From the NCBI RefSeq assembly GCF_035593265.1, contig NZ_CP141614.1, positions 2,108,001 to 2,172,000 of the forward strand: DNA of 64,000 nucleotides, written 5' to 3'. The position numbers and the translations under genes are program-made. Shown here in pieces: positions 1 through 64,000 of the stretch. The first letter of the stretch is position 1; every line of letters starts with the position of its first letter. The notes beneath the pieces were generated by a model. That model was given only the letters and a program-made list of their open reading frames with translations, was not told where the DNA came from and made no database searches. This stretch comes from Limnochorda sp. LNt (lineage in GTDB: Bacteria; Bacillota; Limnochordia; Limnochordales; Geochordaceae).

Positions 1-1651
1 GGATGATGACATCCTGCTGGTCGCCCTGAAACCGGTGGACGGTCGCGATCCGCACGCGGTCGGATGCAAGGCCGTAGTGCTCGGCCAGGGTTTGCAGCAG
101 CCGCACCTGGGCCCGGTACGGTGTGACGAGGCCGACGGTGAGGGCAGGGTGGCTCCCTGCCGCCAGGGCCGCGAGTCGCACGGCTACCACGGCGCTGTAG
201 AGGTTGTAGCGGGAGCGGGACATGTCCTTGGCGCACCAGGGGTTGGCGTCGGAGGTGTCGCAGAGGACCAGGGGATGGCCGGGCTCGGGAGGGGCATGAA
301 GCCCGCGCCTCACGTGGTCGCTGCCTGCGTCGACCTCATGGTGCAGCTTGTTCCCATCCCGCTCGTAGACCAGCACGTTGACCAAGTCACCGATGTCGGG
401 ATGCATGCGGTACTGCCGGGACAGTTTGGCGAGGCGTTTGTCCTCCTCGCGTATCCGATGATCCGAGTCGAGGATGCCCGCCGCCTCGAAGACGTCTCGG
501 GTTAGCCACCTGGCGGCTCGAGGGTAGCGCTTCTCATCCTCACCCATGGCGATGGGCGGGAGCTGCCGAAAGTCGCCGGCCACCACCACCCGACGCTTCG
601 CCACCAGAGCTGCCAGCCATACGTACGGCACCGGTATGATGCTGGCCTCGTCCACGACCACGGTGTCGTACGGCTCCGCGAGGAGCTCATCCATGATGGA
701 GAGCCGTGCCAGGGTCGTGGCCACCACCCGGGCTTCCCTGAGGATGACCCGGGCGAGGGCGGCGATGGCCGCGTCGATCTCGGCCAGCCGCCGCTGAGCG
801 GACTGCAGCGCCTCGGTGGTCTCGCGCTGGCGCCGGCGCAGTTCGGCCTCGTCCGCCGTGACGCCGAGGCGCTCTCGACGGGCCAGCGCCGCCCGGTAGG
901 CCGCCTCGGCCTGACGCAGAGCTGCCACTGCCACGTCCGCCTCTTGCTCCCGGACGACCGCCCGCTGGGCAGATGCCAGGCCCGCCTGCTCCGCCTCGGC
1001 GAGCTTCTGCCGGATGGTGGCGGGATGCATGCCCGTCAGGGCTCGGCGCAGCCAGCCCATGGCTTCGGCCTCTTGGAGACGGGCGCGCAACGCCGTTATC
1101 TGCGCGTGTGCGGCGGCTGCCTCCGAACGGGCCGCCTCCAGGGCCTGCTGTGCTTGAGTGTGAGCGTCACGTGCAGCCCGCAGGGCTGCATCGGCCTGGC
1201 GCACCCCTTCGAGCGCGCCCAGGGCCGCCTCGATGTCCTGAAGACGGCGCTCCAGGTCCTCCTTGCGGCGCTCTGCCGCTTGCCGCTCCGCCTGCAGACT
1301 GGCCGACCGGCGCTCCACGATGGCGTCCAGGGTGTTTTGTTGCACAAGCTCGGAACGGCGCTGGGGAGTGCCGACCCGCACGGCCGCACCCTGCTCGCGG
1401 GCGTCGGGCGACAACTGCTCGGCCACCGGCTCGAAGGCCACATCCACGGCGGCGTTGGTGTGCGACGCGATAAGTACTCGCTCCCCCGCGGCGACGAGCT
1501 CCTCGACCAACCGGGCCAGGGTGCTGGTCTTGCCGGTGCCGGGCGGGCCCCAGATAAAGGCGACCTCCTGGCCGAGGGCCTTTCGGATGGACGCCTGCTG
1601 CTCGGGATTGAGCGGTCGCTCGGCGCCCACACCCCCTGCGCCAGCCGACAC
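1..1651 (-). CDS. DNA2/UPF1-like superfamily 1 helicase, 3' part beyond the left edge
   Basis: The reading frame is open from a GTG at 1651 to the left edge. It shows a Walker A motif (GPPGTGKTSTLARLVEE, about 1511-1561), a long Ala/Glu/Arg-rich stretch that looks like a coiled coil between the Walker motifs, a DEAS Walker B motif (VVVDEASIIPVPYVW), motif III GDFRQLPPI, motif IV YRMHPDI and motif V VHRFQGDQQDVII at the edge. These are the signatures of AAA_11/AAA_12 (DNA2/NAM7/UPF1-like) helicases that unwind nucleic acid using ATP. The frame is closed by a TGA upstream of 1651, so the protein starts only about 25 residues before the ATPase core. The usual N-terminal beta-rich domain is missing; a separate fragment resembling it lies at 27537-27881. 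The gene may be 5'-truncated and non-functional. Family call is sure, integrity is not. Confidence 0.85.
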   Translation of the reverse strand, partial: MSAGAGGVGAERPLNPEQQASIRKALGQEVAFIWGPPGTGKTSTLARLVEELVAAGERVLIASHTNAAVDVAFEPVAEQLSPDAREQGAAVRVGTPQRRSELVQQNTLDAIVERRSASLQAERQAAERRKEDLERRLQDIEAALGALEGVRQADAALRAARDAHTQAQQALEAARSEAAAAHAQITALRARLQEAEAMGWLRRALTGMHPATIRQKLAEAEQAGLASAQRAVVREQEADVAVAALRQAEAAYRAALARRERLGVTADEAELRRRQRETTEALQSAQRRLAEIDAAIAALARVILREARVVATTLARLSIMDELLAEPYDTVVVDEASIIPVPYVWLAALVAKRRVVVAGDFRQLPPIAMGEDEKRYPRAARWLTRDVFEAAGILDSDHRIREEDKRLAKLSRQYRMHPDIGDLVNVLVYERDGNKLHHEVDAGSDHVRRGLHAPPEPGHPLVLCDTSDANPWCAKDMSRSRYNLYSAVVAVRLAALAAGSHPALTVGLVTPYRAQVRLLQTLAEHYGLASDRVRIATVHRFQGDQQDVII

Positions 1652-2069
1652 TCCAGGCGACGATGCGGCCGCAGGCTGGGATGGCCGGAGCGGTCGACGC
1701 GCCCGAGGCGGCGGCGAGGCCGATGGATCGTCCTGCCATCTCGCTCACCCAGCCGCTCCGGGGACGCTCGGCGCCTGCGCTCGGGCGGGGGTGGCGGGTC
1801 GGTCGTCCTACAATAGCTGGATTGACTGCGCCCACCCCCCACCGGCCCCTACCCCGCCATGGCGGCGGGTCCGGCGGTCGACGTCGCTGGCCAGTTGGCG
1901 TAGCGACGCCAGGTACGCCGTTGTGGGCGGAGCCTTTCAAGCCCCGACAGGAAGTGGACGACCATCGAGAATGGGGACCGATGCGTGGCGAGAAATCCAC
2001 CAATCCGATGTCGTCCCAGGGACTGCCCCCTTGCACCGGCACGTGGGCACACAAAAGGGAGCGATTACC
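1652..2069. other. gene-free stretch before the PD-(D/E)XK-like gene
   Basis: No frame here resembles a known protein on either strand. A purine-rich site (AAAAGGGAG) lies just before the ATG at 2070. The stretch probably includes the lost 5' part of the helicase on the minus strand and the promoter of the downstream gene. Confidence 0.4.
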
Positions 2070-2654
2070 ATGGGATCGTCTGCAAGCGACTTGGATGCTG
2101 CGCTGTCGACCTTCGCATCGTTGGCGGCGACTGCGGTAACCAGGGAGGATGGGTTCCTACGGGACTGTCTTGACGCATACACGAGGCAGCACGGCTATTA
2201 CAAAAGCTGGCCGCACGGGATAGCGTCCCTGTACGAGCAGGCCCTGGTCTATGTCATCTTGCAGGAACTCCTGAGCTCCCGCTTCCCTTATGAGGTCGGA
2301 TGGGAGCAACCCTATCCGGGCCATCCGACCCATCGGGCCGACCTTTTCATCAATGCGGGTAACGAGCCGCTGGCCTGCATCGAGTGCAAGATTTGGTTCA
2401 GTGAGGACGGGGCCGAGATCCGGCGCGATCTCGAGAAGATGGCCTCTCTCCCGGCCGGCGTGAGGCGATGTGTGCTGCTCTTGTTCTGGAACGAGACAAC
2501 GGAGCAAATAGATGAGAACGTCGGCTGGCTGCGCAACACGCTTGGCCTGACAGCAGTCTCTCCATCACCCTGCAAGTTCCGCACGAAGGTGTTGCATAAG
2601 GGCGAACCTCGTGACGCCATTGCTGCCATCGGCCTGTTGGAGCACATGGGATAG
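2070..2654 (+). CDS. PD-(D/E)XK nuclease-like protein, intact paralogue
   Basis: This 194-residue protein is not one I can name. Residues 85-107 carry the arrangement RADLF...ACIECKIWF, that is an Asp followed by E-x-K, which fits the D-ExK active site of restriction-endonuclease-like (PD-(D/E)XK) folds. The rest is alpha/beta with a conserved hydrophobic strand CVLLLFW. The ATG at 2070 is preceded by AAAAGGGAG at good spacing. A second copy at 29749-32181, highly similar in sequence, is split by an insertion sequence, and the two copies agree from residue 1, which supports this start. No obvious partner gene sits beside this copy. A role in DNA cleavage or defence is inferred only from the motif and from the accessory-region setting. 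Confidence 0.7.
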   Translation: MGSSASDLDAALSTFASLAATAVTREDGFLRDCLDAYTRQHGYYKSWPHGIASLYEQALVYVILQELLSSRFPYEVGWEQPYPGHPTHRADLFINAGNEPLACIECKIWFSEDGAEIRRDLEKMASLPAGVRRCVLLLFWNETTEQIDENVGWLRNTLGLTAVSPSPCKFRTKVLHKGEPRDAIAAIGLLEHMG

Positions 2655-2664
2655 CCGGGAGTGC

Positions 2665-3060
2665 CTACCGGGATGGCCGCTGGGCGCCGGCCCACTCGAT
2701 CCAGCGCTGGGCCAGGGCCCGGGCGCGGCGGCGCTGGGCGCGCTCGACCAGTGCTGCCACCGTGGCGATCGCACCTCCGATGCCGAAGGCGAAGGGCAGA
2801 TACAGCCACCAAGGAAGCTCACGCACCGCCCCCCAGATGAGCAGCGCAAGCCCGCCCAGGCCGAGCGGCACGTAGAGCAGCAAGGGCCACAGCGTGTCGT
2901 ACCAGATCCAGTAGAGCTGGATGTCGACGAGCCGCTCGAAGTCCTCGGGCTTGCCGCTTCGGGCCAGGCGTGAGCAGATCTGCTCGTGGCGGATGACCCG
3001 CAAGTTTCGGGCAGCGCCGTATTGGAACAGGAGCTGAAGGATCCGGTCCCAAGGGACCAT
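2665..3060 (-). CDS. small predicted two-helix membrane protein
   Basis: From ATG 3060 the frame gives 131 residues. Two hydrophobic segments (LWPLLLYVPLGLGGLALLIWG and WWLYLPFAFGIGGAIATVAAL) are followed by an Arg-rich amphipathic tail, so it is likely a small inner-membrane protein with a basic cytoplasmic C-terminus. I do not recognise the family. Its start abuts a plus-strand fragment of a different membrane gene at 3058-3241, so its upstream region may have been rearranged. It ends only 11 bp from the convergent gene ending at 2654. Confidence 0.5.
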   Translation of the reverse strand: MVPWDRILQLLFQYGAARNLRVIRHEQICSRLARSGKPEDFERLVDIQLYWIWYDTLWPLLLYVPLGLGGLALLIWGAVRELPWWLYLPFAFGIGGAIATVAALVERAQRRRARALAQRWIEWAGAQRPSR

Positions 3061-3241
3061 CGGCTGCACTGGGAGGCATTGCCGCTGCTCGTCTTCGTGC
3101 CGGTCGGCGCATCCCTGGTGGGCTGCGTCGTCCTGCTGCGCTATCACCCGGACGGCACGCCGCGGCCCCTGCTGTGGACGGGGCTCGGGCTGCAGCTGGC
3201 GGCGCACCTGCTCACGGTGGCGATGTGGGGCCGGTGGCAAT
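3058..3241 (+). pseudogene. DUF1772-like membrane protein fragment
   Basis: The plus-strand frame reads HWEALPLLVFVPVGASLVG followed by LLWTGLGLQLAAHLLTVAMW. This resembles the middle of DUF1772 (anthrone-oxygenase-like) membrane proteins, which carry a Trp-Glu-Ala-Leu turn and paired helices. There is no credible start, and the frame runs out of family-like sequence where a SnoaL-like fragment begins in another frame. It is a remnant. Confidence 0.45.
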
Positions 3242-3568
3242 CGCTGGGACCTGGACACCCTCTTCGACCTGTTCGCCGAGGACGCCGTCTACTGCGGCAC
3301 GCACCGGGCGCTCGAGGGGCGTGACGCCATTCGGAGGATGTACGAGGCGTCACGGGCGCAGGGCCAGGCGGCCGGTCTGGTGGCCCGGGTCGTGCCGCTC
3401 CTCTGCGGGGCGTGGGCGGTGGGGCTGTACCGGCGTGGCGGGCCCGGCGGCCAGACCGGCAGCGGCCACCTGGTCGCCATCAACCACGTGGACGTCCGGG
3501 CAGGCCGCATCCTCGCGCACGACCTGGTCGAGGGCGAGGCAGCGGCGGAGGAGATCGCCCGAATCTGA
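3242..3568 (+). pseudogene. SnoaL-like (NTF2-fold) protein, 5'-truncated
   Basis: The frame reads RWDLDTLFDLFAEDAVYCG then ALEGRDAIRRMYEASRAQG and ends in NHVDVRAGRILAHDLVEG. This is the pattern of NTF2-like SnoaL/ketosteroid-isomerase domains (LxxLFAEDAV, G-x-x-A-I, closing beta strands). The first helix of the fold and any start codon are missing: the sequence joins directly to the DUF1772-like fragment in another frame. An ATG at 3338 is in frame but would give only half a domain. I read it as a deletion relic, although a short expressed protein cannot be excluded. Confidence 0.5.
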
Positions 3569-3696
3569 AGGAGATCGAGGGCGTCCACCATGACCAGGCT
3601 CGTTGAGGCGGCTGGGGTGCCTTGCAGTCCCTCGCTCAACTCCGATATCCTGGAGCAGGAAGCGCCACATCAAGCGCCAAGGTGGCCACAAGAAGT

Positions 3697-4083
3697 ATGA
3701 CCTCGGTCCGTCGGGGACGTCCCGGATCCCCCTCTCGCACAGTCAGGTCACGAAAGGGCTCGGGGACAACAGCCGACGAACGGCTGCTCGCGCAGATCGC
3801 AGCGACCGTGAGGCGAGTGGTGCCGGGGGCCGAGGTCATTGTATTCGGTTCGAGAGCCCGAGGTGAAGCGGATCCCGAGTCCGACTGGGATGTCCTGGTC
3901 CTGGTAGATGAACCTGCCACCCCGGCTCTCTATGATCGCATCCACAGACCCCTGTACGGTCTGGGCCTCGCGAACGACATGGTCATCAGTCTCATCGTCC
4001 AGGACCGCCGGGCTTGGGAGAGTCCCGCCGTACGCGCTTCGCCACTTTACCGAAACGTACGCCGGGAAGGCCGTTGGCTGTGA
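3697..4083 (+). CDS. MNT-type minimal nucleotidyltransferase of a MNT/HEPN module
   Basis: The core motif GSRARGEADPESDWDVLVLV is the GSxARG...SDxDxxV signature of minimal nucleotidyltransferases, which in such modules AMPylate and silence a partner HEPN toxin. The protein is 128 residues from ATG 3697; an earlier TTG at 3622 is in frame but adds only unpromising sequence. The C-terminus (ISLIVQDRRAWESPAVRAS) is typical of the family. The stop codon overlaps the GTG of the HEPN gene by 4 bp, so the two are translationally coupled. A second, broken copy of the same type lies at 15748-15861. Confidence 0.85.
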   Translation: MTSVRRGRPGSPSRTVRSRKGSGTTADERLLAQIAATVRRVVPGAEVIVFGSRARGEADPESDWDVLVLVDEPATPALYDRIHRPLYGLGLANDMVISLIVQDRRAWESPAVRASPLYRNVRREGRWL

Positions 4084-4508
4084 CGAAGACAAACGACATG
4101 GCCCCTCTCGTACGGTATCGGCTCGCTCGGGCGCTGGAGACGCTGGACGAGGCTCGACTACTCTTTGAGAACGGCAAACTCCACGGCTGTGTCAATCGAT
4201 TGTATTATGCGTGTTTCTATGCGGTCGAGGCCTTGCTGCATTCAGAAGGGAGAACCGCGTCGAAGCATTCAGGAGTCCAGTCGCTATTCAACCGTTGGTG
4301 GGTCAAGCCCGGCCGTATCCCGAGGGACTTCGGAGAGTTCTACAATAAGATGTTTAGCATCCGCTCGGCCAGTGACTACGGCATCGATCCACAGCTCGAA
4401 AGGGCCCAAGTCGAGCAGTGGGTGCAGGAAGCTGAGCGCTTCGTCACCACCGTGTCGAGCCAGATTCACGGTTGGCTCCGAGCGAACGAGCCGAAGAGCA
4501 ACGCGTGA
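4080..4508 (+). CDS. HEPN domain protein, partner of the MNT gene
   Basis: The 142-residue helical protein contains NRLYYACFYAVEALL, the hallmark of UPF0332-type HEPN domains, and a following KHSGVQSLF helix. HEPN proteins of these modules are usually RNases or toxins neutralised by the MNT partner. The GTG at 4080 overlaps the preceding stop (GTGA); an ATG at 4098 is an alternative start. Base composition is less GC-rich than in neighbours, as is common for transferred toxin-antitoxin pairs. Confidence 0.85.
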   Translation: MTKTNDMAPLVRYRLARALETLDEARLLFENGKLHGCVNRLYYACFYAVEALLHSEGRTASKHSGVQSLFNRWWVKPGRIPRDFGEFYNKMFSIRSASDYGIDPQLERAQVEQWVQEAERFVTTVSSQIHGWLRANEPKSNA

Positions 4509-4622
4509 GATTCCCGAAAACACCCGTCCCGGGTCACCGACTCCCAGCGAGCTTCCAGACGTCATCCGCCCGACCCGGATACCGGCAACGGTCGGTCGGT
4601 ATCGCGAGGAGGCGTCCGCCCC

Positions 4623-5420
4623 ATGGCGTCACGCTTCGCCCGCTGGCCGGCGGGGGTGCAGGCGGCCGTCTCGCTCACCTTCGACGATGCGCTGGACTCC
4701 CAGCTGGCAGTGGCGGTGCCGCTGCTGGAGGCGTACGGCGTGAGGGGCACCTTCTACGTCAACCCGGGGCCCGGCAGCCGCTTCGAGCGCGACCTCGCTC
4801 GGTGGCGGGCGGTGCACCAGCAGGGCCACGAACTGGGCAACCACACCCTGCGCCACCCCTGCAGCGGGGAGCACCCCTTCGTCGAGCCGGGCCAGGCCCT
4901 GGAGCGGTGGAGCCTGGCCGAGATCGAGGCGGACGTGCTGGCCGCCTCGGCTCGGCTGCGGGCGCTGGTGCCGGCCATCGGGCGCTTCAGCTTCGCCTAC
5001 CCGTGCGGGGAGAGCTTCGTGGGCGGGGGGCCCCGGCGGCAGTCATACGAACCGGTCATCGCCCGCCACTTCACCGTGGCCCGCGCCCTGGGCGGGGCCG
5101 GCAACGACCCGGCCACCTGCCGGCTGCATCGGCTGGAGTCGTGGGTGGTGCACGAGGTGGGGGCGCCCGAAGTGGTGGCGGCGGTGGAGCGGGCGGTGGC
5201 GGTCGGGCAGTGGGCCATCCTCTGCTTCCACGGGGTCGGGGGCGACTACCTGGCGGTGGAGCCCAGGGTGCTGCGGGGGCTGCTGCGCTGGCTGGCGGGC
5301 CTGCAGCCCCGGGTCTGGATCGACACGGTGCAGGCCGTGGGCGAGTATGTGGCGGCGGCCCGGGCTGACAGCCTGCGGGCCGGCACCGGCCAGACCTCCG
5401 GACGGTGGGCGGAGAGATGA
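4623..5420 (+). CDS. polysaccharide deacetylase (NodB homology domain)
   Basis: This 265-residue protein has the NodB-fold motifs in order: TFDDALDS at residues 19-26 with the metal-binding Asp pair, GHELGNHTLRHP at 68-79 with the H-x3-H zinc ligands, FAYPCGES, and a late LCFHGVGGD strand. Such enzymes remove N- or O-acetyl groups from chitin-like sugars, peptidoglycan or capsular polysaccharide. There is no signal peptide, so it may act in the cytoplasm or be exported by another route. GAGGAGG lies about 10 bp upstream of ATG 4623. It stands between two toxin-antitoxin regions with no obvious operon partner. Confidence 0.9.
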   Translation: MASRFARWPAGVQAAVSLTFDDALDSQLAVAVPLLEAYGVRGTFYVNPGPGSRFERDLARWRAVHQQGHELGNHTLRHPCSGEHPFVEPGQALERWSLAEIEADVLAASARLRALVPAIGRFSFAYPCGESFVGGGPRRQSYEPVIARHFTVARALGGAGNDPATCRLHRLESWVVHEVGAPEVVAAVERAVAVGQWAILCFHGVGGDYLAVEPRVLRGLLRWLAGLQPRVWIDTVQAVGEYVAAARADSLRAGTGQTSGRWAER

Positions 5421-5819
5421 GCAGCCTCAGGGAACGCGCGTGATGGCCCGCGAGTACCGGGGTCCCAGGCGAACCACGGTGAAGTGCGCGTCGAAACTGA
5501 AAGCCGTGCGGATGCCGAGCCTCTCCATGATGGCGAAGCTTACGCCGTCGGTCAGGCTAAAGCGCTGGTCCGAGAAGTGCGCAAGCACTTCGCTTGCCCG
5601 GTCGAAGTCGACCGGCGTGGGGACGATGTGCCGGACGCCCGCCGCTCGAAACGCGTCCCACCAGACGCGAGCGGCCTCGTGGCCCAGGCGTGACATGAGA
5701 AGGGTGAAGGTCTCCGCCAGGATGAGGTCCGTCGTCACGAGGTCTTCATGCGGGGCACGGCTCTGGTACCACCGCCGCGCCTCGGCGTGATGTACATCCG
5801 ACCGATCCGCGAGGGCATA
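5413..5819. repeat. direct repeat, left copy (VapC segment)
   Basis: This 407-bp stretch is nearly identical to 7084-7490, at an offset of 1671 bp. Similarity starts at AGAGATGAGCAGCC and ends within GAGGGCATA. The copy here carries a VapC gene without its first codons; the copy on the right is complete. The two repeats bracket the relE-type module. Confidence 0.9.
5427..5819 (-). pseudogene. VapC-type PIN toxin lacking its N-terminus
   Basis: The frame matches the intact toxin at 7098-7520 almost residue for residue from YALADRSD to the shared end SRAITRVP. The first ten residues, including the first catalytic Asp of the PIN fold (VLVDTGAC in the intact copy), are replaced by unrelated sequence, and no antitoxin gene precedes it. 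A GTG internal start would give 103 residues without the active site. It is very likely a dead duplicate. Confidence 0.85.
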
Positions 5820-5931
5820 CCAGCCTTCACGCTGTAGCTCTGCGTCCCTCCGGGGACGTAACCTGCGTTCGTCGTGAATGGGGGCCTGCTCGAAAATGAC
5901 TCACCCTCTCTTCATGTGATTCAGGAGGATA

Positions 5932-6186
5932 TTAGCGGTACACATCCCGACGGTGGCCAATGTGAAGCACCGTGATGCGTCGGCTTTCATCGTCGACGTC
6001 GTAAATGACCCGGTAGTCGCCAACTCGGAGGCGCCACCCGTCGCGACCGGCGAGCTTGCGGACGCCCGGTGGCCTTGGGTCATCAGCCAGGTCCCTTATG
6101 GCGTCGCGTACCCGCGGGTACACCTCGAGCGGCAGAGCAGCCATCTCCTTTTGGGCCCGTCGCAGAATGAACACGGAGTACCTCAT
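5932..6186 (-). CDS. RelE/ParE-family toxin
   Basis: The 84-residue protein has the compact RelE fold pattern: an N-terminal strand (MRYSVFILRRAQKEM), a helix pair (VYPRVRDAIRDLADDPRP), then GVRKLAGRDGWRLRVGDYRV and IYDVDDESRRITVLHIGHR. Basic residues in the last strands match the mRNA-cleaving surface of RelE toxins. Its ATG overlaps the stop of the upstream antitoxin gene by 4 bp. The order antitoxin-toxin and the tight coupling support a functional module. Confidence 0.9.
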   Translation of the reverse strand: MRYSVFILRRAQKEMAALPLEVYPRVRDAIRDLADDPRPPGVRKLAGRDGWRLRVGDYRVIYDVDDESRRITVLHIGHRRDVYR

Positions 6187-6389
6187 CGGAACCTTTTTTC
6201 TTGCTCGATCTCGGCCACCGCTTGCTCAAACGGAATGGCCTCATCGCCCGACGCTTTTGCCGCGTCGTAGGCCCGGATCGACTCCAGCTCCTCTAGCTCA
6301 TGCAGCATTTTCTCGTATTCGTCGGGATCGAGCACCACCCCCACGCGACGCCCCTGTTCGTCAACCAGGTAGCGCACCTCCGCAGCCAT
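6183..6389 (-). CDS. antitoxin of the RelE-type module
   Basis: From ATG 6389 the frame gives 68 residues: a short beta-rich head (VRYLVDEQGRRVGVVLDP) followed by an acidic helical tail (DEYEKMLHELEELESIRA). This is the layout of small Phd/RelB-like antitoxins that pair with RelE toxins and bind their own promoter. A longer frame reaches 6524 but its extra sequence looks non-coding. The gene overlaps the toxin by 4 bp. Confidence 0.85.
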   Translation of the reverse strand: MAAEVRYLVDEQGRRVGVVLDPDEYEKMLHELEELESIRAYDAAKASGDEAIPFEQAVAEIEQEKRFR

Positions 6390-6776
6390 CCTTCCCACCG
6401 TCCTCCGTCCCCATCGTACCACGCCCAACCGCCGTGACCGGCAGGCCACCGCGCCTCGTTCAGCGGTTGCGGGGCTGCTCCATACGCCCCCCGGCGGGGC
6501 CATCTCTGCCCGCTCGCCTTCCACCCGTTCGTAGGGCTTGCCGGCCTCGGAGGCTTGGGCAAGTCATCGGCTGACGGCCGGTCGTGGTCGCCACCGGCAC
6601 TCACTCCTGAGCCGAGTATACCACCGTCCCGCCGCGCGTCCGTTGCCGGCCACGAACGCTTCGGCGGGAACGACCTTCGATGCTCAAGACGTCGGGCCTG
6701 CGGAATGCCTTGCCCGACAGATGGACGCGTTGCGCCGAAGGAGTGCGGCCATTCAGCGCTGTCGATGGGGGACATC
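6390..6776. other. gene-free stretch
   Basis: I see no supportable coding frame. The stretch should contain the promoter of the minus-strand antitoxin/toxin pair. Its right end runs into a creatininase-like fragment. Confidence 0.35.
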
Positions 6777-6917
6777 GGAGCAAGGGGTGTTTTGGGGGAC
6801 GCCACCCGGCCGGCCGCCGAAAAGGGGCGGCGGTGGCTCGAAGTGATCACGGCCCGCGCCGCCGAGGCGTGGCGGGAGTTCCTGAAGTCGCACGGAGTAG
6901 CGGGAAAGGAAGGCTGA
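6777..6917 (+). pseudogene. creatininase-family C-terminal fragment
   Basis: The frame GARGVLGDATRPAAEKGRRW continues LEVITARAAEAWREFLKS. It resembles the C-terminal end of creatinine amidohydrolase-family proteins, where G-V-x-G-D-P/A is followed by A-E-x-G and a final amphipathic helix. The catalytic N-terminal four fifths are absent. The assignment rests on this short pattern only. Confidence 0.4.
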
Positions 6918-7083
6918 GCGGAATCCCCGCGTTCGTCGCGAGGGTGCGTGGGCGGGTGCGCCTGGAGGAGCTGACCCTGAGCGCAACGTCGAAGCGGTGC
7001 GGCGAATCCGTCCAGTGACGCGGCCGGGTCCGATGCGCGTGCGTCGGCGCCCCTGGGCCAGATAGGGGTTGAGCGAGGGGTGA

Positions 7084-7490
7084 AGAGATGAGCAGCCTCA
7101 GGGAACGCGCGTGATGGCCCGCGAGTACCGAGATCCCAGGCGAACCACGGTGAAGTGCGCGTCGAAACTGAAAGCCGTGCGGATGCCGAGCCTCTCCATG
7201 ATGGCGAAGCTCACGCAGTCGGTCAGGCTGAAGCGTTGGTCCGGGAAGTGCGCAAGCACTTGGCTTGCCCGGTCGAAGTCGACCGGGGTGGGGATGATGT
7301 ACCGGACGCCCGCCGCACGAAACGCCTCCCACCAGACGCGAGCGGCCTCGTGGCCCAGGCGTGACATGAGAAGGGTGAAGGTCTCCGCCAGGATGAGGTC
7401 CGTCGTCACGAGGTCTTCATGCGGGGCACGGCTCTGGTACCACCGCCGCGCCTCGGCGTGATGCCCATCCGACCGGTCCGCGAGGGCATA
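7084..7490. repeat. direct repeat, right copy (VapC segment)
   Basis: Right copy of the 407-bp repeat at 5413-5819, in the same orientation. It covers the 3' nine tenths of the intact vapC gene plus 14 bp beyond its stop. Confidence 0.9.
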
Positions 7491-7520
7491 GCAGGCGCCG
7501 GTGTCGACGAGAACGGTCAC
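7098..7520 (-). CDS. vapC: VapC-type PIN-domain toxin
   Basis: The 140-residue protein begins VLVDTGACYALADRSDGHH, the first acidic strand of PIN domains, and has LILAETFTLL with the second acidic residue, SLTDCVSFAIMERLG with the third, and AFSFDAHF with the last. PIN toxins cut tRNA or rRNA. The ATG overlaps the stop of the upstream ribbon-helix-helix antitoxin by 4 bp. All four expected acidic positions are present, so it is probably active. Confidence 0.92.
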   Translation of the reverse strand: MTVLVDTGACYALADRSDGHHAEARRWYQSRAPHEDLVTTDLILAETFTLLMSRLGHEAARVWWEAFRAAGVRYIIPTPVDFDRASQVLAHFPDQRFSLTDCVSFAIMERLGIRTAFSFDAHFTVVRLGSRYSRAITRVP

Positions 7521-7798
7521 GGCCGTCTCTCCGTCTCCCGCCGCAGGGCTCTGGCCAGATACTCGTCATGTCGCTCCGAGACATCGGACAGGCCACTTTC
7601 CCCGATGCCGACCAGGCGAATGAGCCGCTCGGCAGGCGCACCGCGGGGCTTGCCGAGCCCGAGCTGTTCTCTGACGATGCGACGGAGCAACTCGGACATC
7701 GAGACGCCTTCCTCCGTCGCCTTCCGCTTCAGGGCCTCGTGCTCCGCAGGATCCAGATAGACTTGAGTGCGCTTCACCCTGCTCACCGCCGCCGACAT
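7517..7798 (-). CDS. vapB: ribbon-helix-helix (CopG/VapB-type) antitoxin
   Basis: Residues 8-45 (VKRTQVYLDPAEHEALKRKA and EGVSMSELLRRIVREQL) form a ribbon-helix-helix DNA-binding domain; the C-terminal half (SDVSERHDEYLARALRRE) probably wraps the toxin. The ATG at 7798 lies inside a perfect 16-bp palindrome that contains TATAAT, so a GTG at 7783 or 7774 may be the true start. The gene overlaps vapC by 4 bp and the product should repress its own promoter. Confidence 0.88.
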   Translation of the reverse strand: MSAAVSRVKRTQVYLDPAEHEALKRKATEEGVSMSELLRRIVREQLGLGKPRGAPAERLIRLVGIGESGLSDVSERHDEYLARALRRETERRP

Positions 7799-7808
7799 TA
7801 TAATGTCG
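7793..7808. promoter_or_regulatory. palindrome CGACATTATAATGTCG over the antitoxin start
   Basis: This is a perfect 16-bp inverted repeat in GC-rich surroundings. Read on the minus strand it contains a consensus -10 hexamer TATAAT whose last two bases overlap the annotated ATG. It is a natural operator for the ribbon-helix-helix antitoxin, placed so that binding would block the promoter. Confidence 0.6.
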
Positions 7809-7881
7809 TGGCTCTTCGCGGGCCATACCAGGTACCTGGCAGGAAGGCGGGTCAAGTAGCCGTCAGCAAGGCCGCCGTGCC

Positions 7882-7992
7882 CTACTCGGAGGGCAGCCGT
7901 CGGCCCCTCCCTGCTGCCTCGTCGGCGAGATCGCGCAGCCATACGGCCTTGCCGGCTGCGCGACGGCACAGCTCCCGGTCGTTGCTCAGGAT
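7882..7992 (-). pseudogene. C-terminal fragment of a VapC-like PIN toxin
   Basis: The frame ILSNDRELCRRAAGKAVWLR matches the end of the intact toxin at 33048-33572 (VLSNDRELCRRAAGEAVWLR) at both protein and DNA level. Nothing of the catalytic N-terminal part is left. It marks an earlier copy of the AbrB/VapC module here. Confidence 0.8.
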
Positions 7993-8181
7993 GCGCCAAC
8001 CCGGCGCATGAGCCCCTCTGCCGGCACTCCGCGGGGACGGCGCAACTCGGGATCGACTGGCCGCTCTGGGGAAGGGATCCGACCCGTGCCGCCGACCCGT
8101 ATCTGATCGCAAGACGGACCCGCCGCTCCGGGGTCTCGGTACCCCCCGGGCGGTGCGGCCGTGAAGGGAGATGAGGCGGGC

Positions 8182-8940
8182 ATGCGCGTGGGTCGGTGGG
8201 ATGTGCGGCGACAGGTGGGGCTCGGGATGCTGGCGGCGGCCATTTGGGGGGCCGCCCTGGCCGGCGTCGCTCTGGGGGCGCAGCCGACGGTCCAGGTGCG
8301 CTTCGATGAGCGGCTGGGCTTCTTCCTGACGGGGCCCGAGGGCCGGACCCTGTATGTGTTTGCCCGGGACGTCCCCGGCACCAGCAACTGCTATGGCAAC
8401 TGCGAACAGATCTGGCCCCCTCTGGTGGTGGACCCGGGCCCGCCGGTCGCGCCCCCGGGGCTGCCGGGTCAGTTGGGCACCACGACCCGGCGAGACGGCC
8501 GCCGGCAGGTGACGTACAACGGCTGGCCGCTGTACTACTGGGTGGGCGACGCCTCCCCCGGGCAGACCAATGGGCAGGGCGTCAACGACGTCTGGTGGGT
8601 CGCCAACCTGGCGCCGACGGTGCAGATGCGGCCTCACCCGCAGTTCGGCCAGATCCTGGTGGGGCCGACGGGCCTGACGCTGTACACCTTCGCGCGCGAC
8701 CAGGCCGGGGCCAGCAGCTGCTACGACACCTGCGAGCAAAACTGGCCGCCGCTTCGGGTCGCTCACGCCCCTCTGGCTCCGGAGGGCCTCGAGGGAGCGC
8801 TGGGGGTCACCACCCGGCGGGACGGGACGCTGCAGGTGACGTACGAGGGCCTGCCTCTGTACTACTGGATCGCGGATCGGGCGCCGGGGGACACGCACGG
8901 CCACGGCGTCAACGACGTCTGGTTCGTCGCCCGACCGTAG
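8182..8940 (+). CDS. secreted protein with two 'lipoprotein_15' repeats
   Basis: After a signal peptide (LGMLAAAIWGAALAGVALGA) the protein has two homologous domains of about 105 residues. Each contains GRTLYVFARD or LTLYTFARD, a CYxxCEQxWPPL Cys pair, a TTRRDG-x-x-QVTY turn, LYYW, and a GVNDVWWV-like end. These are the marks of the secreted repeat family of unknown function (PF03640). The two Cys per repeat may form a disulfide outside the cell. ATG 8182 follows a GAGGCGG site; a GTG at 8161 is less likely. No lipobox is seen, so it is secreted rather than lipid-anchored. Confidence 0.85.
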   Translation: MRVGRWDVRRQVGLGMLAAAIWGAALAGVALGAQPTVQVRFDERLGFFLTGPEGRTLYVFARDVPGTSNCYGNCEQIWPPLVVDPGPPVAPPGLPGQLGTTTRRDGRRQVTYNGWPLYYWVGDASPGQTNGQGVNDVWWVANLAPTVQMRPHPQFGQILVGPTGLTLYTFARDQAGASSCYDTCEQNWPPLRVAHAPLAPEGLEGALGVTTRRDGTLQVTYEGLPLYYWIADRAPGDTHGHGVNDVWFVARP

Positions 8941-9188
8941 AAGAGCCGGCCCTCGGTCATCGGGTACGACACCTACGTCGCCGGCACCGGGCAGTCGGGG
9001 CAGTTCGGAGCTGAAGGCCGCTGAAGGCCGAGGCTGGCGTGGCGTGCTGCACGCTCCCGCTACTCGCTGGTGGAAGCGCACGGCGGGCCTGCGCCACGCC
9101 GCCGCCCCTCTCGGCACCTCGCCCCCTCGGCCCGCAACGAGGGCTCGGCAGCGAGCGAACCCCGGGGTGGCCGTCCAATGGGATCTCC

Positions 9189-9884
9189 ATGAGCAGCACG
9201 CCCACCCGACATCAGCCCGGACGCCAAGCCGCCATCGCCCTGTCCTGGAGCGGCGGCAAGGACTGCGCGCTGGCCGTGCACGAGATGGGCGGAGCCCGTC
9301 TGCTGTTGACCACCATCACCCTGCCCTACCAACGGGTGACGATGCACGGGGTGCGGCGGGAACTGGTGCGAGCTCAAGCCCAGGCGATGGGGCTGACGGT
9401 TTGGGAGGTGATGCTCCCCGCCCACTGCTCCAATGAGGTGTACGAGGCCCGGATGGCCACCGCGTGCCGCCACCTGCGCGAAGCCGGCATCGACACCGTG
9501 GTCTTCGGGGATCTGCATCTGGTCGACGTGCGTGCCTACCGGGAAGCCCAGATGGCCCGGGCCGGCATGCGGGCCGCCTTCCCCCTGTGGGGTCGAGAGC
9601 CCGCCGAGGTCGTCCGCCGGTTCGTGGAGCTGGGCTTCCGGGCGGTGGTGGTCTGCGTCGACGTGGCCCGCGTCGGCCCCTCGTGGTTGGGGCGCCCGTG
9701 GGATGAAGCGCTGGTGGCCGCCCTGCCCCCCGGCGTCGATCCCTGCGGGGAGCACGGCGAGCTGCACACCTTCGTCTACGACGGGCCCATCTTCCGCCAC
9801 CCCGTCGGCTTCCGGCAGGGACGGGTCGTGACGCGAGACGGCTTCGCCTACCTCGACCTGGTGCCGAGCCAGGGCGTGCGCTAG
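9189..9884 (+). CDS. diphthine-ammonia-ligase-like ATP-PPase (PF01902)
   Basis: The 231-residue protein has the PP-loop SWSGGKDCALAV at residues 19-30 and the family motifs HGVRRELVRAQAQAMGL, GDLHLVDVRAYREAQM and GEHGELHTFVYDGPIF. Archaeal and eukaryotic members amidate diphthine; in bacteria, which lack diphthamide, the substrate is unknown, so this is an adenylating enzyme of unassigned target. The start was set at ATG 9189, just before the PP-loop domain. The protein is of usual length and all key residues are present. Confidence 0.88.
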   Translation: MSSTPTRHQPGRQAAIALSWSGGKDCALAVHEMGGARLLLTTITLPYQRVTMHGVRRELVRAQAQAMGLTVWEVMLPAHCSNEVYEARMATACRHLREAGIDTVVFGDLHLVDVRAYREAQMARAGMRAAFPLWGREPAEVVRRFVELGFRAVVVCVDVARVGPSWLGRPWDEALVAALPPGVDPCGEHGELHTFVYDGPIFRHPVGFRQGRVVTRDGFAYLDLVPSQGVR

Positions 9885-10056
9885 GCGTCTTCGGCCACGG
9901 CGGGGCGCGTGATGCGCCTTCGCTGCAGGCGCCGCGCCGCCACGAGGCCTCGTCGCCCTCCGACCAAGCCAGGGGTCGGTACCTCGACTCCGGACATGAG
10001 CCCGGGTGCCACGGCTCCGGCCATAGCCCGGCGTCGAGGCGTGCAAGGGGCACCGC

Positions 10057-11379
10057 TCAGCCGATGCCGTACTGCTCCTGCACGAACGGCAACAGCCCGG
10101 CCCGCTCAAGGTGCGTCAGCGGCGCCAGGAAGGTCACCTGCACCACGCCCGGGTGCCGGCCGATCTCGATGGCGCCCGTGATGGTGGCGCGGTTGAGCAC
10201 CTCGCCCAGACTCATCCCCAACAGGCGGGACGCCCGGCGCAGGCCGACCTGGGTAGCGCTGTTGAGGTCGGGGCCGGTCCCGATGACGGAGATGGGCGCC
10301 GACTCCTCGATGTCGGCCAGCCCCCACTGCCGGGCCAGGGCTCGGGCCCGGGCCTTCTCGTCGGGGGTGAGCGGCCGCGCCAGCGGCGGCAGGTCTTCCG
10401 CCAGCGGGAAGAGCACGGGGCCTTCCAGCGTGAGGCCCTTGACCACCTGCACCTGGAGCGTGACCGAACCGGATACGTCCATCGTGTGCCCGGCGATCTC
10501 GCCGTCACCCTGCAGGGCATGCATGTCGCCCATGTAGATGCCAGCACCCGGCACCTTGACCGGCGCCAGGAGCAGGGCCCCCGCCCGCACCGCGTCGACG
10601 TCCATGTGGCCGTCGGTGCGCGCCTCTTCCAGCTGCTGCGCCGTCAGGGCGTACTCATGGGCGGCGCCCACCAGAGCAGCCCCGAAGTCGCCGGCGTTGT
10701 GCGAGTCGGGCATGCGCACGGCGGGCACCGTGCCGAGCTGCCCCAGGAAGGGGCGCAGCCGCACCGCCACACCCACCAGATCGTGGGGGGCGAAGAGCAG
10801 GATGGGGTGCTGCACGGAGCCGTCAGGGAGGGCCGCGTAGCGGGCCGCGTCATGGGCGATGCGCTCCGCTGCGGGCCCGGGCAGGGTGACGCCCACGGTG
10901 CGGGTCGGGTCGAAGGCCACGGTGTAGCCGTGCTCGATCTGGAAGGGTGTGACGGGCACCCCGCAGGTGGCGCACCGCACGGCCTGCTGACCGATGCCCT
11001 CGACCCGGGTCTCGGGGTACAGAGTGCCGCACTGCGGGCAGCGGGCGGCCACGTAGGGGTCGCCCAGGTAGTGCCCCTCGACCCAGCGGTCGTGGCCCGA
11101 GGCGGTGGCCAGGGACGTGACGGTGATGTCGCGGATGCGGATGGCGACGGCGTCACCGGGTTCGGCGCCGTCGACGGCCACGGGCTGGGTCACCTCGTGA
11201 CCACCTCGCAGGCGGGGGGTGATCATCGGGCCCCAGCAGCCTGGCGCGGTGTTGGCGATGATGGTGCCGCCGTCCTGGACGGGGCCCAGCATGAGGGCGT
11301 CGGGGTCCAGGATGCCGTTGGTGAAGCTCGACACGACGACGTTACGGCATGGAGCCTGGCGGGCAGCGGTCACGCTCAC
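10057..11379 (-). CDS. acetamidase/formamidase family protein with inserted zinc-ribbon-like segment
   Basis: The 440-residue protein follows the FmdA/AmdA pattern: VVVSSFTNGILDP near the N-terminus, GDAVAIRIRDI, HPILLFAPHD, and GIYMGDMHALQGDGEIAGHT with its acidic and His residues. Such enzymes hydrolyse formamide or acetamide to ammonia and the acid. Between residues 114 and 139 two CxxC knuckles (CPQCG and CATCG) form a probable zinc ribbon, which is not part of the minimal family fold. The GTG at 11379 is preceded by GGGAGGG. A MoaD-like gene lies 38 bp upstream on the same strand. Confidence 0.88.
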   Translation of the reverse strand: MSVTAARQAPCRNVVVSSFTNGILDPDALMLGPVQDGGTIIANTAPGCWGPMITPRLRGGHEVTQPVAVDGAEPGDAVAIRIRDITVTSLATASGHDRWVEGHYLGDPYVAARCPQCGTLYPETRVEGIGQQAVRCATCGVPVTPFQIEHGYTVAFDPTRTVGVTLPGPAAERIAHDAARYAALPDGSVQHPILLFAPHDLVGVAVRLRPFLGQLGTVPAVRMPDSHNAGDFGAALVGAAHEYALTAQQLEEARTDGHMDVDAVRAGALLLAPVKVPGAGIYMGDMHALQGDGEIAGHTMDVSGSVTLQVQVVKGLTLEGPVLFPLAEDLPPLARPLTPDEKARARALARQWGLADIEESAPISVIGTGPDLNSATQVGLRRASRLLGMSLGEVLNRATITGAIEIGRHPGVVQVTFLAPLTHLERAGLLPFVQEQYGIG

Positions 11380-11417
11380 GGAACCATCCCTCCCGTTCGC
11401 ATGATGTGGGGCGGCGG

Positions 11418-11675
11418 TCAGGCGCCGCCACCTGCCGGGGGTAACAGCGCCACCTGGCTGGAGAGGACGGGCTCGTCCGGGCCTAGCACGCGGCCGTCAG
11501 CCACCACCAAGACGCTCGGCAGGTGCTCGGCCAGGGGCGGATAGAGGCGGCCGACGAGCTCACGCACCTCAGCCGCCGTGGGCCACGCGTCGCTGGTTGT
11601 CTCCACCGTGACGATCGCCTGGCCTGCCCTGGCAGCCAGAACCGCCCCCAGACGCACCTGGAGCGTCAACGCCAT
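11418..11675 (-). CDS. MoaD/ThiS-like ubiquitin-fold protein
   Basis: The 85-residue protein shows the beta-grasp pattern of sulfur carriers: MALTLQVRLGAVLAA, TAAEVRELVGRLYPPLAEHL, VLVVADGRVLGPDEPVLSSQ and VALLPPAGGGA. True carriers end in Gly-Gly; this one ends in GGGA, so either it is processed or it is not a carrier. ATG 11675 follows GAGGTG; an in-frame ATG at 11690 adds five residues. It is the first gene of a two-gene operon with the acetamidase-like protein, a pairing I cannot explain from known pathways. Confidence 0.7.
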   Translation of the reverse strand: MALTLQVRLGAVLAARAGQAIVTVETTSDAWPTAAEVRELVGRLYPPLAEHLPSVLVVADGRVLGPDEPVLSSQVALLPPAGGGA

Positions 11676-11893
11676 GCACCTCGATGGCATTGTAACCGGT
11701 TATCAGACCAGCCATCAATGCCTCACCGTCGCCTGCAAGGCCTTCCCGGATGACGCCGGGGAGGCGCCTCTAGACCGAGTGGCCAGCGACCTCGGCCCCG
11801 GCACGGCGAAGCGGGTGGGTAAAGCGTCCGCTGCTCCCCACCGGGCGGGCGAGACGGCGAGAGCCATACATCCAGGGGGAGACGCGCCGGGGC

Positions 11894-12172
11894 TTAAATA
11901 CCTTTTCAAATTCCTGCGGAGACACCGACCGAGGGCTCCCTCGCCGGGCAGGCCGTATCGGTCGGCGAGCGCTCACTGCCCGGTGGGCCTGGCGGCTCCC
12001 TGCACCGGCCCGCCTGCTCCGCCGAGACGACTAGCCAGACGATGGGGCCACGTCATGGTCGCCCTGGCGTCCCATGGGGCGTCGCCATCCGTGCCAGCCT
12101 CCCATGCCGCGGCAACCGGCCCTGTCCCTCGCCGCGTCACGGGTCTCGTCCATTTCAACGATCGTTGAAATG
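11894..12172. repeat. palindrome-ended intergenic element, copy A
   Basis: The left end TTAAATACCTTTTCAAATTCC (given here as TTAAATACC...CAAATTCC) is AT-rich in a GC-rich setting, and the right end at 12151-12172 is a perfect inverted repeat around TTTCAACGATCGTTGAAA. Copy B at 13645-13955 resembles it throughout, including sequence outside the two ends (GGAGACGC before, CACGGCG after). It lies between the divergent MoaD-like and SDR genes. Confidence 0.75.
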
Positions 12173-12590
12173 CCCCCGGCCCCACTCGCTCGCGCCTTCG
12201 GCGGCACGGCGCGTCGACCGCCCGCACTCTCGTGCTGCGCGCCCTCTCCCTGCCGCCCGCCGGAGACGCCCCGTAGACGCGAGCTCATCGGCGAAAGCAT
12301 CCGGTCTCGTCGACCGCACGCGCCGCCAACCGTGCGACCATGGCCTACGGTGCGGGCACGAGCGACGGCACCCTACCCCTCCGCCACCCCCCGCCGAGGC
12401 GCTGGCACGGCTCGGCTACGAACCCGCGCGCATGGCCATCCACAGCGACTTCCGCACCTCCTGCCCCGACAGACGGGCTCGGAGGTGGCACGTTCAAGCT
12501 GCCCGTTCGATTTGCCCTTGACTTTCCGAGGTTGTGGTAAGTATTGTCGCTTGTAGTTGCATCTGCCGATGCCGTACGGGGGGTTTGCAA
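12173..12590. other. gene-free stretch upstream of the SDR gene
   Basis: Apart from the first 50 bases, which continue the similarity between elements A and B, I see no coding frame or known RNA. The far end contains a plausible promoter for the SDR gene. Confidence 0.4.
12518..12547 (+). promoter_or_regulatory. candidate promoter of the SDR gene
   Basis: TTGACT at 12518-12523 and TATTGT at 12542-12547 are 18 bp apart, matching a sigma-A-type promoter at 5/6 and 4/6 positions. The GTG start follows 43 bp later with a GGGGGG site between. Confidence 0.4.
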
Positions 12591-13337
<747 letters not shown>

Positions 13338-13343
13338 GGCGCG

Positions 13344-13421
13344 GGTCGCCCATCGGCTGGAGGCAGCCGACCAGCGGCGGTCATGCCTCGCGGCTCGTGC
13401 CGCCGACGCCGATGGGCGACC
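13344..13421. terminator. 14-bp inverted repeat after the SDR gene
   Basis: GGTCGCCCATCGGC at 13344-13357 is repeated in perfect inverted form at 13408-13421, with a GC-rich spacer that can fold itself. It begins 7 bp after the SDR stop. There is no T-run, so intrinsic termination is possible but not certain. Confidence 0.4.
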
Positions 13422-13430
13422 GATGGGGAC

Positions 13431-13616
13431 GTGAGCGAGAGGCCCTTCGAGCCCGCCTATCTGCGTACGTGCCGAGCTGGGCGGATGGCCGCCAAGGTCC
13501 AACAGGCCCGGGCCATGCTGCGCGACTGCCGGGTCTGCCCCCGGGACTGCCGGGTCAACCGATGGGAGGGCCGCCAGCATCATGCGGCGGCCGGGTGGGA
13601 AGCACGGTGGGGGTAG
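13431..13616 (+). pseudogene. N-terminal fragment of a PflA-like radical SAM protein
   Basis: From GTG 13431 the frame reads FEPAYLRTCRAGRMAAKVQQ and then LRDCRVCPRDCRVNRWEG. This is the typical opening of the PflA-related radical SAM proteins (YLxLxxSGxLxxRVxxAxxxLxxCxxCPRxCxVxR). The similarity stops just where the SAM cluster motif should follow, and the frame ends at 13616, a few bases before element B. The gene was cut by a deletion or by arrival of the element. Confidence 0.7.
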
Positions 13617-13644
13617 TGCGTCCAGACGGGAGACGCGGCGGGGC

Positions 13645-13955
13645 TTAAATACCTTTTTAAATTCCCGTGGAGACACCAACCGAAGGCCCCCTCGCCGGTC
13701 AGGCCGTCCCGGTAGCCGATCACTCACGGCCCGGCCAGCCGGGAGGCTCGCCGCCCCGCCGCGACGGGCAGGCAGAGCCGCCTCGCTGCGCCCGGCACTC
13801 CCGCTCGTTACCCCTGCTGCGAACGGCCCGGCGGCCCAAGCGCTCCACCGCCGGACGGGGCCACGTCGCGGTCGCCCTGGCGTCCCGTGCCGCGGCAAGC
13901 GGCCGTGTCCCTCGCCGTGTCACGGGTTTCGGGCATTTCAACGACCGTTGAAATA
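13645..13955. repeat. palindrome-ended intergenic element, copy B
   Basis: The left end TTAAATACCTTTTTAAATT (13645-13663) and the right palindrome TTTCAACGACCGTTGAAA (13936-13953, one mismatch) match copy A, and internal blocks such as CCTGGCGTCCC, GCCGCGGCAA and GTCACGGGT are shared. It lies between the radical SAM fragment and the end of the gene at 13997. Confidence 0.75.
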
Positions 13956-13996
13956 CCCGCCGAACCGCTCGCCCCGGCCTTCAGCCGCACGGCGCC

Positions 13997-14953
13997 CTAC
14001 GGGTGGGCCGGGAGCGCCCGGGTCGCCTCTTGGAGCCGCTCGGCGACCCAGGCCAGCGGCACGGCCGTGAGGGCTGGGCCGTCGGAGCCCAGCGCGCGCT
14101 CGAAAGCGCGGCGGGCACGGGCTCCTGTCGGCCAGGAGCCCCCCATCGCCTGGGCCAGAAGCCGGGCCACCTCGGCCGGGCCCCGCCGTTCGGCCAGCCA
14201 GTAGAAGAGGGCGAAGGAGACGGCGTAGCCCCTCCGGGCCCGTCGCTGCGCCTCGGTCGGCTTGCCCGGCTGCGCCTGCGTGGCCACCCTGAAATCCGTG
14301 AGGTCGAAGCACTCCGTACCGGTGACCGGGCCCAAGCGTTCGGCCAGGATGGCGAGGCGCGCCCGGGCCACCTCCGGCGCCAAAGCCAGGCCCACGCGGT
14401 AAGCGGCGTAGTCGGCGGCTCCCTCGCCGACCCAGCGCGTCTTGCGGTCCCGCCAGTATAGACGCAGGGCAACGGCTGCCTCCACCCACTCGTGGGGGAC
14501 CGCCGAAAACAAGAACTCCCTGGCACGGTGGCTGGCGAGCCAAGCCTCTTGATCTGCCGTGTCAACCATCGCGTGCAGCCCGAAGCCCGTCATCGCCACT
14601 CGCTGCCGGGGATGGTGGCAGTCGGCCAGGAGGGTCAGCCGCAGCCTCGGACGGCGCAGCCGGGGAAAGACCTCGTCCAGGATTTCATCGACGCGGGTCG
14701 CGGCGGTGAGCACCGCTTGCGCCACCGTCTCGGCCACGGGCGGCTCCCAGTAGACGCGGACTCGGCGGTTAGGGGACGCAAGGCATGGCCAGCTCCCCGG
14801 CCGTACCCAGACGAGGGGCCATTCAGAGTCGTTGTTCTCGCTGGCGGCAAAGGTCGCGGTGGTGGCGAAGAAACCCCGCCGGGTGACCAGGTAGGCCAGC
14901 AGGGCCACCGCGGCCAGCAGACCCAGCGTCGCCGGTGTCAGTAGCTTCTCCAT
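13997..14953 (-). CDS. membrane-anchored gluzincin-like protein, zinc motif degenerate
   Basis: From ATG 14953 the protein has 318 residues. An N-terminal helix (LGLLAAVALLAYLVTRRGFF) anchors it, with the rest outside or cytoplasmic. The central part resembles the M1-like peptidase pattern: a PHEWVEAAVALRLY helix and then WVGEGAADYAAYRVG, matching HExxH followed by an EGxAxY helix. The second His of HExxH is Ala, so zinc binding is doubtful. It may be a pseudo-peptidase or use another ligand. Family placement is tentative; the coding frame itself is well supported by codon pattern. Confidence 0.6.
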   Translation of the reverse strand: MEKLLTPATLGLLAAVALLAYLVTRRGFFATTATFAASENNDSEWPLVWVRPGSWPCLASPNRRVRVYWEPPVAETVAQAVLTAATRVDEILDEVFPRLRRPRLRLTLLADCHHPRQRVAMTGFGLHAMVDTADQEAWLASHRAREFLFSAVPHEWVEAAVALRLYWRDRKTRWVGEGAADYAAYRVGLALAPEVARARLAILAERLGPVTGTECFDLTDFRVATQAQPGKPTEAQRRARRGYAVSFALFYWLAERRGPAEVARLLAQAMGGSWPTGARARRAFERALGSDGPALTAVPLAWVAERLQEATRALPAHP

Positions 14954-15221
14954 GCGACCCCCACCGTCCGTGCTGCGGCGTCGCACCGCCCCCCATAGGG
15001 CCTGTGCGATGCTTCGCCCCCGCCTCGCTCTCCTTGATCCAACAGTGGCCACGGTAGCGACGTTGCGCCCGGATGGCGACCGCCACGGTAGACGAGGAGG
15101 GCCGCGTTCATGGCAACCCGAACGGCTGGCCGTCCAGGATACGCCGAGACCACCATCCCCTGGATCTCGGGGGACATCGGCAGACCGGCGGCTACCCCGC
15201 CCGTGGCGACGACTCCTCCTC

Positions 15222-15320
15222 GTCAGCACCCGCACCCGGTCATCCTCGGAGGCGAGACGGTCCACGTTGCCGGCTAGCGCGGCAAAGGTGAGGATGCCCT
15301 CCAGCGAGGCCAGGGGGTCG
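15222..15320 (-). pseudogene. fragment of a UvrD-like helicase
   Basis: The minus frame [20 protein letters not shown] followed by SEDDRVRVLT matches the region [20 protein letters not shown] of the helicase pseudogene at 23362-24845, and the DNA is nearly identical over about 100 bp. Both sides are unrelated sequence. Confidence 0.75.
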
Positions 15321-15321
15321 G

Positions 15322-15576
15322 CGCGCGCATCTTGAGCAGCAGGTCGAGCTTCTCGTCGAACAGTGCGTCGTAGTCGGCGAGGTCGTAGCCGAACAGCGCG
15401 AACGACTCCGTGAACGACCCTCGGCCCACCATGATCTCGGCCCGGCCCGCCGACAGCAGGTCCAGGGTGGCGAAGGACTGAAAGACCCGCACGGGGTCGT
15501 CGGTGCTCAGCACGCTGACCGCGCTGGTGAGCCGGATACGCTTGGTGCGGGCGGCCGCGGCAGCCAACACCACCGC
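15322..15576 (-). pseudogene. luciferase-like flavin monooxygenase fragment
   Basis: The frame reads [20 protein letters not shown], then [20 protein letters not shown] and [20 protein letters not shown]. These are consecutive conserved blocks of LLM-class F420- or FMN-dependent monooxygenases. About 85 residues of a roughly 330-residue protein survive, fused directly to the helicase fragment. Confidence 0.8.
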
Positions 15577-15747
15577 CGGTGCGGTCCGCCTACGTGGTGG
15601 GAAGCCCGTCGCTTGGGGCGGGAGACGGCCGCGTCGATGCGGCCAGGGTGAGAAACATGGCGTCGGTTCGCCGGGTACAACTGACATCCGGCACTCGACC
15701 GCGAAGGCCTGCAAGGAGGCCGCGGGCACGATCAGACGCTGGCTCTC

Positions 15748-15861
15748 GAGACAGATAGCGTCATCAGCCTCATCGTCGAGAACCGCCGCGTATGGGAAAG
15801 CCCGGTGATGCGCGCCTCGTCCTTCTACCACAACGTGCGACGGGAAGGCCGCTCGTTGTGA
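15748..15861 (+). pseudogene. C-terminal fragment of an MNT nucleotidyltransferase
   Basis: The frame [20 protein letters not shown], then [14 protein letters not shown] and stop, parallels the C-terminus of the intact MNT at 3697-4083 (MVISLIVQDRRAWESPAVRA). The catalytic N-terminal part is missing. Confidence 0.8.
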
Positions 15862-16205
15862 CAGGCGACGCCGCTGATCTCGTACATTCCCCCTCTACTT
15901 CTGGTCGCGCGCTGGCTTAGAGCCAGACTTGGAGGCCGTCCCCTCAATCGTCTTGCCTGGCCCGCCCCTGCGGCCTGCAGGATCGGCATGAGGGCACATC
16001 AGAGCTACGGCAGGCGGCTTTTACGGCATCCGTCCGCGCCGATGCTCCCGTTTAAGAGCAGCGGGCTCCGCCAATTCTTGGCGCGGGAAGGCCGCCGACA
16101 AAGGCACTACGCCTGTTCGCCATCTGTTCGTGACCTTCAGCGCCCAGGACGTACGATCGACGATGCCATCCGGCTGCATGCGTAGCCTGATGTCGACGGC
16201 AGTAC
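15862..16205. other. decayed stretch, possible HEPN remnant
   Basis: Right after the MNT fragment a GTGA overlap and about 18 codons (GDAADLV...SGRALA) look like a degraded start of the HEPN partner, cut by a TAG. The remainder shows nothing supportable. Confidence 0.35.
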
Positions 16206-16231
16206 CAACCTGATGTCGACGGCCGTACCGA
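16186..16231. repeat. tandem repeat of two 23-bp units
   Basis: CCTGATGTCGACGGCAGTAC (16186-16205) plus CAA is followed at once by CCTGATGTCGACGGCCGTAC plus CGA. The units differ at two positions. The duplication lies at the end of an MNT remnant and breaks its frame. Confidence 0.85.
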
Positions 16232-16331
16232 GCCGATCGTGTAGCTCCCGTAGTACGACCAGAAGGTCGATATCGCCGTCGCGCCCGGCCGTCTGGCGTG
16301 CCCTCGAGCCAATTGCCAGGAAGGGTGCAGC
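16206..16331 (-). pseudogene. MNT nucleotidyltransferase fragment
   Basis: The minus frame contains FLAIGSRARQTAGRDGDIDL followed by LVVLRELHDRLGTAVDIR. This is the GSxARG...DxDxxV core of a minimal nucleotidyltransferase, with the Gly after ARG changed to Gln. No start or helical C-terminal part remains. It differs in sequence and strand from the remnant at 15748. Confidence 0.7.
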
Positions 16332-16398
16332 CGTGAATAATGAAGCCGGGCAGAGCAGAGACAGCGAGCGGTGCACAGCTATGAAGGGAGAGACCCCG

Positions 16399-16647
16399 GT
16401 GCGTAAGCCGTCATCACGGCCCGACAAACCCGACGCCCCTCTCAAATCCCTGCCTGGGGCACCCCGCAAGGGAAAAGCTCGCGGACCGAGCCTGCACGGG
16501 CGTGTGCAAGCTCCGGAAAACCGTGCGCAAACCGCCCCGGGACTGGAGTCGCATCGGCGCGCACGGCCGGACCCGCAGGTAGTCACGTGGGCTAAGACCC
16601 ACTTCGAAGCCAACCGCGAACTCTACGATTGGCTTGCCAAACTCTAG
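16399..16647 (+). CDS. antitoxin-like gene upstream of doc
   Basis: The 82-residue product is basic and Pro-rich at first (KPSSRPDKPDAPLKSLPGAP) and ends in a helical segment (VTWAKTHFEANRELYDWLAKL). I do not recognise the N-terminal part as a standard Phd domain. The terminal helix could be the part that inserts into the Fic/Doc active site. The GTG at 16399 follows AAGGGAGAG; ATG 16381 is an alternative. It lies 9 bp before doc in the same direction, which is why I call it an antitoxin. Confidence 0.6.
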   Translation: MRKPSSRPDKPDAPLKSLPGAPRKGKARGPSLHGRVQAPENRAQTAPGLESHRRARPDPQVVTWAKTHFEANRELYDWLAKL

Positions 16648-16656
16648 ACCCCTGGA

Positions 16657-17067
16657 ATGTTGCGCTACCCTCGCCTACCGGACGTTTTGTTCCTCCACGA
16701 GGAAGCCCTGCGCGCATCAGGCGGAATGCCGGGCATCCGGGACCTCGGCCTAATTGAATCAGCGCTGGCGCGTCCGCGGGCGTGCTTCGGAGGCCGGCAG
16801 CTCTACCGTACCCGCTGGGAAAAGGCAGCAGCGTTACTGCACTCCTTGGTGAAGAACCACGGGTTCGTCGACGGCAACAAGCGGGCCGCGTGGGCCACGG
16901 TCAGCTATTTTCTGGAACAAAACGGCCAGACCATCGTCGCGTCTCCGAGCGAAATCGTCGGCATGCTGCTGGAGATTGAGGCCGATCGACTCGACGTGCC
17001 CGGCATCGCGCGGTGGCTGCTGGCCCATGCCCGACCCTTGCCGGGACGGCGCTCGCCGAATGACTAG
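16657..17067 (+). CDS. doc: Doc-type Fic toxin (death-on-curing)
   Basis: The 136-residue protein has the Fic motif HGFVDGNKR at residues 68-76 (HxFxDGNKR) and the N-terminal Doc pattern FLHEEALRASGG...IRDLGLIESALARP. Doc proteins phosphorylate EF-Tu and stop translation until blocked by the partner antitoxin. All catalytic residues are present and length is typical. It follows the antitoxin-like gene after 9 bp. Confidence 0.92.
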   Translation: MLRYPRLPDVLFLHEEALRASGGMPGIRDLGLIESALARPRACFGGRQLYRTRWEKAAALLHSLVKNHGFVDGNKRAAWATVSYFLEQNGQTIVASPSEIVGMLLEIEADRLDVPGIARWLLAHARPLPGRRSPND

Positions 17068-17169
17068 AGCATGTAGAGCATGTGTACGAGGTTGGGTCAC
17101 GCCGTCGACCCGGACACACTGGCGTTCAATCGGACGGGACGAACGCCCTCGGGGCTGCCACAGGCGGAT

Positions 17170-17191
17170 GGTTTTGATGGTCATCAAAACC
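17170..17191. terminator. perfect 10-bp hairpin after the kinase gene
   Basis: GGTTTTGATG and CATCAAAACC are separated by 2 bp, giving an almost perfect palindrome 5 bp beyond the stop of the minus-strand kinase gene. There is no U-run on either side. It could end the operon or shield its mRNA, or be a protein-binding site. Confidence 0.45.
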
Positions 17192-17195
17192 GGAG

Positions 17196-18782
17196 CTACG
17201 CGCCGGCGCGGACATCTTCTCTCGCCGGCGTGCCGGTGGTCAAACGATGGACCGCCCGGTAGAGCGGGCGCAGGCGCCTGTACAGGGGCCGGTAGACCTC
17301 GTGGTAGAGAGCACCGTACAGCGCGGCGGACTCGGGGCGCGGTTCGAACACCCGCCCCGGGCGCGCCATCTCCTTCACGGCCGTGGGCAGGTCCGGATGG
17401 AGACCGACGCCGGCCGCCGCCAGCATGGCGGCGCCCAAGCCAGAGGTTTCGGATACGTGGGGGCGGAAGGCAGGAAGGTTGAAGACGTCGGCCGTGATCT
17501 GCAAGACGAGGTCGCTGCGGGACCCGCCCCCGCAGACCCGCAGTTGGTCGATGCGCACGCGGGTGCGGCGCTGAATGTGCTCTGCCCCCTCGCGCAGGGC
17601 ATAGGCCAGCCCTTCCAGGATGGCCCGGTAGAGGTGGGCCCGGGTGTGGAAGCTTCCGAACCCGACCACTGCGCCGCGCGCCTCCGGCCCCGGGAAGCGC
17701 AGGCCCGGCGACCAGTAGGGCTGCACCACCAGGCCCAGGCAACCCGGCTGGACTTGCTCCGCCTGGCGGTCGAGCAACGCTTCCGCCGCCAGGCCTTCGG
17801 CCCGGGCCTGTCGCTCTACGTCCGCAGCGAACTCCTGCTTGAACCAGGAGACAAGCCACAGGCCCCGGTATACCTGCACCTCCATGTTGTAGGAGCCCGG
17901 GACGGCGCTGGGGTAGGGCGGGACGAGGCGGATAGGTTCCAGGTAGCGCGGCGAGGTGACGCTCACCGTGGCCGTGGTGCCGTAACCCACACACGCCGTG
18001 GAGGGCTCCAGGCAGCCGGCCCCGAGCATCTCGCACGCCTTGTCGGCCGCCGCCGCTATCACCGGAGTGCCTTGCGGGATGCCCGTGGCGCGGGCAGCCT
18101 CGGCTGTCACCTGCCCCAGGATGTGCCCGGGGGGGACCAGGTCGGGAAGGGTCTCCCGCCGGACGGGCAGGGCCTGCCATCTCCAGTCGCGGGGTGCGGC
18201 CCATTCCTGGCGCCTGTAGTCAAAAGGGATGTACCCCACCTGGCAGCCCACCGAGTCCACGAACCGGCCCGTCAGGCGGTACGTCAGGTAGCCAGACAGC
18301 AGCAGGTAGTGAGCCGTCTTGTCCCAGATCTCCGGCTGATTCGCCCACAGCCAGTTGGCTTCCGCTTCCGCCTGAAGATAAGCCAGGGTGGAGTGCAGGC
18401 CGGCAAGCCGAAAGAGAAGCCCCCAGGTTGCCCGCACCCGGGGGTAGCGGTCCGAACGCCGCTGGTCCAGCCACAGGATAGCAGGACGCAGGGGCTGCCC
18501 ACGGGAGTCGAGGTTGACCACCGTCCCTCTCTGGGTAGTCAGGGCCACCGCCGCCACGGCCTCCGGAGGGGCCTCCTCCTGCGCCCACAGAGCCCGGCAG
18601 GCGGTGGCCACCGCCTCCCAGTAGCGGGTGGGGTCTTGTTCGGCCCATCCGGGATGCTCCGAATAGTAGGGAGGCACCAGCGGCACCCGAGCGAGCTGCA
18701 CCAGGTTGCCCCGCGGGTCGAAGAGCAGGGCCCGCGCGCTCTGCGTGCCGACGTCGATGGCGAGCAGCAGCTCCCCGGCCAT
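17196..18782 (-). CDS. FGGY-family carbohydrate kinase
   Basis: From ATG 18782 the protein has 528 residues. The N-terminal domain begins [21 protein letters not shown], followed by [14 protein letters not shown] and [13 protein letters not shown]. The C-terminal domain has [12 protein letters not shown] and the family signature region [16 protein letters not shown]...[19 protein letters not shown] kinases phosphorylate sugars or polyols such as xylulose, glycerol or erythritol. The sequence is nearer to xylulose-kinase-like members than to glycerol kinase, but the substrate cannot be read from it. It is the last gene of a regulator, flavoprotein, dehydrogenase, kinase operon, starting 14 bp after the GlpD-like gene. 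Confidence 0.9.
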
Positions 18783-18796
18783 CTCCCGCTCCCCCT

Positions 18797-20422
18797 TCAG
18801 GGCCCCCCGGCCGGCGTCGCCCGCGCCTGGCTCTTCTGCGCGCTGTCGGGGATTCCCGCCAGGAGGGCCGGGCTGTAGGCCAGACTCCATCGCTGCCTGT
18901 AGCGCTCGACCTCCGCTTGCCACCGGGCATCGTCCCAACCCAGGGCCGGCTGGACGATGCCCCGCAACTGCTCGAGCAGCGCCGCCGCGCCCTGCGGCAA
19001 CTGAAATCCCAGCCGGACGCGCCGCAGGAGGAGATCGTCGAGGTGCACCACGTTTTCCCGCTCCGCCGCCCAGCGCACCTCGGCCCACAGGGTGTTCGTC
19101 CCCGGGATGGCCTCGAGCTCGCCGGGGCGGGCCGAGCGCACCAGCACAGCCGCCTGTGCCCCGTATCGCCCCACGAGGCGCAGGCGCCGGGCGTCGTCGA
19201 GTTGCTCCAGCTCGGCGGGCAGGGGACGCTGCGCAGCGGCTGGGGCTGCCCGCCCGGTATCACGGCGGCCCAGGCGCCGGCGGGCCCTGGCCATGACGGC
19301 GCGGGCCATCACGCCGAAGGTGGTCAGCTTGCCACCCGTCACGGTGAGGAGTTCCTCGTCCCAGATGGCGTAATCCCTTGGTTCTTGGGAGGGATCCTTC
19401 TTGCCCGTTCCCACGACCGGCCGCACTCCCGAAAAGGTAGCCTGTACGTCCTCGGCCGTAATGTCGAGGGAGGGAAACAGGTGCCTCACTGCCGTCAGCA
19501 GGTATTCCCCTTCGCTCGGATGGATGCGGGGTTCGGCGTCCAGGCCCTCCCGGTGATCCACGTCGGTGGTACCCACGAGGGTCAAGCCCTCCCACGGGAG
19601 CACGTACAGGGGCCTGCCGTCCCCGGGGTGAAAGAGGTTGATCCCCACGGCGACGGGCAGCCGCCACCCGGGAAACAGGAGGTGGCTGCCCCTGAGCAGG
19701 CGCAGCCGGGGCCGCTTGCCCAGCCGAGCCCGGAAGGAATCGGCCCAGACCCCGGCGGCATTGATCACCACCCGGGCTCGCACCTCGGCGGTGCGACCGG
19801 TTACCAGATCCCTTACCACCACACCCTCCACGGCGCCGGAGCGGGTGCGGCACAGATCCTCCACGGGGGCGTAATTGAGGGCGACGGCCCCTGCGGCCAC
19901 GGCACCGTCGATGATCCGCAGGACCAGGCGGGCATCATCGGTAAGGGCATCCAGGTACCAGAAGCCCCCCTGCAGCCGGTCCGGACGGATGTGGGGGGCC
20001 AGTGTCCTCAGCCCGGCAGGGTCCAGGTGCCGGTGGTTGCGGCGCATCGCCATCGCGTCGTAGAGGATCATCCCCACGTCCAGAAGGTGCCGCCCCACCG
20101 GGTCGCCCCGGTAGCAGGGCAGGACCAGCGCCAGGGAGTTGACCAGCCCCGGCATTTGCCGGAGCAGGCGCTCCCGCTCCCGCACCGAATGCCAGGTCAC
20201 CCTCACCTGCCCCTGCTTCAGATAGCGCAGGCCGCCGTGCACGAGCTTGCCCGACCGGCTCGACGTCCCCGACGCGAAGTCCCCTTGCTCCAAGAGGGCC
20301 GCCCGCAACCCCTGGCGGACGGCCTCCTGCAGGATGCCGGCTCCCGTTATCCCGCCGCCGATGATCACCACGTCCCACGGCTCCGCCAGGGAGGCCCAGG
20401 CTGAGGTACGATCCGGGCTCAC
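18797..20422 (-). CDS. GlpD-family FAD-dependent (polyol/glycerol)-phosphate dehydrogenase
   Basis: The 541-residue protein begins with the FAD dinucleotide fold [14 protein letters not shown] at 17-30 and has the GlpD signature [18 protein letters not shown] at 51-68, a [11 protein letters not shown] segment, LVGTTDVDH, and the second signature [16 protein letters not shown]. GlpD oxidises glycerol-3-phosphate to dihydroxyacetone phosphate at the membrane and passes electrons to quinone; EryB-like relatives act on erythritol phosphate. The GTG at 20422 overlaps the stop of the upstream oxidase gene by 4 bp. Whether it uses glycerol-3-phosphate or another polyol phosphate made by the kinase next door is open. 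Confidence 0.92.
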
Positions 20423-22026
20423 GGTGCCACCTCCCGACAGACCAGCTTGCCGGGGTTCATGATGCCGCCGGGGTCGAGGGTGCGGCACAGGGCGCTGAGG
20501 AGATCCATCCCGAGGGCACCTTTTTCCGCTTCCAGGTACGGCAGGTGGTCGATGCCGACCCCGTGCTGGTGGCTGATGGTCCCGCCGCAGGCGACGATGG
20601 CCCGGCTGGCCGCTGACTTCAGCACCTGCCAGCGCCGCAGGTTCTCTTCGGGGTCGGGGGAGAGGCGGAAGAGGTACGTCGTGTAAACGTTGGAGCCGTG
20701 CCGGTAAACGTGAGAGAGGTGGGTGAAGACGTACACCTTCTCACCCTGGTCCGCCAGCCCGCCGTGAAGGGCCTGCTCGATGGCCTCGATGAGGCGCGGC
20801 ACCTGGGTCCAAGTGCCGGCGGTCTCCAGGGTGTCTACGGCGTAGCCCATCTCCCACAGGGTGTTGCGCAGGTAAGGCGAACGAAACCGATGCTTCACCC
20901 ACTCGTGGCCGAACCTGCGGCCGGCGTACACCCCCCGGTGGGACCCGGCTATCGCGAGTGCCTGGCGCAGGGCGCGCCGCACCCGGCCTCTGGTGCCGGA
21001 GACGCCCAGGATCAGCATGCACTTGCCGGAACCCGCCCCGCGGAGGGCCAGCCACCGCTCGAGGAGGCGCATGAGCTTCTCGTGCCCCGCCAGCACCAGG
21101 CTGGTGGCTGTTTCCGCCGGCATGCTCAGCCGCAGCATCGAAAGGGGCACGTCCGACTGCACCATCTCCCGGACTGCCTCAAGGCCGTGTTCGAACTCAG
21201 GGAAGAAGACCGCGGCAAACTCCTCGGCTTGCGGTAGGGGACGGACGCGGACGGTCACCTCGGTGAGGATGCCCAGCCGGCCTTCGGAGCCGAGGACTGC
21301 CTGCCGCAGATCCGGGCCGGTCGCGGAACCCGGAAAGGGGGGAAGGAGCAAAGTTCCGGCAGGTGCCTCCATCCGGCCGCCGGCGAAGAGGTCCTCGATC
21401 CGGCCGTAACCGAGGGATTGCTGCCCCGCCGAGCGGGTGGCCACCCAGCCCCCCAGCGTGGAGTACTCGAAAGATTGCGGAAAGTGCCCCAGGGTGAAAC
21501 CGCGGGCCCTGAGGCAGGCTTCCAGATCCGGCCCCTTCACCCCGGCCCCGAACGTGGCCAGGTGGCTGCGCGCGTCGAAGTCCACGAGCTGGCTCATCCG
21601 CCCGAGGTCCACGGACAGCACCGGATCGGCGCCCGGGAGCACCGCCAGGTGGCCCACCACGCTGGTGCCTCCGCCGTACGGGATCAGCCGGGCCCCCGCC
21701 GCTTCGGCATACCGAATCAGCTCCCGCACCTCTTCATGGGTGGAGGGAAAGGCCACCCCGTCCGGGAAGGCGGGGACGCGGCCGCTGCGGGCCGCGATCC
21801 AGTCCGGAAGGCTCTGCCCCAGGGCGTGGCGCACCCTTTGCTCAGGGTCGGTGCTCACCAGAGGGTGGGGCGGGAGACGGGAAGGCGGCACGCGGGAGAC
21901 CACCTCGGGCAGGGTCGCGTCCCGGGGCGTCATGCCCGGCCCCAGCATGGCCTCCAGGAAGTCCCATGCTCCCGCCGGCACCGGGTAGGTCACACCCTCA
22001 TCGCCCCAGCCGTTCCAGCGCCTCAC
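20419..22026 (-). CDS. AGPS-like FAD-binding oxidoreductase (PCMH type)
   Basis: The 535-residue protein has the PCMH-type FAD motif PYGGGTSVVGH at 117-127, the following FGAGVKGPDLEACLRARG, and the C-terminal GGTISHQHGVGID block with the His pair typical of the alkylglycerone-phosphate synthase branch of glycolate/D-lactate oxidase-like proteins. Eukaryotic AGPS makes the ether bond of lipids; most bacterial members are uncharacterised and may oxidise a 2-hydroxy acid or polyol derivative. The downstream GlpD-like GTG overlaps its stop. Family is sure, reaction is not. Confidence 0.9.
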   Translation of the reverse strand: MRRWNGWGDEGVTYPVPAGAWDFLEAMLGPGMTPRDATLPEVVSRVPPSRLPPHPLVSTDPEQRVRHALGQSLPDWIAARSGRVPAFPDGVAFPSTHEEVRELIRYAEAAGARLIPYGGGTSVVGHLAVLPGADPVLSVDLGRMSQLVDFDARSHLATFGAGVKGPDLEACLRARGFTLGHFPQSFEYSTLGGWVATRSAGQQSLGYGRIEDLFAGGRMEAPAGTLLLPPFPGSATGPDLRQAVLGSEGRLGILTEVTVRVRPLPQAEEFAAVFFPEFEHGLEAVREMVQSDVPLSMLRLSMPAETATSLVLAGHEKLMRLLERWLALRGAGSGKCMLILGVSGTRGRVRRALRQALAIAGSHRGVYAGRRFGHEWVKHRFRSPYLRNTLWEMGYAVDTLETAGTWTQVPRLIEAIEQALHGGLADQGEKVYVFTHLSHVYRHGSNVYTTYLFRLSPDPEENLRRWQVLKSAASRAIVACGGTISHQHGVGIDHLPYLEAEKGALGMDLLSALCRTLDPGGIMNPGKLVCREVAP

Positions 22027-22113
22027 GGCCAGCCACCTCCAGCCCTGCGCCGCGTCGTGCTCCGCTGCGCTGCGCCGCGCTGCCGATTGGTCGAGAGGCT
22101 CTGCGGGGCGTCC

Positions 22114-22896
22114 TCACCCCGCGCCCGCCGGCGCGCCCTCCAGACGCGGAGCTGCGGCCGTTGCTTGCCACAGCCGGACACTCTCGTGCATGGCTTCCGC
22201 GATGACCGAGGCAGCTCGCTCGGCATCGCGCACCATGGCCGCCTCCAGCAGGCGACCGTAAAACCGTAGCGAAGCGGCCCGGTTCTCTGCACGGGCGAAG
22301 TACTGCCGGGCCGCCCGTCCGTACAGGGCGGCGAACCCGTTCAGCAACAGCGGGAACACGTAGTTTCCCGAGAGCCGGGCCAGGTGCACTTGCCATTGCC
22401 AGTCAAAGGCGGCGAAGGCATTGGGGTCGTCATCGAGGGCGTCATGCCCCGCAAGCACCGCCACCACCCTGGCCGGACTGCGTGCCACCGCAGCCCGGCC
22501 GAAGGCAGGAGCCAGCACCGCCCGCACCTCCAGAAGCTGCGTCACGAAGTCGTGCGACAGGCGGTCTGCTTGCCGCGCGAGCCGGTCGAGGACGTTGAGG
22601 TTGCCTTCCTGCCAGAAGTCGTTGACGGCGGCGGGCTGGCCGGGGCGAATGGTGACCCACCCATCTCGGGCCATCCGCTGGAGGACCTCCCGCAGCGTGG
22701 GGCGCGAGACGCCGAGTTGGGCGGCCAGTTCGCGCTCGGCAGGCAGCGAGGCCCCCGGCGGGTAGGTCCCGCGCAGGATGGCGCCGATCAGGTGGTCCTC
22801 CGCCTGGTCCGAGCTGCGCCGGCCCCTGCGGGGATGTTTGCCAGCGCCCCGCGCCTGCGTACCTCCGTTGTGCGGACTGGGCTTCAGCCCGTCCAC
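22114..22896 (-). CDS. GntR/FadR-type transcriptional regulator
   Basis: The 260-residue protein has a winged-helix domain at about residues 30-95 (DHLIGAILRGTYPPGASLPA, then ELAAQLGVSRPTLREVLQRM) followed by an all-helical effector domain of the FadR/FCD class. It is the first gene of the minus-strand operon and reads away from two TGGTxTGACCA operators about 100-130 bp upstream of its start, so autoregulation and control of the operon are likely. The inducer may be a metabolite of the encoded pathway. Confidence 0.9.
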   Translation of the reverse strand: MDGLKPSPHNGGTQARGAGKHPRRGRRSSDQAEDHLIGAILRGTYPPGASLPAERELAAQLGVSRPTLREVLQRMARDGWVTIRPGQPAAVNDFWQEGNLNVLDRLARQADRLSHDFVTQLLEVRAVLAPAFGRAAVARSPARVVAVLAGHDALDDDPNAFAAFDWQWQVHLARLSGNYVFPLLLNGFAALYGRAARQYFARAENRAASLRFYGRLLEAAMVRDAERAASVIAEAMHESVRLWQATAAAPRLEGAPAGAG

Positions 22897-22994
22897 CCGG
22901 TTTATGCCTCCCTCTGGTGCGCCGTCCTGCGCCGTACTCTTGCCCGCATGGACGTCGCCTTTACGCCCTTGCCACCGCCGGAGCGGACGAGGAT

Positions 22995-23027
22995 TGGTTT
23001 GACCACCAAGCTATTGTGGTCTGACCA
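22995..23027 (-). promoter_or_regulatory. double FadR/GntR operator
   Basis: TGGTTTGACCA (22995-23005) and TGGTCTGACCA (23017-23027) both fit the GntR-family consensus TNGTNNNACNA. Their centres are 22 bp apart, two helical turns. They also form a larger inverted repeat (GGATTGGT...ACCAATCC arms). They sit upstream of the GntR gene and nowhere else nearby. Confidence 0.8.
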
Positions 23028-23361
23028 ATCCGCCAGTAGTTTAACGGTTCGCCATCCTTTCGTCAAGGCCCGTGGCGGGCTGGTAGCTGCAAGTCCCCGT
23101 CGCGCCAGCCCAGGACACCCCGAGGCTCAAGCGCCGCGCAAGCGCCCCGACGGGGGCTCGCATCGCCCCGTTGCGATCGAGAACCTGAGCAGGGAGACGT
23201 CTGGGGCTTCCTTCCGAGGACCGTTGCCTGGGCGTGGGCTCGAGCAGTCCATCTGTGTGGTGACGGTCGCCGAGGAGTGCAGTGTCGTTTGACGCACGCC
23301 GGCCCCTGCGGAGCTACGTCCCAGCGGGGCCCACCGGACGGCTCTCCGTTACCTACCCGCG
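23028..23361. other. gene-free stretch between operator and helicase remnant
   Basis: I see no gene, repeat or RNA signature. The first 30 bases beyond the operators are AT-rich (CAGTAGTTTAACGGTTCG) and probably belong to the promoter of the minus-strand GntR operon. Confidence 0.35.
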
Positions 23362-24845
23362 CTACCCCGCCAGGGTCGCCGACCCCTCCTCGACGAGGTG
23401 GCCGGCCAGCAGGCGCAGGTAGGGGCTGGGGCTACGGAGCTTGCCCTCGTGACGGGCGTGGCCGGTCAGGATGAGGTGGCGCCGAGCCCGGGTGAGGGCC
23501 ACGTAGAGCAGGCGGCGCTCCTCCAGCTCCCGGCCGTCCTTGATGGAGCCGTAGTTGGGGAACTCGTTGTCCGACAGGCCCGCCACGACGACCACCTCGA
23601 ACTCCAACCCCTTGGCCTGGTGCACGGTCAGCACACGCACCCGGTCATCCTCGGGCCCGAGCCGGTCCACGTTGCGGGCCAGGGCGGCGAACGTGAGGAT
23701 GCCTTCCAGCGACGCCAGGGGGTCGGCCGCCGGGTCGTCTCGCTCCACGAAGACCCGCCGCAGCTCGGCGACCTCCTCGGCGAGCGGCAGGAAAGCCCGG
23801 CGCAACCCCTCCACCGCCTCGCGCCGCGCCGGGGCGGTCCGCTCGACGTCACGCAGCAGCCGGGCCAGCAGCTCGAGGGTCGCCCCGACGTCGTCGGCTG
23901 CTCGGTGCGTCGGCCTCGCGCTCGTCCCCAGCCGTTCGCACAGGCCCTGCAGGGTTAGGTCGGGGCCCCCGACGAGCCGCCGCGCCATCGCGTAGGTGTC
24001 GACGACCAGCGGCAGCTCCGTCGTCTCGGTGTCGAGGACCACCACCCGCCCCCGCCGCACCGCCTCCAGCAGAGGCCCGAAGGGGTCGCCGGCGTGCAGG
24101 GCGGCCAGGTCGGCGAAGTCCGTGATGCGCAGCCCTTGGGCTTCGCCCGCCGCGGCCCTCGCCAGCGTCGCCTCTCCGATGCCCCGAGCGGGCCGCTACA
24201 GGACACGGGCCAGGGCGTGACCATCGGCCGGGTTGACCAGCAGGCGCAGGTAGGCCACGGCGTCCTTGACCTCCTGGCGCCGGAAGAACTCGCAGGTCTC
24301 GACGGTCAGGTGCGGGATGCCGGCGCGTTCGAGGGCCTGGGCGATGGTCTGGGCGCGGTGGTTGGGCCGCACCAGGACGCCGACGTCCCGCCAGCGCAGC
24401 GGCTGGCTGGCCCGCGCCTGCTCGGCCTGCAGCCGCAGCAGCCGGGCGGCGACCCAGTCGGCTTCGGCCTCGGTGCTGCGGGCGAAGTGGTAGACGATGG
24501 GTGTCCCCGGCGGGAGATGGGCGGCAGGCCGGGGCCGGGGGCGTCGGCCGAACGTCGCGGCCACCACGTTGGTCGCGTCGAGGAGGCGGCGGGTGGCGCG
24601 GTGGTTCGAGGTCGGCGAAGTCGAGGGCATGGTGCGCCGCCAGGGCGGCCTGGTAGGCCTCGGCCAGCTCCCGTGACGGCGTGTCGAACCCGGTGAAGAG
24701 GGCTGGGAGGTCGGGCGGCCAGCGGAGCGCGCGGGCGGGGGCCGTCACCTTGGCCCGGCTGATGCCGTCGAAGAGAGGGCCGGCCTCGCTGAGGGAGCGC
24801 CCCGTCACTGCACCGGCCCCATACACCTGCTCGCCGTTTGGGAGT
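23362..24845 (-). pseudogene. UvrD-type helicase with DnaQ-like insert, multiply broken
   Basis: Pieces of one protein can be followed from 24845 down: AYQAALAAHHALDFADL, then in another frame NHRATRRLLDATNVVAATFG, ARSTEAEADWVAARLLRLQ, VGVLVRPNHRAQTIAQALE, RGIGEATLARA, a DnaQ-like core VVVLDTETTEL...THRAADDVGATLELLARLL, and the helicase end TVHQAKGLEFEVVVVAGL and LLYVALTRARRHLIL. Defects: the N-terminal Walker A region is missing; the Walker B region is deleted with a frameshift near 24620; a TAG at 24196-24198 stands in frame; the exonuclease insert has lost about 90 residues between DTETT and the later helix. It cannot make an active helicase. Confidence 0.85.
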
Positions 24846-24847
24846 CC

Positions 24848-25471
24848 TCAAGGCAAGGCTGACCCGGCCAACCCCTTCCGCTCGGCAACGAAGTACGCCG
24901 CTCGCTCGAAGCTCGTAAAGAGGTCGCAGTGCCGTCGCTCAAACTCTGGTCGCAAGCTATCCGTCAGCACCCTGTCTCGGCACAGGAACACGGACTCGTG
25001 CTGATGGTGCTCCAGATCCTCGAGCACGGATGCTGCAATGATCGCGTCAGGGTATCCAAGATCAAATTCATCCTGGTACCTTCGGGCGAGTGAATAGACG
25101 GAATGTGTAATGGGGAGGACCTGGGCACAAGCCATAATTCTATCCAGCATCGTGTAAAGGCGACCGTACTCGGCTAGGTTTACCTCATCGAGTGCTGCAA
25201 TGGCCTGCATGACGAGGGCTGTCGCACGCCGGCCGGTCTCGTTGGTCGCCCTGTGCAGGTGCTTCCGTTCTTGCTCAAGCGACCGACGGACGTCTGAGCG
25301 TCTTGTCACCTGCCTAGTAACCCGGTAGAATGGCTCGAGCAACGCAAACGACGGTAAGCGAAGAGATGCCCCGCCTTGTTCGACGAACTCGAGAACCCGT
25401 TCGGCGGAGGCACACTGTTCCTGGTCGAATATAAGCTCCAGAATGAAGTTCGACTCGATGTAAACTACCAT
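24848..25471 (-). CDS. PIN-like domain protein
   Basis: The 207-residue protein opens VVYIESNFILELIF, a PIN-type first strand with Glu in place of the usual Asp, has ALLEPFYRV with the second acidic position, and LGYPDAIIAASVLEDL with the third. It is longer than VapC because of a central helical insert (SLEQERKHLHRA). PIN proteins are metal-dependent RNases. It follows the PD-(D/E)XK-like gene after a 24-bp gap. Base composition is clearly less GC-rich than the surrounding region, which suggests transfer as a pair. Confidence 0.75.
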   Translation of the reverse strand: MVVYIESNFILELIFDQEQCASAERVLEFVEQGGASLRLPSFALLEPFYRVTRQVTRRSDVRRSLEQERKHLHRATNETGRRATALVMQAIAALDEVNLAEYGRLYTMLDRIMACAQVLPITHSVYSLARRYQDEFDLGYPDAIIAASVLEDLEHHQHESVFLCRDRVLTDSLRPEFERRHCDLFTSFERAAYFVAERKGLAGSALP

Positions 25472-25495
25472 CCGTGCACCAGCCGGCTGCTGTGC

Positions 25496-25954
25496 CTACG
25501 CCATTCGCTCAAGGCGAACGTCCCCACCCGCGATCGCGTCGATAAACCCACTCCGCTGGAGTACCACTCCTGAACCTGGCTCCCGTCCGTCTCTACCAAG
25601 CGCCAGGTCAGACAGCCATCGGTTGACCACGTACGCGAGGCTAAGATGCAGCAGGCCGGGCTGGGTCTTCAAGCCGCCGTAGTGTGCCACAATCTCGTCC
25701 ATGGGGAAGGAGACGTGGTCGTGCCACTTAACTTGGCCGCCCGACACCTGCCACAAGTACCCCGCAGTCGGCGTGAGAAGCAGGAGATACCGCACCGAGG
25801 GGGGTAAGGCATCGGGGCTACCCCACAACCGCGCGGCGAGCTCAGACGCGACAGCAGCCGACACGTCACGCTTACCCTTGATCTCGACGATGGCCACTGC
25901 CTGCCCGTACTTGTCGTACACGACAATGTCATAGACGCGATGGGATAGGATCAT
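25496..25954 (-). CDS. PD-(D/E)XK-like protein paired with the PIN gene
   Basis: The 152-residue protein begins with YDIVVYDKYGQAVAIVEIKG, a D-x(n)-E-x-K arrangement typical of restriction-endonuclease-like folds, followed by RYLLLLTPTAGYLWQVSGG and a C-terminal helical part (LAYVVNRWLSDLA). I know similar proteins only as hypothetical partners of PIN genes. It may be the regulator or antitoxin of the downstream PIN protein, or a nuclease in its own right. ATG 25954 is the first start; sequence upstream shows no extension of the domain. Confidence 0.65.
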   Translation of the reverse strand: MILSHRVYDIVVYDKYGQAVAIVEIKGKRDVSAAVASELAARLWGSPDALPPSVRYLLLLTPTAGYLWQVSGGQVKWHDHVSFPMDEIVAHYGGLKTQPGLLHLSLAYVVNRWLSDLALGRDGREPGSGVVLQRSGFIDAIAGGDVRLERMA

Positions 25955-26555
25955 TTGCCCGGAACCACCCGCCGATATCGCCCGGTGTCTCGGGCTGCCT
26001 CAATTATAGGCGCACTCTCGCGGGATCGGCAACCGCACGAGAGACGCGTCCGGCGACTGCTCCAGCCCCGCTAGCTCACCAGCCGCGGGTTGTGGTGGGG
26101 GCCGCGGGCTGCGGGGAAACCACAGCTCCGCGTCTGCATCCGACTGACGGTCGGCGCATTAAGGGATCGTGCCAGGGGCGTCGGGATGTCTGATGGGCCA
26201 CCGCTACCCGGCAGAGAGGGTCTCTTGCAAGGGGTGGCTACCCGGACTGCGACGAGACGAGGTGGCGGCCGCGTGTATCCCTTGTACGGATGGTGAAGAC
26301 AAGGGAGGTTCCTACCGGCCGGCTAGGTAAGGCGCATCCCACGAGCACGGGGACGGAGGCGGTACGTCGCGGCGATGGCTGGGCGAGTTCCCAGACGACG
26401 GCGGGCCAACGGTTCCTCGGGATACCCACGGAAAGCGTAGGGCTCGACGGATGGGCCGGACACCGTCCATGCTCCCGGGTCCAGTGGGTCTTTCTCATTC
26501 CTGGCTACGGTCCGACCGGGCTCGAGGACGATGGATGTGCCCGCGCGCCTGAAGG
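25955..26555. other. 600-bp stretch without a recognised gene
   Basis: Both strands have open frames (about 26290-26583 plus, 26323-26559 minus) but neither resembles a protein I know. The plus strand has purine-rich GGGAGG and GGATACCCACGGAAAGC segments that look more like structured RNA than coding sequence; I could not match a family. It should contain the promoter of the minus-strand nuclease/PIN pair. Confidence 0.3.
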
Positions 26556-27503
26556 TCAAGGGTCTGCTGCCCGGATCGGATAAACGTCATGTACAAACGT
26601 CATGTACAGCGGACGTTCTTTGTACATGCGGCTTCGCGCACGCTCGATGCCCTCCAACTCCCCCGGTCGCAGTTCGGTGCTGGGGAAGAAACTCACGCAG
26701 CAGCGCCGCCAGTACCGATACCGGGAACGCGGATTCGACGCTCGCCGGGGGTCCGTCAGGCGCTCCAGGAGCGGCCGGAAGGTCTCGGCCACCTGAACCA
26801 GCCCAGGCTTGTCGCTGGTGTAGTCCAGGCACTGGCGCGTCGCGCCGAGAAGGATGTCGATGAGTTGGATGAAGTGGCTCTCGGATGCGAAGTTCTCCTC
26901 CTTGTGATGGTCCGTGTCGATGAAATGGATCCGGCCTTGGTCGAAGAGAATCCCCGGCTCATCCTGTTGGAGACGCCACATGGTGTGCCATTCGAAGAGG
27001 TCGTCATGCTCCATCTCCGACCGGTCGTGGAAGATAGCTACGACCCGCACCTGGCCCACAGAGGGGTCGCTGAGGAAGAACCCCTTGAGCACAGAGGCTA
27101 CCGTCGAGCGGAAGAATCGGCTGTAGATGCGCCGTTCTTGCTGCCATCCTGACTGTCCGAAGGCTTCCATACGCAGCTTCGAGAGGTTGAGCCCCAAAAT
27201 GTGGAAATGGAAGCACTTACGGTCGTCGCTCAGCACGAGCTCGACCCACCGCCGGGCGAGGTGGACCTTGCGATGCTGGGTCAACTCGGAGAAGTGGGGC
27301 TCTCCGTCGTATCCCACTTCCTGCCGGGCATCGGTGAGTTCGCGCAGCGCATCGCCATGGAGACGCTCGGGGATGGCCAGGACTCCGATGTACATCCACC
27401 GTTGTCCGTTCGCGGGACTCGAGAAGGGCTTCACTTCGTCAGCATACAGACGCACCGCTACTTCCTCCGCAGGATTGTCGACGCCAAAGAGCAACCGCCC
27501 CAC
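26556..27503 (-). CDS. DUF3800 domain protein
   Basis: The 315-residue protein has the DUF3800 layout: an early acidic strand (RLYADEVKPF), WMYIGVLAIP, a long helical middle, IHFIDTDHHKEENFASESHF and IQLIDILLGATRQCLD. The family is thought to have an RNase H-like fold with acidic active-site residues and is frequent in mobile and defence regions. A GTG at 27455 just before RLYADE is a shorter alternative to the start at 27503. The last codons include a tandem ACATGACGTTTGT-type repeat. Confidence 0.75.
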   Translation of the reverse strand: MGRLLFGVDNPAEEVAVRLYADEVKPFSSPANGQRWMYIGVLAIPERLHGDALRELTDARQEVGYDGEPHFSELTQHRKVHLARRWVELVLSDDRKCFHFHILGLNLSKLRMEAFGQSGWQQERRIYSRFFRSTVASVLKGFFLSDPSVGQVRVVAIFHDRSEMEHDDLFEWHTMWRLQQDEPGILFDQGRIHFIDTDHHKEENFASESHFIQLIDILLGATRQCLDYTSDKPGLVQVAETFRPLLERLTDPRRASNPRSRYRYWRRCCVSFFPSTELRPGELEGIERARSRMYKERPLYMTFVHDVYPIRAADP

Positions 27504-27536
27504 CCCGCTTACCTATCCAGAAGATTCGGGGAACAC

Positions 27537-27881
27537 TCAGTTTGCCGGGTGGTTACCCATACGGTCGCCCAGGTTGCGGGGCACGGCGAGGGTCACGTCG
27601 AACCCCTGGACGGAGACCACCGTGGCCTCGTATGCAGCGCCCGGTCCAACCACGAGTTGCACCGGCGAGTCGTTGGGCAGATCCAGCTCTGAGTCTGCCA
27701 GGAAGGTGTAGAGGAAACGGCCGGCCACCGCGGCGACGAGGCGGCCGTCGCGCAGGGCGTGGCGGTTGGAACCACCTCCCTGCTTGAGGGCAGCGACCTC
27801 CTCCTGCAGAGCGGCCAGCAGTTCGTCGGTACCCGTATCGAAGTTGCTTTGTGAGTTCAGCTGAGCCTCACTCCCGTCCAA
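27537..27881 (-). pseudogene. N-terminal domain fragment of a DNA2-like helicase
   Basis: The frame reads LLAALQEEVAALKQGGGSNR, then GRLVAAVAGRFLYTFLADSE and LPNDSPVQLVVGPGAAYEAT. This fits the beta-rich N-terminal region of AAA_11-type helicases, where R-x-x-Y-x-F and V-x-L-x-V-G strands precede the ATPase core. The frame ends soon after LGDRM, before any Walker motif. The helicase core at 1-1651 lacks exactly this domain, but which gene the piece came from is unknown. Confidence 0.55.
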
Positions 27882-28296
27882 GGCGCCCGTTGGCTTCTGC
27901 CAACCTGTATGTGGGCGGCGCTACTCTCCTACTGGATCTCGTTCCCGTCGACACCTCTTTTCAGCAGGACGGCTGGATGCTCCTTCCACCGGGGTCAGAT
28001 GCGTCACTCGCATACGCGGGTGCACAGCCCCGATCGCCTGCTTCCCGGCGCCCGCGTGGGGCGGCACCGAGCACTCCGGGGGAGAACCGGTTAACGTACG
28101 AGGGCCTGTGCCACCGCCGCGGCGGCACCCCCTCCCTTGAACGGCGTTACTGATCCCCATGCCGCACGACGGAGGATCCCTGCGAACAATGCCGAATTTC
28201 CTCACAGGAACCGGATAGCGACTTCAGTTGGCGCATCCGCCTTGGCTGGCCATCGTGTCGACCTGCAACGGCGTGAAGAAGGAGGAGGTGGGCACT
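27882..28296. other. gene-free stretch before the nuclease gene
   Basis: I see no supportable coding frame or repeat. The end holds a strong AAGGAGGAGG ribosome site for the truncated nuclease gene that follows. Confidence 0.4.
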
Positions 28297-28566
28297 TTGG
28301 CAACAACGGTATGGGTGTCGGAGGTGACTGATGGTGACACGTTCCGAGCGAACGGGCGGTACTTCCGTCTAGTCGATGTTGACTGCCCGGAGCTGCACCA
28401 GCCTGGGGGTCAAGCCGCAAAAGAGCGCCTCAGCGCCCTCGTCCTGCACAAGTACGTTGAGTATGAGTCGAGAGGGACCGACTCGTACGGTCGGGTCCTG
28501 GCCCAGGTCTGGGTGAACACCACCGACGTGAACGCTGAGATGCGCCGGTTTTGCGGGGGGACGTAG
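28297..28566 (+). pseudogene. staphylococcal-nuclease-like gene, 3' end lost
   Basis: From a TTG start at 28297 (AAGGAGGAGG just upstream) the frame reads VWVSEVTDGDTFRANGRYFR, then LVDVDCPELHQPGGQAAKER and GTDSYGRVLAQVWVNTTDVN. These are the DGDT, R-L-x-x-D-x-P-E and YGRxLAxV motifs of thermonuclease (SNc) domains that cut DNA and RNA. The active Arg/Glu residues are present, but the last helix after NAEMRRF is missing where the transposase remnant begins. It is probably inactive. Confidence 0.8.
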
Positions 28567-28569
28567 ACC

Positions 28570-29292
28570 CTACGAACGCTTCATGGGCGGCCAGCCAGGC
28601 CGGGTCGAAGCGGACCGCCGCGCCGCCCCCACCAGGGCCAACGCGTCGTCGACCAGCTCTTGGAGAAGCTGTCGGCGGGCCTCCGGGTCGTCCCAGTCGA
28701 TCCTGGACTTGCCCGGCTGGTGGTAATCGGTGCGCTTCAGCACGGCCGAAAGCGGACCGTCCCGCTCGTGCATCCGGGCCACCGCCAGGACCCGCACGAC
28801 CGCTTTGCGGATGAGGGTGTAGGTGTCCTGCACGGCGGCCCCGCCGTGGATCAGAAAGGAGTCGACGATCTGGGAGCGCTCCGGCGAAAAAAGCCCCGCC
28901 TGCTTCGCCGAGGCCAGCGTCCGCTCCAGCATGGCCGTCGCGATGCCATGCTGCAAGAAGCGTCGGCGGTGGTCGCACAGCGTCACCGCATCGATCCCCT
29001 CAAAGTCCCGCCCCGCCAGGATGGCCAGCTTCACCCGGTCGTCGAAGCGGGATTCCTGCTCCATCTCCCGGTCCGAGTAGCCCTTCTCCACCTGGATCAA
29101 CAGCGCCAGAAACGTGTGGACGGGGCTCACCGAAGGCCTTCCGGTGCGGGCGTCGAACAGCGGAGCAAACATCGATTCGTCCAGGTTCTGCACCGCCCAG
29201 TCGTGGAGTCGCCACCAGTAGGAGTCCTTGGGGATGCGCTGTCGCCAGGTGACGTCATCGAAGGTGGTCTGCCGGTTGCGCCGGCCCAGCAC
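28570..29292 (-). pseudogene. IS1182-like transposase, C-terminal half missing
   Basis: From a GTG at 29292 the frame begins VLGRRNRQTTFDDVTW and continues SYWWRLHDWAVQNLDESMFA, TGRPSVSPVHTFLALLIQVE and SDREMEQESRFDDRVKLAIL. This is the InsH/DUF772-type N-terminal half of IS1182-family transposases. After about residue 230 the sequence ends in unrelated codons, so the DDE catalytic core is largely absent. It is a dead remnant that abuts the truncated nuclease gene. Confidence 0.8.
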
Positions 29293-29554
29293 GCCGTTCC
29301 ACTCCCTGCCCGGAGGGGGTTTCCAATGGCATCCTACCACGGAAATAGGCGTGAACGCAAGGATTGTGAAGCAAGACAAAGCAATCCTGCAGCTATGCAG
29401 CGACGTTCTCGCTCGTTGTCTAGGAGCCCCCGTCAACTCTTATCGTCGGGTTTCCATTCTTCAAACCTCATGAGCTTATACCATCACGCGCCTGCCAGCA
29501 GGGCTGGACCATCCGAAAGACGGCAGACACCGGGTCCTTTGAGAAAGGTCCCAC

Positions 29555-29758
29555 GTGATTGCCGAGCGCGACGCCAACCTCCGTATCTTCGAAGTCAAGG
29601 GTTACCCCTCGCCCGTCTACCACCACGGCCCCAAGAAGGGGCAGCCCAAGAAAGCCTCTCTCGGTCTGCAGGCTAAACACTGGTTCGCTGATGGGTTGTT
29701 CTCGGCGATCGTGCGACAAACGGCCGCGGCAAGGAGGGAGTGGCTGCAATGCGGTTAG
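29555..29758 (+). pseudogene. small EVKG-motif protein, probably 5'-truncated
   Basis: The frame reads ANLRIFEVKGYPSPVYHHGP, KKGQPKKASLGLQAKHWFAD and ends in REWLQCG. The E-V-K after a strand suggests the second half of a PD-(D/E)XK-like site. The GTG at 29555 would make only 67 residues, too short for a domain. Its stop overlaps the ATG of the interrupted PD-(D/E)XK-like gene by 10 bp, so the two were once translated together. Confidence 0.5.
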
Positions 29759-29804
29759 CTGCCACAGATCTGGACGCTCGACTGTCGACCTTCGTATCCT
29801 TAGC

Positions 29805-31645
29805 CGGAAGTTCAGCAAGCCCGATATCCCTCAAATCACGGCAATGACGCCAACGGAGTGGGATTCAAGCGTTCAGGCTTCTGGCTACGCCAGGGGAACC
29901 CCCAGCAACTGGAAGATCCGCTGGTGCAGCGGCTCGGGCTCGCCGAGCATCTGGATTTCCTGACCGGCCACCTCGACCGTGTGGCGCTGCAGCGTCTCCA
30001 GCTGCATCATCAGCCCTTCGAAGGACTGACGAGGGTCCTCCGCCAGCAGGGGCTCAAGCGCCCGCTCCATGTGCCAGCGCACGTACAACGCCAGCATGCA
30101 CAAAAAGGCGTGGGCCCGCACCCGGTCCTCCAGCCGATGGTAGACCGGACGCAGGTCCAGGGCGCTTTTCATCGTGCGGAAGTTTTGCTCCAGGGCCCGC
30201 AGCGACTTGTACGTGGCCTGCACCTTGGCCGGCTCCATCCGGTCGGCCGGCACGTTGGTGCGCAGCACGTAAAACCCGTCCAGCTCCGCCTCCCGGGCGA
30301 TGGAGGCCTCCTTGCGCCGGAAGGCGAAGTGGCCGTCGCGGATCTCCAGCTGGAAGTGCTTGCCCACCTTCCAGCGCCTCAGCACCTTGCCCACGGCCAC
30401 CCCGATCTCGTCGGCCGTCAGGGGCTTGCGGCGGCGACGGCGCACCCGGGCTTCGATTTTGGCCAGCTCCCGCTCCGTGGCCAAAAGCAGCGCCTCGCGC
30501 TTTTGCCGGCGCTCCTCGGCCACCAGCGGATTGTAGCAGACCACCAGCCGCTCCCCGGGCCGCTCGGGGTCGGCGATCTCCGCCAGGTCCCGCCGGTCGA
30601 ACAGGCCCGGCTGAAAGAACCCTTCATCCCGCAGCTTCTGGATCTCCGGCGCCCGCAGGGCCGTGATCCACCCGAAGCCCACCGCCTCCAAGTCGCTCAA
30701 TCGGGCCTTGACGATCATGCCCCGGTCGCCGACGAACACGACGTACTCGATGCCGAACCGAGCCCGGACCCGGGCGATCTGGGCCCGCAGCGTCTCGGGA
30801 TCCCCCACGTCGCCGGGGAACACCTCCACGGCCACGGGACACCCCTCGTCGTTGGTGAGCAGCCCCACGCAGAACTGCTTCTTGCCCCGCTTCTTGTCCC
30901 GGTTGTACCCGAAGCGGGCCAACGGGCAGGTCTTGCCCTCCAGGTACACGCTGGTCAAGTCGTAGAGCACCATGGCGTTGGGCGTCAGGTGCCGGCGCGC
31001 CAGCTTCGCCTCGATAGCGGCCTGACGGGCCAGCAACTCGTCCATGGCCCGGTAGACGTCGTTGACGTCCTCGCCGTTGTGGGGCAACCGCAGAAGCTGC
31101 GGCAACGTGGTGGTCGTCCACCACAGGGTCCCGCCCAGCTTGGAGGAGGGCCGCAGGATGCGCATGACGACGACGGCCAGGGCCAAGCGCACCCAGTCGG
31201 CCGAGCGAGAGTAGAGCACCTGGTCGAGGCCCAGCTGGCGGATGGTGCCCACGACGGCGGCGACGGCCCCGTGCTGGCGGGACTGGCGGATCTTCACCGT
31301 CTGCGGCACCGGCGCCACCGGCTCGCCCCGCAGGGCTCGCCGGACCAGCTCCAGGACGGCTTCCGGCAGGTGGGAGAGGTTGGCGAGGGTCCGATGCTTC
31401 ACCTTGCCGCCTTCCCGGTAGGTCTGGCGCAGCAGGTGGTAGGTGTAGACCTTGTCGCCCTGCCGGCGGCGGATGGTCTCGATGTGCATGGCACTGGATA
31501 CGCGTCTCATGGCTCAATGGTAGCACATGACAACTTCCAAGGCAATACGTTAGGGCCATACTCTTGGCTACATTGGCACGCGTTCAACCTGTTTGAATGC
31601 TCACCGCTATGCGGGTCTCACCCGCTGCCAGCCCCTGAACTTCCG
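29805..31645. mobile_element. IS1634-family insertion sequence with 6-bp target duplication
   Basis: The element is 1841 bp. Its ends are the 11-bp perfect inverted repeats CGGAAGTTCAG (29805-29815) and CTGAACTTCCG (31635-31645). It is flanked by CTTAGC at 29799-29804 and again at 31646-31651. It carries one transposase gene on the minus strand and nothing else. The intact ends and gene suggest a recent insertion. Confidence 0.95.
29885..31510 (-). CDS. IS1634-family DDE transposase
   Basis: The 541-residue protein begins IETIRRRQGDKVYTYHLLRQ and has the family blocks MVLYDLTSVYLEG with the first catalytic Asp, FVGDRGMIVKARL with the second, and FRTMKSALDLRPVYHRLEDR with the last acidic position region, followed by the helical end typical of IS1634 (ALYVRWHMERALEPLL). 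It fills most of the insertion sequence at 29805-31645 and is full length for the family. It lies opposite to the gene it interrupts. Confidence 0.93.
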   Translation of the reverse strand: MRRVSSAMHIETIRRRQGDKVYTYHLLRQTYREGGKVKHRTLANLSHLPEAVLELVRRALRGEPVAPVPQTVKIRQSRQHGAVAAVVGTIRQLGLDQVLYSRSADWVRLALAVVVMRILRPSSKLGGTLWWTTTTLPQLLRLPHNGEDVNDVYRAMDELLARQAAIEAKLARRHLTPNAMVLYDLTSVYLEGKTCPLARFGYNRDKKRGKKQFCVGLLTNDEGCPVAVEVFPGDVGDPETLRAQIARVRARFGIEYVVFVGDRGMIVKARLSDLEAVGFGWITALRAPEIQKLRDEGFFQPGLFDRRDLAEIADPERPGERLVVCYNPLVAEERRQKREALLLATERELAKIEARVRRRRRKPLTADEIGVAVGKVLRRWKVGKHFQLEIRDGHFAFRRKEASIAREAELDGFYVLRTNVPADRMEPAKVQATYKSLRALEQNFRTMKSALDLRPVYHRLEDRVRAHAFLCMLALYVRWHMERALEPLLAEDPRQSFEGLMMQLETLQRHTVEVAGQEIQMLGEPEPLHQRIFQLLGVPLA

Positions 31646-32181
31646 CTTAGCGGCAGCTGCGGTAGCCAAGGAGGACGCGATCCTACGGGGCTGTCTGGAC
31701 GCGTGCACGGAGGAATATGGCTTCTACAAAGACTGGCCGCACGGGATAGCGTGCCTCTACGAACAGTCCCTGATCTACGTCATCGTGCGGGAGCTGCTGA
31801 GCTCGCGCTTTCCCTATGAGATCGGGTGGGAGCAGCCTTATCCGAGCCATCCCACGACCCGAGCCGACCTGTGCATCAAGGCAGACGACCAGCTGTTGGC
31901 CTGCATCGAGTCCAAGGTTTGGTTCAGCGAGGACGGAGCCGAGATCAAGCACGACCTCGTCAAGATGGCCTCTCTCCCGCCCGAGGTGCGGCGATTCGTC
32001 CTGCTCCTGTTCTGGAACGAGAGGCTCGAGCAAATAGACGAGAACGTCAACTGGCTAGACAACACACTCGGCCTGATACCGGTTCCCACCATCGCCCTAC
32101 AAGTTCCGCACGAAGGTGCTGCAGAAGGGCCAACCCCTTGACGCCTTCGCCGCCATCGGCCTGTTTGAGCACACGGGATAG

Positions 32182-33047
32182 CCAAGGACGCCCGACGGGC
32201 CCCCCGTCCGGCCACCTCGGCCGAGACAACTCCGTGCCCCGTGTGGCTCGTAACGGACGAGGGCCTGGGGGGCTTCGCTGCGTCGCCTCTACGCCGCTTG
32301 CCAGGTGGCCCTGCGGCCCGGCTTCCGCACCGTAGCCGTCAACGCCGAGGCAGGGCCTCATCGACGTCGCCCGCCGTGCGTGGCGTCGGCGAGGAGGGGC
32401 TCGCAGGGCCATGTGGGTGCCCTACACTGCCCACGCCAGCGCCCCCAACAGGACCGCCACCACCAGCGCATGGCCCATTTAGGGTCTCCTCCGGCGGGAG
32501 CAGGCCGCGCCCGCCGAGGATCGGCGAGAGGATGGCCACGGCCAGGGCGGCGGCAGCGGCCCGGTACAGCCCCACGCTGACGACATAGGTCATGCGGGCG
32601 CCGCGTTGGGTCGTGTCCCGGGCCGGACGCTGACGGTCGTGCGAGGACCGGAGGCACCCCCGGGCCGGACGCCCGCCCGACGCAAAGGGCGGCGCTCACG
32701 TTCCCCTGGGATGTCAGGGCCGGGCCCTTCGCCGCCATCGTCGAGCAGGAAGTCGCCGGGCTCCGTGGTAAGGGTGTGGCCATCCCCTCCGCAGAGGTGG
32801 AACAGGTATGCGTGAACGAGACGGATCCCGCCTTCGGCGCCCCCGGCACGAGATGCCCGGCTTTCGAGACCCGCCAGAAGCGCCTGCAACAGATGCTGGA
32901 CGAGCTCGTCCGCGGGGACGTCTACATGAAGATGCCCTGGAGGCCTTCACGCATCCGGGCGAGCGTGACTCGGGCCTTCGTGCCGTCGGGTCGTGGAGCC
33001 GGCTGAGCGGAGCCAGGCGACGCAAGCTCTGATGCGCAGCACCAGGT
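32182..33047. other. 870-bp stretch of probable gene debris
   Basis: No frame can be supported as a gene. On the minus strand near 32470-32593 a hydrophobic run (VSVGLYRAAAAALAVAILSP) and in another frame MGHALVVAVLLGALAWAV look like two parts of one small membrane protein broken by a frameshift. Nothing else is recognised. Confidence 0.3.
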
Positions 33048-33572
33048 TTAGGGAGGCGCTGGCCGCGTACGCCTTCCTTCGGCCTCGTCGAGGAGATCCC
33101 GCAGCCATACGGCCTCGCCAGCTGCGCGACGGCAGAGCTCCCGGTCGTTGCTCAGGACACGGACGTCGGGCTCCCTGGCTCGACACACCAGGTACTCATC
33201 GACCACATCCCCCTCGCCTAACGCCTGCAGGCTCAGGGCGGCGATGACGCATTCGCGTTGCTCACATTCGATTTCCGGCGCCTGGGCCAGATGAAGTACC
33301 CTCTCTGCGGCCTCGGCGGCAGGGAGCTGAAAGACTTTCCCGTGCTCCAGGGTGGCCACCGTCTCCAACACCACCAGGGGGGTCAGCAGCAGGCGGTCGC
33401 CGGCAGCTATCGCCTGGTCGATGAACGCATCCAGCGCTCGATAGAGCTCCTCGAGATGGGGGTCGGCAGGTGTCGCCGGGGCACCTTGGTGCTGCCCCGG
33501 GCGGGTGAGCAAATACTCCGGGCGGGTGAGCAAATAGATGACAATGTTGGTATCCAGCAGCCAGGTGGTCAT
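33048..33572 (-). CDS. vapC: VapC-type PIN toxin with internal tandem duplication
   Basis: The 174-residue protein starts WLLDTNIVIYLLTRPEYLLT, a canonical PIN first strand with the catalytic Asp and Asn, and continues with LLTPLVVLETVATLE, VIAALSLQALGEGDVVDEYL and RVLSNDRELCRRA. The DNA unit CGGGCGGGTGAGCAAATA occurs twice in tandem and adds LLTRPEY-like residues right after the first strand, within a loop. The ATG overlaps the stop of the antitoxin gene by 4 bp. A fragment of a relative lies at 7882-7992. Confidence 0.88.
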   Translation of the reverse strand: MTTWLLDTNIVIYLLTRPEYLLTRPGQHQGAPATPADPHLEELYRALDAFIDQAIAAGDRLLLTPLVVLETVATLEHGKVFQLPAAEAAERVLHLAQAPEIECEQRECVIAALSLQALGEGDVVDEYLVCRAREPDVRVLSNDRELCRRAAGEAVWLRDLLDEAEGRRTRPAPP

Positions 33573-33883
33573 CCGCCCGATGCCCCGCGTCCATCGCTCG
33601 GAGGGCTACCCTGTCGTAGCCGGGACGCTTGCCACCGCTCGGCCAGTCCCCGGCGCCCCTCTCGGATGGCCTGTCGAACCGTCTCGTCGTCCAGGGGGCG
33701 CCGGGGCTTGACCAGCCCCCGGAGGTCCTTGAGCGACGTGGGGCGGGGAAGCACGATGATGCGTGCCTCTCGCTCACCGACCACTTCCACCAGGAGGTCG
33801 TCCCCGACCTCGATGCCCAGCCGCTCGCGGACGGCCTTGGGCATCGTGATCTGCCCCTTGGGGAGCACTCTCACCACACCCAT
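33569..33883 (-). CDS. AbrB/SpoVT-like antitoxin
   Basis: Residues 3-45 (VVRVLPKGQITMPKAVRERL, then GIEVGDDLLVEVVGER) form an AbrB/SpoVT swapped-hairpin DNA-binding domain. The basic C-terminal tail (DDETVRQAIREGRRGLAERW) should contact the toxin. It lies directly upstream of, and overlaps, the VapC-type gene, and the protein should repress the shared promoter. Confidence 0.9.
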   Translation of the reverse strand: MGVVRVLPKGQITMPKAVRERLGIEVGDDLLVEVVGEREARIIVLPRPTSLKDLRGLVKPRRPLDDETVRQAIREGRRGLAERWQASRLRQGSPPSDGRGASGG

Positions 33884-34296
33884 CGGATAACAGCCCCTCG
33901 TCAGCAGTCTAACTCCTCCCTACAGCACCTGTCCAGATCGGATGCCTCCCCCTCGAGTAGGAGTTTCGACGTCCGGTAGGACGATTATGCGGGAGCCTCC
34001 GAACCGTGAACGGCGCACGCACCGGTCCAGCGCTGGCCCGGGAGAGAAGTCGACACGAGGCTTTCCGAGAGCTTCTGGCGGCCCTCCACAAGGAGGCGGA
34101 GTGGAGACCGCCGCAAGGCGTCGCGATACAGCTCTACGGGAAACTCGACCCGGGATTGAAAGCGCTCCGCCAGGGTGACGAAGATGATAGTGAGAGGTTG
34201 GCCGGGGGCTCCCGGGTCAGCGGGGACAAGACACACAGGCCTCCTGGTATCAGATCGAGTCGTAGCTCGCTGTGCCTTGGCATGGGGGGTGTCGCA
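33884..34296. other. gene-free stretch upstream of the exported protein
   Basis: No recognised gene. A minus-strand frame at about 34005-34190 (TLAERFQSRVEFPVELYRDA) looks somewhat protein-like and could be a remnant, but I cannot assign it. Confidence 0.3.
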
Positions 34297-34869
34297 ATGA
34301 ACAAAGCAATTGTGGCAGCCTTGCTCGGCGTGGCTCTTTGGGTAGGGTCGACCGGCCCAGCGTTCGCGCAAGCAACCGCGAATGGGCTCGACTCGACGGC
34401 TCTGGTGCACCGACTCCTCGAGGCGTATCGCCAGGAGCAGGGACACTTCACGCTGGGCCTGGACATCCTGACCATAGGTTCGATACGGAAGGACAGGGCT
34501 CTTGGCTACCCGAGATCGGCGATCGGTGCGAACCTCGGCTTGGGGGTGACGTGGAGGAACTACTCCCTCCCGAGCGAACTCGAGGTGCAGGCCGCCGCTG
34601 AGCGAGTCGCTACACGTTACGCCCAGCTCGGCCTCGATCTCACCTGGGACGAGTACAGGAGAGAGGTTCGAAGGGCTCTCGACCGTAGCTGGTTCCGATA
34701 CTTCGGTGTCAACACGATGGCGCTCATCATCCCGGCGGTAGAGTTCGGATGGACATACGACACTGCCGGTGTTTCGGGCACTGGGGCAGGGATCGACGTG
34801 GGCGTCCTCTGGGGTCTGTCGACCCTGCTCTTCCCGGCCCCGTACGTCGGGGTGACCTATAGCTTCTAG
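34297..34869 (+). CDS. exported protein of unknown function
   Basis: From ATG 34297 (GGGGGG site 8 bp upstream) the 190-residue protein has a signal peptide MNKAIVAALLGVALWVGSTG ending AFA. The mature part has a helical stretch (DSTALVHRLLEAYRQEQGHF) and beta-rich segments ending FPAPYVGVTYSF, with a final aromatic Phe. I do not recognise a family. The alternating hydrophobic C-terminal strands recall a small beta structure, but this is only impression. Confidence 0.6.
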   Translation: MNKAIVAALLGVALWVGSTGPAFAQATANGLDSTALVHRLLEAYRQEQGHFTLGLDILTIGSIRKDRALGYPRSAIGANLGLGVTWRNYSLPSELEVQAAAERVATRYAQLGLDLTWDEYRREVRRALDRSWFRYFGVNTMALIIPAVEFGWTYDTAGVSGTGAGIDVGVLWGLSTLLFPAPYVGVTYSF

Positions 34870-35127
34870 TTCGGCGGCGGCGTCGGCGCCGCGAGTCGAT
34901 TGTTGACCTCTCCACGGGAGCCCTGGCCGACCTCTCGTCCGCGCTGGAGCGCTGGTGCCGTACGCCTTCCCCCCGGAAGCGGGAGCCGCACCCATAACGG
35001 CTCCGGGTCCCGCCCCCGCCGCACCGGCACTGGTCGAGCCTGGAGCGGCCTCGTTACGAGATGCCCGCATTCGTAAGCAACGCGCTGGTGGCGCAGGCGC
35101 CGGCGGCCGCGAGCTGCCGCCCCCACG

Positions 35128-36126
35128 TCACTCCTTGAGCCCCGTCGTCGCCACCGTGCTGGTGATCCGCCGCTGGAAGAGCACGAACAAAGCCACGGGC
35201 GGCAAACTGGCCAGCACCAGCACCATCAGCAGCTTGTCGGGCCCGAAGCCCTGCATGGTGGCGCTGGCGGCCTGCAGCGTGTAGATCTTGACCATCACCG
35301 TCTGCAGCGCATCGGAGCGAAGCACTAGAAAAGGCAGCAGGAAGTCGGACCAGGCCGCGTTGGCGGCGAAGATGGCCACGACAGCCAGGATGGGCCGGGA
35401 GAGGGGGACCGCCACCTTCCAAAACATCTGCAGCCCGTTGCACCCGTCGATGCGGGCTGCTTCGAACAGCGCCCTCGGCAGCCGGTCGAAGTAGGTGGTC
35501 ATGATGAGGAAGTAGAAGGGATTGGCGCCGAAGACCAGCCAGAGCGGGATGTACGAGTCGATGAGGCCCAGGGCGACGATCTGCCGAAACAGGGGCCCCA
35601 TGTTGAGGATGGGCGGGATCATCAGGCTGCCCATCATCAGCGCCGTCACCAGTTTGTGGCCCGCCGGCCGCAGCACCGAGACCCCGTAGGCCAGCAACCC
35701 GTTGACCAGCACCGCGCTCGCCACCGCGCCGGCCACCACCCACAGCGAATTGAGGTAGTACCGGCCGAAGGCCAGGGTCTGCCAGACCTGGGCCGCCTTG
35801 CGCAGGTCCACCTGATCCGGCAACAGCGTCAGGGGCGTCCGGTAGAGCTCGACGGGGCCCTTGAAGCTGGACAGTGCCAGCCACACGACCGGAAAGAGCG
35901 CCACCACCGCCGCCATCGCGAGCCCGCCGAAGAGCAGCACGTAGAGGAGCCGGTGCCTCGCCAGGCGGTAGTCGCTGGCGACGATGATCCCTTCGGTCTT
36001 GGCCCGGAGCCTGCCGATGGCCCTGGGCCTGCCCGCCGCTCTGAGCCTGCCCACCGCCGCGAGCCCGCGCATGGCCCCGGGCTTGCCGACGGCGCCGGCC
36101 TTGCCCGCCGCCCCGAGCTTACCCAT
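35128..36126 (-). CDS. sugar ABC transporter permease, MalG type
   Basis: The protein has six predicted helices and the permease EAA loop (ALFEAARIDGCNGLQMFWKV). It would pair with the upstream MalF-type permease and carry substrate delivered by the lipoprotein at 37007-38434. The frame opens at 36126 with a 40-residue stretch of repeated G/A/R/K units (GKLGAAGKAGAVGKPGAMRG) before the expected start region SDYRLARHRLLYVLLFGG; this tail is unusual and may be a mis-set start, with a later ATG at 36072. It overlaps the upstream gene by 8 bp. No ATPase gene lies in the operon, so a shared MsmK-like ATPase is likely. Confidence 0.88.
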   Translation of the reverse strand: MGKLGAAGKAGAVGKPGAMRGLAAVGRLRAAGRPRAIGRLRAKTEGIIVASDYRLARHRLLYVLLFGGLAMAAVVALFPVVWLALSSFKGPVELYRTPLTLLPDQVDLRKAAQVWQTLAFGRYYLNSLWVVAGAVASAVLVNGLLAYGVSVLRPAGHKLVTALMMGSLMIPPILNMGPLFRQIVALGLIDSYIPLWLVFGANPFYFLIMTTYFDRLPRALFEAARIDGCNGLQMFWKVAVPLSRPILAVVAIFAANAAWSDFLLPFLVLRSDALQTVMVKIYTLQAASATMQGFGPDKLLMVLVLASLPPVALFVLFQRRITSTVATTGLKE

Positions 36127-36994
36127 GGTGCCCCGCCCTCTTGGTCGCCCACCAGTAGCATGCCGTCAGCACCAGCAGCGCGACAGCGACGATGACCCCG
36201 AGCGCCGCCCCGCTGGCCACGTCGCCGCGCACGAAGACGTAGCGGTAGATGAGCTGCAACAAGGACAACGACGCGTTGTTGGGCCCGCCGCCCGTCATCA
36301 CCAGGGGCTCGTACAGCACCTGGAAGACCGAGATGATCTGGAGCACCAAGAGCATCCGCACGGTCGGCGCCAGGCTGGGCAGGGTGATGTACCGCACCCG
36401 CTGCCACACGTTGGTGCCGTCCATCCGCGCCGCCTCGTAGTAAGTGGCATCGATGCTCTGGATGGTGGCCAGGTAGATGAGGGTGGTGGCCCCCGCCGCC
36501 TTCCAGGTGAGGGCGACCACGATGAGGGGGATCACCCAGGTGGGGCTGCTCAACCACGGCTGCGGCGGCAGGCCCACGGCGCCCAGCAGCCCGTTGAGCA
36601 TGCCGCCCGGGTCGGGGTCGTACAGAAACTTCCACAGCAAGGCCGCCGCCAGCCCGGGCACCACGTTGGGCAAGTACAGAGAGGTGCGAAAGAACGTCCG
36701 CAGGTGGATCACTTCGCTCAGGAGCAGCGCCAGCGCGATCGGCACCGGGAAGCCCACCACGATGGACCAGAAGACGTAGAGGCCCGTATTGAGGAATGCC
36801 CGCTGAAACTGCGGATCCCGCAACACCTGAGCGTAATTGTCCAGCCCCACGAAGCTCTGCTTGGTGTAGCCCTGCAGCTGGTAGAAGGAGAGGGAGACAT
36901 TGGAGAGAAGCGGCAGCCAGACGAAGAAGACGAGCAGCACCAGCCCGGGCAGCATGACCAGCCAGCCCGCGAGGTTGCGGCGGATGAACGACAC
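36119..36994 (-). CDS. sugar ABC transporter permease, MalF/UgpA type
   Basis: The 291-residue protein begins FIRRNLAGWLVMLPGLVLLV, with six predicted membrane helices and the EAA-type loop EAARMDGTNVWQRVRYITLP that docks on the ATPase. It is the second gene of a binding protein, permease, permease operon, 12 bp after the binding protein. Length and motifs are normal. Confidence 0.93.
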   Translation of the reverse strand: MSFIRRNLAGWLVMLPGLVLLVFFVWLPLLSNVSLSFYQLQGYTKQSFVGLDNYAQVLRDPQFQRAFLNTGLYVFWSIVVGFPVPIALALLLSEVIHLRTFFRTSLYLPNVVPGLAAALLWKFLYDPDPGGMLNGLLGAVGLPPQPWLSSPTWVIPLIVVALTWKAAGATTLIYLATIQSIDATYYEAARMDGTNVWQRVRYITLPSLAPTVRMLLVLQIISVFQVLYEPLVMTGGGPNNASLSLLQLIYRYVFVRGDVASGAALGVIVAVALLVLTACYWWATKRAGHHG

Positions 36995-37006
36995 CCCTCC
37001 AGCCTC

Positions 37007-38434
37007 CTAGCGCAGCTTGCTGAGGTAGTGGGTCTGGAAGGTGTTGTTGGCGCTGGTCAACAAGGCAGCCGGGTTGGCATTGGGGTCGGCCAGCACCTGC
37101 TGGATGACCGCGTCGAGGATCTCGTACATCTCCTGGGTGTAATGGGGCTCCTCCGGCCTGCGCATGACCGGCAACAAGTCGTAGAAGTCCTGGAAGTTGG
37201 GCATGTAGACGTTGGCGTACTGCGCCTCGATCTCCCGCGCGGCCGCCCGGTACTCCTCGTTGACCCAGGGACGGATCTCGGGCAGGATGGGCATCCCCTT
37301 GTCGATGGCCGTCTTCATCCCCCGGCGCAGGCTGGACAGCGCCACCGGCGAGGTCTCGGGCGAGCGCCCCATGTACTCGAGGAAGCGCAGGGCGCCCATC
37401 ACCTGCTCATCGGTCGCGTTGGCCGCGAACATGAACGGGGTGCCCCCGAAGAGGGCGTAACGATGGCCCCGCGGACCGGCCGGCATGGGAACGAAGGCAA
37501 GGAGGTCGCGGTCCATCCCGAAGTTGGTCACAGGCAACGCGATGGCGTCGCTACCCACGAAGGCCATGGCCGCCCGCCCGGTGCCGATGTAGCTGTACCA
37601 GTCGGAGTAGGTCAGTGACGTGCTGGCCGGCAGCGCCCCCGCCTCCCACCGCAGCTCCTTGATCCACTCGAGGGCCTCCACCGCCTCGGGCGCGTTGAGG
37701 TTGGCCACCCACCTGCCGTCGGCATCCTGGACCTGCAGCCTGGCGCCGAAGTTCCAGGCGATGTTGGAGAATTGCCAGCCCCCGGTGTTATTGGCCGACA
37801 GGATGATGAGGCCGGCCACCTCCCGCTCGAACTGGTCACGCATCGTCTCCGAGATGTACCGGGCCGTCTCGGCCAGCTCCTGGAAGGTGGTCGGGTAGCG
37901 CGGCGATCCGTCGGGCCCGTGGATGTCCAAGATCCCGTCGCCGTTCCAGTCGTCGACCAGGCCGACCTCTTCGAAGATTTGCAGGTTGATGAGCAGGCCG
38001 AGGCCATAGCCGTCGCGCGGCACGCCGTATACCTTGCCGTCACGGGAGAGCATCTCCCGCATGACGGGGTCCATCTTGTCGTACCATCCCAGCTGCTGCA
38101 GCTGCGCCGTGATATCCCGCACGAAGCCGTTGTCGATCAGCTTTTGGGGCTCGGTGAACCAGGTCTGGAAGACGGTGGGCGTCTGCCCGCTCTGGGCCAT
38201 GGGGAAGAAGGTATCGGGCGAGTAGGTGTAGGGCACCCCCACGATCTCGTACTGCGGGTAGTCCGCTTCGAAGAGCCGCTTCCACTCTTCGAACATGGCC
38301 ACGTCTTCGCGCAAATAGGGCTCGGGCCACATGCCCACGGTGACCCGGATCTTGGTCGGCTCCTGGCCGCAGCCGGCCAGGACGAGGGCAAGGACCAGGG
38401 CCATGATGCCGATGGCCAGGATCCTGCTTCGCAT
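37007..38434 (-). CDS. sugar-binding lipoprotein of an ABC transporter
   Basis: The protein (475 residues from ATG 38434) starts with a lipoprotein signal peptide ending LVLALVLAGCGQ, so Cys would be lipidated and the protein tethered outside the membrane. The mature part has the family 1 binding-protein layout: VTVGMWPEPYLREDV, PTVFQTWFTEPQKLIDNGFV, a YGVPRDGYGLGLLINLQIFE strand and the late FGGTPFMFAANATDEQVMGA. The cargo is probably an oligosaccharide released by the GH enzyme of the same locus. It is the first gene of the transporter operon. Confidence 0.93.
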   Translation of the reverse strand: MRSRILAIGIMALVLALVLAGCGQEPTKIRVTVGMWPEPYLREDVAMFEEWKRLFEADYPQYEIVGVPYTYSPDTFFPMAQSGQTPTVFQTWFTEPQKLIDNGFVRDITAQLQQLGWYDKMDPVMREMLSRDGKVYGVPRDGYGLGLLINLQIFEEVGLVDDWNGDGILDIHGPDGSPRYPTTFQELAETARYISETMRDQFEREVAGLIILSANNTGGWQFSNIAWNFGARLQVQDADGRWVANLNAPEAVEALEWIKELRWEAGALPASTSLTYSDWYSYIGTGRAAMAFVGSDAIALPVTNFGMDRDLLAFVPMPAGPRGHRYALFGGTPFMFAANATDEQVMGALRFLEYMGRSPETSPVALSSLRRGMKTAIDKGMPILPEIRPWVNEEYRAAAREIEAQYANVYMPNFQDFYDLLPVMRRPEEPHYTQEMYEILDAVIQQVLADPNANPAALLTSANNTFQTHYLSKLR

Positions 38435-38705
38435 GAGCAACCCCCACACCCCGATGCCGAGAGGCCTGGCGCTCAACTCGACGTCGTGAACGTGGTCCAC
38501 GGTTGGCCCGTCTCCATCGTAGACGACCGGCCCGCCGTACGGCATGGCGCGAAAGCGCAAAAAGGGGGCACAAGTCTACTGACTTGGATGGCTGACATGG
38601 ATGGGCGAGCGATACCAAGCGTGGCCGCCTCTGCCAGCGGGTGCCCCTCCGCAGGACCTGGCCCCCGGCGAGACGTATCCTCCGCCAGGGGAGCGGCAGC
38701 GCCAG

Positions 38706-39686
38706 ATGGCAGTCGATGACCGATGTCGGACGTTTCAGGCTCTGACCAGGCGGATCGTCGGCTACGTGCTGTTGTCGGCCGCTCTTTTCACGGTGGTGCT
38801 GTCGACGGTCTCGTTCCTCTTGGTGAGCCGCAGCGCCCTGCGCACCTTCCGCGCTTCGGCGGAGGCCACCGTCACCCAGCGGGTCGAGCGCAGCGCCATG
38901 GCCATCGCGGCGGCCCAGGCTTCGGCCGTGCAGATCTCCCATAACACCGCCGTGCTGGAGGCCCTCGCCAGCGACCAAGCCAGCCCGGCGGTCAAACCCC
39001 TGCTCGACACTCTGAAGAACACGTCCTTCGGCATCATCGGGCTCACCTTGTACACCCCGACCCGAACCTACACCACCAGCGGCATGGCCGGCGTGCCGAC
39101 GCTGGCCGAGATGCTCCAGGAGCCGCAGATCGCCGCCTTCGTGCGCTCCGATGAGCCGAGCTGGCTGTCGGTGCGCACCTCCCACATGGCCCACATCTAC
39201 CAGGATGTGCGCTACGACCCCAGCTTCGGCATGATCACCTACATCGTCCGGCTGCCGCAGGGGTTCCTGTTCATGGATCTCCATCCTCGCTACATCTACC
39301 AGAGCTTCTTCGACTACCGTGAGCATCCCAACTTCGCCGGCATCGAGACCTACATCCTGACCTCCCGAGGCACCTATCTGCGATCGCCGTTCAACCAGGA
39401 GGAGCATGCCCGCTACCTCTCCGAAGCGGTCCCCGGGGCGACCACCCTCTCCCGGGATCGGCGCTTCCTCATCGTCGCCCGCCCCTTCGCCGCCCCCGGC
39501 TCGCAGGTGGTCAGCCTGGTCCCGCTGGAGCCGTATTACCGGCGCATGCGGGCCTTCCTGCTCCTGCTGGTCGGGTGCGCCGGGCTGTCGGCGCTCGCCG
39601 CCTGGCTGCTGGGCCGCTACCTCAGCAGCACCATCGTCGGGCCCCTCATGCGCTTGCGGGCCAAGATGCAGCGCTGGAGCGCTTGA
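38706..39686 (+). pseudogene. sensor kinase N-terminal half, kinase domain missing
   Basis: From ATG 38706 (326 codons) the protein has a first membrane helix (RRIVGYVLLSAALFTVVLST), an extracellular sensing domain of about 230 residues resembling dCACHE (YIVRLPQGFLFMDLHPRYIY), a second helix (RAFLLLLVGCAGLSALAAWL) and the start of a HAMP linker (SSTIVGPLMRLRAKMQRWSA). It stops there. The convergent gene on the other strand ends in the same 41 bp. A YesM-like kinase should continue with a histidine and ATPase domain, so a deletion has removed them. Confidence 0.8.
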
Positions 39687-41403
39687 TCTTGAGCACCACG
39701 CGAGTGCCCTCGCCGACGGCCGAGAAGACCTGGACCCCGCACTCCGGCCCGTACTGCAGCTTGATGCGCTCGTCGACGTTGCGGAGCCCGTAGCCTCTGG
39801 CCTTGCCGGGGGCCCCCGACGGGGCCAGCAGGTCGGCCGGCGGGTCGAAGCCGACGCCGTTGTCGATCACCTCGAACCAGACGTGTTCGCGGTCGCCGTA
39901 TGCCTTGATCTGGAGGTGGCCTCCCCGGTCCAGCAGCGAGACCCCATGCTTGATGGCGTTCTCCACGACGGGCTGCAAGATGAGCTTGAGGGTCAGCTCC
40001 TGCTGGACGTCGGGCTCGACCAGGTACTCGACGGTAAACTTGTCAGGAAAGCGGATGAGCTCGATGTCGATGAAGTGCTTGACGAGTTCGATCTCCTCGG
40101 CCACCGTGATGAACTTGTCGCCCTTGTGGAGGCTGATCCGGAAGAATTTGGCCAGCGCGATGGCCAGCCGGGCGATGTTGGGCTTCTTTTCGAGCTTCGC
40201 CATCCAGGCGATGGCGTCCAGGGTGTTGTAAAGGAAATGGGGATTGATCTGCATCTGCAGAGCCTCGAGCTCGAGCTTCCGCTGCGCCTCCATGCGCTCC
40301 TCATTCTTGCGCATCAGATCGGTGATGCGCTCCACCATCTCGTCGTAGGTGGCCTCGAGCTCCCACAGCTCGTCGCGCACCCGTCCCGAGGCCGGCTCCT
40401 TTTGCCCCGTCTGGGAGAAGCGCCGCAGGCGTCGGACGAGGCGATGGATGGGACGGGTGATGCCGGCCGCCAGAGGCATCGAGAGCAGAGCGGCTCCCAG
40501 GGCCATGACCAAGCCCAGGCCGAGGTTGTACCGGTTGAGCCGGATCACATCCTGCAGCAGGGTATCGTGGGGGATGACGCTCACGATGGTCCAGTCGAGT
40601 CCATAGCGTTGATGAAGCGGGCCGAGAGGGGTGGCGATGACCAGCACCCGCTCGCCGTCGATGGTGCGCACCTGCCGGTCAGCCGGCCAGGCGCCCCGCA
40701 GGGCACCGGCATCGACCAGGTGCGCCCCGACGTGCAGCCCGCGGGTGTGGGTCACCACCAGCCCGTCGCCGGTCACCACCAGCGAGTAGCCGACCCCATT
40801 GGAGACGGCCTCCGCCAGCTTCCGCAGGGCGGTCTCTCGGATGAAGAAGAGCACGGCTCCCCTGGCTGCGGCCGCGGGGTAGTTGACCATCCGCTTGCCG
40901 ATGACCACGAAGGCCTCGCCGCTTTGATCGAAGACGACGCCGCCCGGCTCCACCAGGCGGGCGGAGGTGAGGATCTGCGGCAGCAGGCGGCGGCCGACGC
41001 TCCCACCGTCGCCAAAGGCGTCGCCCGCCATGCTGTAGACCTCGTCGCCGAAGAGGAGGCGCACATCGCCAAACAGCCCGTGGTTGACGCCGACCCGGTC
41101 CATCATCTGGCGGAAGAGACGCGCCTTGTCCGCCGGCCCCAGGGTGCCGTCCTGCAGAAGCAGGAAGAGCTCATCACTCAGCACCATCCGGGAGTAGAGC
41201 AAGTTGAGCTCGTCGAGCACCATGACCAGACCGCTGGCGGCCTCCCCATGCCGCGCCGTCACGTCGTCGAGGACGAACCGCTCCATCCCCCTGGTGGCTG
41301 CCACGCGCACCACAAACCAGAAGGCCGCCGTCAAGACCAGGAACATCACGATGACGGTGCGGCCGATGCGGGATGAGAGGCTGCCACGGGGTGCCCGGCT
41401 CAC
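39646..41403 (-). CDS. YesM-family sensor histidine kinase
   Basis: The 585-residue protein has an N-terminal helix (TVIVMFLVLTAAFWFVVRVA), an extracellular sensing region, a second helix and HAMP (LVMALGAALLSMPLAAGITR), the His_kinase motif LQMQINPHFLYNTLDAI with the phosphorylated His, and an ATPase end (QPVVENAIKHG, DNGVGFDPP, GYGLRNVDERI). Such kinases sense extracellular sugars and activate YesN-like regulators. The GTG at 41403 lies 6 bp after the regulator stop. The last ten codons after VVLKIKRS overlap the truncated sensor gene on the other strand and look like read-through into foreign sequence. Confidence 0.93.
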   Translation of the reverse strand: MSRAPRGSLSSRIGRTVIVMFLVLTAAFWFVVRVAATRGMERFVLDDVTARHGEAASGLVMVLDELNLLYSRMVLSDELFLLLQDGTLGPADKARLFRQMMDRVGVNHGLFGDVRLLFGDEVYSMAGDAFGDGGSVGRRLLPQILTSARLVEPGGVVFDQSGEAFVVIGKRMVNYPAAAARGAVLFFIRETALRKLAEAVSNGVGYSLVVTGDGLVVTHTRGLHVGAHLVDAGALRGAWPADRQVRTIDGERVLVIATPLGPLHQRYGLDWTIVSVIPHDTLLQDVIRLNRYNLGLGLVMALGAALLSMPLAAGITRPIHRLVRRLRRFSQTGQKEPASGRVRDELWELEATYDEMVERITDLMRKNEERMEAQRKLELEALQMQINPHFLYNTLDAIAWMAKLEKKPNIARLAIALAKFFRISLHKGDKFITVAEEIELVKHFIDIELIRFPDKFTVEYLVEPDVQQELTLKLILQPVVENAIKHGVSLLDRGGHLQIKAYGDREHVWFEVIDNGVGFDPPADLLAPSGAPGKARGYGLRNVDERIKLQYGPECGVQVFSAVGEGTRVVLKIKRSSAASWPASA

Positions 41404-41409
41404 CCTCGG

Positions 41410-42627
41410 TCAACCCCTGTACTGGCTCGGAAGGAGCCCGGTGTGTTTGCGAAACACCTGGCTGAAGTACTTGGGGTCGCTGTAGCCCACCCGCTCGGCG
41501 ATCTCGTACACCCGGTACTTCCCTTCCCGCAGCATCTTCTTGGCCATCATCATGCGGTACGCGGTGAGACACTCGTTGAAGGTCAGGCCCACATTCTCCC
41601 GGAAGAGGTGCATCAGGTACGACTCGCTCACGTGCAGGTGCGCGGCCACGTCTCGCACCGTCACGTCCTCGGCGTAGTGCTCCGCGATGTACCGCATGGC
41701 GGCCAGCACCTGAGGCTTGTACGGGCCGCCCTCGGCTCCGTAGCGCACCACCGCGTTGACCAGGGGAAAGAGCTTGCTCCGCGCCGCCTCTCGAGCCTGG
41801 CGGTAAGCGGCCTCCACCCCCGATAGGTCCGCGTACGCCTGGCTGATCCCCACCGTGACGGTGGTCGCTGCGCCGGCCTGCTCGTATCGGGCGACCGCCG
41901 CTTCGCACACCCGCTGCACCAGGTCGCCATCCTCCATCCCCGCCAGCACGACGAAGTGCGACTCGAGCAGCACTCCCAGATGGGGAACGCCTTGCTCCCG
42001 CAGCCCCTGCTCCAGCTGGTCATGCAGGGCGCGCACCGCCTGTGGCGCCCCCTCGCTATCGCTCGAGTCGGGGTCGGCCTGCCCCACGATGAGGTGGCCC
42101 CGTCGACCGATGGGAAAGCCGTAGGCCTCCAGGACCTCCTGCAGCTCCCGCGCACCCGAGGCATCCCCGGCGATGAGCTTGAGCAGCAGGCTCTGCGCCA
42201 CCGACGGCAAGACCTGCTGCCAGTGCTGATCACGCCGGGTGGCCCGACGCCTCTGCTCCAGCTGCTGCAAGGCGCGCCGCACCGTCTCGATCAGCTCGTC
42301 GTCGTCGATGGGCTTCAGCAGGTACGCGAAGGCGCCCCCCTCCAGGGTGCCCTTCACGTAGTCGAACTCCTTGTATCCGCTGAGGATCACCACCGCGCAG
42401 TCGAGGCCCAGCTCCTGTACCCGCCGGACGAACGCGATCCCATCCATCACGGGCATGCGCACGTCGCAGAGGATGACATCCGGCGCGTGCTGGAGGGCCA
42501 GATCCAGCCCCTGCTGCCCGTTGGCGGCCTCGCCCACCACCACGATGCCGTGCCGCTCCCAGGGGATCGCCTGGCGGATCCCCAGGCGCACCAGGTACTC
42601 ATCGTCGATCACGAGCATCTTAAACAT
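41410..42627 (-). CDS. YesN-like AraC-type response regulator
   Basis: The 405-residue protein has an N-terminal receiver with the acidic pair (VIDDEYLVRLGI), the phospho-acceptor DVRMPVMDGIAF and the late Lys (LLKPIDDDEL), a middle region, and a C-terminal AraC helix-turn-helix pair (DVAAHLHVSESYLMHLFREN and IAERVGYSDPKYFSQVFRKH). It is translated just before the YesM-like kinase and should control the locus of transporter and secreted enzymes. All receiver residues are present. Confidence 0.94.
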   Translation of the reverse strand: MFKMLVIDDEYLVRLGIRQAIPWERHGIVVVGEAANGQQGLDLALQHAPDVILCDVRMPVMDGIAFVRRVQELGLDCAVVILSGYKEFDYVKGTLEGGAFAYLLKPIDDDELIETVRRALQQLEQRRRATRRDQHWQQVLPSVAQSLLLKLIAGDASGARELQEVLEAYGFPIGRRGHLIVGQADPDSSDSEGAPQAVRALHDQLEQGLREQGVPHLGVLLESHFVVLAGMEDGDLVQRVCEAAVARYEQAGAATTVTVGISQAYADLSGVEAAYRQAREAARSKLFPLVNAVVRYGAEGGPYKPQVLAAMRYIAEHYAEDVTVRDVAAHLHVSESYLMHLFRENVGLTFNECLTAYRMMMAKKMLREGKYRVYEIAERVGYSDPKYFSQVFRKHTGLLPSQYRG

Positions 42628-42662
42628 CGATCCGGCTGCCCCCCCAGCCCTACTATACCGAA

Positions 42663-42699
42663 GCCCGTCCCTTCACCCCCTCGGGGCAAAGGGACGGGC
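42663..42699 (-). terminator. 11-bp stem between the secreted-protein gene and the regulator gene
   Basis: GCCCGTCCCTT (42663-42673) and AAGGGACGGGC (42689-42699) form a perfect stem with a CCCC-TCG-GGG inner loop. It lies just after the stop of the minus-strand gene at 42735. There is no U-run on the minus strand, so it may stabilise the upstream mRNA end or end transcription only in part. Confidence 0.6.
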
Positions 42700-42734
42700 C
42701 GGTATGGGTCTGGCGGAGCAGGTGCGGCCCCGCG

Positions 42735-44525
42735 TCAGTCGACGGCGTTGGCGAAGAAGATGGTGTCGATCAGCAGCCGGCCCGAGCCGCCATAGAAGAG
42801 GTCGAAGCCGCTGACCGTCTCCGTCAGATTGCTGGCTGCCAGATCCACGATCAGGTCCATCCACCCGTCTGGGGAGATGTACGGGTAGTCGGGGTCGTCG
42901 AGCGGCGGCGTCGGCAGCCCTCGCCCGCTCTTGAGACCGCCGTTGGCCCAGACCACCACGCTGCGGGTGCCGTTGGCGTCGATGGTGGAGAGGCGGAAGT
43001 TGTCGAGGGAAGCTCCCTGCTCGCCCTTCACTCGCAACACCACGTAGCGGTAGCGCCCGTCGTTGACCCGCGTGCTGGCCGAGGTGTACTGGATGTAGTC
43101 CGGATTCTGGGTGCTATCGAAGACCAGCGCCCCGTCTTCGATGGAGAGCCGGTCCATCCCCGCATAGGCGATGATGAACTGCAACCCGTGCTCCAGCGCC
43201 ACGGGGTTGTTGGGATCGTACTCGGGGGTGGCCCCGAGCACAGGGCGCTCGAAGTCGTCGAAGACCAGCACGTCGCTCAAGTCGAGCACCGGGTACTCCG
43301 TCGCGATCTCCGAGGGATCGCAGGCCAGGTTGGTGAAGAAGATCTGGTCGATGTAGACCAGGCCATGCTCACCTGGCTTCGACTCGAGGCGCAGGCCATG
43401 CACTGCCGGATCCCAACCGTTGGCGGCGAAGTTGACCACCAGATTTTGGAACTCCGTCGTCAGGGCAGGCACCCTCTCACCGTCGGGCCCCTTGAGCTCC
43501 GACAGGGCGATGCCCTTGCCCAGGACTGGCTTGCCGTCGACCATGTACAGCGGGTAGACGAGCAGGTCCTCGCCACCCTCGGCGCCTCGGATGCGCAGCA
43601 CGAAGTTTTCGTACCGGCCCGCCGCGTTGCTGGCGCGGTCGGCGCCGGCGGCCATGTAGACGCCCGGCCGGGTGGTGTAGTCGAAGGCGAGCCAGCGGCC
43701 CACGATGAAGCTGCCCGGCCCGGCTCCCCGCCACCAGATCTCGGGGGCCGCCTCGGAGACGTTCTCGCGCTCGAAGTCGTCGAGCAGGAAGTTGTCAGGG
43801 GTATCGACGTACCCGAGGGTCACCGCATCCCGGCTCCAGTACACCTCGCGGATGTCGAGGATGCCCGATCCCCCACCGGTGCTCCTGGCCATCAGGTGAA
43901 AGCCGGCCAGCCGGCGATCGGCGGGGAGAGTCTCGGGGCCGTAGCGCCCCGGGAGGCGCTGGAAGACCCGCCCGTCCAGGGAGTTGGCCAGGTCGATGAC
44001 GTAGACCTGGTACTCGTCGGTGAGCTCGGGCAAGGGCTCGAAGTCGGGGTCGAAGAGGTCGACGAAGTCGACGTCGATGTCCGCGTAGTTGTCGTCGTAT
44101 CGGAAGGAGAGGATGAGATCCTCGATGGAGGCCCCCTGGCTGCCCCGCATGACCAGCACCAGGAAGTCGTAGGCGCCTTGGGTGTTGCTGGGGGAGGCCA
44201 CCTTGTAGATGGGCGCATCCTTGGTGGTGCCCAGCGTGGTAGAGTAGGCCGCCCGCAGGAAGCCGTCCCGCTCCGTCAGGCGCACGTCGCTCCCCTCGGC
44301 GGTGGCCCACAAGAGGCCCGTCCCCTCCACAGCCGTCAAGATGGGACGGGTGAAGTCGTCGAACATCTGGTCGAATCTCGGGTCGAACGCTCGGCCGGTA
44401 TAGGCGCCACCCTGGCGCACGGGAGCCCTGTCGGTGGCGGCCGCCGATGCCTGCTGTGGCCCCAGCCCGGCCGTCAGCGCGAGCGCCAGGACCCAAGCCC
44501 ACACCTTCCCGCTGCCCTTCCTCAT
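42735..44525 (-). CDS. large secreted protein of repeated carbohydrate-binding-like domains
   Basis: From ATG 44525 (596 residues) a signal peptide (VLALALTAGLGPQQASAA) precedes three similar regions that start with an acidic FDDF motif: MFDDFTRPILTA, LLDDFERENVSE and VFDDFERPVLGA. Each contains a YxxxVLxVxG strand followed by Ala-Ser (YRYVVLRVKGEQGASL). The pattern suggests beta-sandwich, CBM-like modules used for polysaccharide binding; the family is not one I can name. It follows the beta-helix enzyme in the same operon and probably works with it on the cell surface. Confidence 0.75.
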   Translation of the reverse strand: MRKGSGKVWAWVLALALTAGLGPQQASAAATDRAPVRQGGAYTGRAFDPRFDQMFDDFTRPILTAVEGTGLLWATAEGSDVRLTERDGFLRAAYSTTLGTTKDAPIYKVASPSNTQGAYDFLVLVMRGSQGASIEDLILSFRYDDNYADIDVDFVDLFDPDFEPLPELTDEYQVYVIDLANSLDGRVFQRLPGRYGPETLPADRRLAGFHLMARSTGGGSGILDIREVYWSRDAVTLGYVDTPDNFLLDDFERENVSEAAPEIWWRGAGPGSFIVGRWLAFDYTTRPGVYMAAGADRASNAAGRYENFVLRIRGAEGGEDLLVYPLYMVDGKPVLGKGIALSELKGPDGERVPALTTEFQNLVVNFAANGWDPAVHGLRLESKPGEHGLVYIDQIFFTNLACDPSEIATEYPVLDLSDVLVFDDFERPVLGATPEYDPNNPVALEHGLQFIIAYAGMDRLSIEDGALVFDSTQNPDYIQYTSASTRVNDGRYRYVVLRVKGEQGASLDNFRLSTIDANGTRSVVVWANGGLKSGRGLPTPPLDDPDYPYISPDGWMDLIVDLAASNLTETVSGFDLFYGGSGRLLIDTIFFANAVD

Positions 44526-44564
44526 CGGCCTCACCCCTCCTCGTCGCTCATCGGACCCCATGGG

Positions 44565-47147
44565 TCAGTCGAAGGCGAGCAGTTCCGAGATCTGGGCGCC
44601 GTACCCGCCCGGCGACGTGTTGTCGGTCACGACCAGCCGGAGCAAGCGCATCCGGGTGGGCCGGGCCAGCGTTATCTCGACCAGGTTGCCTTGCGCCGGG
44701 TCGAAGGTGTAGGAGGCCGCCGGCACCACCTCCTCGTAGACGTCGCCGTCGAGGCTGCCGTGGATGGAGAAGGTCTGCGTACGCGGCTCCCACTGCATCA
44801 AGGGCGGCAGGGCCACCTGGACCACCTTGACGTCGAACGCGTCGCCCAGATCGACCGTGACCACCGCCGGCCACTCGCCCTTGCGCGCCTCGTAGTAGGT
44901 GAGCGGGTTGCCGTCGGTCATATTGCTGGCCACGTACACGTCCTCGTGCGGGCTCGCGCTCACCGGCTTGTTGAAGGTCAGGCTGGCCGGGTAGATCTCC
45001 ACCTCGTGGGCAAAGGCCCGCTCCGAGTAGGCAGTACCGCTCCGGTTGTAGAAGCGGAGCTGGAGCGCCTTGTACTCGCCCGGGTTGATCCGGATGTCGA
45101 CGACGTTGCCCGTGGCCGGCGAGAACTCGTAGTCAGCCGAGTTGAGGATCCGCGTGAACACGTTGCGCTCGCTGGTGGCCCGGATGCCGAAGAGGGCGAT
45201 GTTTTGCAGCAGGGCGACGCGAGAGGCCGGGTCGCCGTGGAGGCGGACGGTGCCCACCCGCTTCGGTTCGTCGAACCAGATGCTCAGGGCCGCGAACTCG
45301 CCAGGGGCGCCGGGCCAGTCAAGGCCGACCCAGCCCGTGGCCGGATCGCCGTCCAGCGCGGCAGAGGCCGGATGGCCGGGATCGGCAAAGGGACCTCTCC
45401 CGTCGTCCCACTCAAGGGTGCTGGTGCCGCGGGTGGCGGTCACCGTCAGCGCACCCGTCAGCCGTTCGCCCATGTAGACCTGGGGCACTGGCCGGATGGC
45501 GAAGTCGGGCACCAGGAAGCCCGCCTGGTCCCGGCGAGGCACTACCGTCACCTGCGCCGGCACCCCATCCTCGAGGTCGAGCACGTAAGGGAGGTGGAGA
45601 GCCGCCCCGGTCGAGCCTCCAACGTACTCCACGCGGATGTGGGTCGTGTGCTGGTTGGCCGAGAGGCGCAGATCCTCGGCCCTTCGCACGGGGACCTGCT
45701 TGTAGGTGATGTTGCGGAGCAGCACGTCCTCGACGCGGTTGTCAGGGCCGCTGCCCATGATGCGCGAGACGAAGTCGTCCCGGCCGTCGAGCACCACGAC
45801 GTTGTCGACGACGACACCGGAGATCCGACCCCGCTGACCGCCCGAGCGGGACCACTCCTGGCTGTACTGGATGGTGAAGTCGAGGAAGAAGTTGTCGTGG
45901 TCGGAGGCTTTGTTGTCGCCCTCCATCTGGGCGTCCTCCACCGTGATGTTGCGAAAGGCCACGTCGCGGATGTGCGCGTCGTCGGCATTGTGGATGCTCA
46001 TCACCGGCTTGTGGAAGCTATGCAGCACCGTGATGTCCCGGAACTCGATCTTCTCCATCGTCTCCCCGTAAGTCTCGTATCCCACCTCCATGCTTTGCGC
46101 CAGATCGCTCCATATCACGATGTTCTCGAAGAGGATGTCGGAGCTGGTGCCACGATCGTAGTTCTTGACCACCAGGGCGTCGTCCCAGCTGCGCACGAAG
46201 GAGTTCTTGACCACCACATTCTTGGAGGACTGCAAGGAGACGCCGTCGCCATTGGCCCGCGCCGTGATGATCTTGACATTGTCGATGGTGAGGCCGTCGA
46301 CGAAGTAGGACGTGATGGCCCACCCGGCCGGGTTGAGGATGGTGATCCCCTCGATGGTGATGTTCTTCGAGTGGCGCAATTCGATGGGAAGGGTGAACTC
46401 CGACGGACGGGTGCGGGGGTAGATGGAGCCATCCAGGATCCCCCGGCCCCGAATGGTGACGTTCTCGACCCGTTCTGCACGGATATGGCCGTACACCACG
46501 GCTCCGCCGGCGATGTAAATCGTCTGGCCGCTGCGGACCGGGATCGCATCCGCTTTGTACACCCCGGGGCCGATGTAGATGGTATCGGCGGGCAGGTTAT
46601 CGGGGTCGGGCGCATCCTGCTCCAAGGGGTTGGCGAACAGGTGCAGCGCTCGATCGGTCCGCCCGTTGTACTCCACGGTGTACTGGCCCGGGTAGTCAAG
46701 GCGGAAAGTGATGGTGTTGCCGTCGATCTCGGGGGTGATGCCGTAGGCCAGGGGCCGCACGACGGCGTCCGTCACCGCTTCATCGACGCGGACCGTGACG
46801 TTGACCGAGCCCTCGAAGTCGAAGAGGGCGACCGGGGTGGTCGTGGTGGGGGTGGTGAAGCTGAAGAGGCGTCCGTTGTTGACCAGGGTCTCGTAGACGA
46901 AGAGCTCGTGGCCCTCGACGAACACCTTCACCCGGTCGGAGCTCTCCAGCAGGGACGGCCCCTCGTAGACGACCACCTTGGTCTCGGTCACCGTCCTGGA
47001 CGGCTCCGGGGCGGGGCGGGTGGTCACCGCCGGCGCTTCCCGGCGGTCCTGCTGCCAGCGGAGGTAGGCGACACCCCCCACCACGGCAAGCAAGACGATA
47101 AGGGTTGCAAATATCTGCAGCCTGGACTTACTCTTTTTCGCCTGCAC
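44565..47147 (-). CDS. membrane-anchored beta-helix glycosidase-like enzyme (GH28/GH49-like)
   Basis: The GTG at 47147 (AGGAG upstream) gives 860 residues. An N-terminal helix (LQIFATLIVLLAVVGGVAYL) anchors it. The next region (VFVEGHELFVYETLVNNGRL) is a beta domain, followed by a right-handed beta-helix with NIVIWSD, GQTIYIAGGAVVYGHI and ANGDGVSLQSSKNVVVKNSF then VRSWDDALVVKN, whose DG and DD match the catalytic acids of GH28/49 enzymes. Two C-terminal discoidin-like regions (ASNMTDGNPLTYYEA) probably bind sugar. It is the first gene of the locus; the true substrate is unknown. Confidence 0.85.
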   Translation of the reverse strand: MQAKKSKSRLQIFATLIVLLAVVGGVAYLRWQQDRREAPAVTTRPAPEPSRTVTETKVVVYEGPSLLESSDRVKVFVEGHELFVYETLVNNGRLFSFTTPTTTTPVALFDFEGSVNVTVRVDEAVTDAVVRPLAYGITPEIDGNTITFRLDYPGQYTVEYNGRTDRALHLFANPLEQDAPDPDNLPADTIYIGPGVYKADAIPVRSGQTIYIAGGAVVYGHIRAERVENVTIRGRGILDGSIYPRTRPSEFTLPIELRHSKNITIEGITILNPAGWAITSYFVDGLTIDNVKIITARANGDGVSLQSSKNVVVKNSFVRSWDDALVVKNYDRGTSSDILFENIVIWSDLAQSMEVGYETYGETMEKIEFRDITVLHSFHKPVMSIHNADDAHIRDVAFRNITVEDAQMEGDNKASDHDNFFLDFTIQYSQEWSRSGGQRGRISGVVVDNVVVLDGRDDFVSRIMGSGPDNRVEDVLLRNITYKQVPVRRAEDLRLSANQHTTHIRVEYVGGSTGAALHLPYVLDLEDGVPAQVTVVPRRDQAGFLVPDFAIRPVPQVYMGERLTGALTVTATRGTSTLEWDDGRGPFADPGHPASAALDGDPATGWVGLDWPGAPGEFAALSIWFDEPKRVGTVRLHGDPASRVALLQNIALFGIRATSERNVFTRILNSADYEFSPATGNVVDIRINPGEYKALQLRFYNRSGTAYSERAFAHEVEIYPASLTFNKPVSASPHEDVYVASNMTDGNPLTYYEARKGEWPAVVTVDLGDAFDVKVVQVALPPLMQWEPRTQTFSIHGSLDGDVYEEVVPAASYTFDPAQGNLVEITLARPTRMRLLRLVVTDNTSPGGYGAQISELLAFD

Positions 47148-47658
47148 GCGAGAGCACTCCTGATGAGCTTGGGGTCACTGCGATCTTACGAGCCGCGCAC
47201 GCACGACGCCTATGGGCGGATCCTGCAAAATGGTGGGGATCCCCGTATGTCAGGGTGGCCCTCGGCTTCCTCTTGCCACTATGCACAAGGTTCGAGGGGG
47301 CACGGGCACGGGGTGCGCGGGGTTCGCTGCGGATACATAGCGGATTTTCAATAGGTATTTAAATTCCCCTGGTCACGCAGACAGAAGGCATACACCCCCA
47401 GACGGATACACCTCACCCCTGTTGCCACGGCGAAGCAGCCCGGCTCGGTTGAAATGGTCTCCGAAGGACGCCCGCGCTCGAGGCGCCGCTGGATCCGGCG
47501 AAGGGATACGAGGAGGCGAGCCGGGGGATCTGAGACAGGGGGCGGCGTTGCCGATTCTGTGGGCTGGAGCCCCGCCATCTTCGCCCCCGCACCCGTGATA
47601 CAATGCCCCGTGACACCATGCGTCGCGGGCGCCGGGCTGCGGGGTGGGTGCAGGTGCC
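47148..47658. other. intergenic region holding the left end of element D
   Basis: No coding frame. It holds the promoter region of the minus-strand GH gene and of the plus-strand MNT gene, and the AT-rich end at 47345-47369. A degenerate 25-bp copy of the end of the cytochrome gene (GGCGAAGGGATACGAGGAGG, compare 50310-50332) occurs at 47497-47516. Confidence 0.4.
47345..47369. repeat. AT-rich end of element D
   Basis: TTTTCAATAGGTATTTAAAT followed by TCCCC matches the left end of copies A, B, C and E, with one arm degenerate. The matching right-end palindrome lies at 48527-48548, beyond an MNT/HEPN gene pair. Confidence 0.65.
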
Positions 47659-48033
47659 GTGAAGGCCCCTGAGAAGGCGCAAGAAGTCGAGCGCTGGCTA
47701 CCGGGCGCGGTCAATCGCCTGGCGGCGCTGGGCGTGGAGCGCGTGTTCCTCTTCGGGTCGTGGGCCAGGGGCCGCGCGACGCGCCGTTCCGACCTGGACC
47801 TCCTGGTGATATGGCAGACCGACCTGCCGCCCACCGAGCGCATCGGCCTGGTGCTACAGGCGCTCAAGGACGCCCCCCTGCCGGTCGAGCCCGTCGTTTA
47901 CACGCCGGAGGAGTTCGCGGACCGGCGTGACCTGCCCTTCCTGAGGGGCGTCCTCAAGGAAGCGAGGGTCCTGTATGAGCGTGGAGAAGCAGCGACGCGA
48001 AGCGGAGAGGTGGCTCCGCCAGGCCGAAGATGA
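47659..48033 (+). CDS. MNT nucleotidyltransferase, second complete module
   Basis: From GTG 47659 (AGGTG just upstream) the 124-residue protein has the MNT core FLFGSWARGRATRRSDLDLL with Trp in the usual Ser/Arg position, and VEPVVYTPEEF, a DUF86-partner-like C-terminus. It should regulate or modify the HEPN protein encoded next. The two genes overlap by 59 bp. The sequence differs from the module at 3697, so it is a separate acquisition. Confidence 0.88.
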   Translation: MKAPEKAQEVERWLPGAVNRLAALGVERVFLFGSWARGRATRRSDLDLLVIWQTDLPPTERIGLVLQALKDAPLPVEPVVYTPEEFADRRDLPFLRGVLKEARVLYERGEAATRSGEVAPPGRR

Positions 48034-48412
48034 TCTCGATGCCGCCCGCCTGCTCTTGACGAGCGGCAAGTTCGCGCAGGCGGCCTTCTTCTCGCAGCAA
48101 GCCGGCGAGAAGGCGATGAAGGCTGTCTGGCTGGCGACGGACGCAGACCCCTGGGGCCATTCGCTGGGCCGCCTGGTCAGGGACCTGCCGGATCCGGAAG
48201 TCCGCGTGCGCTTTGCGCCGCTGCTCGACGCCGCGCTGGCGCTCGACAAGCTCTACATCCCCACCCGTTATCCCGATGCGCTCGCTGACCTCATCCCCGG
48301 CGAAGCCTACACGCAGCGCGAGGCGGAGGGCGCCCTGGCCCACTCGGCCGCCATCCTGCGAGCCGTCCGGGAGTGGATGGCGGAGCAGCCCCAAGCCAGC
48401 CCAGACGGCTGA
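47975..48412 (+). CDS. HEPN domain protein of the second MNT module
   Basis: The 145-residue helical protein has the HEPN core EAERWLRQAEDDLDAARLLL and GKFAQAAFFSQQAGEKAMKA, then GHSLGRLVRDLPD and YIPTRYPDALADL. ATG 47975 lies inside the MNT gene, so the pair is co-translated. Its HEPN type (AAFFSQQAGEKAMKA) differs from the UPF0332 type at 4080. Confidence 0.9.
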   Translation: MSVEKQRREAERWLRQAEDDLDAARLLLTSGKFAQAAFFSQQAGEKAMKAVWLATDADPWGHSLGRLVRDLPDPEVRVRFAPLLDAALALDKLYIPTRYPDALADLIPGEAYTQREAEGALAHSAAILRAVREWMAEQPQASPDG

Positions 48413-48526
48413 CTCCGGTCTGGCGGCCTTCTCGACGACAGCCGGTGCCCGTTACGTCCTAAAAGGTAGGCCGGGCCGACAGGTGTCCCGTCGAGGGCAT
48501 GGGGCAGCAGATGGCGGTCGTGGCGC

Positions 48527-48548
48527 AATTCAACGATCGTTGAAATGC
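48527..48548. repeat. right-end palindrome of element D
   Basis: The sequence around TTCAACGATCGTTGAA (48529-48544) is a perfect palindrome, identical in its core to the right end of copies A and C. It lies 114 bp after the HEPN stop. Confidence 0.7.
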
Positions 48549-48618
48549 ACTGAGATGCGGACCCGCCGGGGCCCGAGCACGGCTCCGGACACCCTCGCGA
48601 GCGCCCGCCCGGTAAGGA

Positions 48619-48703
48619 TTGACACCGGTTCCCGGCGTTGGCATGATAGTTATAGGGTTTTGTTGCTCGAGGATAATACCCTTCACCGTACGGTACGTGA
48701 AGG
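48619..48703 (+). promoter_or_regulatory. promoter and leader hairpin of the propeller/cytochrome gene
   Basis: TTGACA (48619-48624) and CATGAT (48642-48647) are 17 bp apart, with TGG before the -10 (extended type). In the leader, CCTTCAC (48680-48686) can pair with GTGAAGG (48697-48703), whose last four bases are the first part of the AAGGAGG ribosome site. The loop CGTACGGTAC is itself nearly palindromic. Confidence 0.6.
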
Positions 48704-48716
48704 AGGTTCGCCAAGG

Positions 48717-50345
48717 ATGGCTGCATCCAGCCCGACGGCCCCATCCCCTACCCCCCTACCCCTCCCTCGGCGTACCCTATGGTCGATCCTCCTGGCTGCC
48801 GCCGTCGTGGCGCTGGCGGTGGGCCTGCGGCAGTGGCTGAGCCCGCTCTCAGGCATCGACCGCCTCTACGACGTGCGCTGGTACGAATCGCAAAATGCCG
48901 CCGGCCCCGAGCTCCTACCCCGGTGGGACGGCAACTGCTGGCTCTACGTGGCCGACGAGGTGAGCCAGGGCGTCACCGTGGTCGACCTGGCGACCCTCAA
49001 GCCGGTCGACTTCATCCGGCTGGAGGGGGGCGTGCCACACCACCCCCATATCACTCGGGACCAGCGGTGGGTGCTGGTCACCATTCGTTACGGCGACTGG
49101 GTGGCGGCCATCGACACCGAAGACGACCACCGCGTGCGCCGCATCGACCTGCCGATGGGGCCCGATGGGACGCCGGCCGGGCCCCTGCACATGGGGCTGA
49201 CCCGGGACGGCCACTACGCCCTCGTCACCCTCAACGGCGCCGCCCACGTGGCCGTCCTCGACGCACAAAATCCGCGCCTCTTGCGGGTAGTGGAGGTGGG
49301 CGCCCGGCCCCGGGACGTCGGCGTGACGCCCGACAGCCGCAAGGCCTACGTCAGCCTGCAGGCCGACTCCCGGGTCGCGGTCATCGACCTCGCCACCTGG
49401 GAGGTGCGCCACATCGTGCGCACCACCACCGACTACGGCGCCGGTTCGGGCAGCGGGCTGGGCATCTCGGCCGACGGCAAGTACGTCGCGGTGGCCAACA
49501 CCCTGGACGACGAGGTGATCGTCATCGACACGGGGACGGACCGGGTCATCCACCGGGTCGGCGGGGTGCCGGGTCCGGTCAACGTGGACTTCCTGGGCAA
49601 GACGTACGTGGTGGCGACGGGCAACCGGGCCGACGGGTCGGTCTCCTTCATCGACGCCGCCCAAGGCCGGCTGCTCGAGACCGTGCCGACGGGCCGGGGC
49701 GCCAACATCGCCTATTATGGCCCTGACGGCAACGTCTGGGTCAGCCACAACGGGGCCGCCTACGTCACCGTGCTGGACTTCGAGACGCTGGAGCCCATCG
49801 CCGAGATACCGGTGGTGCTCAACCCGCACTGGATCTACTTCTCGCCCGACGGCAAGACGGCCTACGCCACCAACTGGGGCGCCAACTCGGTGACGGTCAT
49901 CGACGTCGAGCGGCTGGAGCGGGTGACGCACGTCGTGGTGGGGCTCAACCCCAACGGCATGGCACTCAAGGCCAACGTGCGGACCGACGCCGTCGCCCGG
50001 AGGCAGGCGCAGGCGGCGGAGGTGAGTCCTGTCATCGCCCGGGCCAGCCGGCTGGTGCTGCCCGAGCCGCGGTCGGATGCGGAGGTGCTCTTCTTGCAGA
50101 GCTGCACCATCTGCCACGACCTGGGCCGGGTCATCCGAAACAACGCCCAGGGCGACCAGTGGTTGGACATCGTCCAGAAGATGCGGGACAACGGCGCCCC
50201 CATCGACGACGAGCAGGCCCGGATCATCGCCGAGTACCTGGCGACCGACCAGCACCGCAGCCTGACGGTGCGCACGCAGCTGCAGGTCGAACAGCCGCTC
50301 GACCCGGCGAAGGGGTACGAGGAGGCGGCGAGCCGGGGGATCTGA
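48717..50345 (+). CDS. membrane-anchored beta-propeller protein with C-terminal cytochrome c
   Basis: The 542-residue protein has an N-terminal membrane helix (LWSILLAAAVVALAVGLRQW) and then about seven YVTN-like blades (VSQGVTVVDLATLKPVDFIR, DSRVAVIDLATWEVRHIVRT, DDEVIVIDTGTDRVIHRVGG, ANSVTVIDVERLERVTHVVV). The C-terminal region has one haem-binding motif CTICH at 463-467 and a late Met (QKMRDNGAP) that may be the sixth ligand. It should sit on the outer face of the membrane and pass electrons; the oxidised substrate is unknown. AAGGAGG lies about 10 bp upstream of ATG 48717. Confidence 0.9.
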   Translation: MAASSPTAPSPTPLPLPRRTLWSILLAAAVVALAVGLRQWLSPLSGIDRLYDVRWYESQNAAGPELLPRWDGNCWLYVADEVSQGVTVVDLATLKPVDFIRLEGGVPHHPHITRDQRWVLVTIRYGDWVAAIDTEDDHRVRRIDLPMGPDGTPAGPLHMGLTRDGHYALVTLNGAAHVAVLDAQNPRLLRVVEVGARPRDVGVTPDSRKAYVSLQADSRVAVIDLATWEVRHIVRTTTDYGAGSGSGLGISADGKYVAVANTLDDEVIVIDTGTDRVIHRVGGVPGPVNVDFLGKTYVVATGNRADGSVSFIDAAQGRLLETVPTGRGANIAYYGPDGNVWVSHNGAAYVTVLDFETLEPIAEIPVVLNPHWIYFSPDGKTAYATNWGANSVTVIDVERLERVTHVVVGLNPNGMALKANVRTDAVARRQAQAAEVSPVIARASRLVLPEPRSDAEVLFLQSCTICHDLGRVIRNNAQGDQWLDIVQKMRDNGAPIDDEQARIIAEYLATDQHRSLTVRTQLQVEQPLDPAKGYEEAASRGI

Positions 50346-50544
50346 GGTGAGGGCTGGGAAGGTGGGCCGGGCAGAGGCGGCATCAGGGGTACGGCGAGAT
50401 ACGAGCCCCGCATCCCCCATCTGGGCGACCGCAATCGCCGCCCGCCATCGCCGCCCGCCATCGCCGCCGCCGTCGCCGCCCGCAGCATGTCGCGGTCGGG
50501 CAGGCCAAGGCGCTCGGGCGGGTGGCCGTCACTCCACCGAGCCG

Positions 50545-51024
50545 TCACTCCACCGACGGGAGACCCATCAGGGCTTGCAGGTAGGCGATCTGGCCGGTGT
50601 GGTAGGCTTCGTGCTCGAGGTAGCCGATGACCTGGGCGAAGCGTTCGAAGCGGCCGTCGGAGTCCGGGGTGAGCAGGGCCTGGCGGGTAAAGGTGCCGTA
50701 TGTCTCGACCCATGCCCGCTGTAGCGCCGCGAAGTCGTCAAGCTCGGCCGCCCAGGCGGCGGCGTCCGTGCGCGGCGGCAGGCGCCAGTCCTCATCGAGC
50801 GGGGCCGTCGGGCGGCCCGCCAGGCTGTCCATGAAATGCCGCTTCCAGAAGGCGACGTGGCGGACGATCTCCCAGACGCAGTGCCGTTCCGGGGACGGCC
50901 GCCAGAGGGCCTGCTCCGCCGACAGGTCCTTGATCTGCCGCCAGATGGGCGCATGGCTGTAGTTGCGCCCGTCGAAGAGACGCTCCGCGGTCTGACGCAA
51001 GGCCTCCCCCAGTGCATCGGGCAT
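50545..51024 (-). CDS. DinB-like metal-binding protein
   Basis: From ATG 51024 the 159-residue protein has the DinB four-helix pattern: an early His (CVWEIVRHVAFWKRHF) and the late pair HEAYHTGQIAYL, which together form the family metal site. Bacterial DinB-like enzymes often transfer bacillithiol or mycothiol, but many are unassigned. GGAAGGGGG lies about 10 bp before the start; an earlier ATG at 51051 is possible. It reads away from element C. Confidence 0.85.
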   Translation of the reverse strand: MPDALGEALRQTAERLFDGRNYSHAPIWRQIKDLSAEQALWRPSPERHCVWEIVRHVAFWKRHFMDSLAGRPTAPLDEDWRLPPRTDAAAWAAELDDFAALQRAWVETYGTFTRQALLTPDSDGRFERFAQVIGYLEHEAYHTGQIAYLQALMGLPSVE

Positions 51025-51258
51025 GGCCTCGGCCCCCTTCCTGTCTCGCATCGCAGCTGGCCTCGCCGACCCCGTGCCGGCCCGCACGCGCCCGGTACGT
51101 CGCGGCGATGGTGACGTGTGCCCCTCCGTACCCACCCGCAAGGGGCAGCTGAGGCTCGATCTCATCTTACCAACCCCAGCCTCCCGCACCAGGTAGTCAC
51201 GCAGCCTGCCGCCGAGCGGGGGCGCGAGCATGGGATTCGGGTGGAGCGATAGCGGGTT

Positions 51259-51540
51259 TTTAAATACGTATTTAAATTCCCATGGGCGCTACCGAGGACA
51301 CCCTGTGCGCTCGCGGACGAGCATCCCGGCCAGCCGCACCGAAAGCGACGGTACGCACCCCCCGAGGACGGTCTTCCCCGGCCTCCAGGTCGGCAGCGGG
51401 CGCGCGTCGTCGCGTGCCGATGCGGGCGCAGAGGGAGTCGGCGCCCGGACGAACACGCGGTCCCGTCAGCCACTAACCGGCGCCACGTCGGCGATGTGGC
51501 ACACGGGACGGGGTCGCGGCGCACTTCAACGATCGTTGAG
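51259..51540. repeat. palindrome-ended intergenic element, copy C
   Basis: The left end TTTAAATACGTATTTAAA (51259-51276) is a perfect 18-bp palindrome. The right end at 51526-51539 is TCAACGATCGTTGA, a perfect 14-bp palindrome with the same core as A and D. The spacing is 282 bp. The interior is GC-rich and unlike A and B except for short blocks near the ends (AATTCCC and CGGGACGGGG). Confidence 0.75.
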
Positions 51541-51593
51541 AGGATCATTTCCGGGGAAATGGGGCGGAGCCGAGCGTCTCGCCCGGGCCGCTG

Positions 51594-51971
51594 GTGGGTG
51601 CCGAGAGGCGCCGCTTCCGGGTGGAGCATCCGGCCTTCGTCTTCTGGCCGGGGAGCGGCCGGGCGTTCGTGCAGATCGTCTTGACGGCGAGGGTGCCGGT
51701 TCCCCGGGAGGATCTCCAGCGGCTCATCGAGGGGCCGGGCCTCGCTCCCGTAGTCATGGCGACACCCGAGGAGATACGGCAGCATCAAAGCGAGTGGGCA
51801 GCGCAGAACTTCGGGAACCTGGTGCGGGTCGACGTCCCGGTGCGGCAGGAGGACGGGCACTGGGTCTCGGCGGTGCCCATCACCTTGCGTGCGCACCCGG
51901 CGGTGACCCTGCACCTGGTCGACGTCGAGGGACACTGGATCGAGACCGCCCTGTCGTGGGTCGGTCAATGA
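51594..51971 (+). CDS. small protein of unknown function downstream of element C
   Basis: From a GTG at 51594 the 125-residue frame reads RFRVEHPAFVFWPGSGRAFV, QIVLTARVPVPREDLQRLIE and VTLHLVDVEGHWIETALSWV. It has regular hydrophobic strands and a coding-like codon pattern, but I do not recognise the family. It starts 54 bp after the right palindrome of element C and could have lost its N-terminus there. Confidence 0.5.
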   Translation: MGAERRRFRVEHPAFVFWPGSGRAFVQIVLTARVPVPREDLQRLIEGPGLAPVVMATPEEIRQHQSEWAAQNFGNLVRVDVPVRQEDGHWVSAVPITLRAHPAVTLHLVDVEGHWIETALSWVGQ

Positions 51972-52085
51972 GGGCATGCTCCAGTGCGGTGCAACGACCC
52001 AATGGTATGGCGCACGCCCCGCGCCCTGTTGCCATCAAGGGCGCGCTCCACACGCGTCGGAGAGGCGAAGGGGGCGACCGTCGCG

Positions 52086-53498
52086 TCACAGGCCCGCTGC
52101 CCGCACCCACTCCAGCTGCGGGTCCCGCCGCTGCCGGATGGATTCGACCGTCGTCGGCACCCAGTGGTCGGGCGCCAGCGTCTCGGCCGGGTCTCGACCG
52201 GGATCCGGGCGGGTAAACCGCTTGTGCGAAACGCTGAAGCCCATCCCCGACCGGGGCAGCTCGAAGCGCAGGATGTCGCCGTAGCTGCTCGGAGCGCCGC
52301 CCGTTGGCTCGCCCACCACCATCGCCAGCCCGTTGTCGCTGAAGACGGTGGCGAACCAGACGGCCGAGCTGAAGGTGTGCGGCGACGTCAGGATATACAG
52401 GTCGCCGGTGAAGATCCGGTCGCGTCTCGCAGGCCGGGGAGTCCGGACCGTGTTCGGCGCCAGGGGCGCAAACGCGTGGACCATGCGAGCGACGAGCCCG
52501 TAACCCCGTTGCCGATCCGCTTCGGGAGAGAAGCGGATTCGGCTACGGTAACTTCGCACGCGGTCGACCGGCACGTATCGCAAGAACGCGTCCGTGACAG
52601 CAGAGTTGCCCCCACCGTTACGGCGAAGGTCGATGGCCACCTTGCGGACGCCGGACACGGCCACGGCCTCGAAGAAATCGTCCACTGCCTGCCGGTAGTC
52701 CGGCGTGTCATCGCATCGGTCGAGCCAGAAGAAGCCAAGCGAGTGTTGCGGCTCGATGCGCCAGCCGAACCACGGCCGCGCCTCTTCTTCCAGGCCACCG
52801 GGTGCCATCGGTCTGTCCGGAGAGACGAGGCCGACCAAGAGCGCCTGCTCGACCTCCGCCCCGGGCTCGGCGGTCGCGCGGCGGATGACCACCTCCACGG
52901 CCCCATCGGTACCTATGGCCCCCAGGCGTCGGAGCATGAACGCCTGCCGGATCAGGGCCTCGCCGCGGGCCCGCACCCACCCGTCGTGCTCGGCCGGAAC
53001 GACGTGCCGCAGCTCGTCGAGCAGCTCTTCAGGAGAAAGCCCTCCGAGCCGTACGACCACGTCGCCCGGGCGCACCGGCGACCCCGGTGCCGCCTGCGTC
53101 ACCACCAGCCCGTCGCTCACCCAGCGAAAGTGCACGGGCAGGACCGGCTCCACCGGACGGTAGGCGAGGCCTGTGTGGGCGTCGGGTTCGGGAAGAGAGC
53201 GAAGCACACGCTGCGCCAGGAAGAAGAGAGCGCCCACCGGCATCGGAGCCTGGAGTCGCTCGACGGCCTGTAACGCCTGGTCATGGAAGGCCGCCCGTCG
53301 ACCGGCGTCGGACAGGGCCGGGTGCACATCTTCGACGGTGCGGACGAGGAAACGCAGGTCTTCCCGGATGTCGTCCACGGAGAGCAAGGGCTCGGTGCCG
53401 GACGCGGCGCCGAGAGCTGGCAAAGGGCCGGCCACTCGGGCAGGCGTGGCTGCTACAACGAAAGCGACCGCGACGCTGAGCCAGAAGACAGCGCCCAT
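52086..53498 (-). CDS. secreted S41-family serine peptidase
   Basis: A signal peptide (MGAVFWLSVAVAFVVAATPA) is followed by a PDZ-like region (SDGLVVTQAAPGSPVRPGDV) and the S41 catalytic domain: VAIDLRRNGGGNSAVTDAFL at about 287-306, then YILTSPHTFSSAVWFA at about 368-383, where the Ser after Phe is the likely nucleophile, and VVGEPTGGAPSSYGD. The 470-residue length and order fit tail-specific protease relatives. Twelve consecutive G bases on the coding strand lie four bases before the ATG. Confidence 0.88.
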   Translation of the reverse strand: MGAVFWLSVAVAFVVAATPARVAGPLPALGAASGTEPLLSVDDIREDLRFLVRTVEDVHPALSDAGRRAAFHDQALQAVERLQAPMPVGALFFLAQRVLRSLPEPDAHTGLAYRPVEPVLPVHFRWVSDGLVVTQAAPGSPVRPGDVVVRLGGLSPEELLDELRHVVPAEHDGWVRARGEALIRQAFMLRRLGAIGTDGAVEVVIRRATAEPGAEVEQALLVGLVSPDRPMAPGGLEEEARPWFGWRIEPQHSLGFFWLDRCDDTPDYRQAVDDFFEAVAVSGVRKVAIDLRRNGGGNSAVTDAFLRYVPVDRVRSYRSRIRFSPEADRQRGYGLVARMVHAFAPLAPNTVRTPRPARRDRIFTGDLYILTSPHTFSSAVWFATVFSDNGLAMVVGEPTGGAPSSYGDILRFELPRSGMGFSVSHKRFTRPDPGRDPAETLAPDHWVPTTVESIRQRRDPQLEWVRAAGL

Positions 53499-53502
53499 GC
53501 GA

Positions 53503-53514
53503 CCCCCCCCCCCC
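53503..53514 (-). promoter_or_regulatory. 12-G tract as ribosome site of the S41 gene
   Basis: On the coding strand twelve G in a row end 4 bp before the ATG at 53498. The tract would act as the ribosome-binding site. Such homopolymers are prone to slippage, so translation could vary between cells. Confidence 0.5.
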
Positions 53515-53594
53515 TTGACCCGACGGCTCCACGGCGCTCGCCAGCAGCGGCAACCCCGCGTTGGTCGCCCGGCCCCACCCGACCGTGACTCGCC

Positions 53595-54473
53595 TCAGTC
53601 CTCCCGGACGTCGACCAGCGTGCCGGCCAGCGCCTCGAAGAGGGGCAGGCGGTCGCGGAAGGATGCGGCCCGGTCCTGGAAGCTGGCGACCAGCGCCCGC
53701 CCCTCCCACGGCACCATGAGCCGCAGGGTCTGGATGCGGCCCATCACGGTGGGGGCGACGGTGACGGAGCGGTGCACCGCCACGCCGTTGATCGTGGTCC
53801 AGCCAGCCGTCACGACCTCCCAGCGCGACGCCTCGTCGGCAATCGCCATGCGGGCGAAGAGCGCCCCCACGTCCGAGACACCGTACCGGGCAAGCTCCTC
53901 CACCGCCACGCTCAGGCAGGGGTAGGGGTCGTCGTCTCGCTCGGTGTAGAGCTCGAGGACGGTCCCGTCGAGGGACTCCCCCTCGTACCAGCCGCCGGGC
54001 CGCATCAGCCAGTAGGGGCTGTCGGAGAGCGGCAGCGACTTGAGCGCGTCCTCGACGACGACCCCGCCGGGCCCGAGGCCCGTCACCTGCGCCTGCAGCA
54101 GGTAACGGCCCGTCTCACCGGCCGAGTAGGAGTTGACGACGAGCAGGTACTGGCCCGACGACGGGAAGGTGTAGATGATCCGGGCATCCCTCCCGCCGCC
54201 CGAGTCGTCGTCCTCGGCCACCACGTCGCCCTCGGGGCCGACCAGCAACAGGTAGGCGTCGAACTCCGCCCGCAGCACCACCGTCACGGTGCGGCCGACC
54301 CCTCTGCCTACCCATGCGCGCTCCTCCTCCACCCAACCCACCCGAGGAGGGATTCGAGGCGCGTTTCCAGCTCCTGCTTGCTCGCCGGGCGGTCGAGGTT
54401 GACCGGCCCTGGCCCCACCGGATCGGCCACCCGGCCGCCGGGGCGTGCGCCCCACGGTGGTGCGCAGCCGCAA
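53595..54473 (-). CDS. PPC-domain-like protein, N-terminus uncertain
   Basis: The well-supported part contains GRTVTVVLRAEFDAYLLLVG, a GDVVAEDDDSGGGRDARIIY turn and YLLVVNSYSAGETGRYLLQA. This is the pattern of bacterial pre-peptidase C-terminal domains, followed by an unassigned region with SPYWLMRPGGWYEGESLDGT. The first 45 residues from the start at 54473 are Arg/Gly-rich and not protein-like, and no signal peptide is seen, although PPC domains are extracellular. The gene may have lost its beginning next to the permease gene that ends 8 bp upstream. Confidence 0.6.
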   Translation of the reverse strand: MRLRTTVGRTPRRPGGRSGGARAGQPRPPGEQAGAGNAPRIPPRVGWVEEERAWVGRGVGRTVTVVLRAEFDAYLLLVGPEGDVVAEDDDSGGGRDARIIYTFPSSGQYLLVVNSYSAGETGRYLLQAQVTGLGPGGVVVEDALKSLPLSDSPYWLMRPGGWYEGESLDGTVLELYTERDDDPYPCLSVAVEELARYGVSDVGALFARMAIADEASRWEVVTAGWTTINGVAVHRSVTVAPTVMGRIQTLRLMVPWEGRALVASFQDRAASFRDRLPLFEALAGTLVDVRED

Positions 54474-54480
54474 AGCCCGC

Positions 54481-55305
54481 CTACCCCTTGACGGCCCCCG
54501 CCACGACCCCCTTGGTCAGCTGGTTTCGCAGCAGCAGGTAAAAGACGACCATCGGCAGCATCCCGATGACGAGCCCGGCGAACTGCTTGCCGTAGTCCGA
54601 CGACAGCGCTCCCGAGAAGCGCAGGATCCCCACCGGCAGCGACTTAAGGGCGTTGTCGGAGACCAGGACGTTGATGAGCATGAACTCGTTCCACACCCCG
54701 GGGATGGTGACGATGGCGAGGGTGGTCACCACCGGCCGCACCATCGGGAAGACGATGCGCCACAGGATGGTCAGGTACCCGGCCCCGTCCAGCCGAGCCG
54801 ACTCGATGACGGAGTCGGGCAGCCCCTTGATGTACTCCGTGCACAGGTAAACCCCCATCGGCAGCCCCATGGCCGTGTAGACCATGAGCACGCCCAGGCG
54901 GGTGTTGTACAGGTGCGTCCGCGTCGCCATCAGGAAGAGCGGCACCATGATGGACTGGATGGTCAGCAGGATCCCGATGACGAACCCCCCGTACAAGAGC
55001 GGCGTCGCCCGCGACCGCAGCTTGGCGAAGGCGAAGCCCGCCGCCACGGAGAGCACCACGATGGCCGCCGTCGACACGGCCGTGTAGAGCAGGCTGTTGC
55101 CCATCAGCACGTCGAACTGCCCGATCCGCCACGCTTGCACGTAGTTGTCGACCATCCAGCGCCGGGGCAGGCCCAGCCGGTCCAGCTGGAACGCCTGCGT
55201 GGTCTTGAAGGAGCTCATCACGAGCCACACGATGGGGTACGTCGTCATCACCGCGAATGCCCCGAGCCCCAGGTAGGCCAGCCCCTTTGCGACCGCCCGC
55301 GCCAT
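54481..55305 (-). CDS. sugar ABC transporter permease, MalG type (second operon)
   Basis: From ATG 55305 the 274-residue protein has six predicted helices (YLGLGAFAVMTTYPIVWLVM first) and the EAA loop SVIESARLDGAGYLTILWRI. Its ATG shares one base with the stop of the MalF-type permease (TGATG), so the two are co-translated. It is the last transport gene of the ROK-linked operon. Confidence 0.93.
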   Translation of the reverse strand: MARAVAKGLAYLGLGAFAVMTTYPIVWLVMSSFKTTQAFQLDRLGLPRRWMVDNYVQAWRIGQFDVLMGNSLLYTAVSTAAIVVLSVAAGFAFAKLRSRATPLLYGGFVIGILLTIQSIMVPLFLMATRTHLYNTRLGVLMVYTAMGLPMGVYLCTEYIKGLPDSVIESARLDGAGYLTILWRIVFPMVRPVVTTLAIVTIPGVWNEFMLINVLVSDNALKSLPVGILRFSGALSSDYGKQFAGLVIGMLPMVVFYLLLRNQLTKGVVAGAVKG

Positions 55306-56243
55306 CACTCTCGCCCCCCGAAGCGGACCTCGAGCACCCGCAGCAGCACGATGAGCGCCAGGCTCAGCACCACCATGAACGTCGAGATGGCGTTGGCCAG
55401 CGGGTAATCGGGCGCCCCCCTGAACGCCGTGTCGTACATGTACAGCGACAGCACCGACGTGCGTCGGGCGGGGTTGCCCGCTGTCATCGCGAAGATGAGG
55501 TCGAAGCTCTTGAGCGACCCCGAGATGGCCAGGATGGCCGCCGTCACGATGACCCCGGAGAGGCCGGGCACGATGACGTAGCGCATCACCTGGGTCTCGG
55601 TCGCCCCGTCGATCTTGGCCGCCTCGATGACCTGGGGGTCGATCTTCTGCAGGCTGCCGAGGAAGATGATGAGATACGTCCCCGTGTACATCCATAGCAT
55701 GACGAAGAGCACCGGCAGCATCGCGGTCCTCGGATTGAGGAAGAGCGTATTCTCCCACCCGGGGAAGATGGATTGCATCAACGTCGTGAAGGGCCCGTAG
55801 GGGGAGAAGAACGACTGCCACAGGATGCCCACGACGATGGTGGAGATGACCGACGGCAGGTAGATGACGGTCTGGAAGAAGTCCCGCCACCGTACCAGGT
55901 TGCGCCAGAGGACGTACGCCACCACGAAGCCCAACGGGATCTGGCCCAAGAGTGAGATGAGGATGATGTAGACGTTGTTGCGCAGGGAGATCCAGAAGAA
56001 CCGGTCCTGAAACATCCGGACGTAGTGGGTCAGGCCCACGAAGCGGACCGGCGACTCGGCCGAGAGGAGAGGCCCGCCTTGGTAGTCGCTGACGCTGAGG
56101 CCCACCGAGAAGAGCGTCGGAAACGCCACGACGGCCCAGTAGATCAGCACGGCCGGCAAGACCAGGAGCAGGTAGGCGAGGCGCTGCTCCCGATGGGTCG
56201 TTCGCCGCACGTTTCTCTCCCCTCCGCCCATGCCTCGGGCCAT
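55305..56243 (-). CDS. sugar ABC transporter permease, MalF type (second operon)
   Basis: The 312-residue protein has a basic N-terminus, six predicted helices (LAYLLLVLPAVLIYWAVVAF first) and the EAA loop EAAKIDGATETQVMRYVIVP. The start at 56243 is the longest; a later start is possible. It lies between the binding protein gene and the second permease. An inverted repeat separates it from the binding protein gene. Confidence 0.93.
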   Translation of the reverse strand: MARGMGGGERNVRRTTHREQRLAYLLLVLPAVLIYWAVVAFPTLFSVGLSVSDYQGGPLLSAESPVRFVGLTHYVRMFQDRFFWISLRNNVYIILISLLGQIPLGFVVAYVLWRNLVRWRDFFQTVIYLPSVISTIVVGILWQSFFSPYGPFTTLMQSIFPGWENTLFLNPRTAMLPVLFVMLWMYTGTYLIIFLGSLQKIDPQVIEAAKIDGATETQVMRYVIVPGLSGVIVTAAILAISGSLKSFDLIFAMTAGNPARRTSVLSLYMYDTAFRGAPDYPLANAISTFMVVLSLALIVLLRVLEVRFGGRE

Positions 56244-56253
56244 GCAGGAGGCG

Positions 56254-56284
56254 GCGGGCCGCCACCCGAGACGTGACGGCCCGC
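56254..56284 (-). terminator. intercistronic hairpin between binding-protein and permease genes
   Basis: GCGGGCCGCCAC (56254-56265) pairs with GTGACGGCCCGC (56273-56284) with one mismatch, loop of 7. Such hairpins between binding-protein and permease genes often protect the upstream message or lower read-through, giving more binding protein than permease. Confidence 0.55.
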
Positions 56285-56306
56285 GCCCGCCCCCTTGCTG
56301 CTGCCC

Positions 56307-57635
56307 TTACCGCGAAGCCCTCCACGCCTCCAGGGCCCGCTGCACGGAGGCGGCCACTTGCTCCGGCGTCGAGAGCCCCAGCCCTATCTCCTGCAGCCCC
56401 ACGTTGAGCGGCCCGTAGACCTGCGCGTCGAGGACGTTGTCGAGCACGTAGGTCCCGCCCACCCGCTCGTAGAAGCGGGCGCGCTCCTGGGCCAAGGGCT
56501 CGAGGCGGTCGCTGGTGACGTTCTTGCGGGAGGGGAAGGCCGCACCCGTCTCGAGCCGGATCCGCTGCACCTCGGGCGACGTGAGCCACTGGATGAGGCG
56601 CCACGCCGCTCGCTCCTTGGCCGACCCCGCCGGGATGCTGGCGCTCATGGCGAAGCCGACGCCCGGCACCATGGACGTGGTGCGGTGCACCACCTCGCCC
56701 GGTATCGCCGGGAAGACCGTCAGGACGAACTCGTGCTGCCGGTCGGGCGGGATGAGGGCCTCCCCGGTGGTGGGGTCGGTGAGGAAGTTGCTCGTCTTCC
56801 AGTCGCCGTCCACCAGGAAGGGCGCCCGTCCCGACGCGAACAGCCCGTTGACCTCGTTGTACGAGGTCTGGAAGATGCGCCGGTTGAGGACCCCGTCGTC
56901 GAAGAGCGACCGGTAGAAGCGCAGCGCCCGCACGAAGGGCTCGTCGGTGAAACGGGCCTGCCCGGCCAGCACCCGGTCGATGAAGTCGTCGCCGGCGAGG
57001 CGCCCCACGATCATGCTGAACAGCGTCGACTGCACCACCCAGTCGTCCTGCGCCCCCATCAGGATGACGTCCTTGCCGGCAGCCCGAAGGGCCGGCACCA
57101 TGGCCTTGAGCTCCTCGTAGGTCGTCGGCACGGGCAGCCCCAGGCTGTCGAGCAGGCCCTTGTTGACGTAGAGGACGTGGGTGGCGGTGATGGCGATGGG
57201 CAGCTCGGCCAGGTAGCCACCCGCCTGCGGGGCGAGGGCTGCCTCGTGGAACTCCCGCGCCATGTCCCCGAGGAATGGCGTCAGATCCTTGACGAGGCGC
57301 TTGGTGTGCAGCGTGCTCGAGCGCCCGCCGGGCCACATGTAGATGACGTCGGGCAATCGGCCGGCGGCCGCGTAGGCCTCCAGCTTCTGGTGGAAGGGTT
57401 CGCCGAACATGTCCTCGCGCTCGAGGATGATGTCGGGGTTGGCGCGTTCGAAGGCCTTCCAGACCTCTTCGATCTCCCGGTGGGCCGCCGGACTCGTGGC
57501 ATCCAGGTAGTTGTAGACCGTGAGGCGGATGGGCTGGTTGGACCCGGCGGATGCAACGGGTACCAGGGTGGCCACGAGGGCCACCAGCGACGCCATGGCG
57601 ACGAAACCCTTGACGAGGCCTCTGTCGAGACGCAC
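56307..57635 (-). CDS. extracellular sugar-binding protein of an ABC transporter
   Basis: The 442-residue protein has a signal peptide (FVAMASLVALVATLVPVASA) without a lipobox Cys, so it may be released by signal peptidase I and held in another way. The mature part has the family 1 layout: LTVYNYLDATSPAAHREIEE, LPDVIYMWPGGRSSTLHTKR and VPGVGFAMSASIPAGSAKER. It starts a binding protein, permease, permease series after the ROK regulator gene, 131 bp downstream of that gene. Confidence 0.92.
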   Translation of the reverse strand: MRLDRGLVKGFVAMASLVALVATLVPVASAGSNQPIRLTVYNYLDATSPAAHREIEEVWKAFERANPDIILEREDMFGEPFHQKLEAYAAAGRLPDVIYMWPGGRSSTLHTKRLVKDLTPFLGDMAREFHEAALAPQAGGYLAELPIAITATHVLYVNKGLLDSLGLPVPTTYEELKAMVPALRAAGKDVILMGAQDDWVVQSTLFSMIVGRLAGDDFIDRVLAGQARFTDEPFVRALRFYRSLFDDGVLNRRIFQTSYNEVNGLFASGRAPFLVDGDWKTSNFLTDPTTGEALIPPDRQHEFVLTVFPAIPGEVVHRTTSMVPGVGFAMSASIPAGSAKERAAWRLIQWLTSPEVQRIRLETGAAFPSRKNVTSDRLEPLAQERARFYERVGGTYVLDNVLDAQVYGPLNVGLQEIGLGLSTPEQVAASVQRALEAWRASR

Positions 57636-57766
57636 GGAACTCTCCCCCTCTCGAAGCGTCCGATGCCGTCAGCCAAGACCGATCCACGGCGGACGGGCGC
57701 GCTCGCCGCCTGGTCGCTCGCCGGTCGCGGGGCGCCGCCCGCCGGTCGCCGGTCGCCGTGTCCCAC

Positions 57767-59110
57767 CTACCCGCTCTCCCTATCTGCTCCCGTACCCGCT
57801 CCTCTGACCGCCTCCTCTCCTTGGTCCCGTGACGTCTGCGGCCCTCCGGCTGCGCCCGGGGCGGGCGCCGGCCGCCACGACGACAGGTCGATGGCCCCGG
57901 GGCTGAACCACCGATCCACCACGAACCCGATGGCACCCAGCAGCTCGGAGTCGTCCCCCAGGCTGGAGCCCCGTATCGTGACGGGCATGTGCAGGCCCGT
58001 GCGCTGAGCGGTGGCCTGGTGGCGGGCCTCGATGGTCTGGAGGAAGTCGCCGCCGATCTGACCCCAGACGCCCCCGATGACGACCATCTGGAGGTCGAGC
58101 AGCATGCCGGCGTACACCACCGCGTGCGCCAGCGCCGACGCCGCCTCGTCGACCAGCTGGCGGGCCACGGGGTCGCCCGCCTGAGCGCGTTGGAAGAAGG
58201 CAGGTTTGTCGACCGCCTGGCCCGTGCGGTGGCGGTAGCGCTCCAGCACGTCCTGGAGGTTGACGTAGGTCTCCAGGCATCCGGCGTGACCACAACGGCA
58301 CGGGTGCCCGTGCTCCACGACGGTGACGTGCCCGATCTCGCCCGCCATCCCGCGCGGGCCCGAGATGAGGCGGCCGTCGACGAGGATGCCGGCGCCCACG
58401 CCCGCCTCGGTCTTGAGGAACATGAGCGTCTCGTGACGGGGCGCCGGGCCGAACCAGAGCTCGGCCATGGCGGCGGCGTTGGCATCGTTTTGGACGACGA
58501 CGGGCAGCCCCAGGAGTCGCTCGAGCCGCTCGGCGGCCGGCACGTCCCGCCAGCCCAGGTTGACGGAGCGGACCACCACGCCCCTGCCGGCGTCCACGAC
58601 CCCCGCCACGCCGACGCCAACGCCCAGGACGCGGCGCCGGTCGACGCCTGCCTGGCGGATGAGCCCGTCGAGCTCCCGGGCCAGCTCCCGGATGAGCCCC
58701 TCGGGCTCGAGGTCGAAGGGCGGGTAGGCGCGCCTCCCGAGGGGCGCCCCCCGCAGGTCGCTGAGAAGGCACGAGACGCGGTCACGTTGGACCTGCACGC
58801 CGACGGCGTAGAGCTTGGCCTCGTCGATCTGGAGCAGCACGGGGCGTCGCCCGCCGGTCGACTCGCCCCGACGCACCTCGACGACGAGGCCGCGCTCGAT
58901 GAGGCGGGCCACGATGCGGGAGACGGTCGGCGGGCTCATCCCCGTCAGGCGGGTCAGCCGGGCTCGCGAGCACGGCCCCTCGCGGTGGAGCGTCCGCAGG
59001 ATGGCGGCGGCGTTGAGGGATCGCAGCAGGCTGGTGCCGCTGGCCGCGGCGCGGACAGCTGCAGAGCGGGGGCGCTTACTTTGTTGTCGACTGTCATGAT
59101 TGTGCGCCAT
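57767..59110 (-). CDS. ROK-family regulator (NagC/XylR type)
   Basis: From ATG 59110 the protein (447 residues) has an N-terminal winged helix (AAILRTLHREGPCSRARLTR, then LTGMSPPTVSRIVARLIERG) and a ROK domain with the ATPase-like strands VLGVGVGVAGVVD, NDANAAAMAELWFGP, the zinc motif CRCGHAGCLE and GIGGVWGQ-like end (VVIGGVWGQIGGDFLQ). It probably represses the downstream transporter operon until a sugar binds. An in-frame start at 59137 adds nine residues. The C-terminal tail after the fold is Gly/Pro-rich. Confidence 0.92.
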   Translation of the reverse strand: MAHNHDSRQQSKRPRSAAVRAAASGTSLLRSLNAAAILRTLHREGPCSRARLTRLTGMSPPTVSRIVARLIERGLVVEVRRGESTGGRRPVLLQIDEAKLYAVGVQVQRDRVSCLLSDLRGAPLGRRAYPPFDLEPEGLIRELARELDGLIRQAGVDRRRVLGVGVGVAGVVDAGRGVVVRSVNLGWRDVPAAERLERLLGLPVVVQNDANAAAMAELWFGPAPRHETLMFLKTEAGVGAGILVDGRLISGPRGMAGEIGHVTVVEHGHPCRCGHAGCLETYVNLQDVLERYRHRTGQAVDKPAFFQRAQAGDPVARQLVDEAASALAHAVVYAGMLLDLQMVVIGGVWGQIGGDFLQTIEARHQATAQRTGLHMPVTIRGSSLGDDSELLGAIGFVVDRWFSPGAIDLSSWRPAPAPGAAGGPQTSRDQGEEAVRGAGTGADRESG

Positions 59111-59568
59111 GGCGCGGACCTCACGGCACAGGCTCATATCCCATTCTTAAAGCGTTTGTCCCGTCCGACACGCATTGGCGCGCCGAGCAGGTAAGTTTCA
59201 GTCTGCAACATCTCAGGCCCACATTACCACGCCCGCCGTCTTCTTGCAAGCCCTTTCCGTCGATGAAGCCGAAGGGCTGGCGGCACGTGCGGGCGCCGGC
59301 GGGCGCTGACGGGCGCCGACGCGCGCCGACGGGGCCCCGCGAAGGTGACCGTCGGCCCTACGGGGGTCGCGATGGGTGCGGGTTCGCGAGAGTAGGGGTC
59401 TTTAAATAGGTATTTAAATTCCGCCGGGTGTCGAGACCGATACCCCCTGCACCGCCCGCGCCCCGCCGACCGCCGCTTGCGGCGCCTCGTGGGACGGTGG
59501 CGGCACGGCGCGGCGCCCGGAGGCGCCACGGACAGGGAGCGCCGGCGAGGGAGGCGCTGGCGGCGCCC
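59111..59568. other. intergenic region with the lone end of element E
   Basis: No gene. It holds the ROK promoter region (an AT-rich GGATATGAG-type stretch near 59140) and the AT-rich palindrome at 59401. The part right of it is GC-rich and without the TTTCAACG-type palindrome. Confidence 0.4.
59401..59422. repeat. AT-rich end of element family, copy E (no right end)
   Basis: TTTAAATAGGTATTTAAATT followed by CC matches the left end of A-D. No TTTCAACGATCGTTGAAA-like partner is found in the following gap before the M28 gene ends at 59569. Confidence 0.7.
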
Positions 59569-61428
59569 TCATAACGCTGCCAGCGCCTCGACCAGCCGCC
59601 TCGCCTCCCGCAGGCCGTAGACCACGCGGTTGCGGCCCCTCACCAGCGAGTTGGTCGCGAAGAAGGCCTCGACGCTCTCCTCGGGCGACTCCGCCAGTCG
59701 CTCCGCCGCCACCGCCAGGTCCGGCAGCGGCGGGACCGGCAGGGCCGGATCCTGCCGGAATGCGCCCTCCCGGGCGAAGTGCAGCCGCACCAGGATGCGG
59801 CTGACCTTCATCAGCGTCTCGTTGAGGGGCCCGACGCCGATCCGCCCCGCCTGGCGCGCCGTCTCCATCGACTCGAGCGCGGCCTCGAGCCGGTCGAGTT
59901 CGTCGAAGACGCCGTCCAGCACCGACCTCGCCGCCGGCCGGCCTTCCAGCTTCCTCGCGTACGCTTGCGCCGCCTGACGCATGTCGGCCACCGCCGCCCG
60001 CACGTCCAGCGGCAACACTTCCGCATTGGCCAGTCGCCACACGGCAAGGGCGTAGATGCGGGTGTCCCGCACCAGCAGCTCCCGGTCGGCCACCTCCAGA
60101 TCGTCGTCCTCGGTGTGCCACTCGACGTTGCCGCCACACCCGCCCACGCCGTAGTAGCCCTTCGCCCGCCGGATCTCTTCGGGCATCGTCGACGAGAGCA
60201 TGAAGGCCGCGCTGATCCCCAGGTTGTTGAAGGAGTAGTCGCCCGCACGGGGCGGCCGCCCGCCCCCGACCTCCTGCCCCGTCAGGTCCCGCACGACCTC
60301 CTTGACCAGCCCCTCCAGCTCCGGCGTCCACGACACGTCTTGGAGCACCTCGGCCCACCGGCAGCCGGGGGAGTCGCAGTTGACGTGCGCCACGCACCGC
60401 TCGGCCAGCTCCACCCCAAAGGCGTCGGCGTACCACGTCGAGCCGGCGTAGCGCCCCTGGGAGTGCCCCGGCCACCAGGCCACCCGCACGCTGCGCCGCA
60501 GCGCCGCCCGGTGCTGCCAGAGCGCCCGGGCGATCTCCAGCAGCGCGCCGTCCCCTACCGCGTTGTCGCCGACCCCGACGTGCCACGAGTCGAGGTGCCC
60601 GTGCAGCAGCACGAACCGCTCCGGCTCCACCGCCCCCGGGATGGTGGCCACCACCACGGGGCACGGATACAGCCCCTCCTCCAGGCGGGTCACCACCGTC
60701 ACCTCGAGCCGGCGCCCGCCCCCCGCCGCCTCCCGGGCGGCCGCCGCCAGGCGCTCGCCGTCGGAGCGACTGACCGCCGCCACCGCCAGCTTGGGCCGCC
60801 GGTGCTGGTTGTCCAGGTCGGGCCCGCCCCAGACGGGCGTGCAGATGGCCTCGTGGATGCGCTCCCCCGGGCTGATGAAGATGGCCGCTACCGCACCTCG
60901 GGCCTCCAGGTCGGTCACCTTCTGCGGCAGGGGCAGCCCCTCGGTGAGGGCGACCGCGCCCTCCAGGTCACGCCGCCCGCTTCCATCCAACCCTGACTCG
61001 AAGAGATCCGCGCTCCCCCGGGCGAACCCCGACGGGACGTAGACGAGCGGGCCCCGCCGCCCGCCGGGCCCGGTGGAGGCCGAGAAGGACGGGGTCTTGG
61101 CCCGGATGGCCGCCTGGCCCGGCGCATCCACCCGCACCTCGGCCCCTCTCGGCAGGCTCAGGTAGAGGGTCGGCGTGTAGACCTCGACCGGCACGCCGGC
61201 CTCCCGCAGGCGCTCGACGACGTACCGGGCAGCTCTGCGCTCGTCTTCGCTGCCCGACTCCCGCACCAGCGTGGCGAACCGCTCCACCAGCCGCCACGCC
61301 TCGTCGCCGGTGATGCTGGCCATCAACGCCCGCTCGTCCGGGCTCAGTCGGCGCCACTCTCGTGGGGTCGTATCGTCTTGTCTCTCCCGACTCACCTGCG
61401 TCGTCTCGTTGCTTCGCATCGGCTGCAT
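59569..61428 (-). CDS. M28-family peptidase-like protein
   Basis: The 619-residue protein has a PA-like insert region (ALTEGLPLPQKVTDLEARGA) and the M28 metal motifs: RFVLLHGHLDSWHVGVGDNA with His-Asp and Asp, WWPGHSQGRYAGS where EE is normally expected, HVNCDSPG and later FNNLGISAAFML and NVEWHTEDDDLE with a late His. The usual Glu-Glu pair is replaced by GHSQG, so catalysis needs checking. The ATG at 61428 follows GAGGCAGG; 61419 is an alternative. It comes 26 bp after the M20 gene in one operon. Confidence 0.82.
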   Translation of the reverse strand: MQPMRSNETTQVSRERQDDTTPREWRRLSPDERALMASITGDEAWRLVERFATLVRESGSEDERRAARYVVERLREAGVPVEVYTPTLYLSLPRGAEVRVDAPGQAAIRAKTPSFSASTGPGGRRGPLVYVPSGFARGSADLFESGLDGSGRRDLEGAVALTEGLPLPQKVTDLEARGAVAAIFISPGERIHEAICTPVWGGPDLDNQHRRPKLAVAAVSRSDGERLAAAAREAAGGGRRLEVTVVTRLEEGLYPCPVVVATIPGAVEPERFVLLHGHLDSWHVGVGDNAVGDGALLEIARALWQHRAALRRSVRVAWWPGHSQGRYAGSTWYADAFGVELAERCVAHVNCDSPGCRWAEVLQDVSWTPELEGLVKEVVRDLTGQEVGGGRPPRAGDYSFNNLGISAAFMLSSTMPEEIRRAKGYYGVGGCGGNVEWHTEDDDLEVADRELLVRDTRIYALAVWRLANAEVLPLDVRAAVADMRQAAQAYARKLEGRPAARSVLDGVFDELDRLEAALESMETARQAGRIGVGPLNETLMKVSRILVRLHFAREGAFRQDPALPVPPLPDLAVAAERLAESPEESVEAFFATNSLVRGRNRVVYGLREARRLVEALAAL

Positions 61429-61454
61429 CGCCTGCCTCGCGTCGCCTCGCCCCG

Positions 61455-62927
61455 TCACCCGGCCGCACGCTCCCCCCGCGGCTGCCCCAGTCGCCTCGCC
61501 AGCCCGTGCAGCCACCGCACCATCGAAATCTCGAAGTCCAGCACGCCCTGGACCGTGCAGTACTCGTCGGTGGAGTGCTGGCGCCCCCCGTGGCCCATGC
61601 CGCCCGTCACGTACGGCATCCCCAGCACCCGTTCGAAGACGTAGTACGGCGCCGAGCCCGGGTTGAGGGGCCACACCTGCGGCGGCGCCCCCATCTCCTG
61701 GTACGTCTCCACCATCGCCTGCACCGCCGGCTCGTGCAGGCTCACCTTGGACCACGGATAGGTGTTGAGCACCCGCATCTCGATGTCGGCGTAGCCGTGC
61801 CGGTCCAGGTGCGCCCGGATGGCCTGCGCCACCCGCTCCGGGTCCATCCGGGGCACCAGGCGCACGTCCATCTTGGCCAGCGCGCGGTGCGGCAGCAGCG
61901 TCTTGGTGCCCTCGCCGACGTATCCGCCCACGATGCCGTCGATGTTGAGCTGCGGCTGGGCAAACAGCCGCTCCCACAGCGGCAGCCCCCGCAGCCCGCC
62001 CTTGAAGCGCCGCACGTGCTCGAACGCCATGAACGGCCGCTCGTCGAGCCGCCCGCTGGCCACCTGCTCCTCGAGCAGCCGGCGCTCCTCCTCGGGCAAC
62101 GGCTCGGCGCCATCGAAGAAGCCCTCGACGCGCACCTGCTCGTCGGCGTCGACCATCGTGGCCAGGGCCTGCACCAGCCGCCACGCCGGGTTGGCCACCC
62201 AGGCGTTGTAGGAGCCGTGGATGCCCCGCTCGGTGGGCCCGCCCCAGTCGCCGCCGCGGCACTCGAGCTCGAAGTAGACGATGCCCTTGGTGCCCAGGGT
62301 CAGCCAGGGCACGCCCTCCTCGTCCTGGCTGAAGAAGGGGAAGAGCACCGCCTGCGCCGCCTTGAGCTCCCCGGCGTGCGCCTCGACGAAGGGCAGGAAG
62401 TGCCGGCTGCCCATCTCCTCCTCGCCCTCGATGGCGAAGATGAGGTTGACGGGCAGCCGCCCGGCCGCCGCCTGATACCCGGCCACCGCCCGGAAGAAGG
62501 CGGCCAGCGGCCCCTTGGTGTTGACCGCGCCCCGTGCGATGATGCTGGGGCCCAGCCGGGGCAGCTCCCGGATCTCGGCGCCCCAGGGATCCGAGCTCCA
62601 GTTGGGCTCGTCGGCCGGCATCACGTCGTACATGCCGTAGACCAGCACCGTGTGGGGCGCCCCCTGGTCGAGTCGCCCGTAGACGATGGGATGCCCCGCC
62701 GTGGGCACCACTCGCGCCTGTCCGCCCAGGGCCCGCACGAAGCCGGCCACCTGTTCGGCCGTCTCCTGGATGCCCTCGCCCGTGTAGCTGACGCTGGGCG
62801 TGCGCAGGAAGGCGCGCACCGCCTCCAGGTCCTCGCGGAAATGGGCCCGCAGGTGCTCGATGACACGCTCGATGACTGGCTCGTCGAATCGCTCGTGGAC
62901 CCCGTCGTTGACTCGCTCGTCGCTCAT
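61455..62927 (-). CDS. M20-family peptidase
   Basis: The 490-residue protein has the M20 pattern: TVLVYGMYDVMPADEPNWSS (Met-Tyr where His is usual in HYDVxP), ARGAVNTKGPLAAFF, VNLIFAIEGEEEMGS with the Glu pair, and a late GGMGHGGRQHSTDEYC metal region. The first zinc His of the HxD motif is replaced by Met, though the Asp is kept. M20 enzymes cut dipeptides or amide bonds. Its ATG overlaps the stop of the binding protein gene by 4 bp. Confidence 0.88.
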   Translation of the reverse strand: MSDERVNDGVHERFDEPVIERVIEHLRAHFREDLEAVRAFLRTPSVSYTGEGIQETAEQVAGFVRALGGQARVVPTAGHPIVYGRLDQGAPHTVLVYGMYDVMPADEPNWSSDPWGAEIRELPRLGPSIIARGAVNTKGPLAAFFRAVAGYQAAAGRLPVNLIFAIEGEEEMGSRHFLPFVEAHAGELKAAQAVLFPFFSQDEEGVPWLTLGTKGIVYFELECRGGDWGGPTERGIHGSYNAWVANPAWRLVQALATMVDADEQVRVEGFFDGAEPLPEEERRLLEEQVASGRLDERPFMAFEHVRRFKGGLRGLPLWERLFAQPQLNIDGIVGGYVGEGTKTLLPHRALAKMDVRLVPRMDPERVAQAIRAHLDRHGYADIEMRVLNTYPWSKVSLHEPAVQAMVETYQEMGAPPQVWPLNPGSAPYYVFERVLGMPYVTGGMGHGGRQHSTDEYCTVQGVLDFEISMVRWLHGLARRLGQPRGERAAG

Positions 62928-64000
62928 GGCCTCACATCCCACTCCGAGGCTCGAAACTCGAACGGCACGATGGACGGATCGGCGTCGACCAGGCGCACGT
63001 TGACCGCGGCCAGCATGTTGGGGTAGTAGAGGAAGACCGCCGGCACCCGCTCCTGGAAGAGCACCTGCAGCCGGTCGTAGAGCTCCTTGCGCCGGGCGGG
63101 GTCGCGCTCGGCGGCCGCCGCGTCGATGAGCGCGTCCACCTCCGGGTCGGAGAAGTTGGAGAGGTTGTACTGTCCGCCGGTGCGGAACGTGGAGCTGACG
63201 TGGTCCGGGTCGAAGGTGTCGGTCCAGCCCAACACCACCAGATCGAAGTCGTCGCTGAAGACCCGGCTCAGCACCGTCGGGAAGTCCAGGCGCTGGATGC
63301 GCACCTGCATGCCGACAGCCTGCAGATTGGCCTGGATGATGGCCGCCGTCTGCTCCCGCAGCGTGTTGCCCGTCGGCACCAGCAGCTCCACCGTGCGCCC
63401 GCGCTCCCAGCCCGCCTGGCTCAGCAGGGCGCGGGCCGCGGCGGGGTCGTGGGGGATGGGGTCGAGGTCCCGGTTTTCGTATGGCGTCACCGGCGAGAAC
63501 GGCCCCCGCGCCCGCACCGCCTGCCCCTTGTAGAGCTGCTGTACCATCAGGTCGACGTCGACGGCCATCGCGATGGCTCGCCGCACCCGCACGTCCTGGA
63601 AGTAGGGGCGGGCGTGGTTGATGGCGAGGAACTGGTACCCCAGGGACGGCTCCGTGACGGGGCGCAGGTGGGCCGCCCGCTTCACCAGCTCCCAGTCTTG
63701 CAGCGGCACCTCGCCGATGCCCGGCCCCGCCACCACGTCGATCTCTCCGTTGATGAGGGCCGCAGCGATGGAGGGCGCCGGAGCGATGCGGATCAGGATG
63801 CGATCCACCCTGGCCGGGCCTCGATAGTAGTGGTCGTATCGCTCGAGCTCGACGTACTGGTCGGTCACGTACCGCACGAAGCGAAACGGCCCGCTCCCCA
63901 CCGTCGGGCGCAGCAGCGCATCGGCCCGCGCCAGCTGCTCCGGCGAGAGCCCTTCCAGCAGGTGCTTGGGGATGACGAAGACCCCCGTACCGAACTGCTC
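62924..64000 (-). CDS. peptide-type ABC substrate-binding protein, 5' part beyond the right edge
   Basis: The open frame runs to the edge and gives the last 358 residues. It has the SBP family 5 pattern: VGSGPFRFVRYVTDQYVELE, AALINGEIDVVAGPG, SLGYQFLAINHARPYFQDVR with VRRAIAMAVDVD, and DDFDLVVLGWTDTFDPDHVS. Such proteins capture di- or oligopeptides. The following M20 and M28 peptidase genes, coupled and closely spaced, suggest that imported peptides are degraded by the same operon. Confidence 0.92.
   Translation of the reverse strand, partial: EQFGTGVFVIPKHLLEGLSPEQLARADALLRPTVGSGPFRFVRYVTDQYVELERYDHYYRGPARVDRILIRIAPAPSIAAALINGEIDVVAGPGIGEVPLQDWELVKRAAHLRPVTEPSLGYQFLAINHARPYFQDVRVRRAIAMAVDVDLMVQQLYKGQAVRARGPFSPVTPYENRDLDPIPHDPAAARALLSQAGWERGRTVELLVPTGNTLREQTAAIIQANLQAVGMQVRIQRLDFPTVLSRVFSDDFDLVVLGWTDTFDPDHVSSTFRTGGQYNLSNFSDPEVDALIDAAAAERDPARRKELYDRLQVLFQERVPAVFLYYPNMLAAVNVRLVDADPSIVPFEFRASEWDVRP

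Follow-up and report, generated by a model that had tools for sequence, protein, structure and literature searches.

We detected a family of non-coding repeats at 13 loci of the Limnochorda sp. LNt genome, with two unlike palindromic ends in a fixed order, sharp outer limits of homology, an intergenic location and a restriction to one species among those searched. The sequence comparisons suggest that the family is probably, with a good measure of doubt, an old, species-restricted, non-autonomous interspersed repeat without terminal inverted repeats. We infer its spread rather than observe it, since a clean empty site was not found.

Short repeats in bacteria are as a rule classed either as MITEs, which have inverted terminal repeats, or as REP/PATE, which have a single palindrome type together with a Y1 transposase. 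A family with unlike palindromes that lacks both terminal inverted repeats and Y1 would suggest that this little-studied lineage has a mobilising or site-binding protein not yet recognised. For Limnochordia, three closed genomes of cultivated strains are reported (PMC11456536).

Results

Genome-wide census of the element copies

The window is the 64-kb stretch at 2,108,001-2,172,000 of contig NZ_CP141614.1 (GCF_035593265.1), and the left (L) and right (R) palindromes were counted by pattern and model searches over the whole genome (3.02 Mb, single contig). The searches detected 13 L and 11 R sites, and for 10 of the 11 R sites an L was found 165-298 bp upstream, start to start. By simple arithmetic (13 L in 3.02 Mb), about 0.003 per R would be expected to lie <=300 bp from any L by chance, and each palindrome had an expectation of 0.00 in shuffled windows. 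The order in the paired copies is invariably L and then R. The element is about 215-350 bp long (215-348 bp as measured), with the exception of copy D (1.23 kb). The features, in window coordinates unless marked, are as follows.

11863-12172, + strand, copy A, whole element (310 bp; copy-to-copy homology)
11885-11917, no strand given, copy A L core, AT-rich palindrome with GG and CC arms (conservation profile)
12152-12172, no strand given, copy A R core, the right element edge (conservation profile and edge comparison)
13614-13955, + strand, copy B, whole element (342 bp; paralogue of A)
47316-47397, + strand, copy D left unit (R1 model match, 72 bits)
47659-48033, + strand, MntA-like antitoxin gene between the D ends (below the NCBIfam cut-off)
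47975-48412, + strand, HEPN (HepT-like) toxin gene between the D ends (Pfam PF05168, 1.6e-26)
48493-48547, + strand, copy D right unit (R2 model match, 41.6 bits)
51229-51543, + strand, copy C, whole element (315 bp)
59371-59452, + strand, copy E, left unit alone (no R within 1 kb)
Genome 1318200, copy H
Genome 1324855, copy I
Genome ~1403.4 kb, minus strand, copy N
Genome 1997207, copy F
Genome 2004314, copy J
Genome 2086745, copy G
Genome 2175704, copy M, L alone
Genome 2187093, minus strand, copy K

The L palindromes of the window start at 11893 (A), 13644 (B), 51259 (C), 47346 (D) and 59401 (E), and the R palindromes at 12153 (A), 13936 (B), 51524 (C) and 48528 (D). In copy A the 18-mers are CTTAAATACCTTTTCAAA for L and TTTCAACGATCGTTGAAA for R. 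The earlier note, made on the window alone, had placed the palindromes to within 1 bp, and its common layout of A, B and C was recovered, each being an L-to-R pair, as was the lone left end of E. Its widely spaced pair D was also found, with two genes enclosed and the R start corrected to 48528. Seven further pairs (F, J, G, H, I, K and N) bring the family to ten L-R pairs in fixed order, in agreement with the proposal of one non-coding family with two different palindromic ends; with 10 of the 11 R sites paired, the palindromes are not scattered independently of each other, which the note had named as the refuting case. The single orientation noted for the copies holds within the window and fails outside it, K and N being on the opposite strand.

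All copies fall in two stretches of the chromosome, 1.318-1.403 Mb and 1.997-2.187 Mb. Sampled GC skew has mostly positive values to ~1.5 Mb and negative values beyond 1.65 Mb, and because of this change of sign the replication terminus is probably near 1.6 Mb.

Other features were observed in the window. A UvrD-type helicase at 23362-24630 is split into two separate ORFs and is probably a broken gene. At 28570-31489 an IS1182-type transposase fragment adjoins a full-length IS1634-type transposase, and at 17172-17189 there is one AT-rich near-palindrome, TTTTGATGGTCATCAAAA, which is not related to L or R.

Boundaries and conservation of the element

The conservation profile defined an L core of ~33 bp with dyad symmetry, TAGnGGtTTTTAAATAGcTaTTTAAAttCCnCt, and an R core, aTTCAACGATCGTTGAAATG, which is a palindrome of ~20 bp. 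The two 18-mers, L TTTAAATASSTATTTAAA and R TTTCAACGATCGTTGAAA, are identical at 10/18 positions. Edges were compared between copies with the related pairs A/B and H/I left out, and the homology between copies extends over L-30..+52 and R-35..+20, counted from the 18-mer starts. The conservation z reached 35 in the cores, was mostly 3-7 in the arms and ~0 outside; beyond both outer limits and through most of the interior the homology is at background. The comparison showed an element unit of about L-30 to R+20 with sharp outer limits. The earlier extent of copy A (11894-12172) was thus correct at its right edge, 12172, and short at its left edge, which lies ~30 bp left of the L palindrome (11863).

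At R the inner arm is conserved for ~35 bp, and the outer side lacks any conservation past +20. This one-sided conservation makes R the edge of the unit, and it is unlike the expectation for a symmetric binding site or an RNA hairpin. Terminal inverted repeats were not detected, the inverted similarity of the flanks at L-30/R+20 being not above that of cross-copy pairs, and a target-site duplication was likewise not detected, as the flanks resembled each other no more than cross-copy pairs did (p = 0.19). The missing terminal inverted repeats and the unlike ends bear out the earlier view that this is not a TIR-type MITE.

The cores are near invariant while the arms drift, and the interiors are non-coding and mostly unalignable between copies, which are unusually diverged for a mobile repeat. 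A and B share an interior, as proposed, at 79% identity over the aligned bases with many gaps; their homology spans ~13591 to 13995 in B, a limited stretch in non-paralogous gene settings. The parts that C was said to share proved to be the end units, with no detectable interior similarity to the other copies.

The ends could fold as hairpins, and the whole elements K, N and J are more stable than shuffles, which might be expected of a family of structured small RNAs of ~300 nt, both ends of which form hairpins. On visual inspection the arms of J, K and B seemed convincingly to covary, but this failed the permutation test between copies: the left arms showed no preference for their own right arm over those of other copies (p 0.16-0.9). 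The pair count in the L stem gave a weak signal (20-46 of 500 shuffles by three measures). Neither strand of the interiors folds more stably than dinucleotide shuffles, R has no conservation in its outer arm, there is no Rfam match, and no conserved sequence was found beyond L-30 on the upstream side, the expected place of a promoter. We disfavour this alternative of the earlier note because the arms do not co-evolve within copies, and consider a structured RNA highly improbable.

Gene context of the copies

According to gene positions from a codon-usage gene model built for this genome, every one of the 13 copies lies in intergenic DNA between predicted genes; D has two genes between its ends. 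The left-hand gene is transcribed away from the element in 11/13 copies, with L often 150-260 bp upstream of its start, and 6 of these 11 diverging genes have regulatory products (ROK, IclR, ArsR twice, ECF sigma and histidine kinase). In the copies that have both a convergent right gene and an R (B, J, K and N), R lies 40-50 bp from the stop codon of that gene. An SDR gene lies between A and B, which are in direct orientation.

H and I occupy paralogous segments: the ArsR-type gene to their left has diverged, the stretch to their right is almost identical, and the element in between has diverged too. Their R core is kept at 20/21 positions and their L core at 24/32, which is no higher than the conservation of the surroundings. 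The paralogous setting indicates that one copy can stay in place for long, through a segmental duplication. The almost identical right-hand stretches are L031 7516-7670 + 8199-8515 and 14242-14396 + 14397-14713; ~0.5 kb of an iron-sulfur gene is missing from one of the two, which looks like recent gene conversion or duplication with deletion.

This gene context would suit a two-site regulatory or chromosome-organising module, in which L, the 33-bp dyad, would be bound by one protein and the 20-bp R by this protein or a second one, for instance as an operator loop ahead of the left gene. The diverging left genes and the regulators among them, the dyad-symmetric near-invariant cores with drifting arms, the R core kept between H and I, and the confinement of the copies to the terminus-proximal part all agree with such a module. 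The sharp outer edge and the inner-side-only conservation at R are unexpected for a symmetric operator, and a composite of 80 bp and 55 bp is unlikely to arise 13 times through point mutation. Moreover, the L-R spacing varies from 165 to 298 bp and is 1.18 kb in D, E and M are without R, and the L core of H and I is no better kept than its surroundings. We regard the module as rather unlikely, and keep it in view since copies of the element lie upstream of regulators and H and I have persisted.

In copy D, L and R are 1182 bp apart start to start and enclose the MntA-HepT-like pair, which hints that unlike palindromic ends can flank cargo. The reading of D as two truncated elements was rejected, as there was no second L and no convincing second R.

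Distribution in other genomes

The L pattern had no match among 72 other genomes of the class and the L model none in 40 relatives; R had no match in 60 relatives except for one single-mismatch site in an AT-richer genome. Both palindromes are missing from the same-genus and same-family genomes searched. These searches showed a family restricted to one species among those covered. Exact R palindromes occur in eight unrelated genomes, where no good L is nearby, and a single L match in viral contigs was rejected as a chance match in AT-rich DNA. The plasmid search with copy C as the query gave no match, and the exact L and R palindromes were not found in the literature searched.

Relatives lack the unit at C, E, J, K and M, loci where the intergenic DNA is unalignable or the synteny broken. 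The earlier suggestion to define the exact ends at orthologous empty loci gave no clean site in relatives: no intact empty site was alignable, intergenic DNA being saturated between species and synteny being broken at C and K. On the right side of C, the stretch shared with another species (G002) begins at 51546 (R+22), 2-4 bp beyond the element edge, in agreement with the right edge found from the copies alone. Directly right of C, at 51546-51562, lies CATTTCCGGGGAAATG, one mismatch from the palindrome ATTTCCCGGGAAAT, which we take to be the Noc-binding sequence; the stretch is much the same in G002 (CATTCCCGGGGAAATG).

L-like matches at 1347434 and 1296582 were rejected as family copies, as they belong to two copies of a different repeated segment. 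This 457-bp repeat (98.7% identical; L091 6579-7035 and L090 6061-6517) contains a small helix-turn-helix-like ORF and, close to one of its edges, an AT-rich palindrome resembling L (L model E 0.014 and 0.16), and is probably another mobile segment.

Search for a mobilising enzyme

No autonomous copy or transposase bearing these ends was found in the genome. The Y1 transposase (PF01797) was not found either, by a search that was positive in 5/14 control genomes, and neither was the Y2 transposase (PF04986; IS91/ISCR/Helitron-like), for which the search was silent in all control genomes too and hence carries little weight.

The earlier note had proposed IS200/IS605-like elements, and the family could be a PATE-like remnant of such transposons, which move as single strands with a near-terminal hairpin at each end. 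The lack of inverted terminal repeats, the palindromes near both ends and the absence of a target duplication are as in PATEs (PMC3119063), and 9/10 of the right-replichore copies lie on one strand, as lagging-strand insertion might give, although this strand bias is confounded with gene direction. The two ends are equal at only 10/18 positions, and no conserved target tetranucleotide was seen at the left edge. Membership in IS200/IS605 is unsupported because no Y1 transposase was found and the ends are unlike, and we consider the remnant quite improbable.

Discussion

The interspersed repeat that we favour would have spread by copying of the unit to new sites after the split from the nearest sequenced relative. 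A mobilising enzyme would have recognised both palindromic ends, either as hairpins in single strands or as double-strand sites with dyad symmetry, and would since have been lost or be one not yet recognised. The interiors would then have drifted to saturation, with the palindromic cores staying nearly invariant. Near-invariant cores amid drifted interiors suggest that a protein may still bind them.

The failure to align an intact empty site or to find an autonomous copy or transposase with these ends, the absent target duplication, the high divergence of the copies and the persistence of H and I in place speak against mobility, and the clustering in 1.32-1.40 and 2.00-2.19 Mb, together with left genes pointing away in 11/13 copies, also fits a regulatory role. 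That the family is a new kind of mobile DNA, with different palindromic sites at its ends, a capacity for cargo (D) and a type of enzyme not yet linked to such ends, appears unlikely.

In how it works the family is most like the palindrome-associated transposable elements (PATEs) of Haloquadratum walsbyi, which are also short, non-coding and free of terminal inverted repeats; they too have palindromes close to both ends, lack a target duplication and include heterogeneous and terminal-only copies (PMC3119063). PATEs have palindromes related to the ones in IS605-type transposons, and when a PATE is homogeneous its two ends have similar sequences (PMC3119063). Here the ends differ and the right palindrome is at the very edge. 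We do not file the family as PATE because its palindromes are not alike and the Y1 transposase was not found. Intergenic palindromes in pairs are common to REP/BIME as well; REPs (PMC2817692) have one palindrome type in alternating orientations, usually >100 copies and a REP-associated tyrosine transposase, whereas this genome has two unlike palindromes and 10-13 copies, with Y1 not found.

MITEs are similarly short, transposase-free, intergenic and present in several copies, but the missing terminal inverted repeats mean that this is not a MITE, and a target-site duplication was not detected. The palindromic binding sites of chromosome-organising proteins (parS, NBS, SBS and matS) offer the last comparison: the palindromes described here are, like them, near invariant, intergenic and confined to part of the chromosome, and unlike them they comprise two joined site types that follow a fixed order, have homologous inner arms and end sharply on the outer side.

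Follow-up and report, generated by a model that had tools for sequence, protein, structure and literature searches.

Two unlike dyads around an MNT/HEPN gene pair in Limnochorda sp. LNt resemble paired intergenic sites recurring in the same genome

In the genome of Limnochorda sp. LNt a gene for a minimal nucleotidyltransferase (MNT) and a gene for a HEPN-domain protein lie between an AT-rich dyad and a palindrome, which raises the question whether the two dyads are the ends of an element carrying the gene pair as cargo, or belong to an older arrangement which the pair has entered. The window analysed comprises 64,000 nucleotides, positions 2,108,001-2,172,000 of the single 3,019,339-bp contig that forms the complete 3.02-Mb genome; positions within the window are numbered from its first letter. 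The AT-rich dyad with the core TTTCAATAGGTATTTAAA is referred to as LD throughout and the palindrome TTCAACGATCGTTGAA as RD. At the locus in question the LD occupies positions 47336-47373 on the forward strand, with the core at 47346-47363 and conserved arms of about 10 bp beyond either side, and represents one of 13 LDs in the genome. The RD, one of 11, lies on the same strand at 48526-48548, its exact palindrome covering 48529-48544 between partly conserved CAT/ATG arms.

Both dyads occur far more often than expected. The window contains four RD matches with up to three mismatches compared to 0.04 expected, and five matches to the LD pattern compared to 0.00 expected. In the whole genome the RD with up to two mismatches was found at exactly 10 places and its reversed control at none, while an eleventh RD with three mismatches adjoins the LD at 1403 kb. 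The 13 LDs derive from 16 forward matches, from which an overlapping duplicate (1403412) and the matches at 1296615 and 1347462, being inverted copies of another repeat, were left out. In approximately 270 kb read directly (the window and further stretches) all 11 stretches with at least 17 A/T per 20 bases were LDs. Thus, the AT-rich end and the palindrome are present as the earlier note had described them, and their reality and correct placement at this locus, far beyond chance, are confirmed. Searches of the window against Rfam and for tRNA genes yielded no match.

Other repeats were seen as well. The inverted copies at 1296615 and 1347462 (L066 and L067) belong to a different element with the core TTTCAATTCCTTTTCAAA, which adjoins a frame resembling an excisionase-like HTH protein as read from the DNA. 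Within the window direct repeats connect 5407-5706 with 7078-7377 (95% identity) and 2121-2420 with 31647-31946 (80%).

All 11 RDs have an LD partner, giving 11 LD-RD units in the genome. In 10 of these the dyads are spaced by 165-298 bp from centre to centre (mean 242, sd 45) without any gene inside. Three such units are located on the forward strand of the window, at 11893-12169 (260 bp), 13644-13952 (292 bp) and 51259-51540 (265 bp). The second of them is a diverged copy of the first and lies between two converging genes; just left of its LD a frame at 13437-13616, read by eye, resembles the start of a radical-SAM protein and is broken off. The unit around the MNT/HEPN pair is the sole outlier in spacing among the 11 (1,182 bp) and the sole one enclosing genes. 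The proposal that the two ends belong together is borne out by the 10 other RDs, each of which has an LD within the range given above. Their order was described as the usual one, which holds at this locus and in nine of the 11 units, where the LD lies left of the RD; however, it is neither universal nor fixed since the RD precedes the LD in the units at 1403 kb and 2187 kb. Two of the 13 LDs stand alone, at 2175 kb and at 2167 kb. The latter corresponds to positions 59401-59418 on the forward strand of the window, where RD-like matches reach at most 10 of 16 positions from 1.5 kb to the left to 2.5 kb to the right.

According to our own crude codon-usage gene caller, all units are intergenic. 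The orientations of their flanking genes are mixed and comprise divergent, tandem and, at 13.6 kb of the window, convergent pairs. The gene on the LD side has its start facing the LD in 11 of 13 cases, and the LD-side genes include those for ArsR-like, ROK and IclR regulators, an ECF-like sigma factor, a histidine kinase and catabolic proteins. Leaving the MNT/HEPN locus aside, 10 of the 16 gaps towards a facing gene start measure 164-240 bp and the others 62, 394, 420, 470, 522 and 568 bp; no common distance between unit and promoter was found among the units. Four genes have their stop towards an RD (RDs at 1403, 2004, 2121 and 2186 kb), and each of these stops is 50-60 bp away from the centre of the RD.

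The conservation of the units is concentrated in the dyads. In the LD about 38 bp are conserved, from roughly -10 to +27 relative to the core, and 12 positions among them are invariant; a weak half-site similarity reaches to about 50 bp from the LD centre. The conserved part of the RD measures 16-20 bp. While both cores are nearly invariant, the spacers are mostly unalignable, and a MAFFT alignment of ten units displayed hardly a conserved column between the dyads. Furthermore, no motif common to flanks or spacers of the units exceeded shuffled controls. Compared with shuffles, 65 pairs of spacers gave a mean z of 0.80, and six of them exceeded z = 3: the copies at 11.9 and 13.6 kb of the window (14.1), the duplication at 1318 and 1324 kb of the genome (4.4) and four weaker pairs (3.1-5.0). 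Together with the weak similarity of a few spacers in BLAST, these pairs indicate that a copied ancestor may have given rise to some of the units. The units at 1318 and 1324 kb sit inside a larger segmental duplication together with genes, in which both dyads were kept while the spacer changed by 71 bp. Besides the LD-RD unit, this duplication covers an ArsR-like gene and the beginning of a 4Fe-4S gene; its second copy contains truncated genes and is in part nearly identical to the first, as after gene conversion.

The arms outside the LD core were scored for pairing within their own unit (8.46), across units (9.37) and after shuffling (8.07). Since pairing within one unit does not rise above chance, the arms suit protein half-sites better than a hairpin. 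In folding, five of the 13 LDs were better than their shuffles (z -2.6 to -4.9), whereas the LD of the MNT/HEPN locus was not distinguished from them (z +0.09).

The MNT/HEPN pair itself is ordinary. The MNT gene (47659-48033, forward strand, with an alternative GTG start at 47644) matches Pfam PF01909/PF18765 in the open reading frame starting at 47644, and a motif scan located its GSx10DxD motif as GSWARGRATRRSDLD. It is followed by the adjoining HEPN gene (47975-48412, forward strand; PF05168, 93.2 bits), which it overlaps by 59 bp. As the earlier note had stated, these are the sole genes between the two dyads. The NCBIfam MntA model scored 32.2 bits on the MNT, below its cut-off of 60, and PADLOC listed candidate-system matches for the MNT alone. 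No sigma-70-like promoter was found directly before the MNT gene. In other pairs of this kind the MNT modifies and neutralises the HEPN toxin by NMP transfer, and by analogy the same may be expected here. The Rx4-6H RNase motif was not matched in the HEPN protein by the motif scan; PMC3710099 describes a replacement of the H by D in several PF05168 members.

Relatives of the HEPN protein (E <=1e-5) were detected in 14 of 60 genomes, including its own, and an open reading frame with the MNT motif was present near the HEPN relative at 22 of 25 loci, which were inspected over 2.3-3.4 kb. At the 24 loci other than the present one, neither an RD with fewer than five mismatches nor an LD with fewer than four was found nearby; one of these loci is in the same genome, at 2974 kb and far from any unit. 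MNT/HEPN homologues elsewhere, in this genome and in relatives, were thus found to lack such ends.

The genes flanking the locus are divergent. On the left a GH28/F5-F8C protein is encoded on the reverse strand (44565-47147), and 208 bp separate its start codon from the centre of the LD. On the right a beta-propeller protein is encoded on the forward strand (48717-50345), its start codon lying at a distance of 180 bp from the centre of the RD, which becomes 270 bp if translation starts at 48807. A promoter-like sequence (TTGACA-17-CATGAT, 48619-48647, forward strand) lies between the RD and the propeller gene, so that the insert leaves this gene joined to its promoter. The outer distances of 208 and 180 bp are ordinary and the inner one alone is stretched, by about 0.9 kb, which is why an insertion into an old unit fits better. 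Direct repeats of at least 8 bp bordering the module were not found; one 9-bp inverted match was. For the GH28 gene no match was detected in 14 other genomes searched, and the propeller gene had only partial matches, in three genomes.

Outside this genome the units were not recovered. An RD 19-mer occurred in five stretches among 84,980 GTDB species and was absent from IMG/VR; the 330 bp read beside each of the five stretches contained no LD. One unit compared with plasmids and the present locus compared with phages gave no match. With an LD profile 20 of 100 relatives, the own genome included, had matches at E <=0.1, of which those in the own genome alone were strong (25 matches, best 1.9e-10; best in another genome 8.6e-4). 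The LD pattern matched in four of 398 genomes of the phylum including the own one, and we read the matches in the three others as chance in AT-rich DNA. Likewise, the RD pattern had one match each in two others of 60 genomes, which we also read as chance, and no LD was found in the adjoining stretch examined at these two loci. With the patterns used, LD-RD units were thus found in their own genome and in no relative. LD and RD were found neither in one congener nor in two other family members searched, which argues against a conserved segregation site. A literature search did not find the RD 16-mer in papers. Two unrelated proteobacterial genomes contained TTTCAACGATCGTTGAAA-like double sites (L080 and L082), apparently near gene starts, which look like repressor operators.

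Taking these results together, the units look like paired putative protein-binding sites rather than transposon ends, and it appears somewhat probable that LD and RD are such paired sites and that the MNT/HEPN module was inserted into the spacer of an existing unit. The two different dyads would then form one paired, intergenic cis-acting unit in which each dyad is most likely bound by a protein dimer and both work together, for instance by bridging or looping. The spacer, which is not conserved, would be a mere tether. At the present locus the GH28 and propeller genes diverge from a unit that would have received the MNT/HEPN pair in its tether, adding about 0.9 kb. This explanation is favoured because all RDs have an LD, the cores are near-invariant and the spacers are free, and furthermore because the dyads outlived the duplication at 1318 and 1324 kb and the 24 other MNT/HEPN loci are without dyads. 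Counting against it are the unit at 13.6 kb, since a promoter site is unexpected between converging genes, the lack of a common promoter distance, the five LDs that fold better than shuffles and the failure to locate where the insert begins and ends, as well as the six similar spacer pairs and the two observations on copying and clustering considered below.

A mobile element was the origin proposed in the earlier note. One segment of about 370 bp was copied to give the units at 11.9 and 13.6 kb, which lie 1.75 kb apart between unrelated flanks, and the 11 units are confined to 29% of the circular chromosome (p = 2.5e-5, or p = 0.07 if they are reduced to about one unit per 100 kb, leaving four positions). 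Both observations could mean mobility. Adding the two fixed ends with a variable interior, the occurrence of both orientations, the detection in this genome alone and the weak similarity among a few spacers, LD and RD may be the ends of a small MITE-like or cassette-like element, the MNT/HEPN pair being the cargo of a longer copy; we consider this rather unlikely. The copied segment ends about 22 bp outside the LD and about 58 bp outside the RD, away from the dyads, and the LD also occurs alone, twice. No pair of fixed offsets gave target duplications above the null for k = 3-8, and a search for the Y1 transposase (PF01797) had no match in the genome while its controls were positive in five of 14. 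The idea of a longer version of a 280-bp element carrying cargo is in particular not supported, as the units share the dyads alone and no such element sequence, their spacers are mostly unrelated, the 10 other units are all without genes and target duplication was not found. Of the alternative offered with it, an old element entered by the module, the insertion into an existing unit is the better fit, whereas paired protein-binding sites are favoured over transposon ends. In an improbable, yet conceivable reading, an undescribed, host-restricted system would recognise LD and RD as its ends and mobilise the DNA between two unlike palindromes, most units being free of cargo and the present one a copy stabilised by its toxin-antitoxin cargo. 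We would grant no greater probability to an accident that placed an LD and an RD, each on its own, 1.2 kb apart around the MNT/HEPN pair without the two dyads ever having formed a unit: lone LDs do exist and the spacing is far out of range, but none of the other RDs is alone, and the order and outer distances are like those of ordinary units. Least probable seems a catabolic regulon, controlled for instance by an ArsR-, ROK- or IclR-type regulator, with LD-RD as its operators and the MNT/HEPN pair recruited into it. The regulatory and catabolic genes on the LD side and the frequent orientation of their starts towards the LD would suit it; however, the promoter spacing is not constant, one unit lies between converging genes and the MNT gene is not directly preceded by a sigma-70-like promoter.

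About a dozen times in this genome, and with the patterns used in no relative, unlike palindromes form pairs in which the cores are conserved and the spacers vary freely. Such a set points to a DNA-binding or mobilising system as yet undescribed, for which the interrupted unit represents a natural test of the importance of spacing.

Compared with known systems, the gene pair resembles MNT/HEPN (MntA-HepT, type VII) modules in its GSx10DxD-containing MNT upstream of an overlapping HEPN gene. It differs in a HEPN protein of the PF05168 type without Rx4-6H, a state of the family known from PMC3710099, and in an MNT scoring below the NCBIfam MntA cut-off. With MITEs, IS200/IS605-type and REP/RAYT elements, as these are commonly defined, the units share a short, intergenic form with palindromes near the ends. 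They differ in that their two dyads are unlike, their copies number about a dozen and their spacers are mostly unrelated, with neither a Y1 transposase nor target duplication found. The 16-bp perfect palindrome, the intergenic location and the confinement to a part of the chromosome recall paired operators and the chromosome-organising palindromes parS, matS and the Noc sites, from which the units are set apart by combining two unlike dyads, LD and RD, in a pair.
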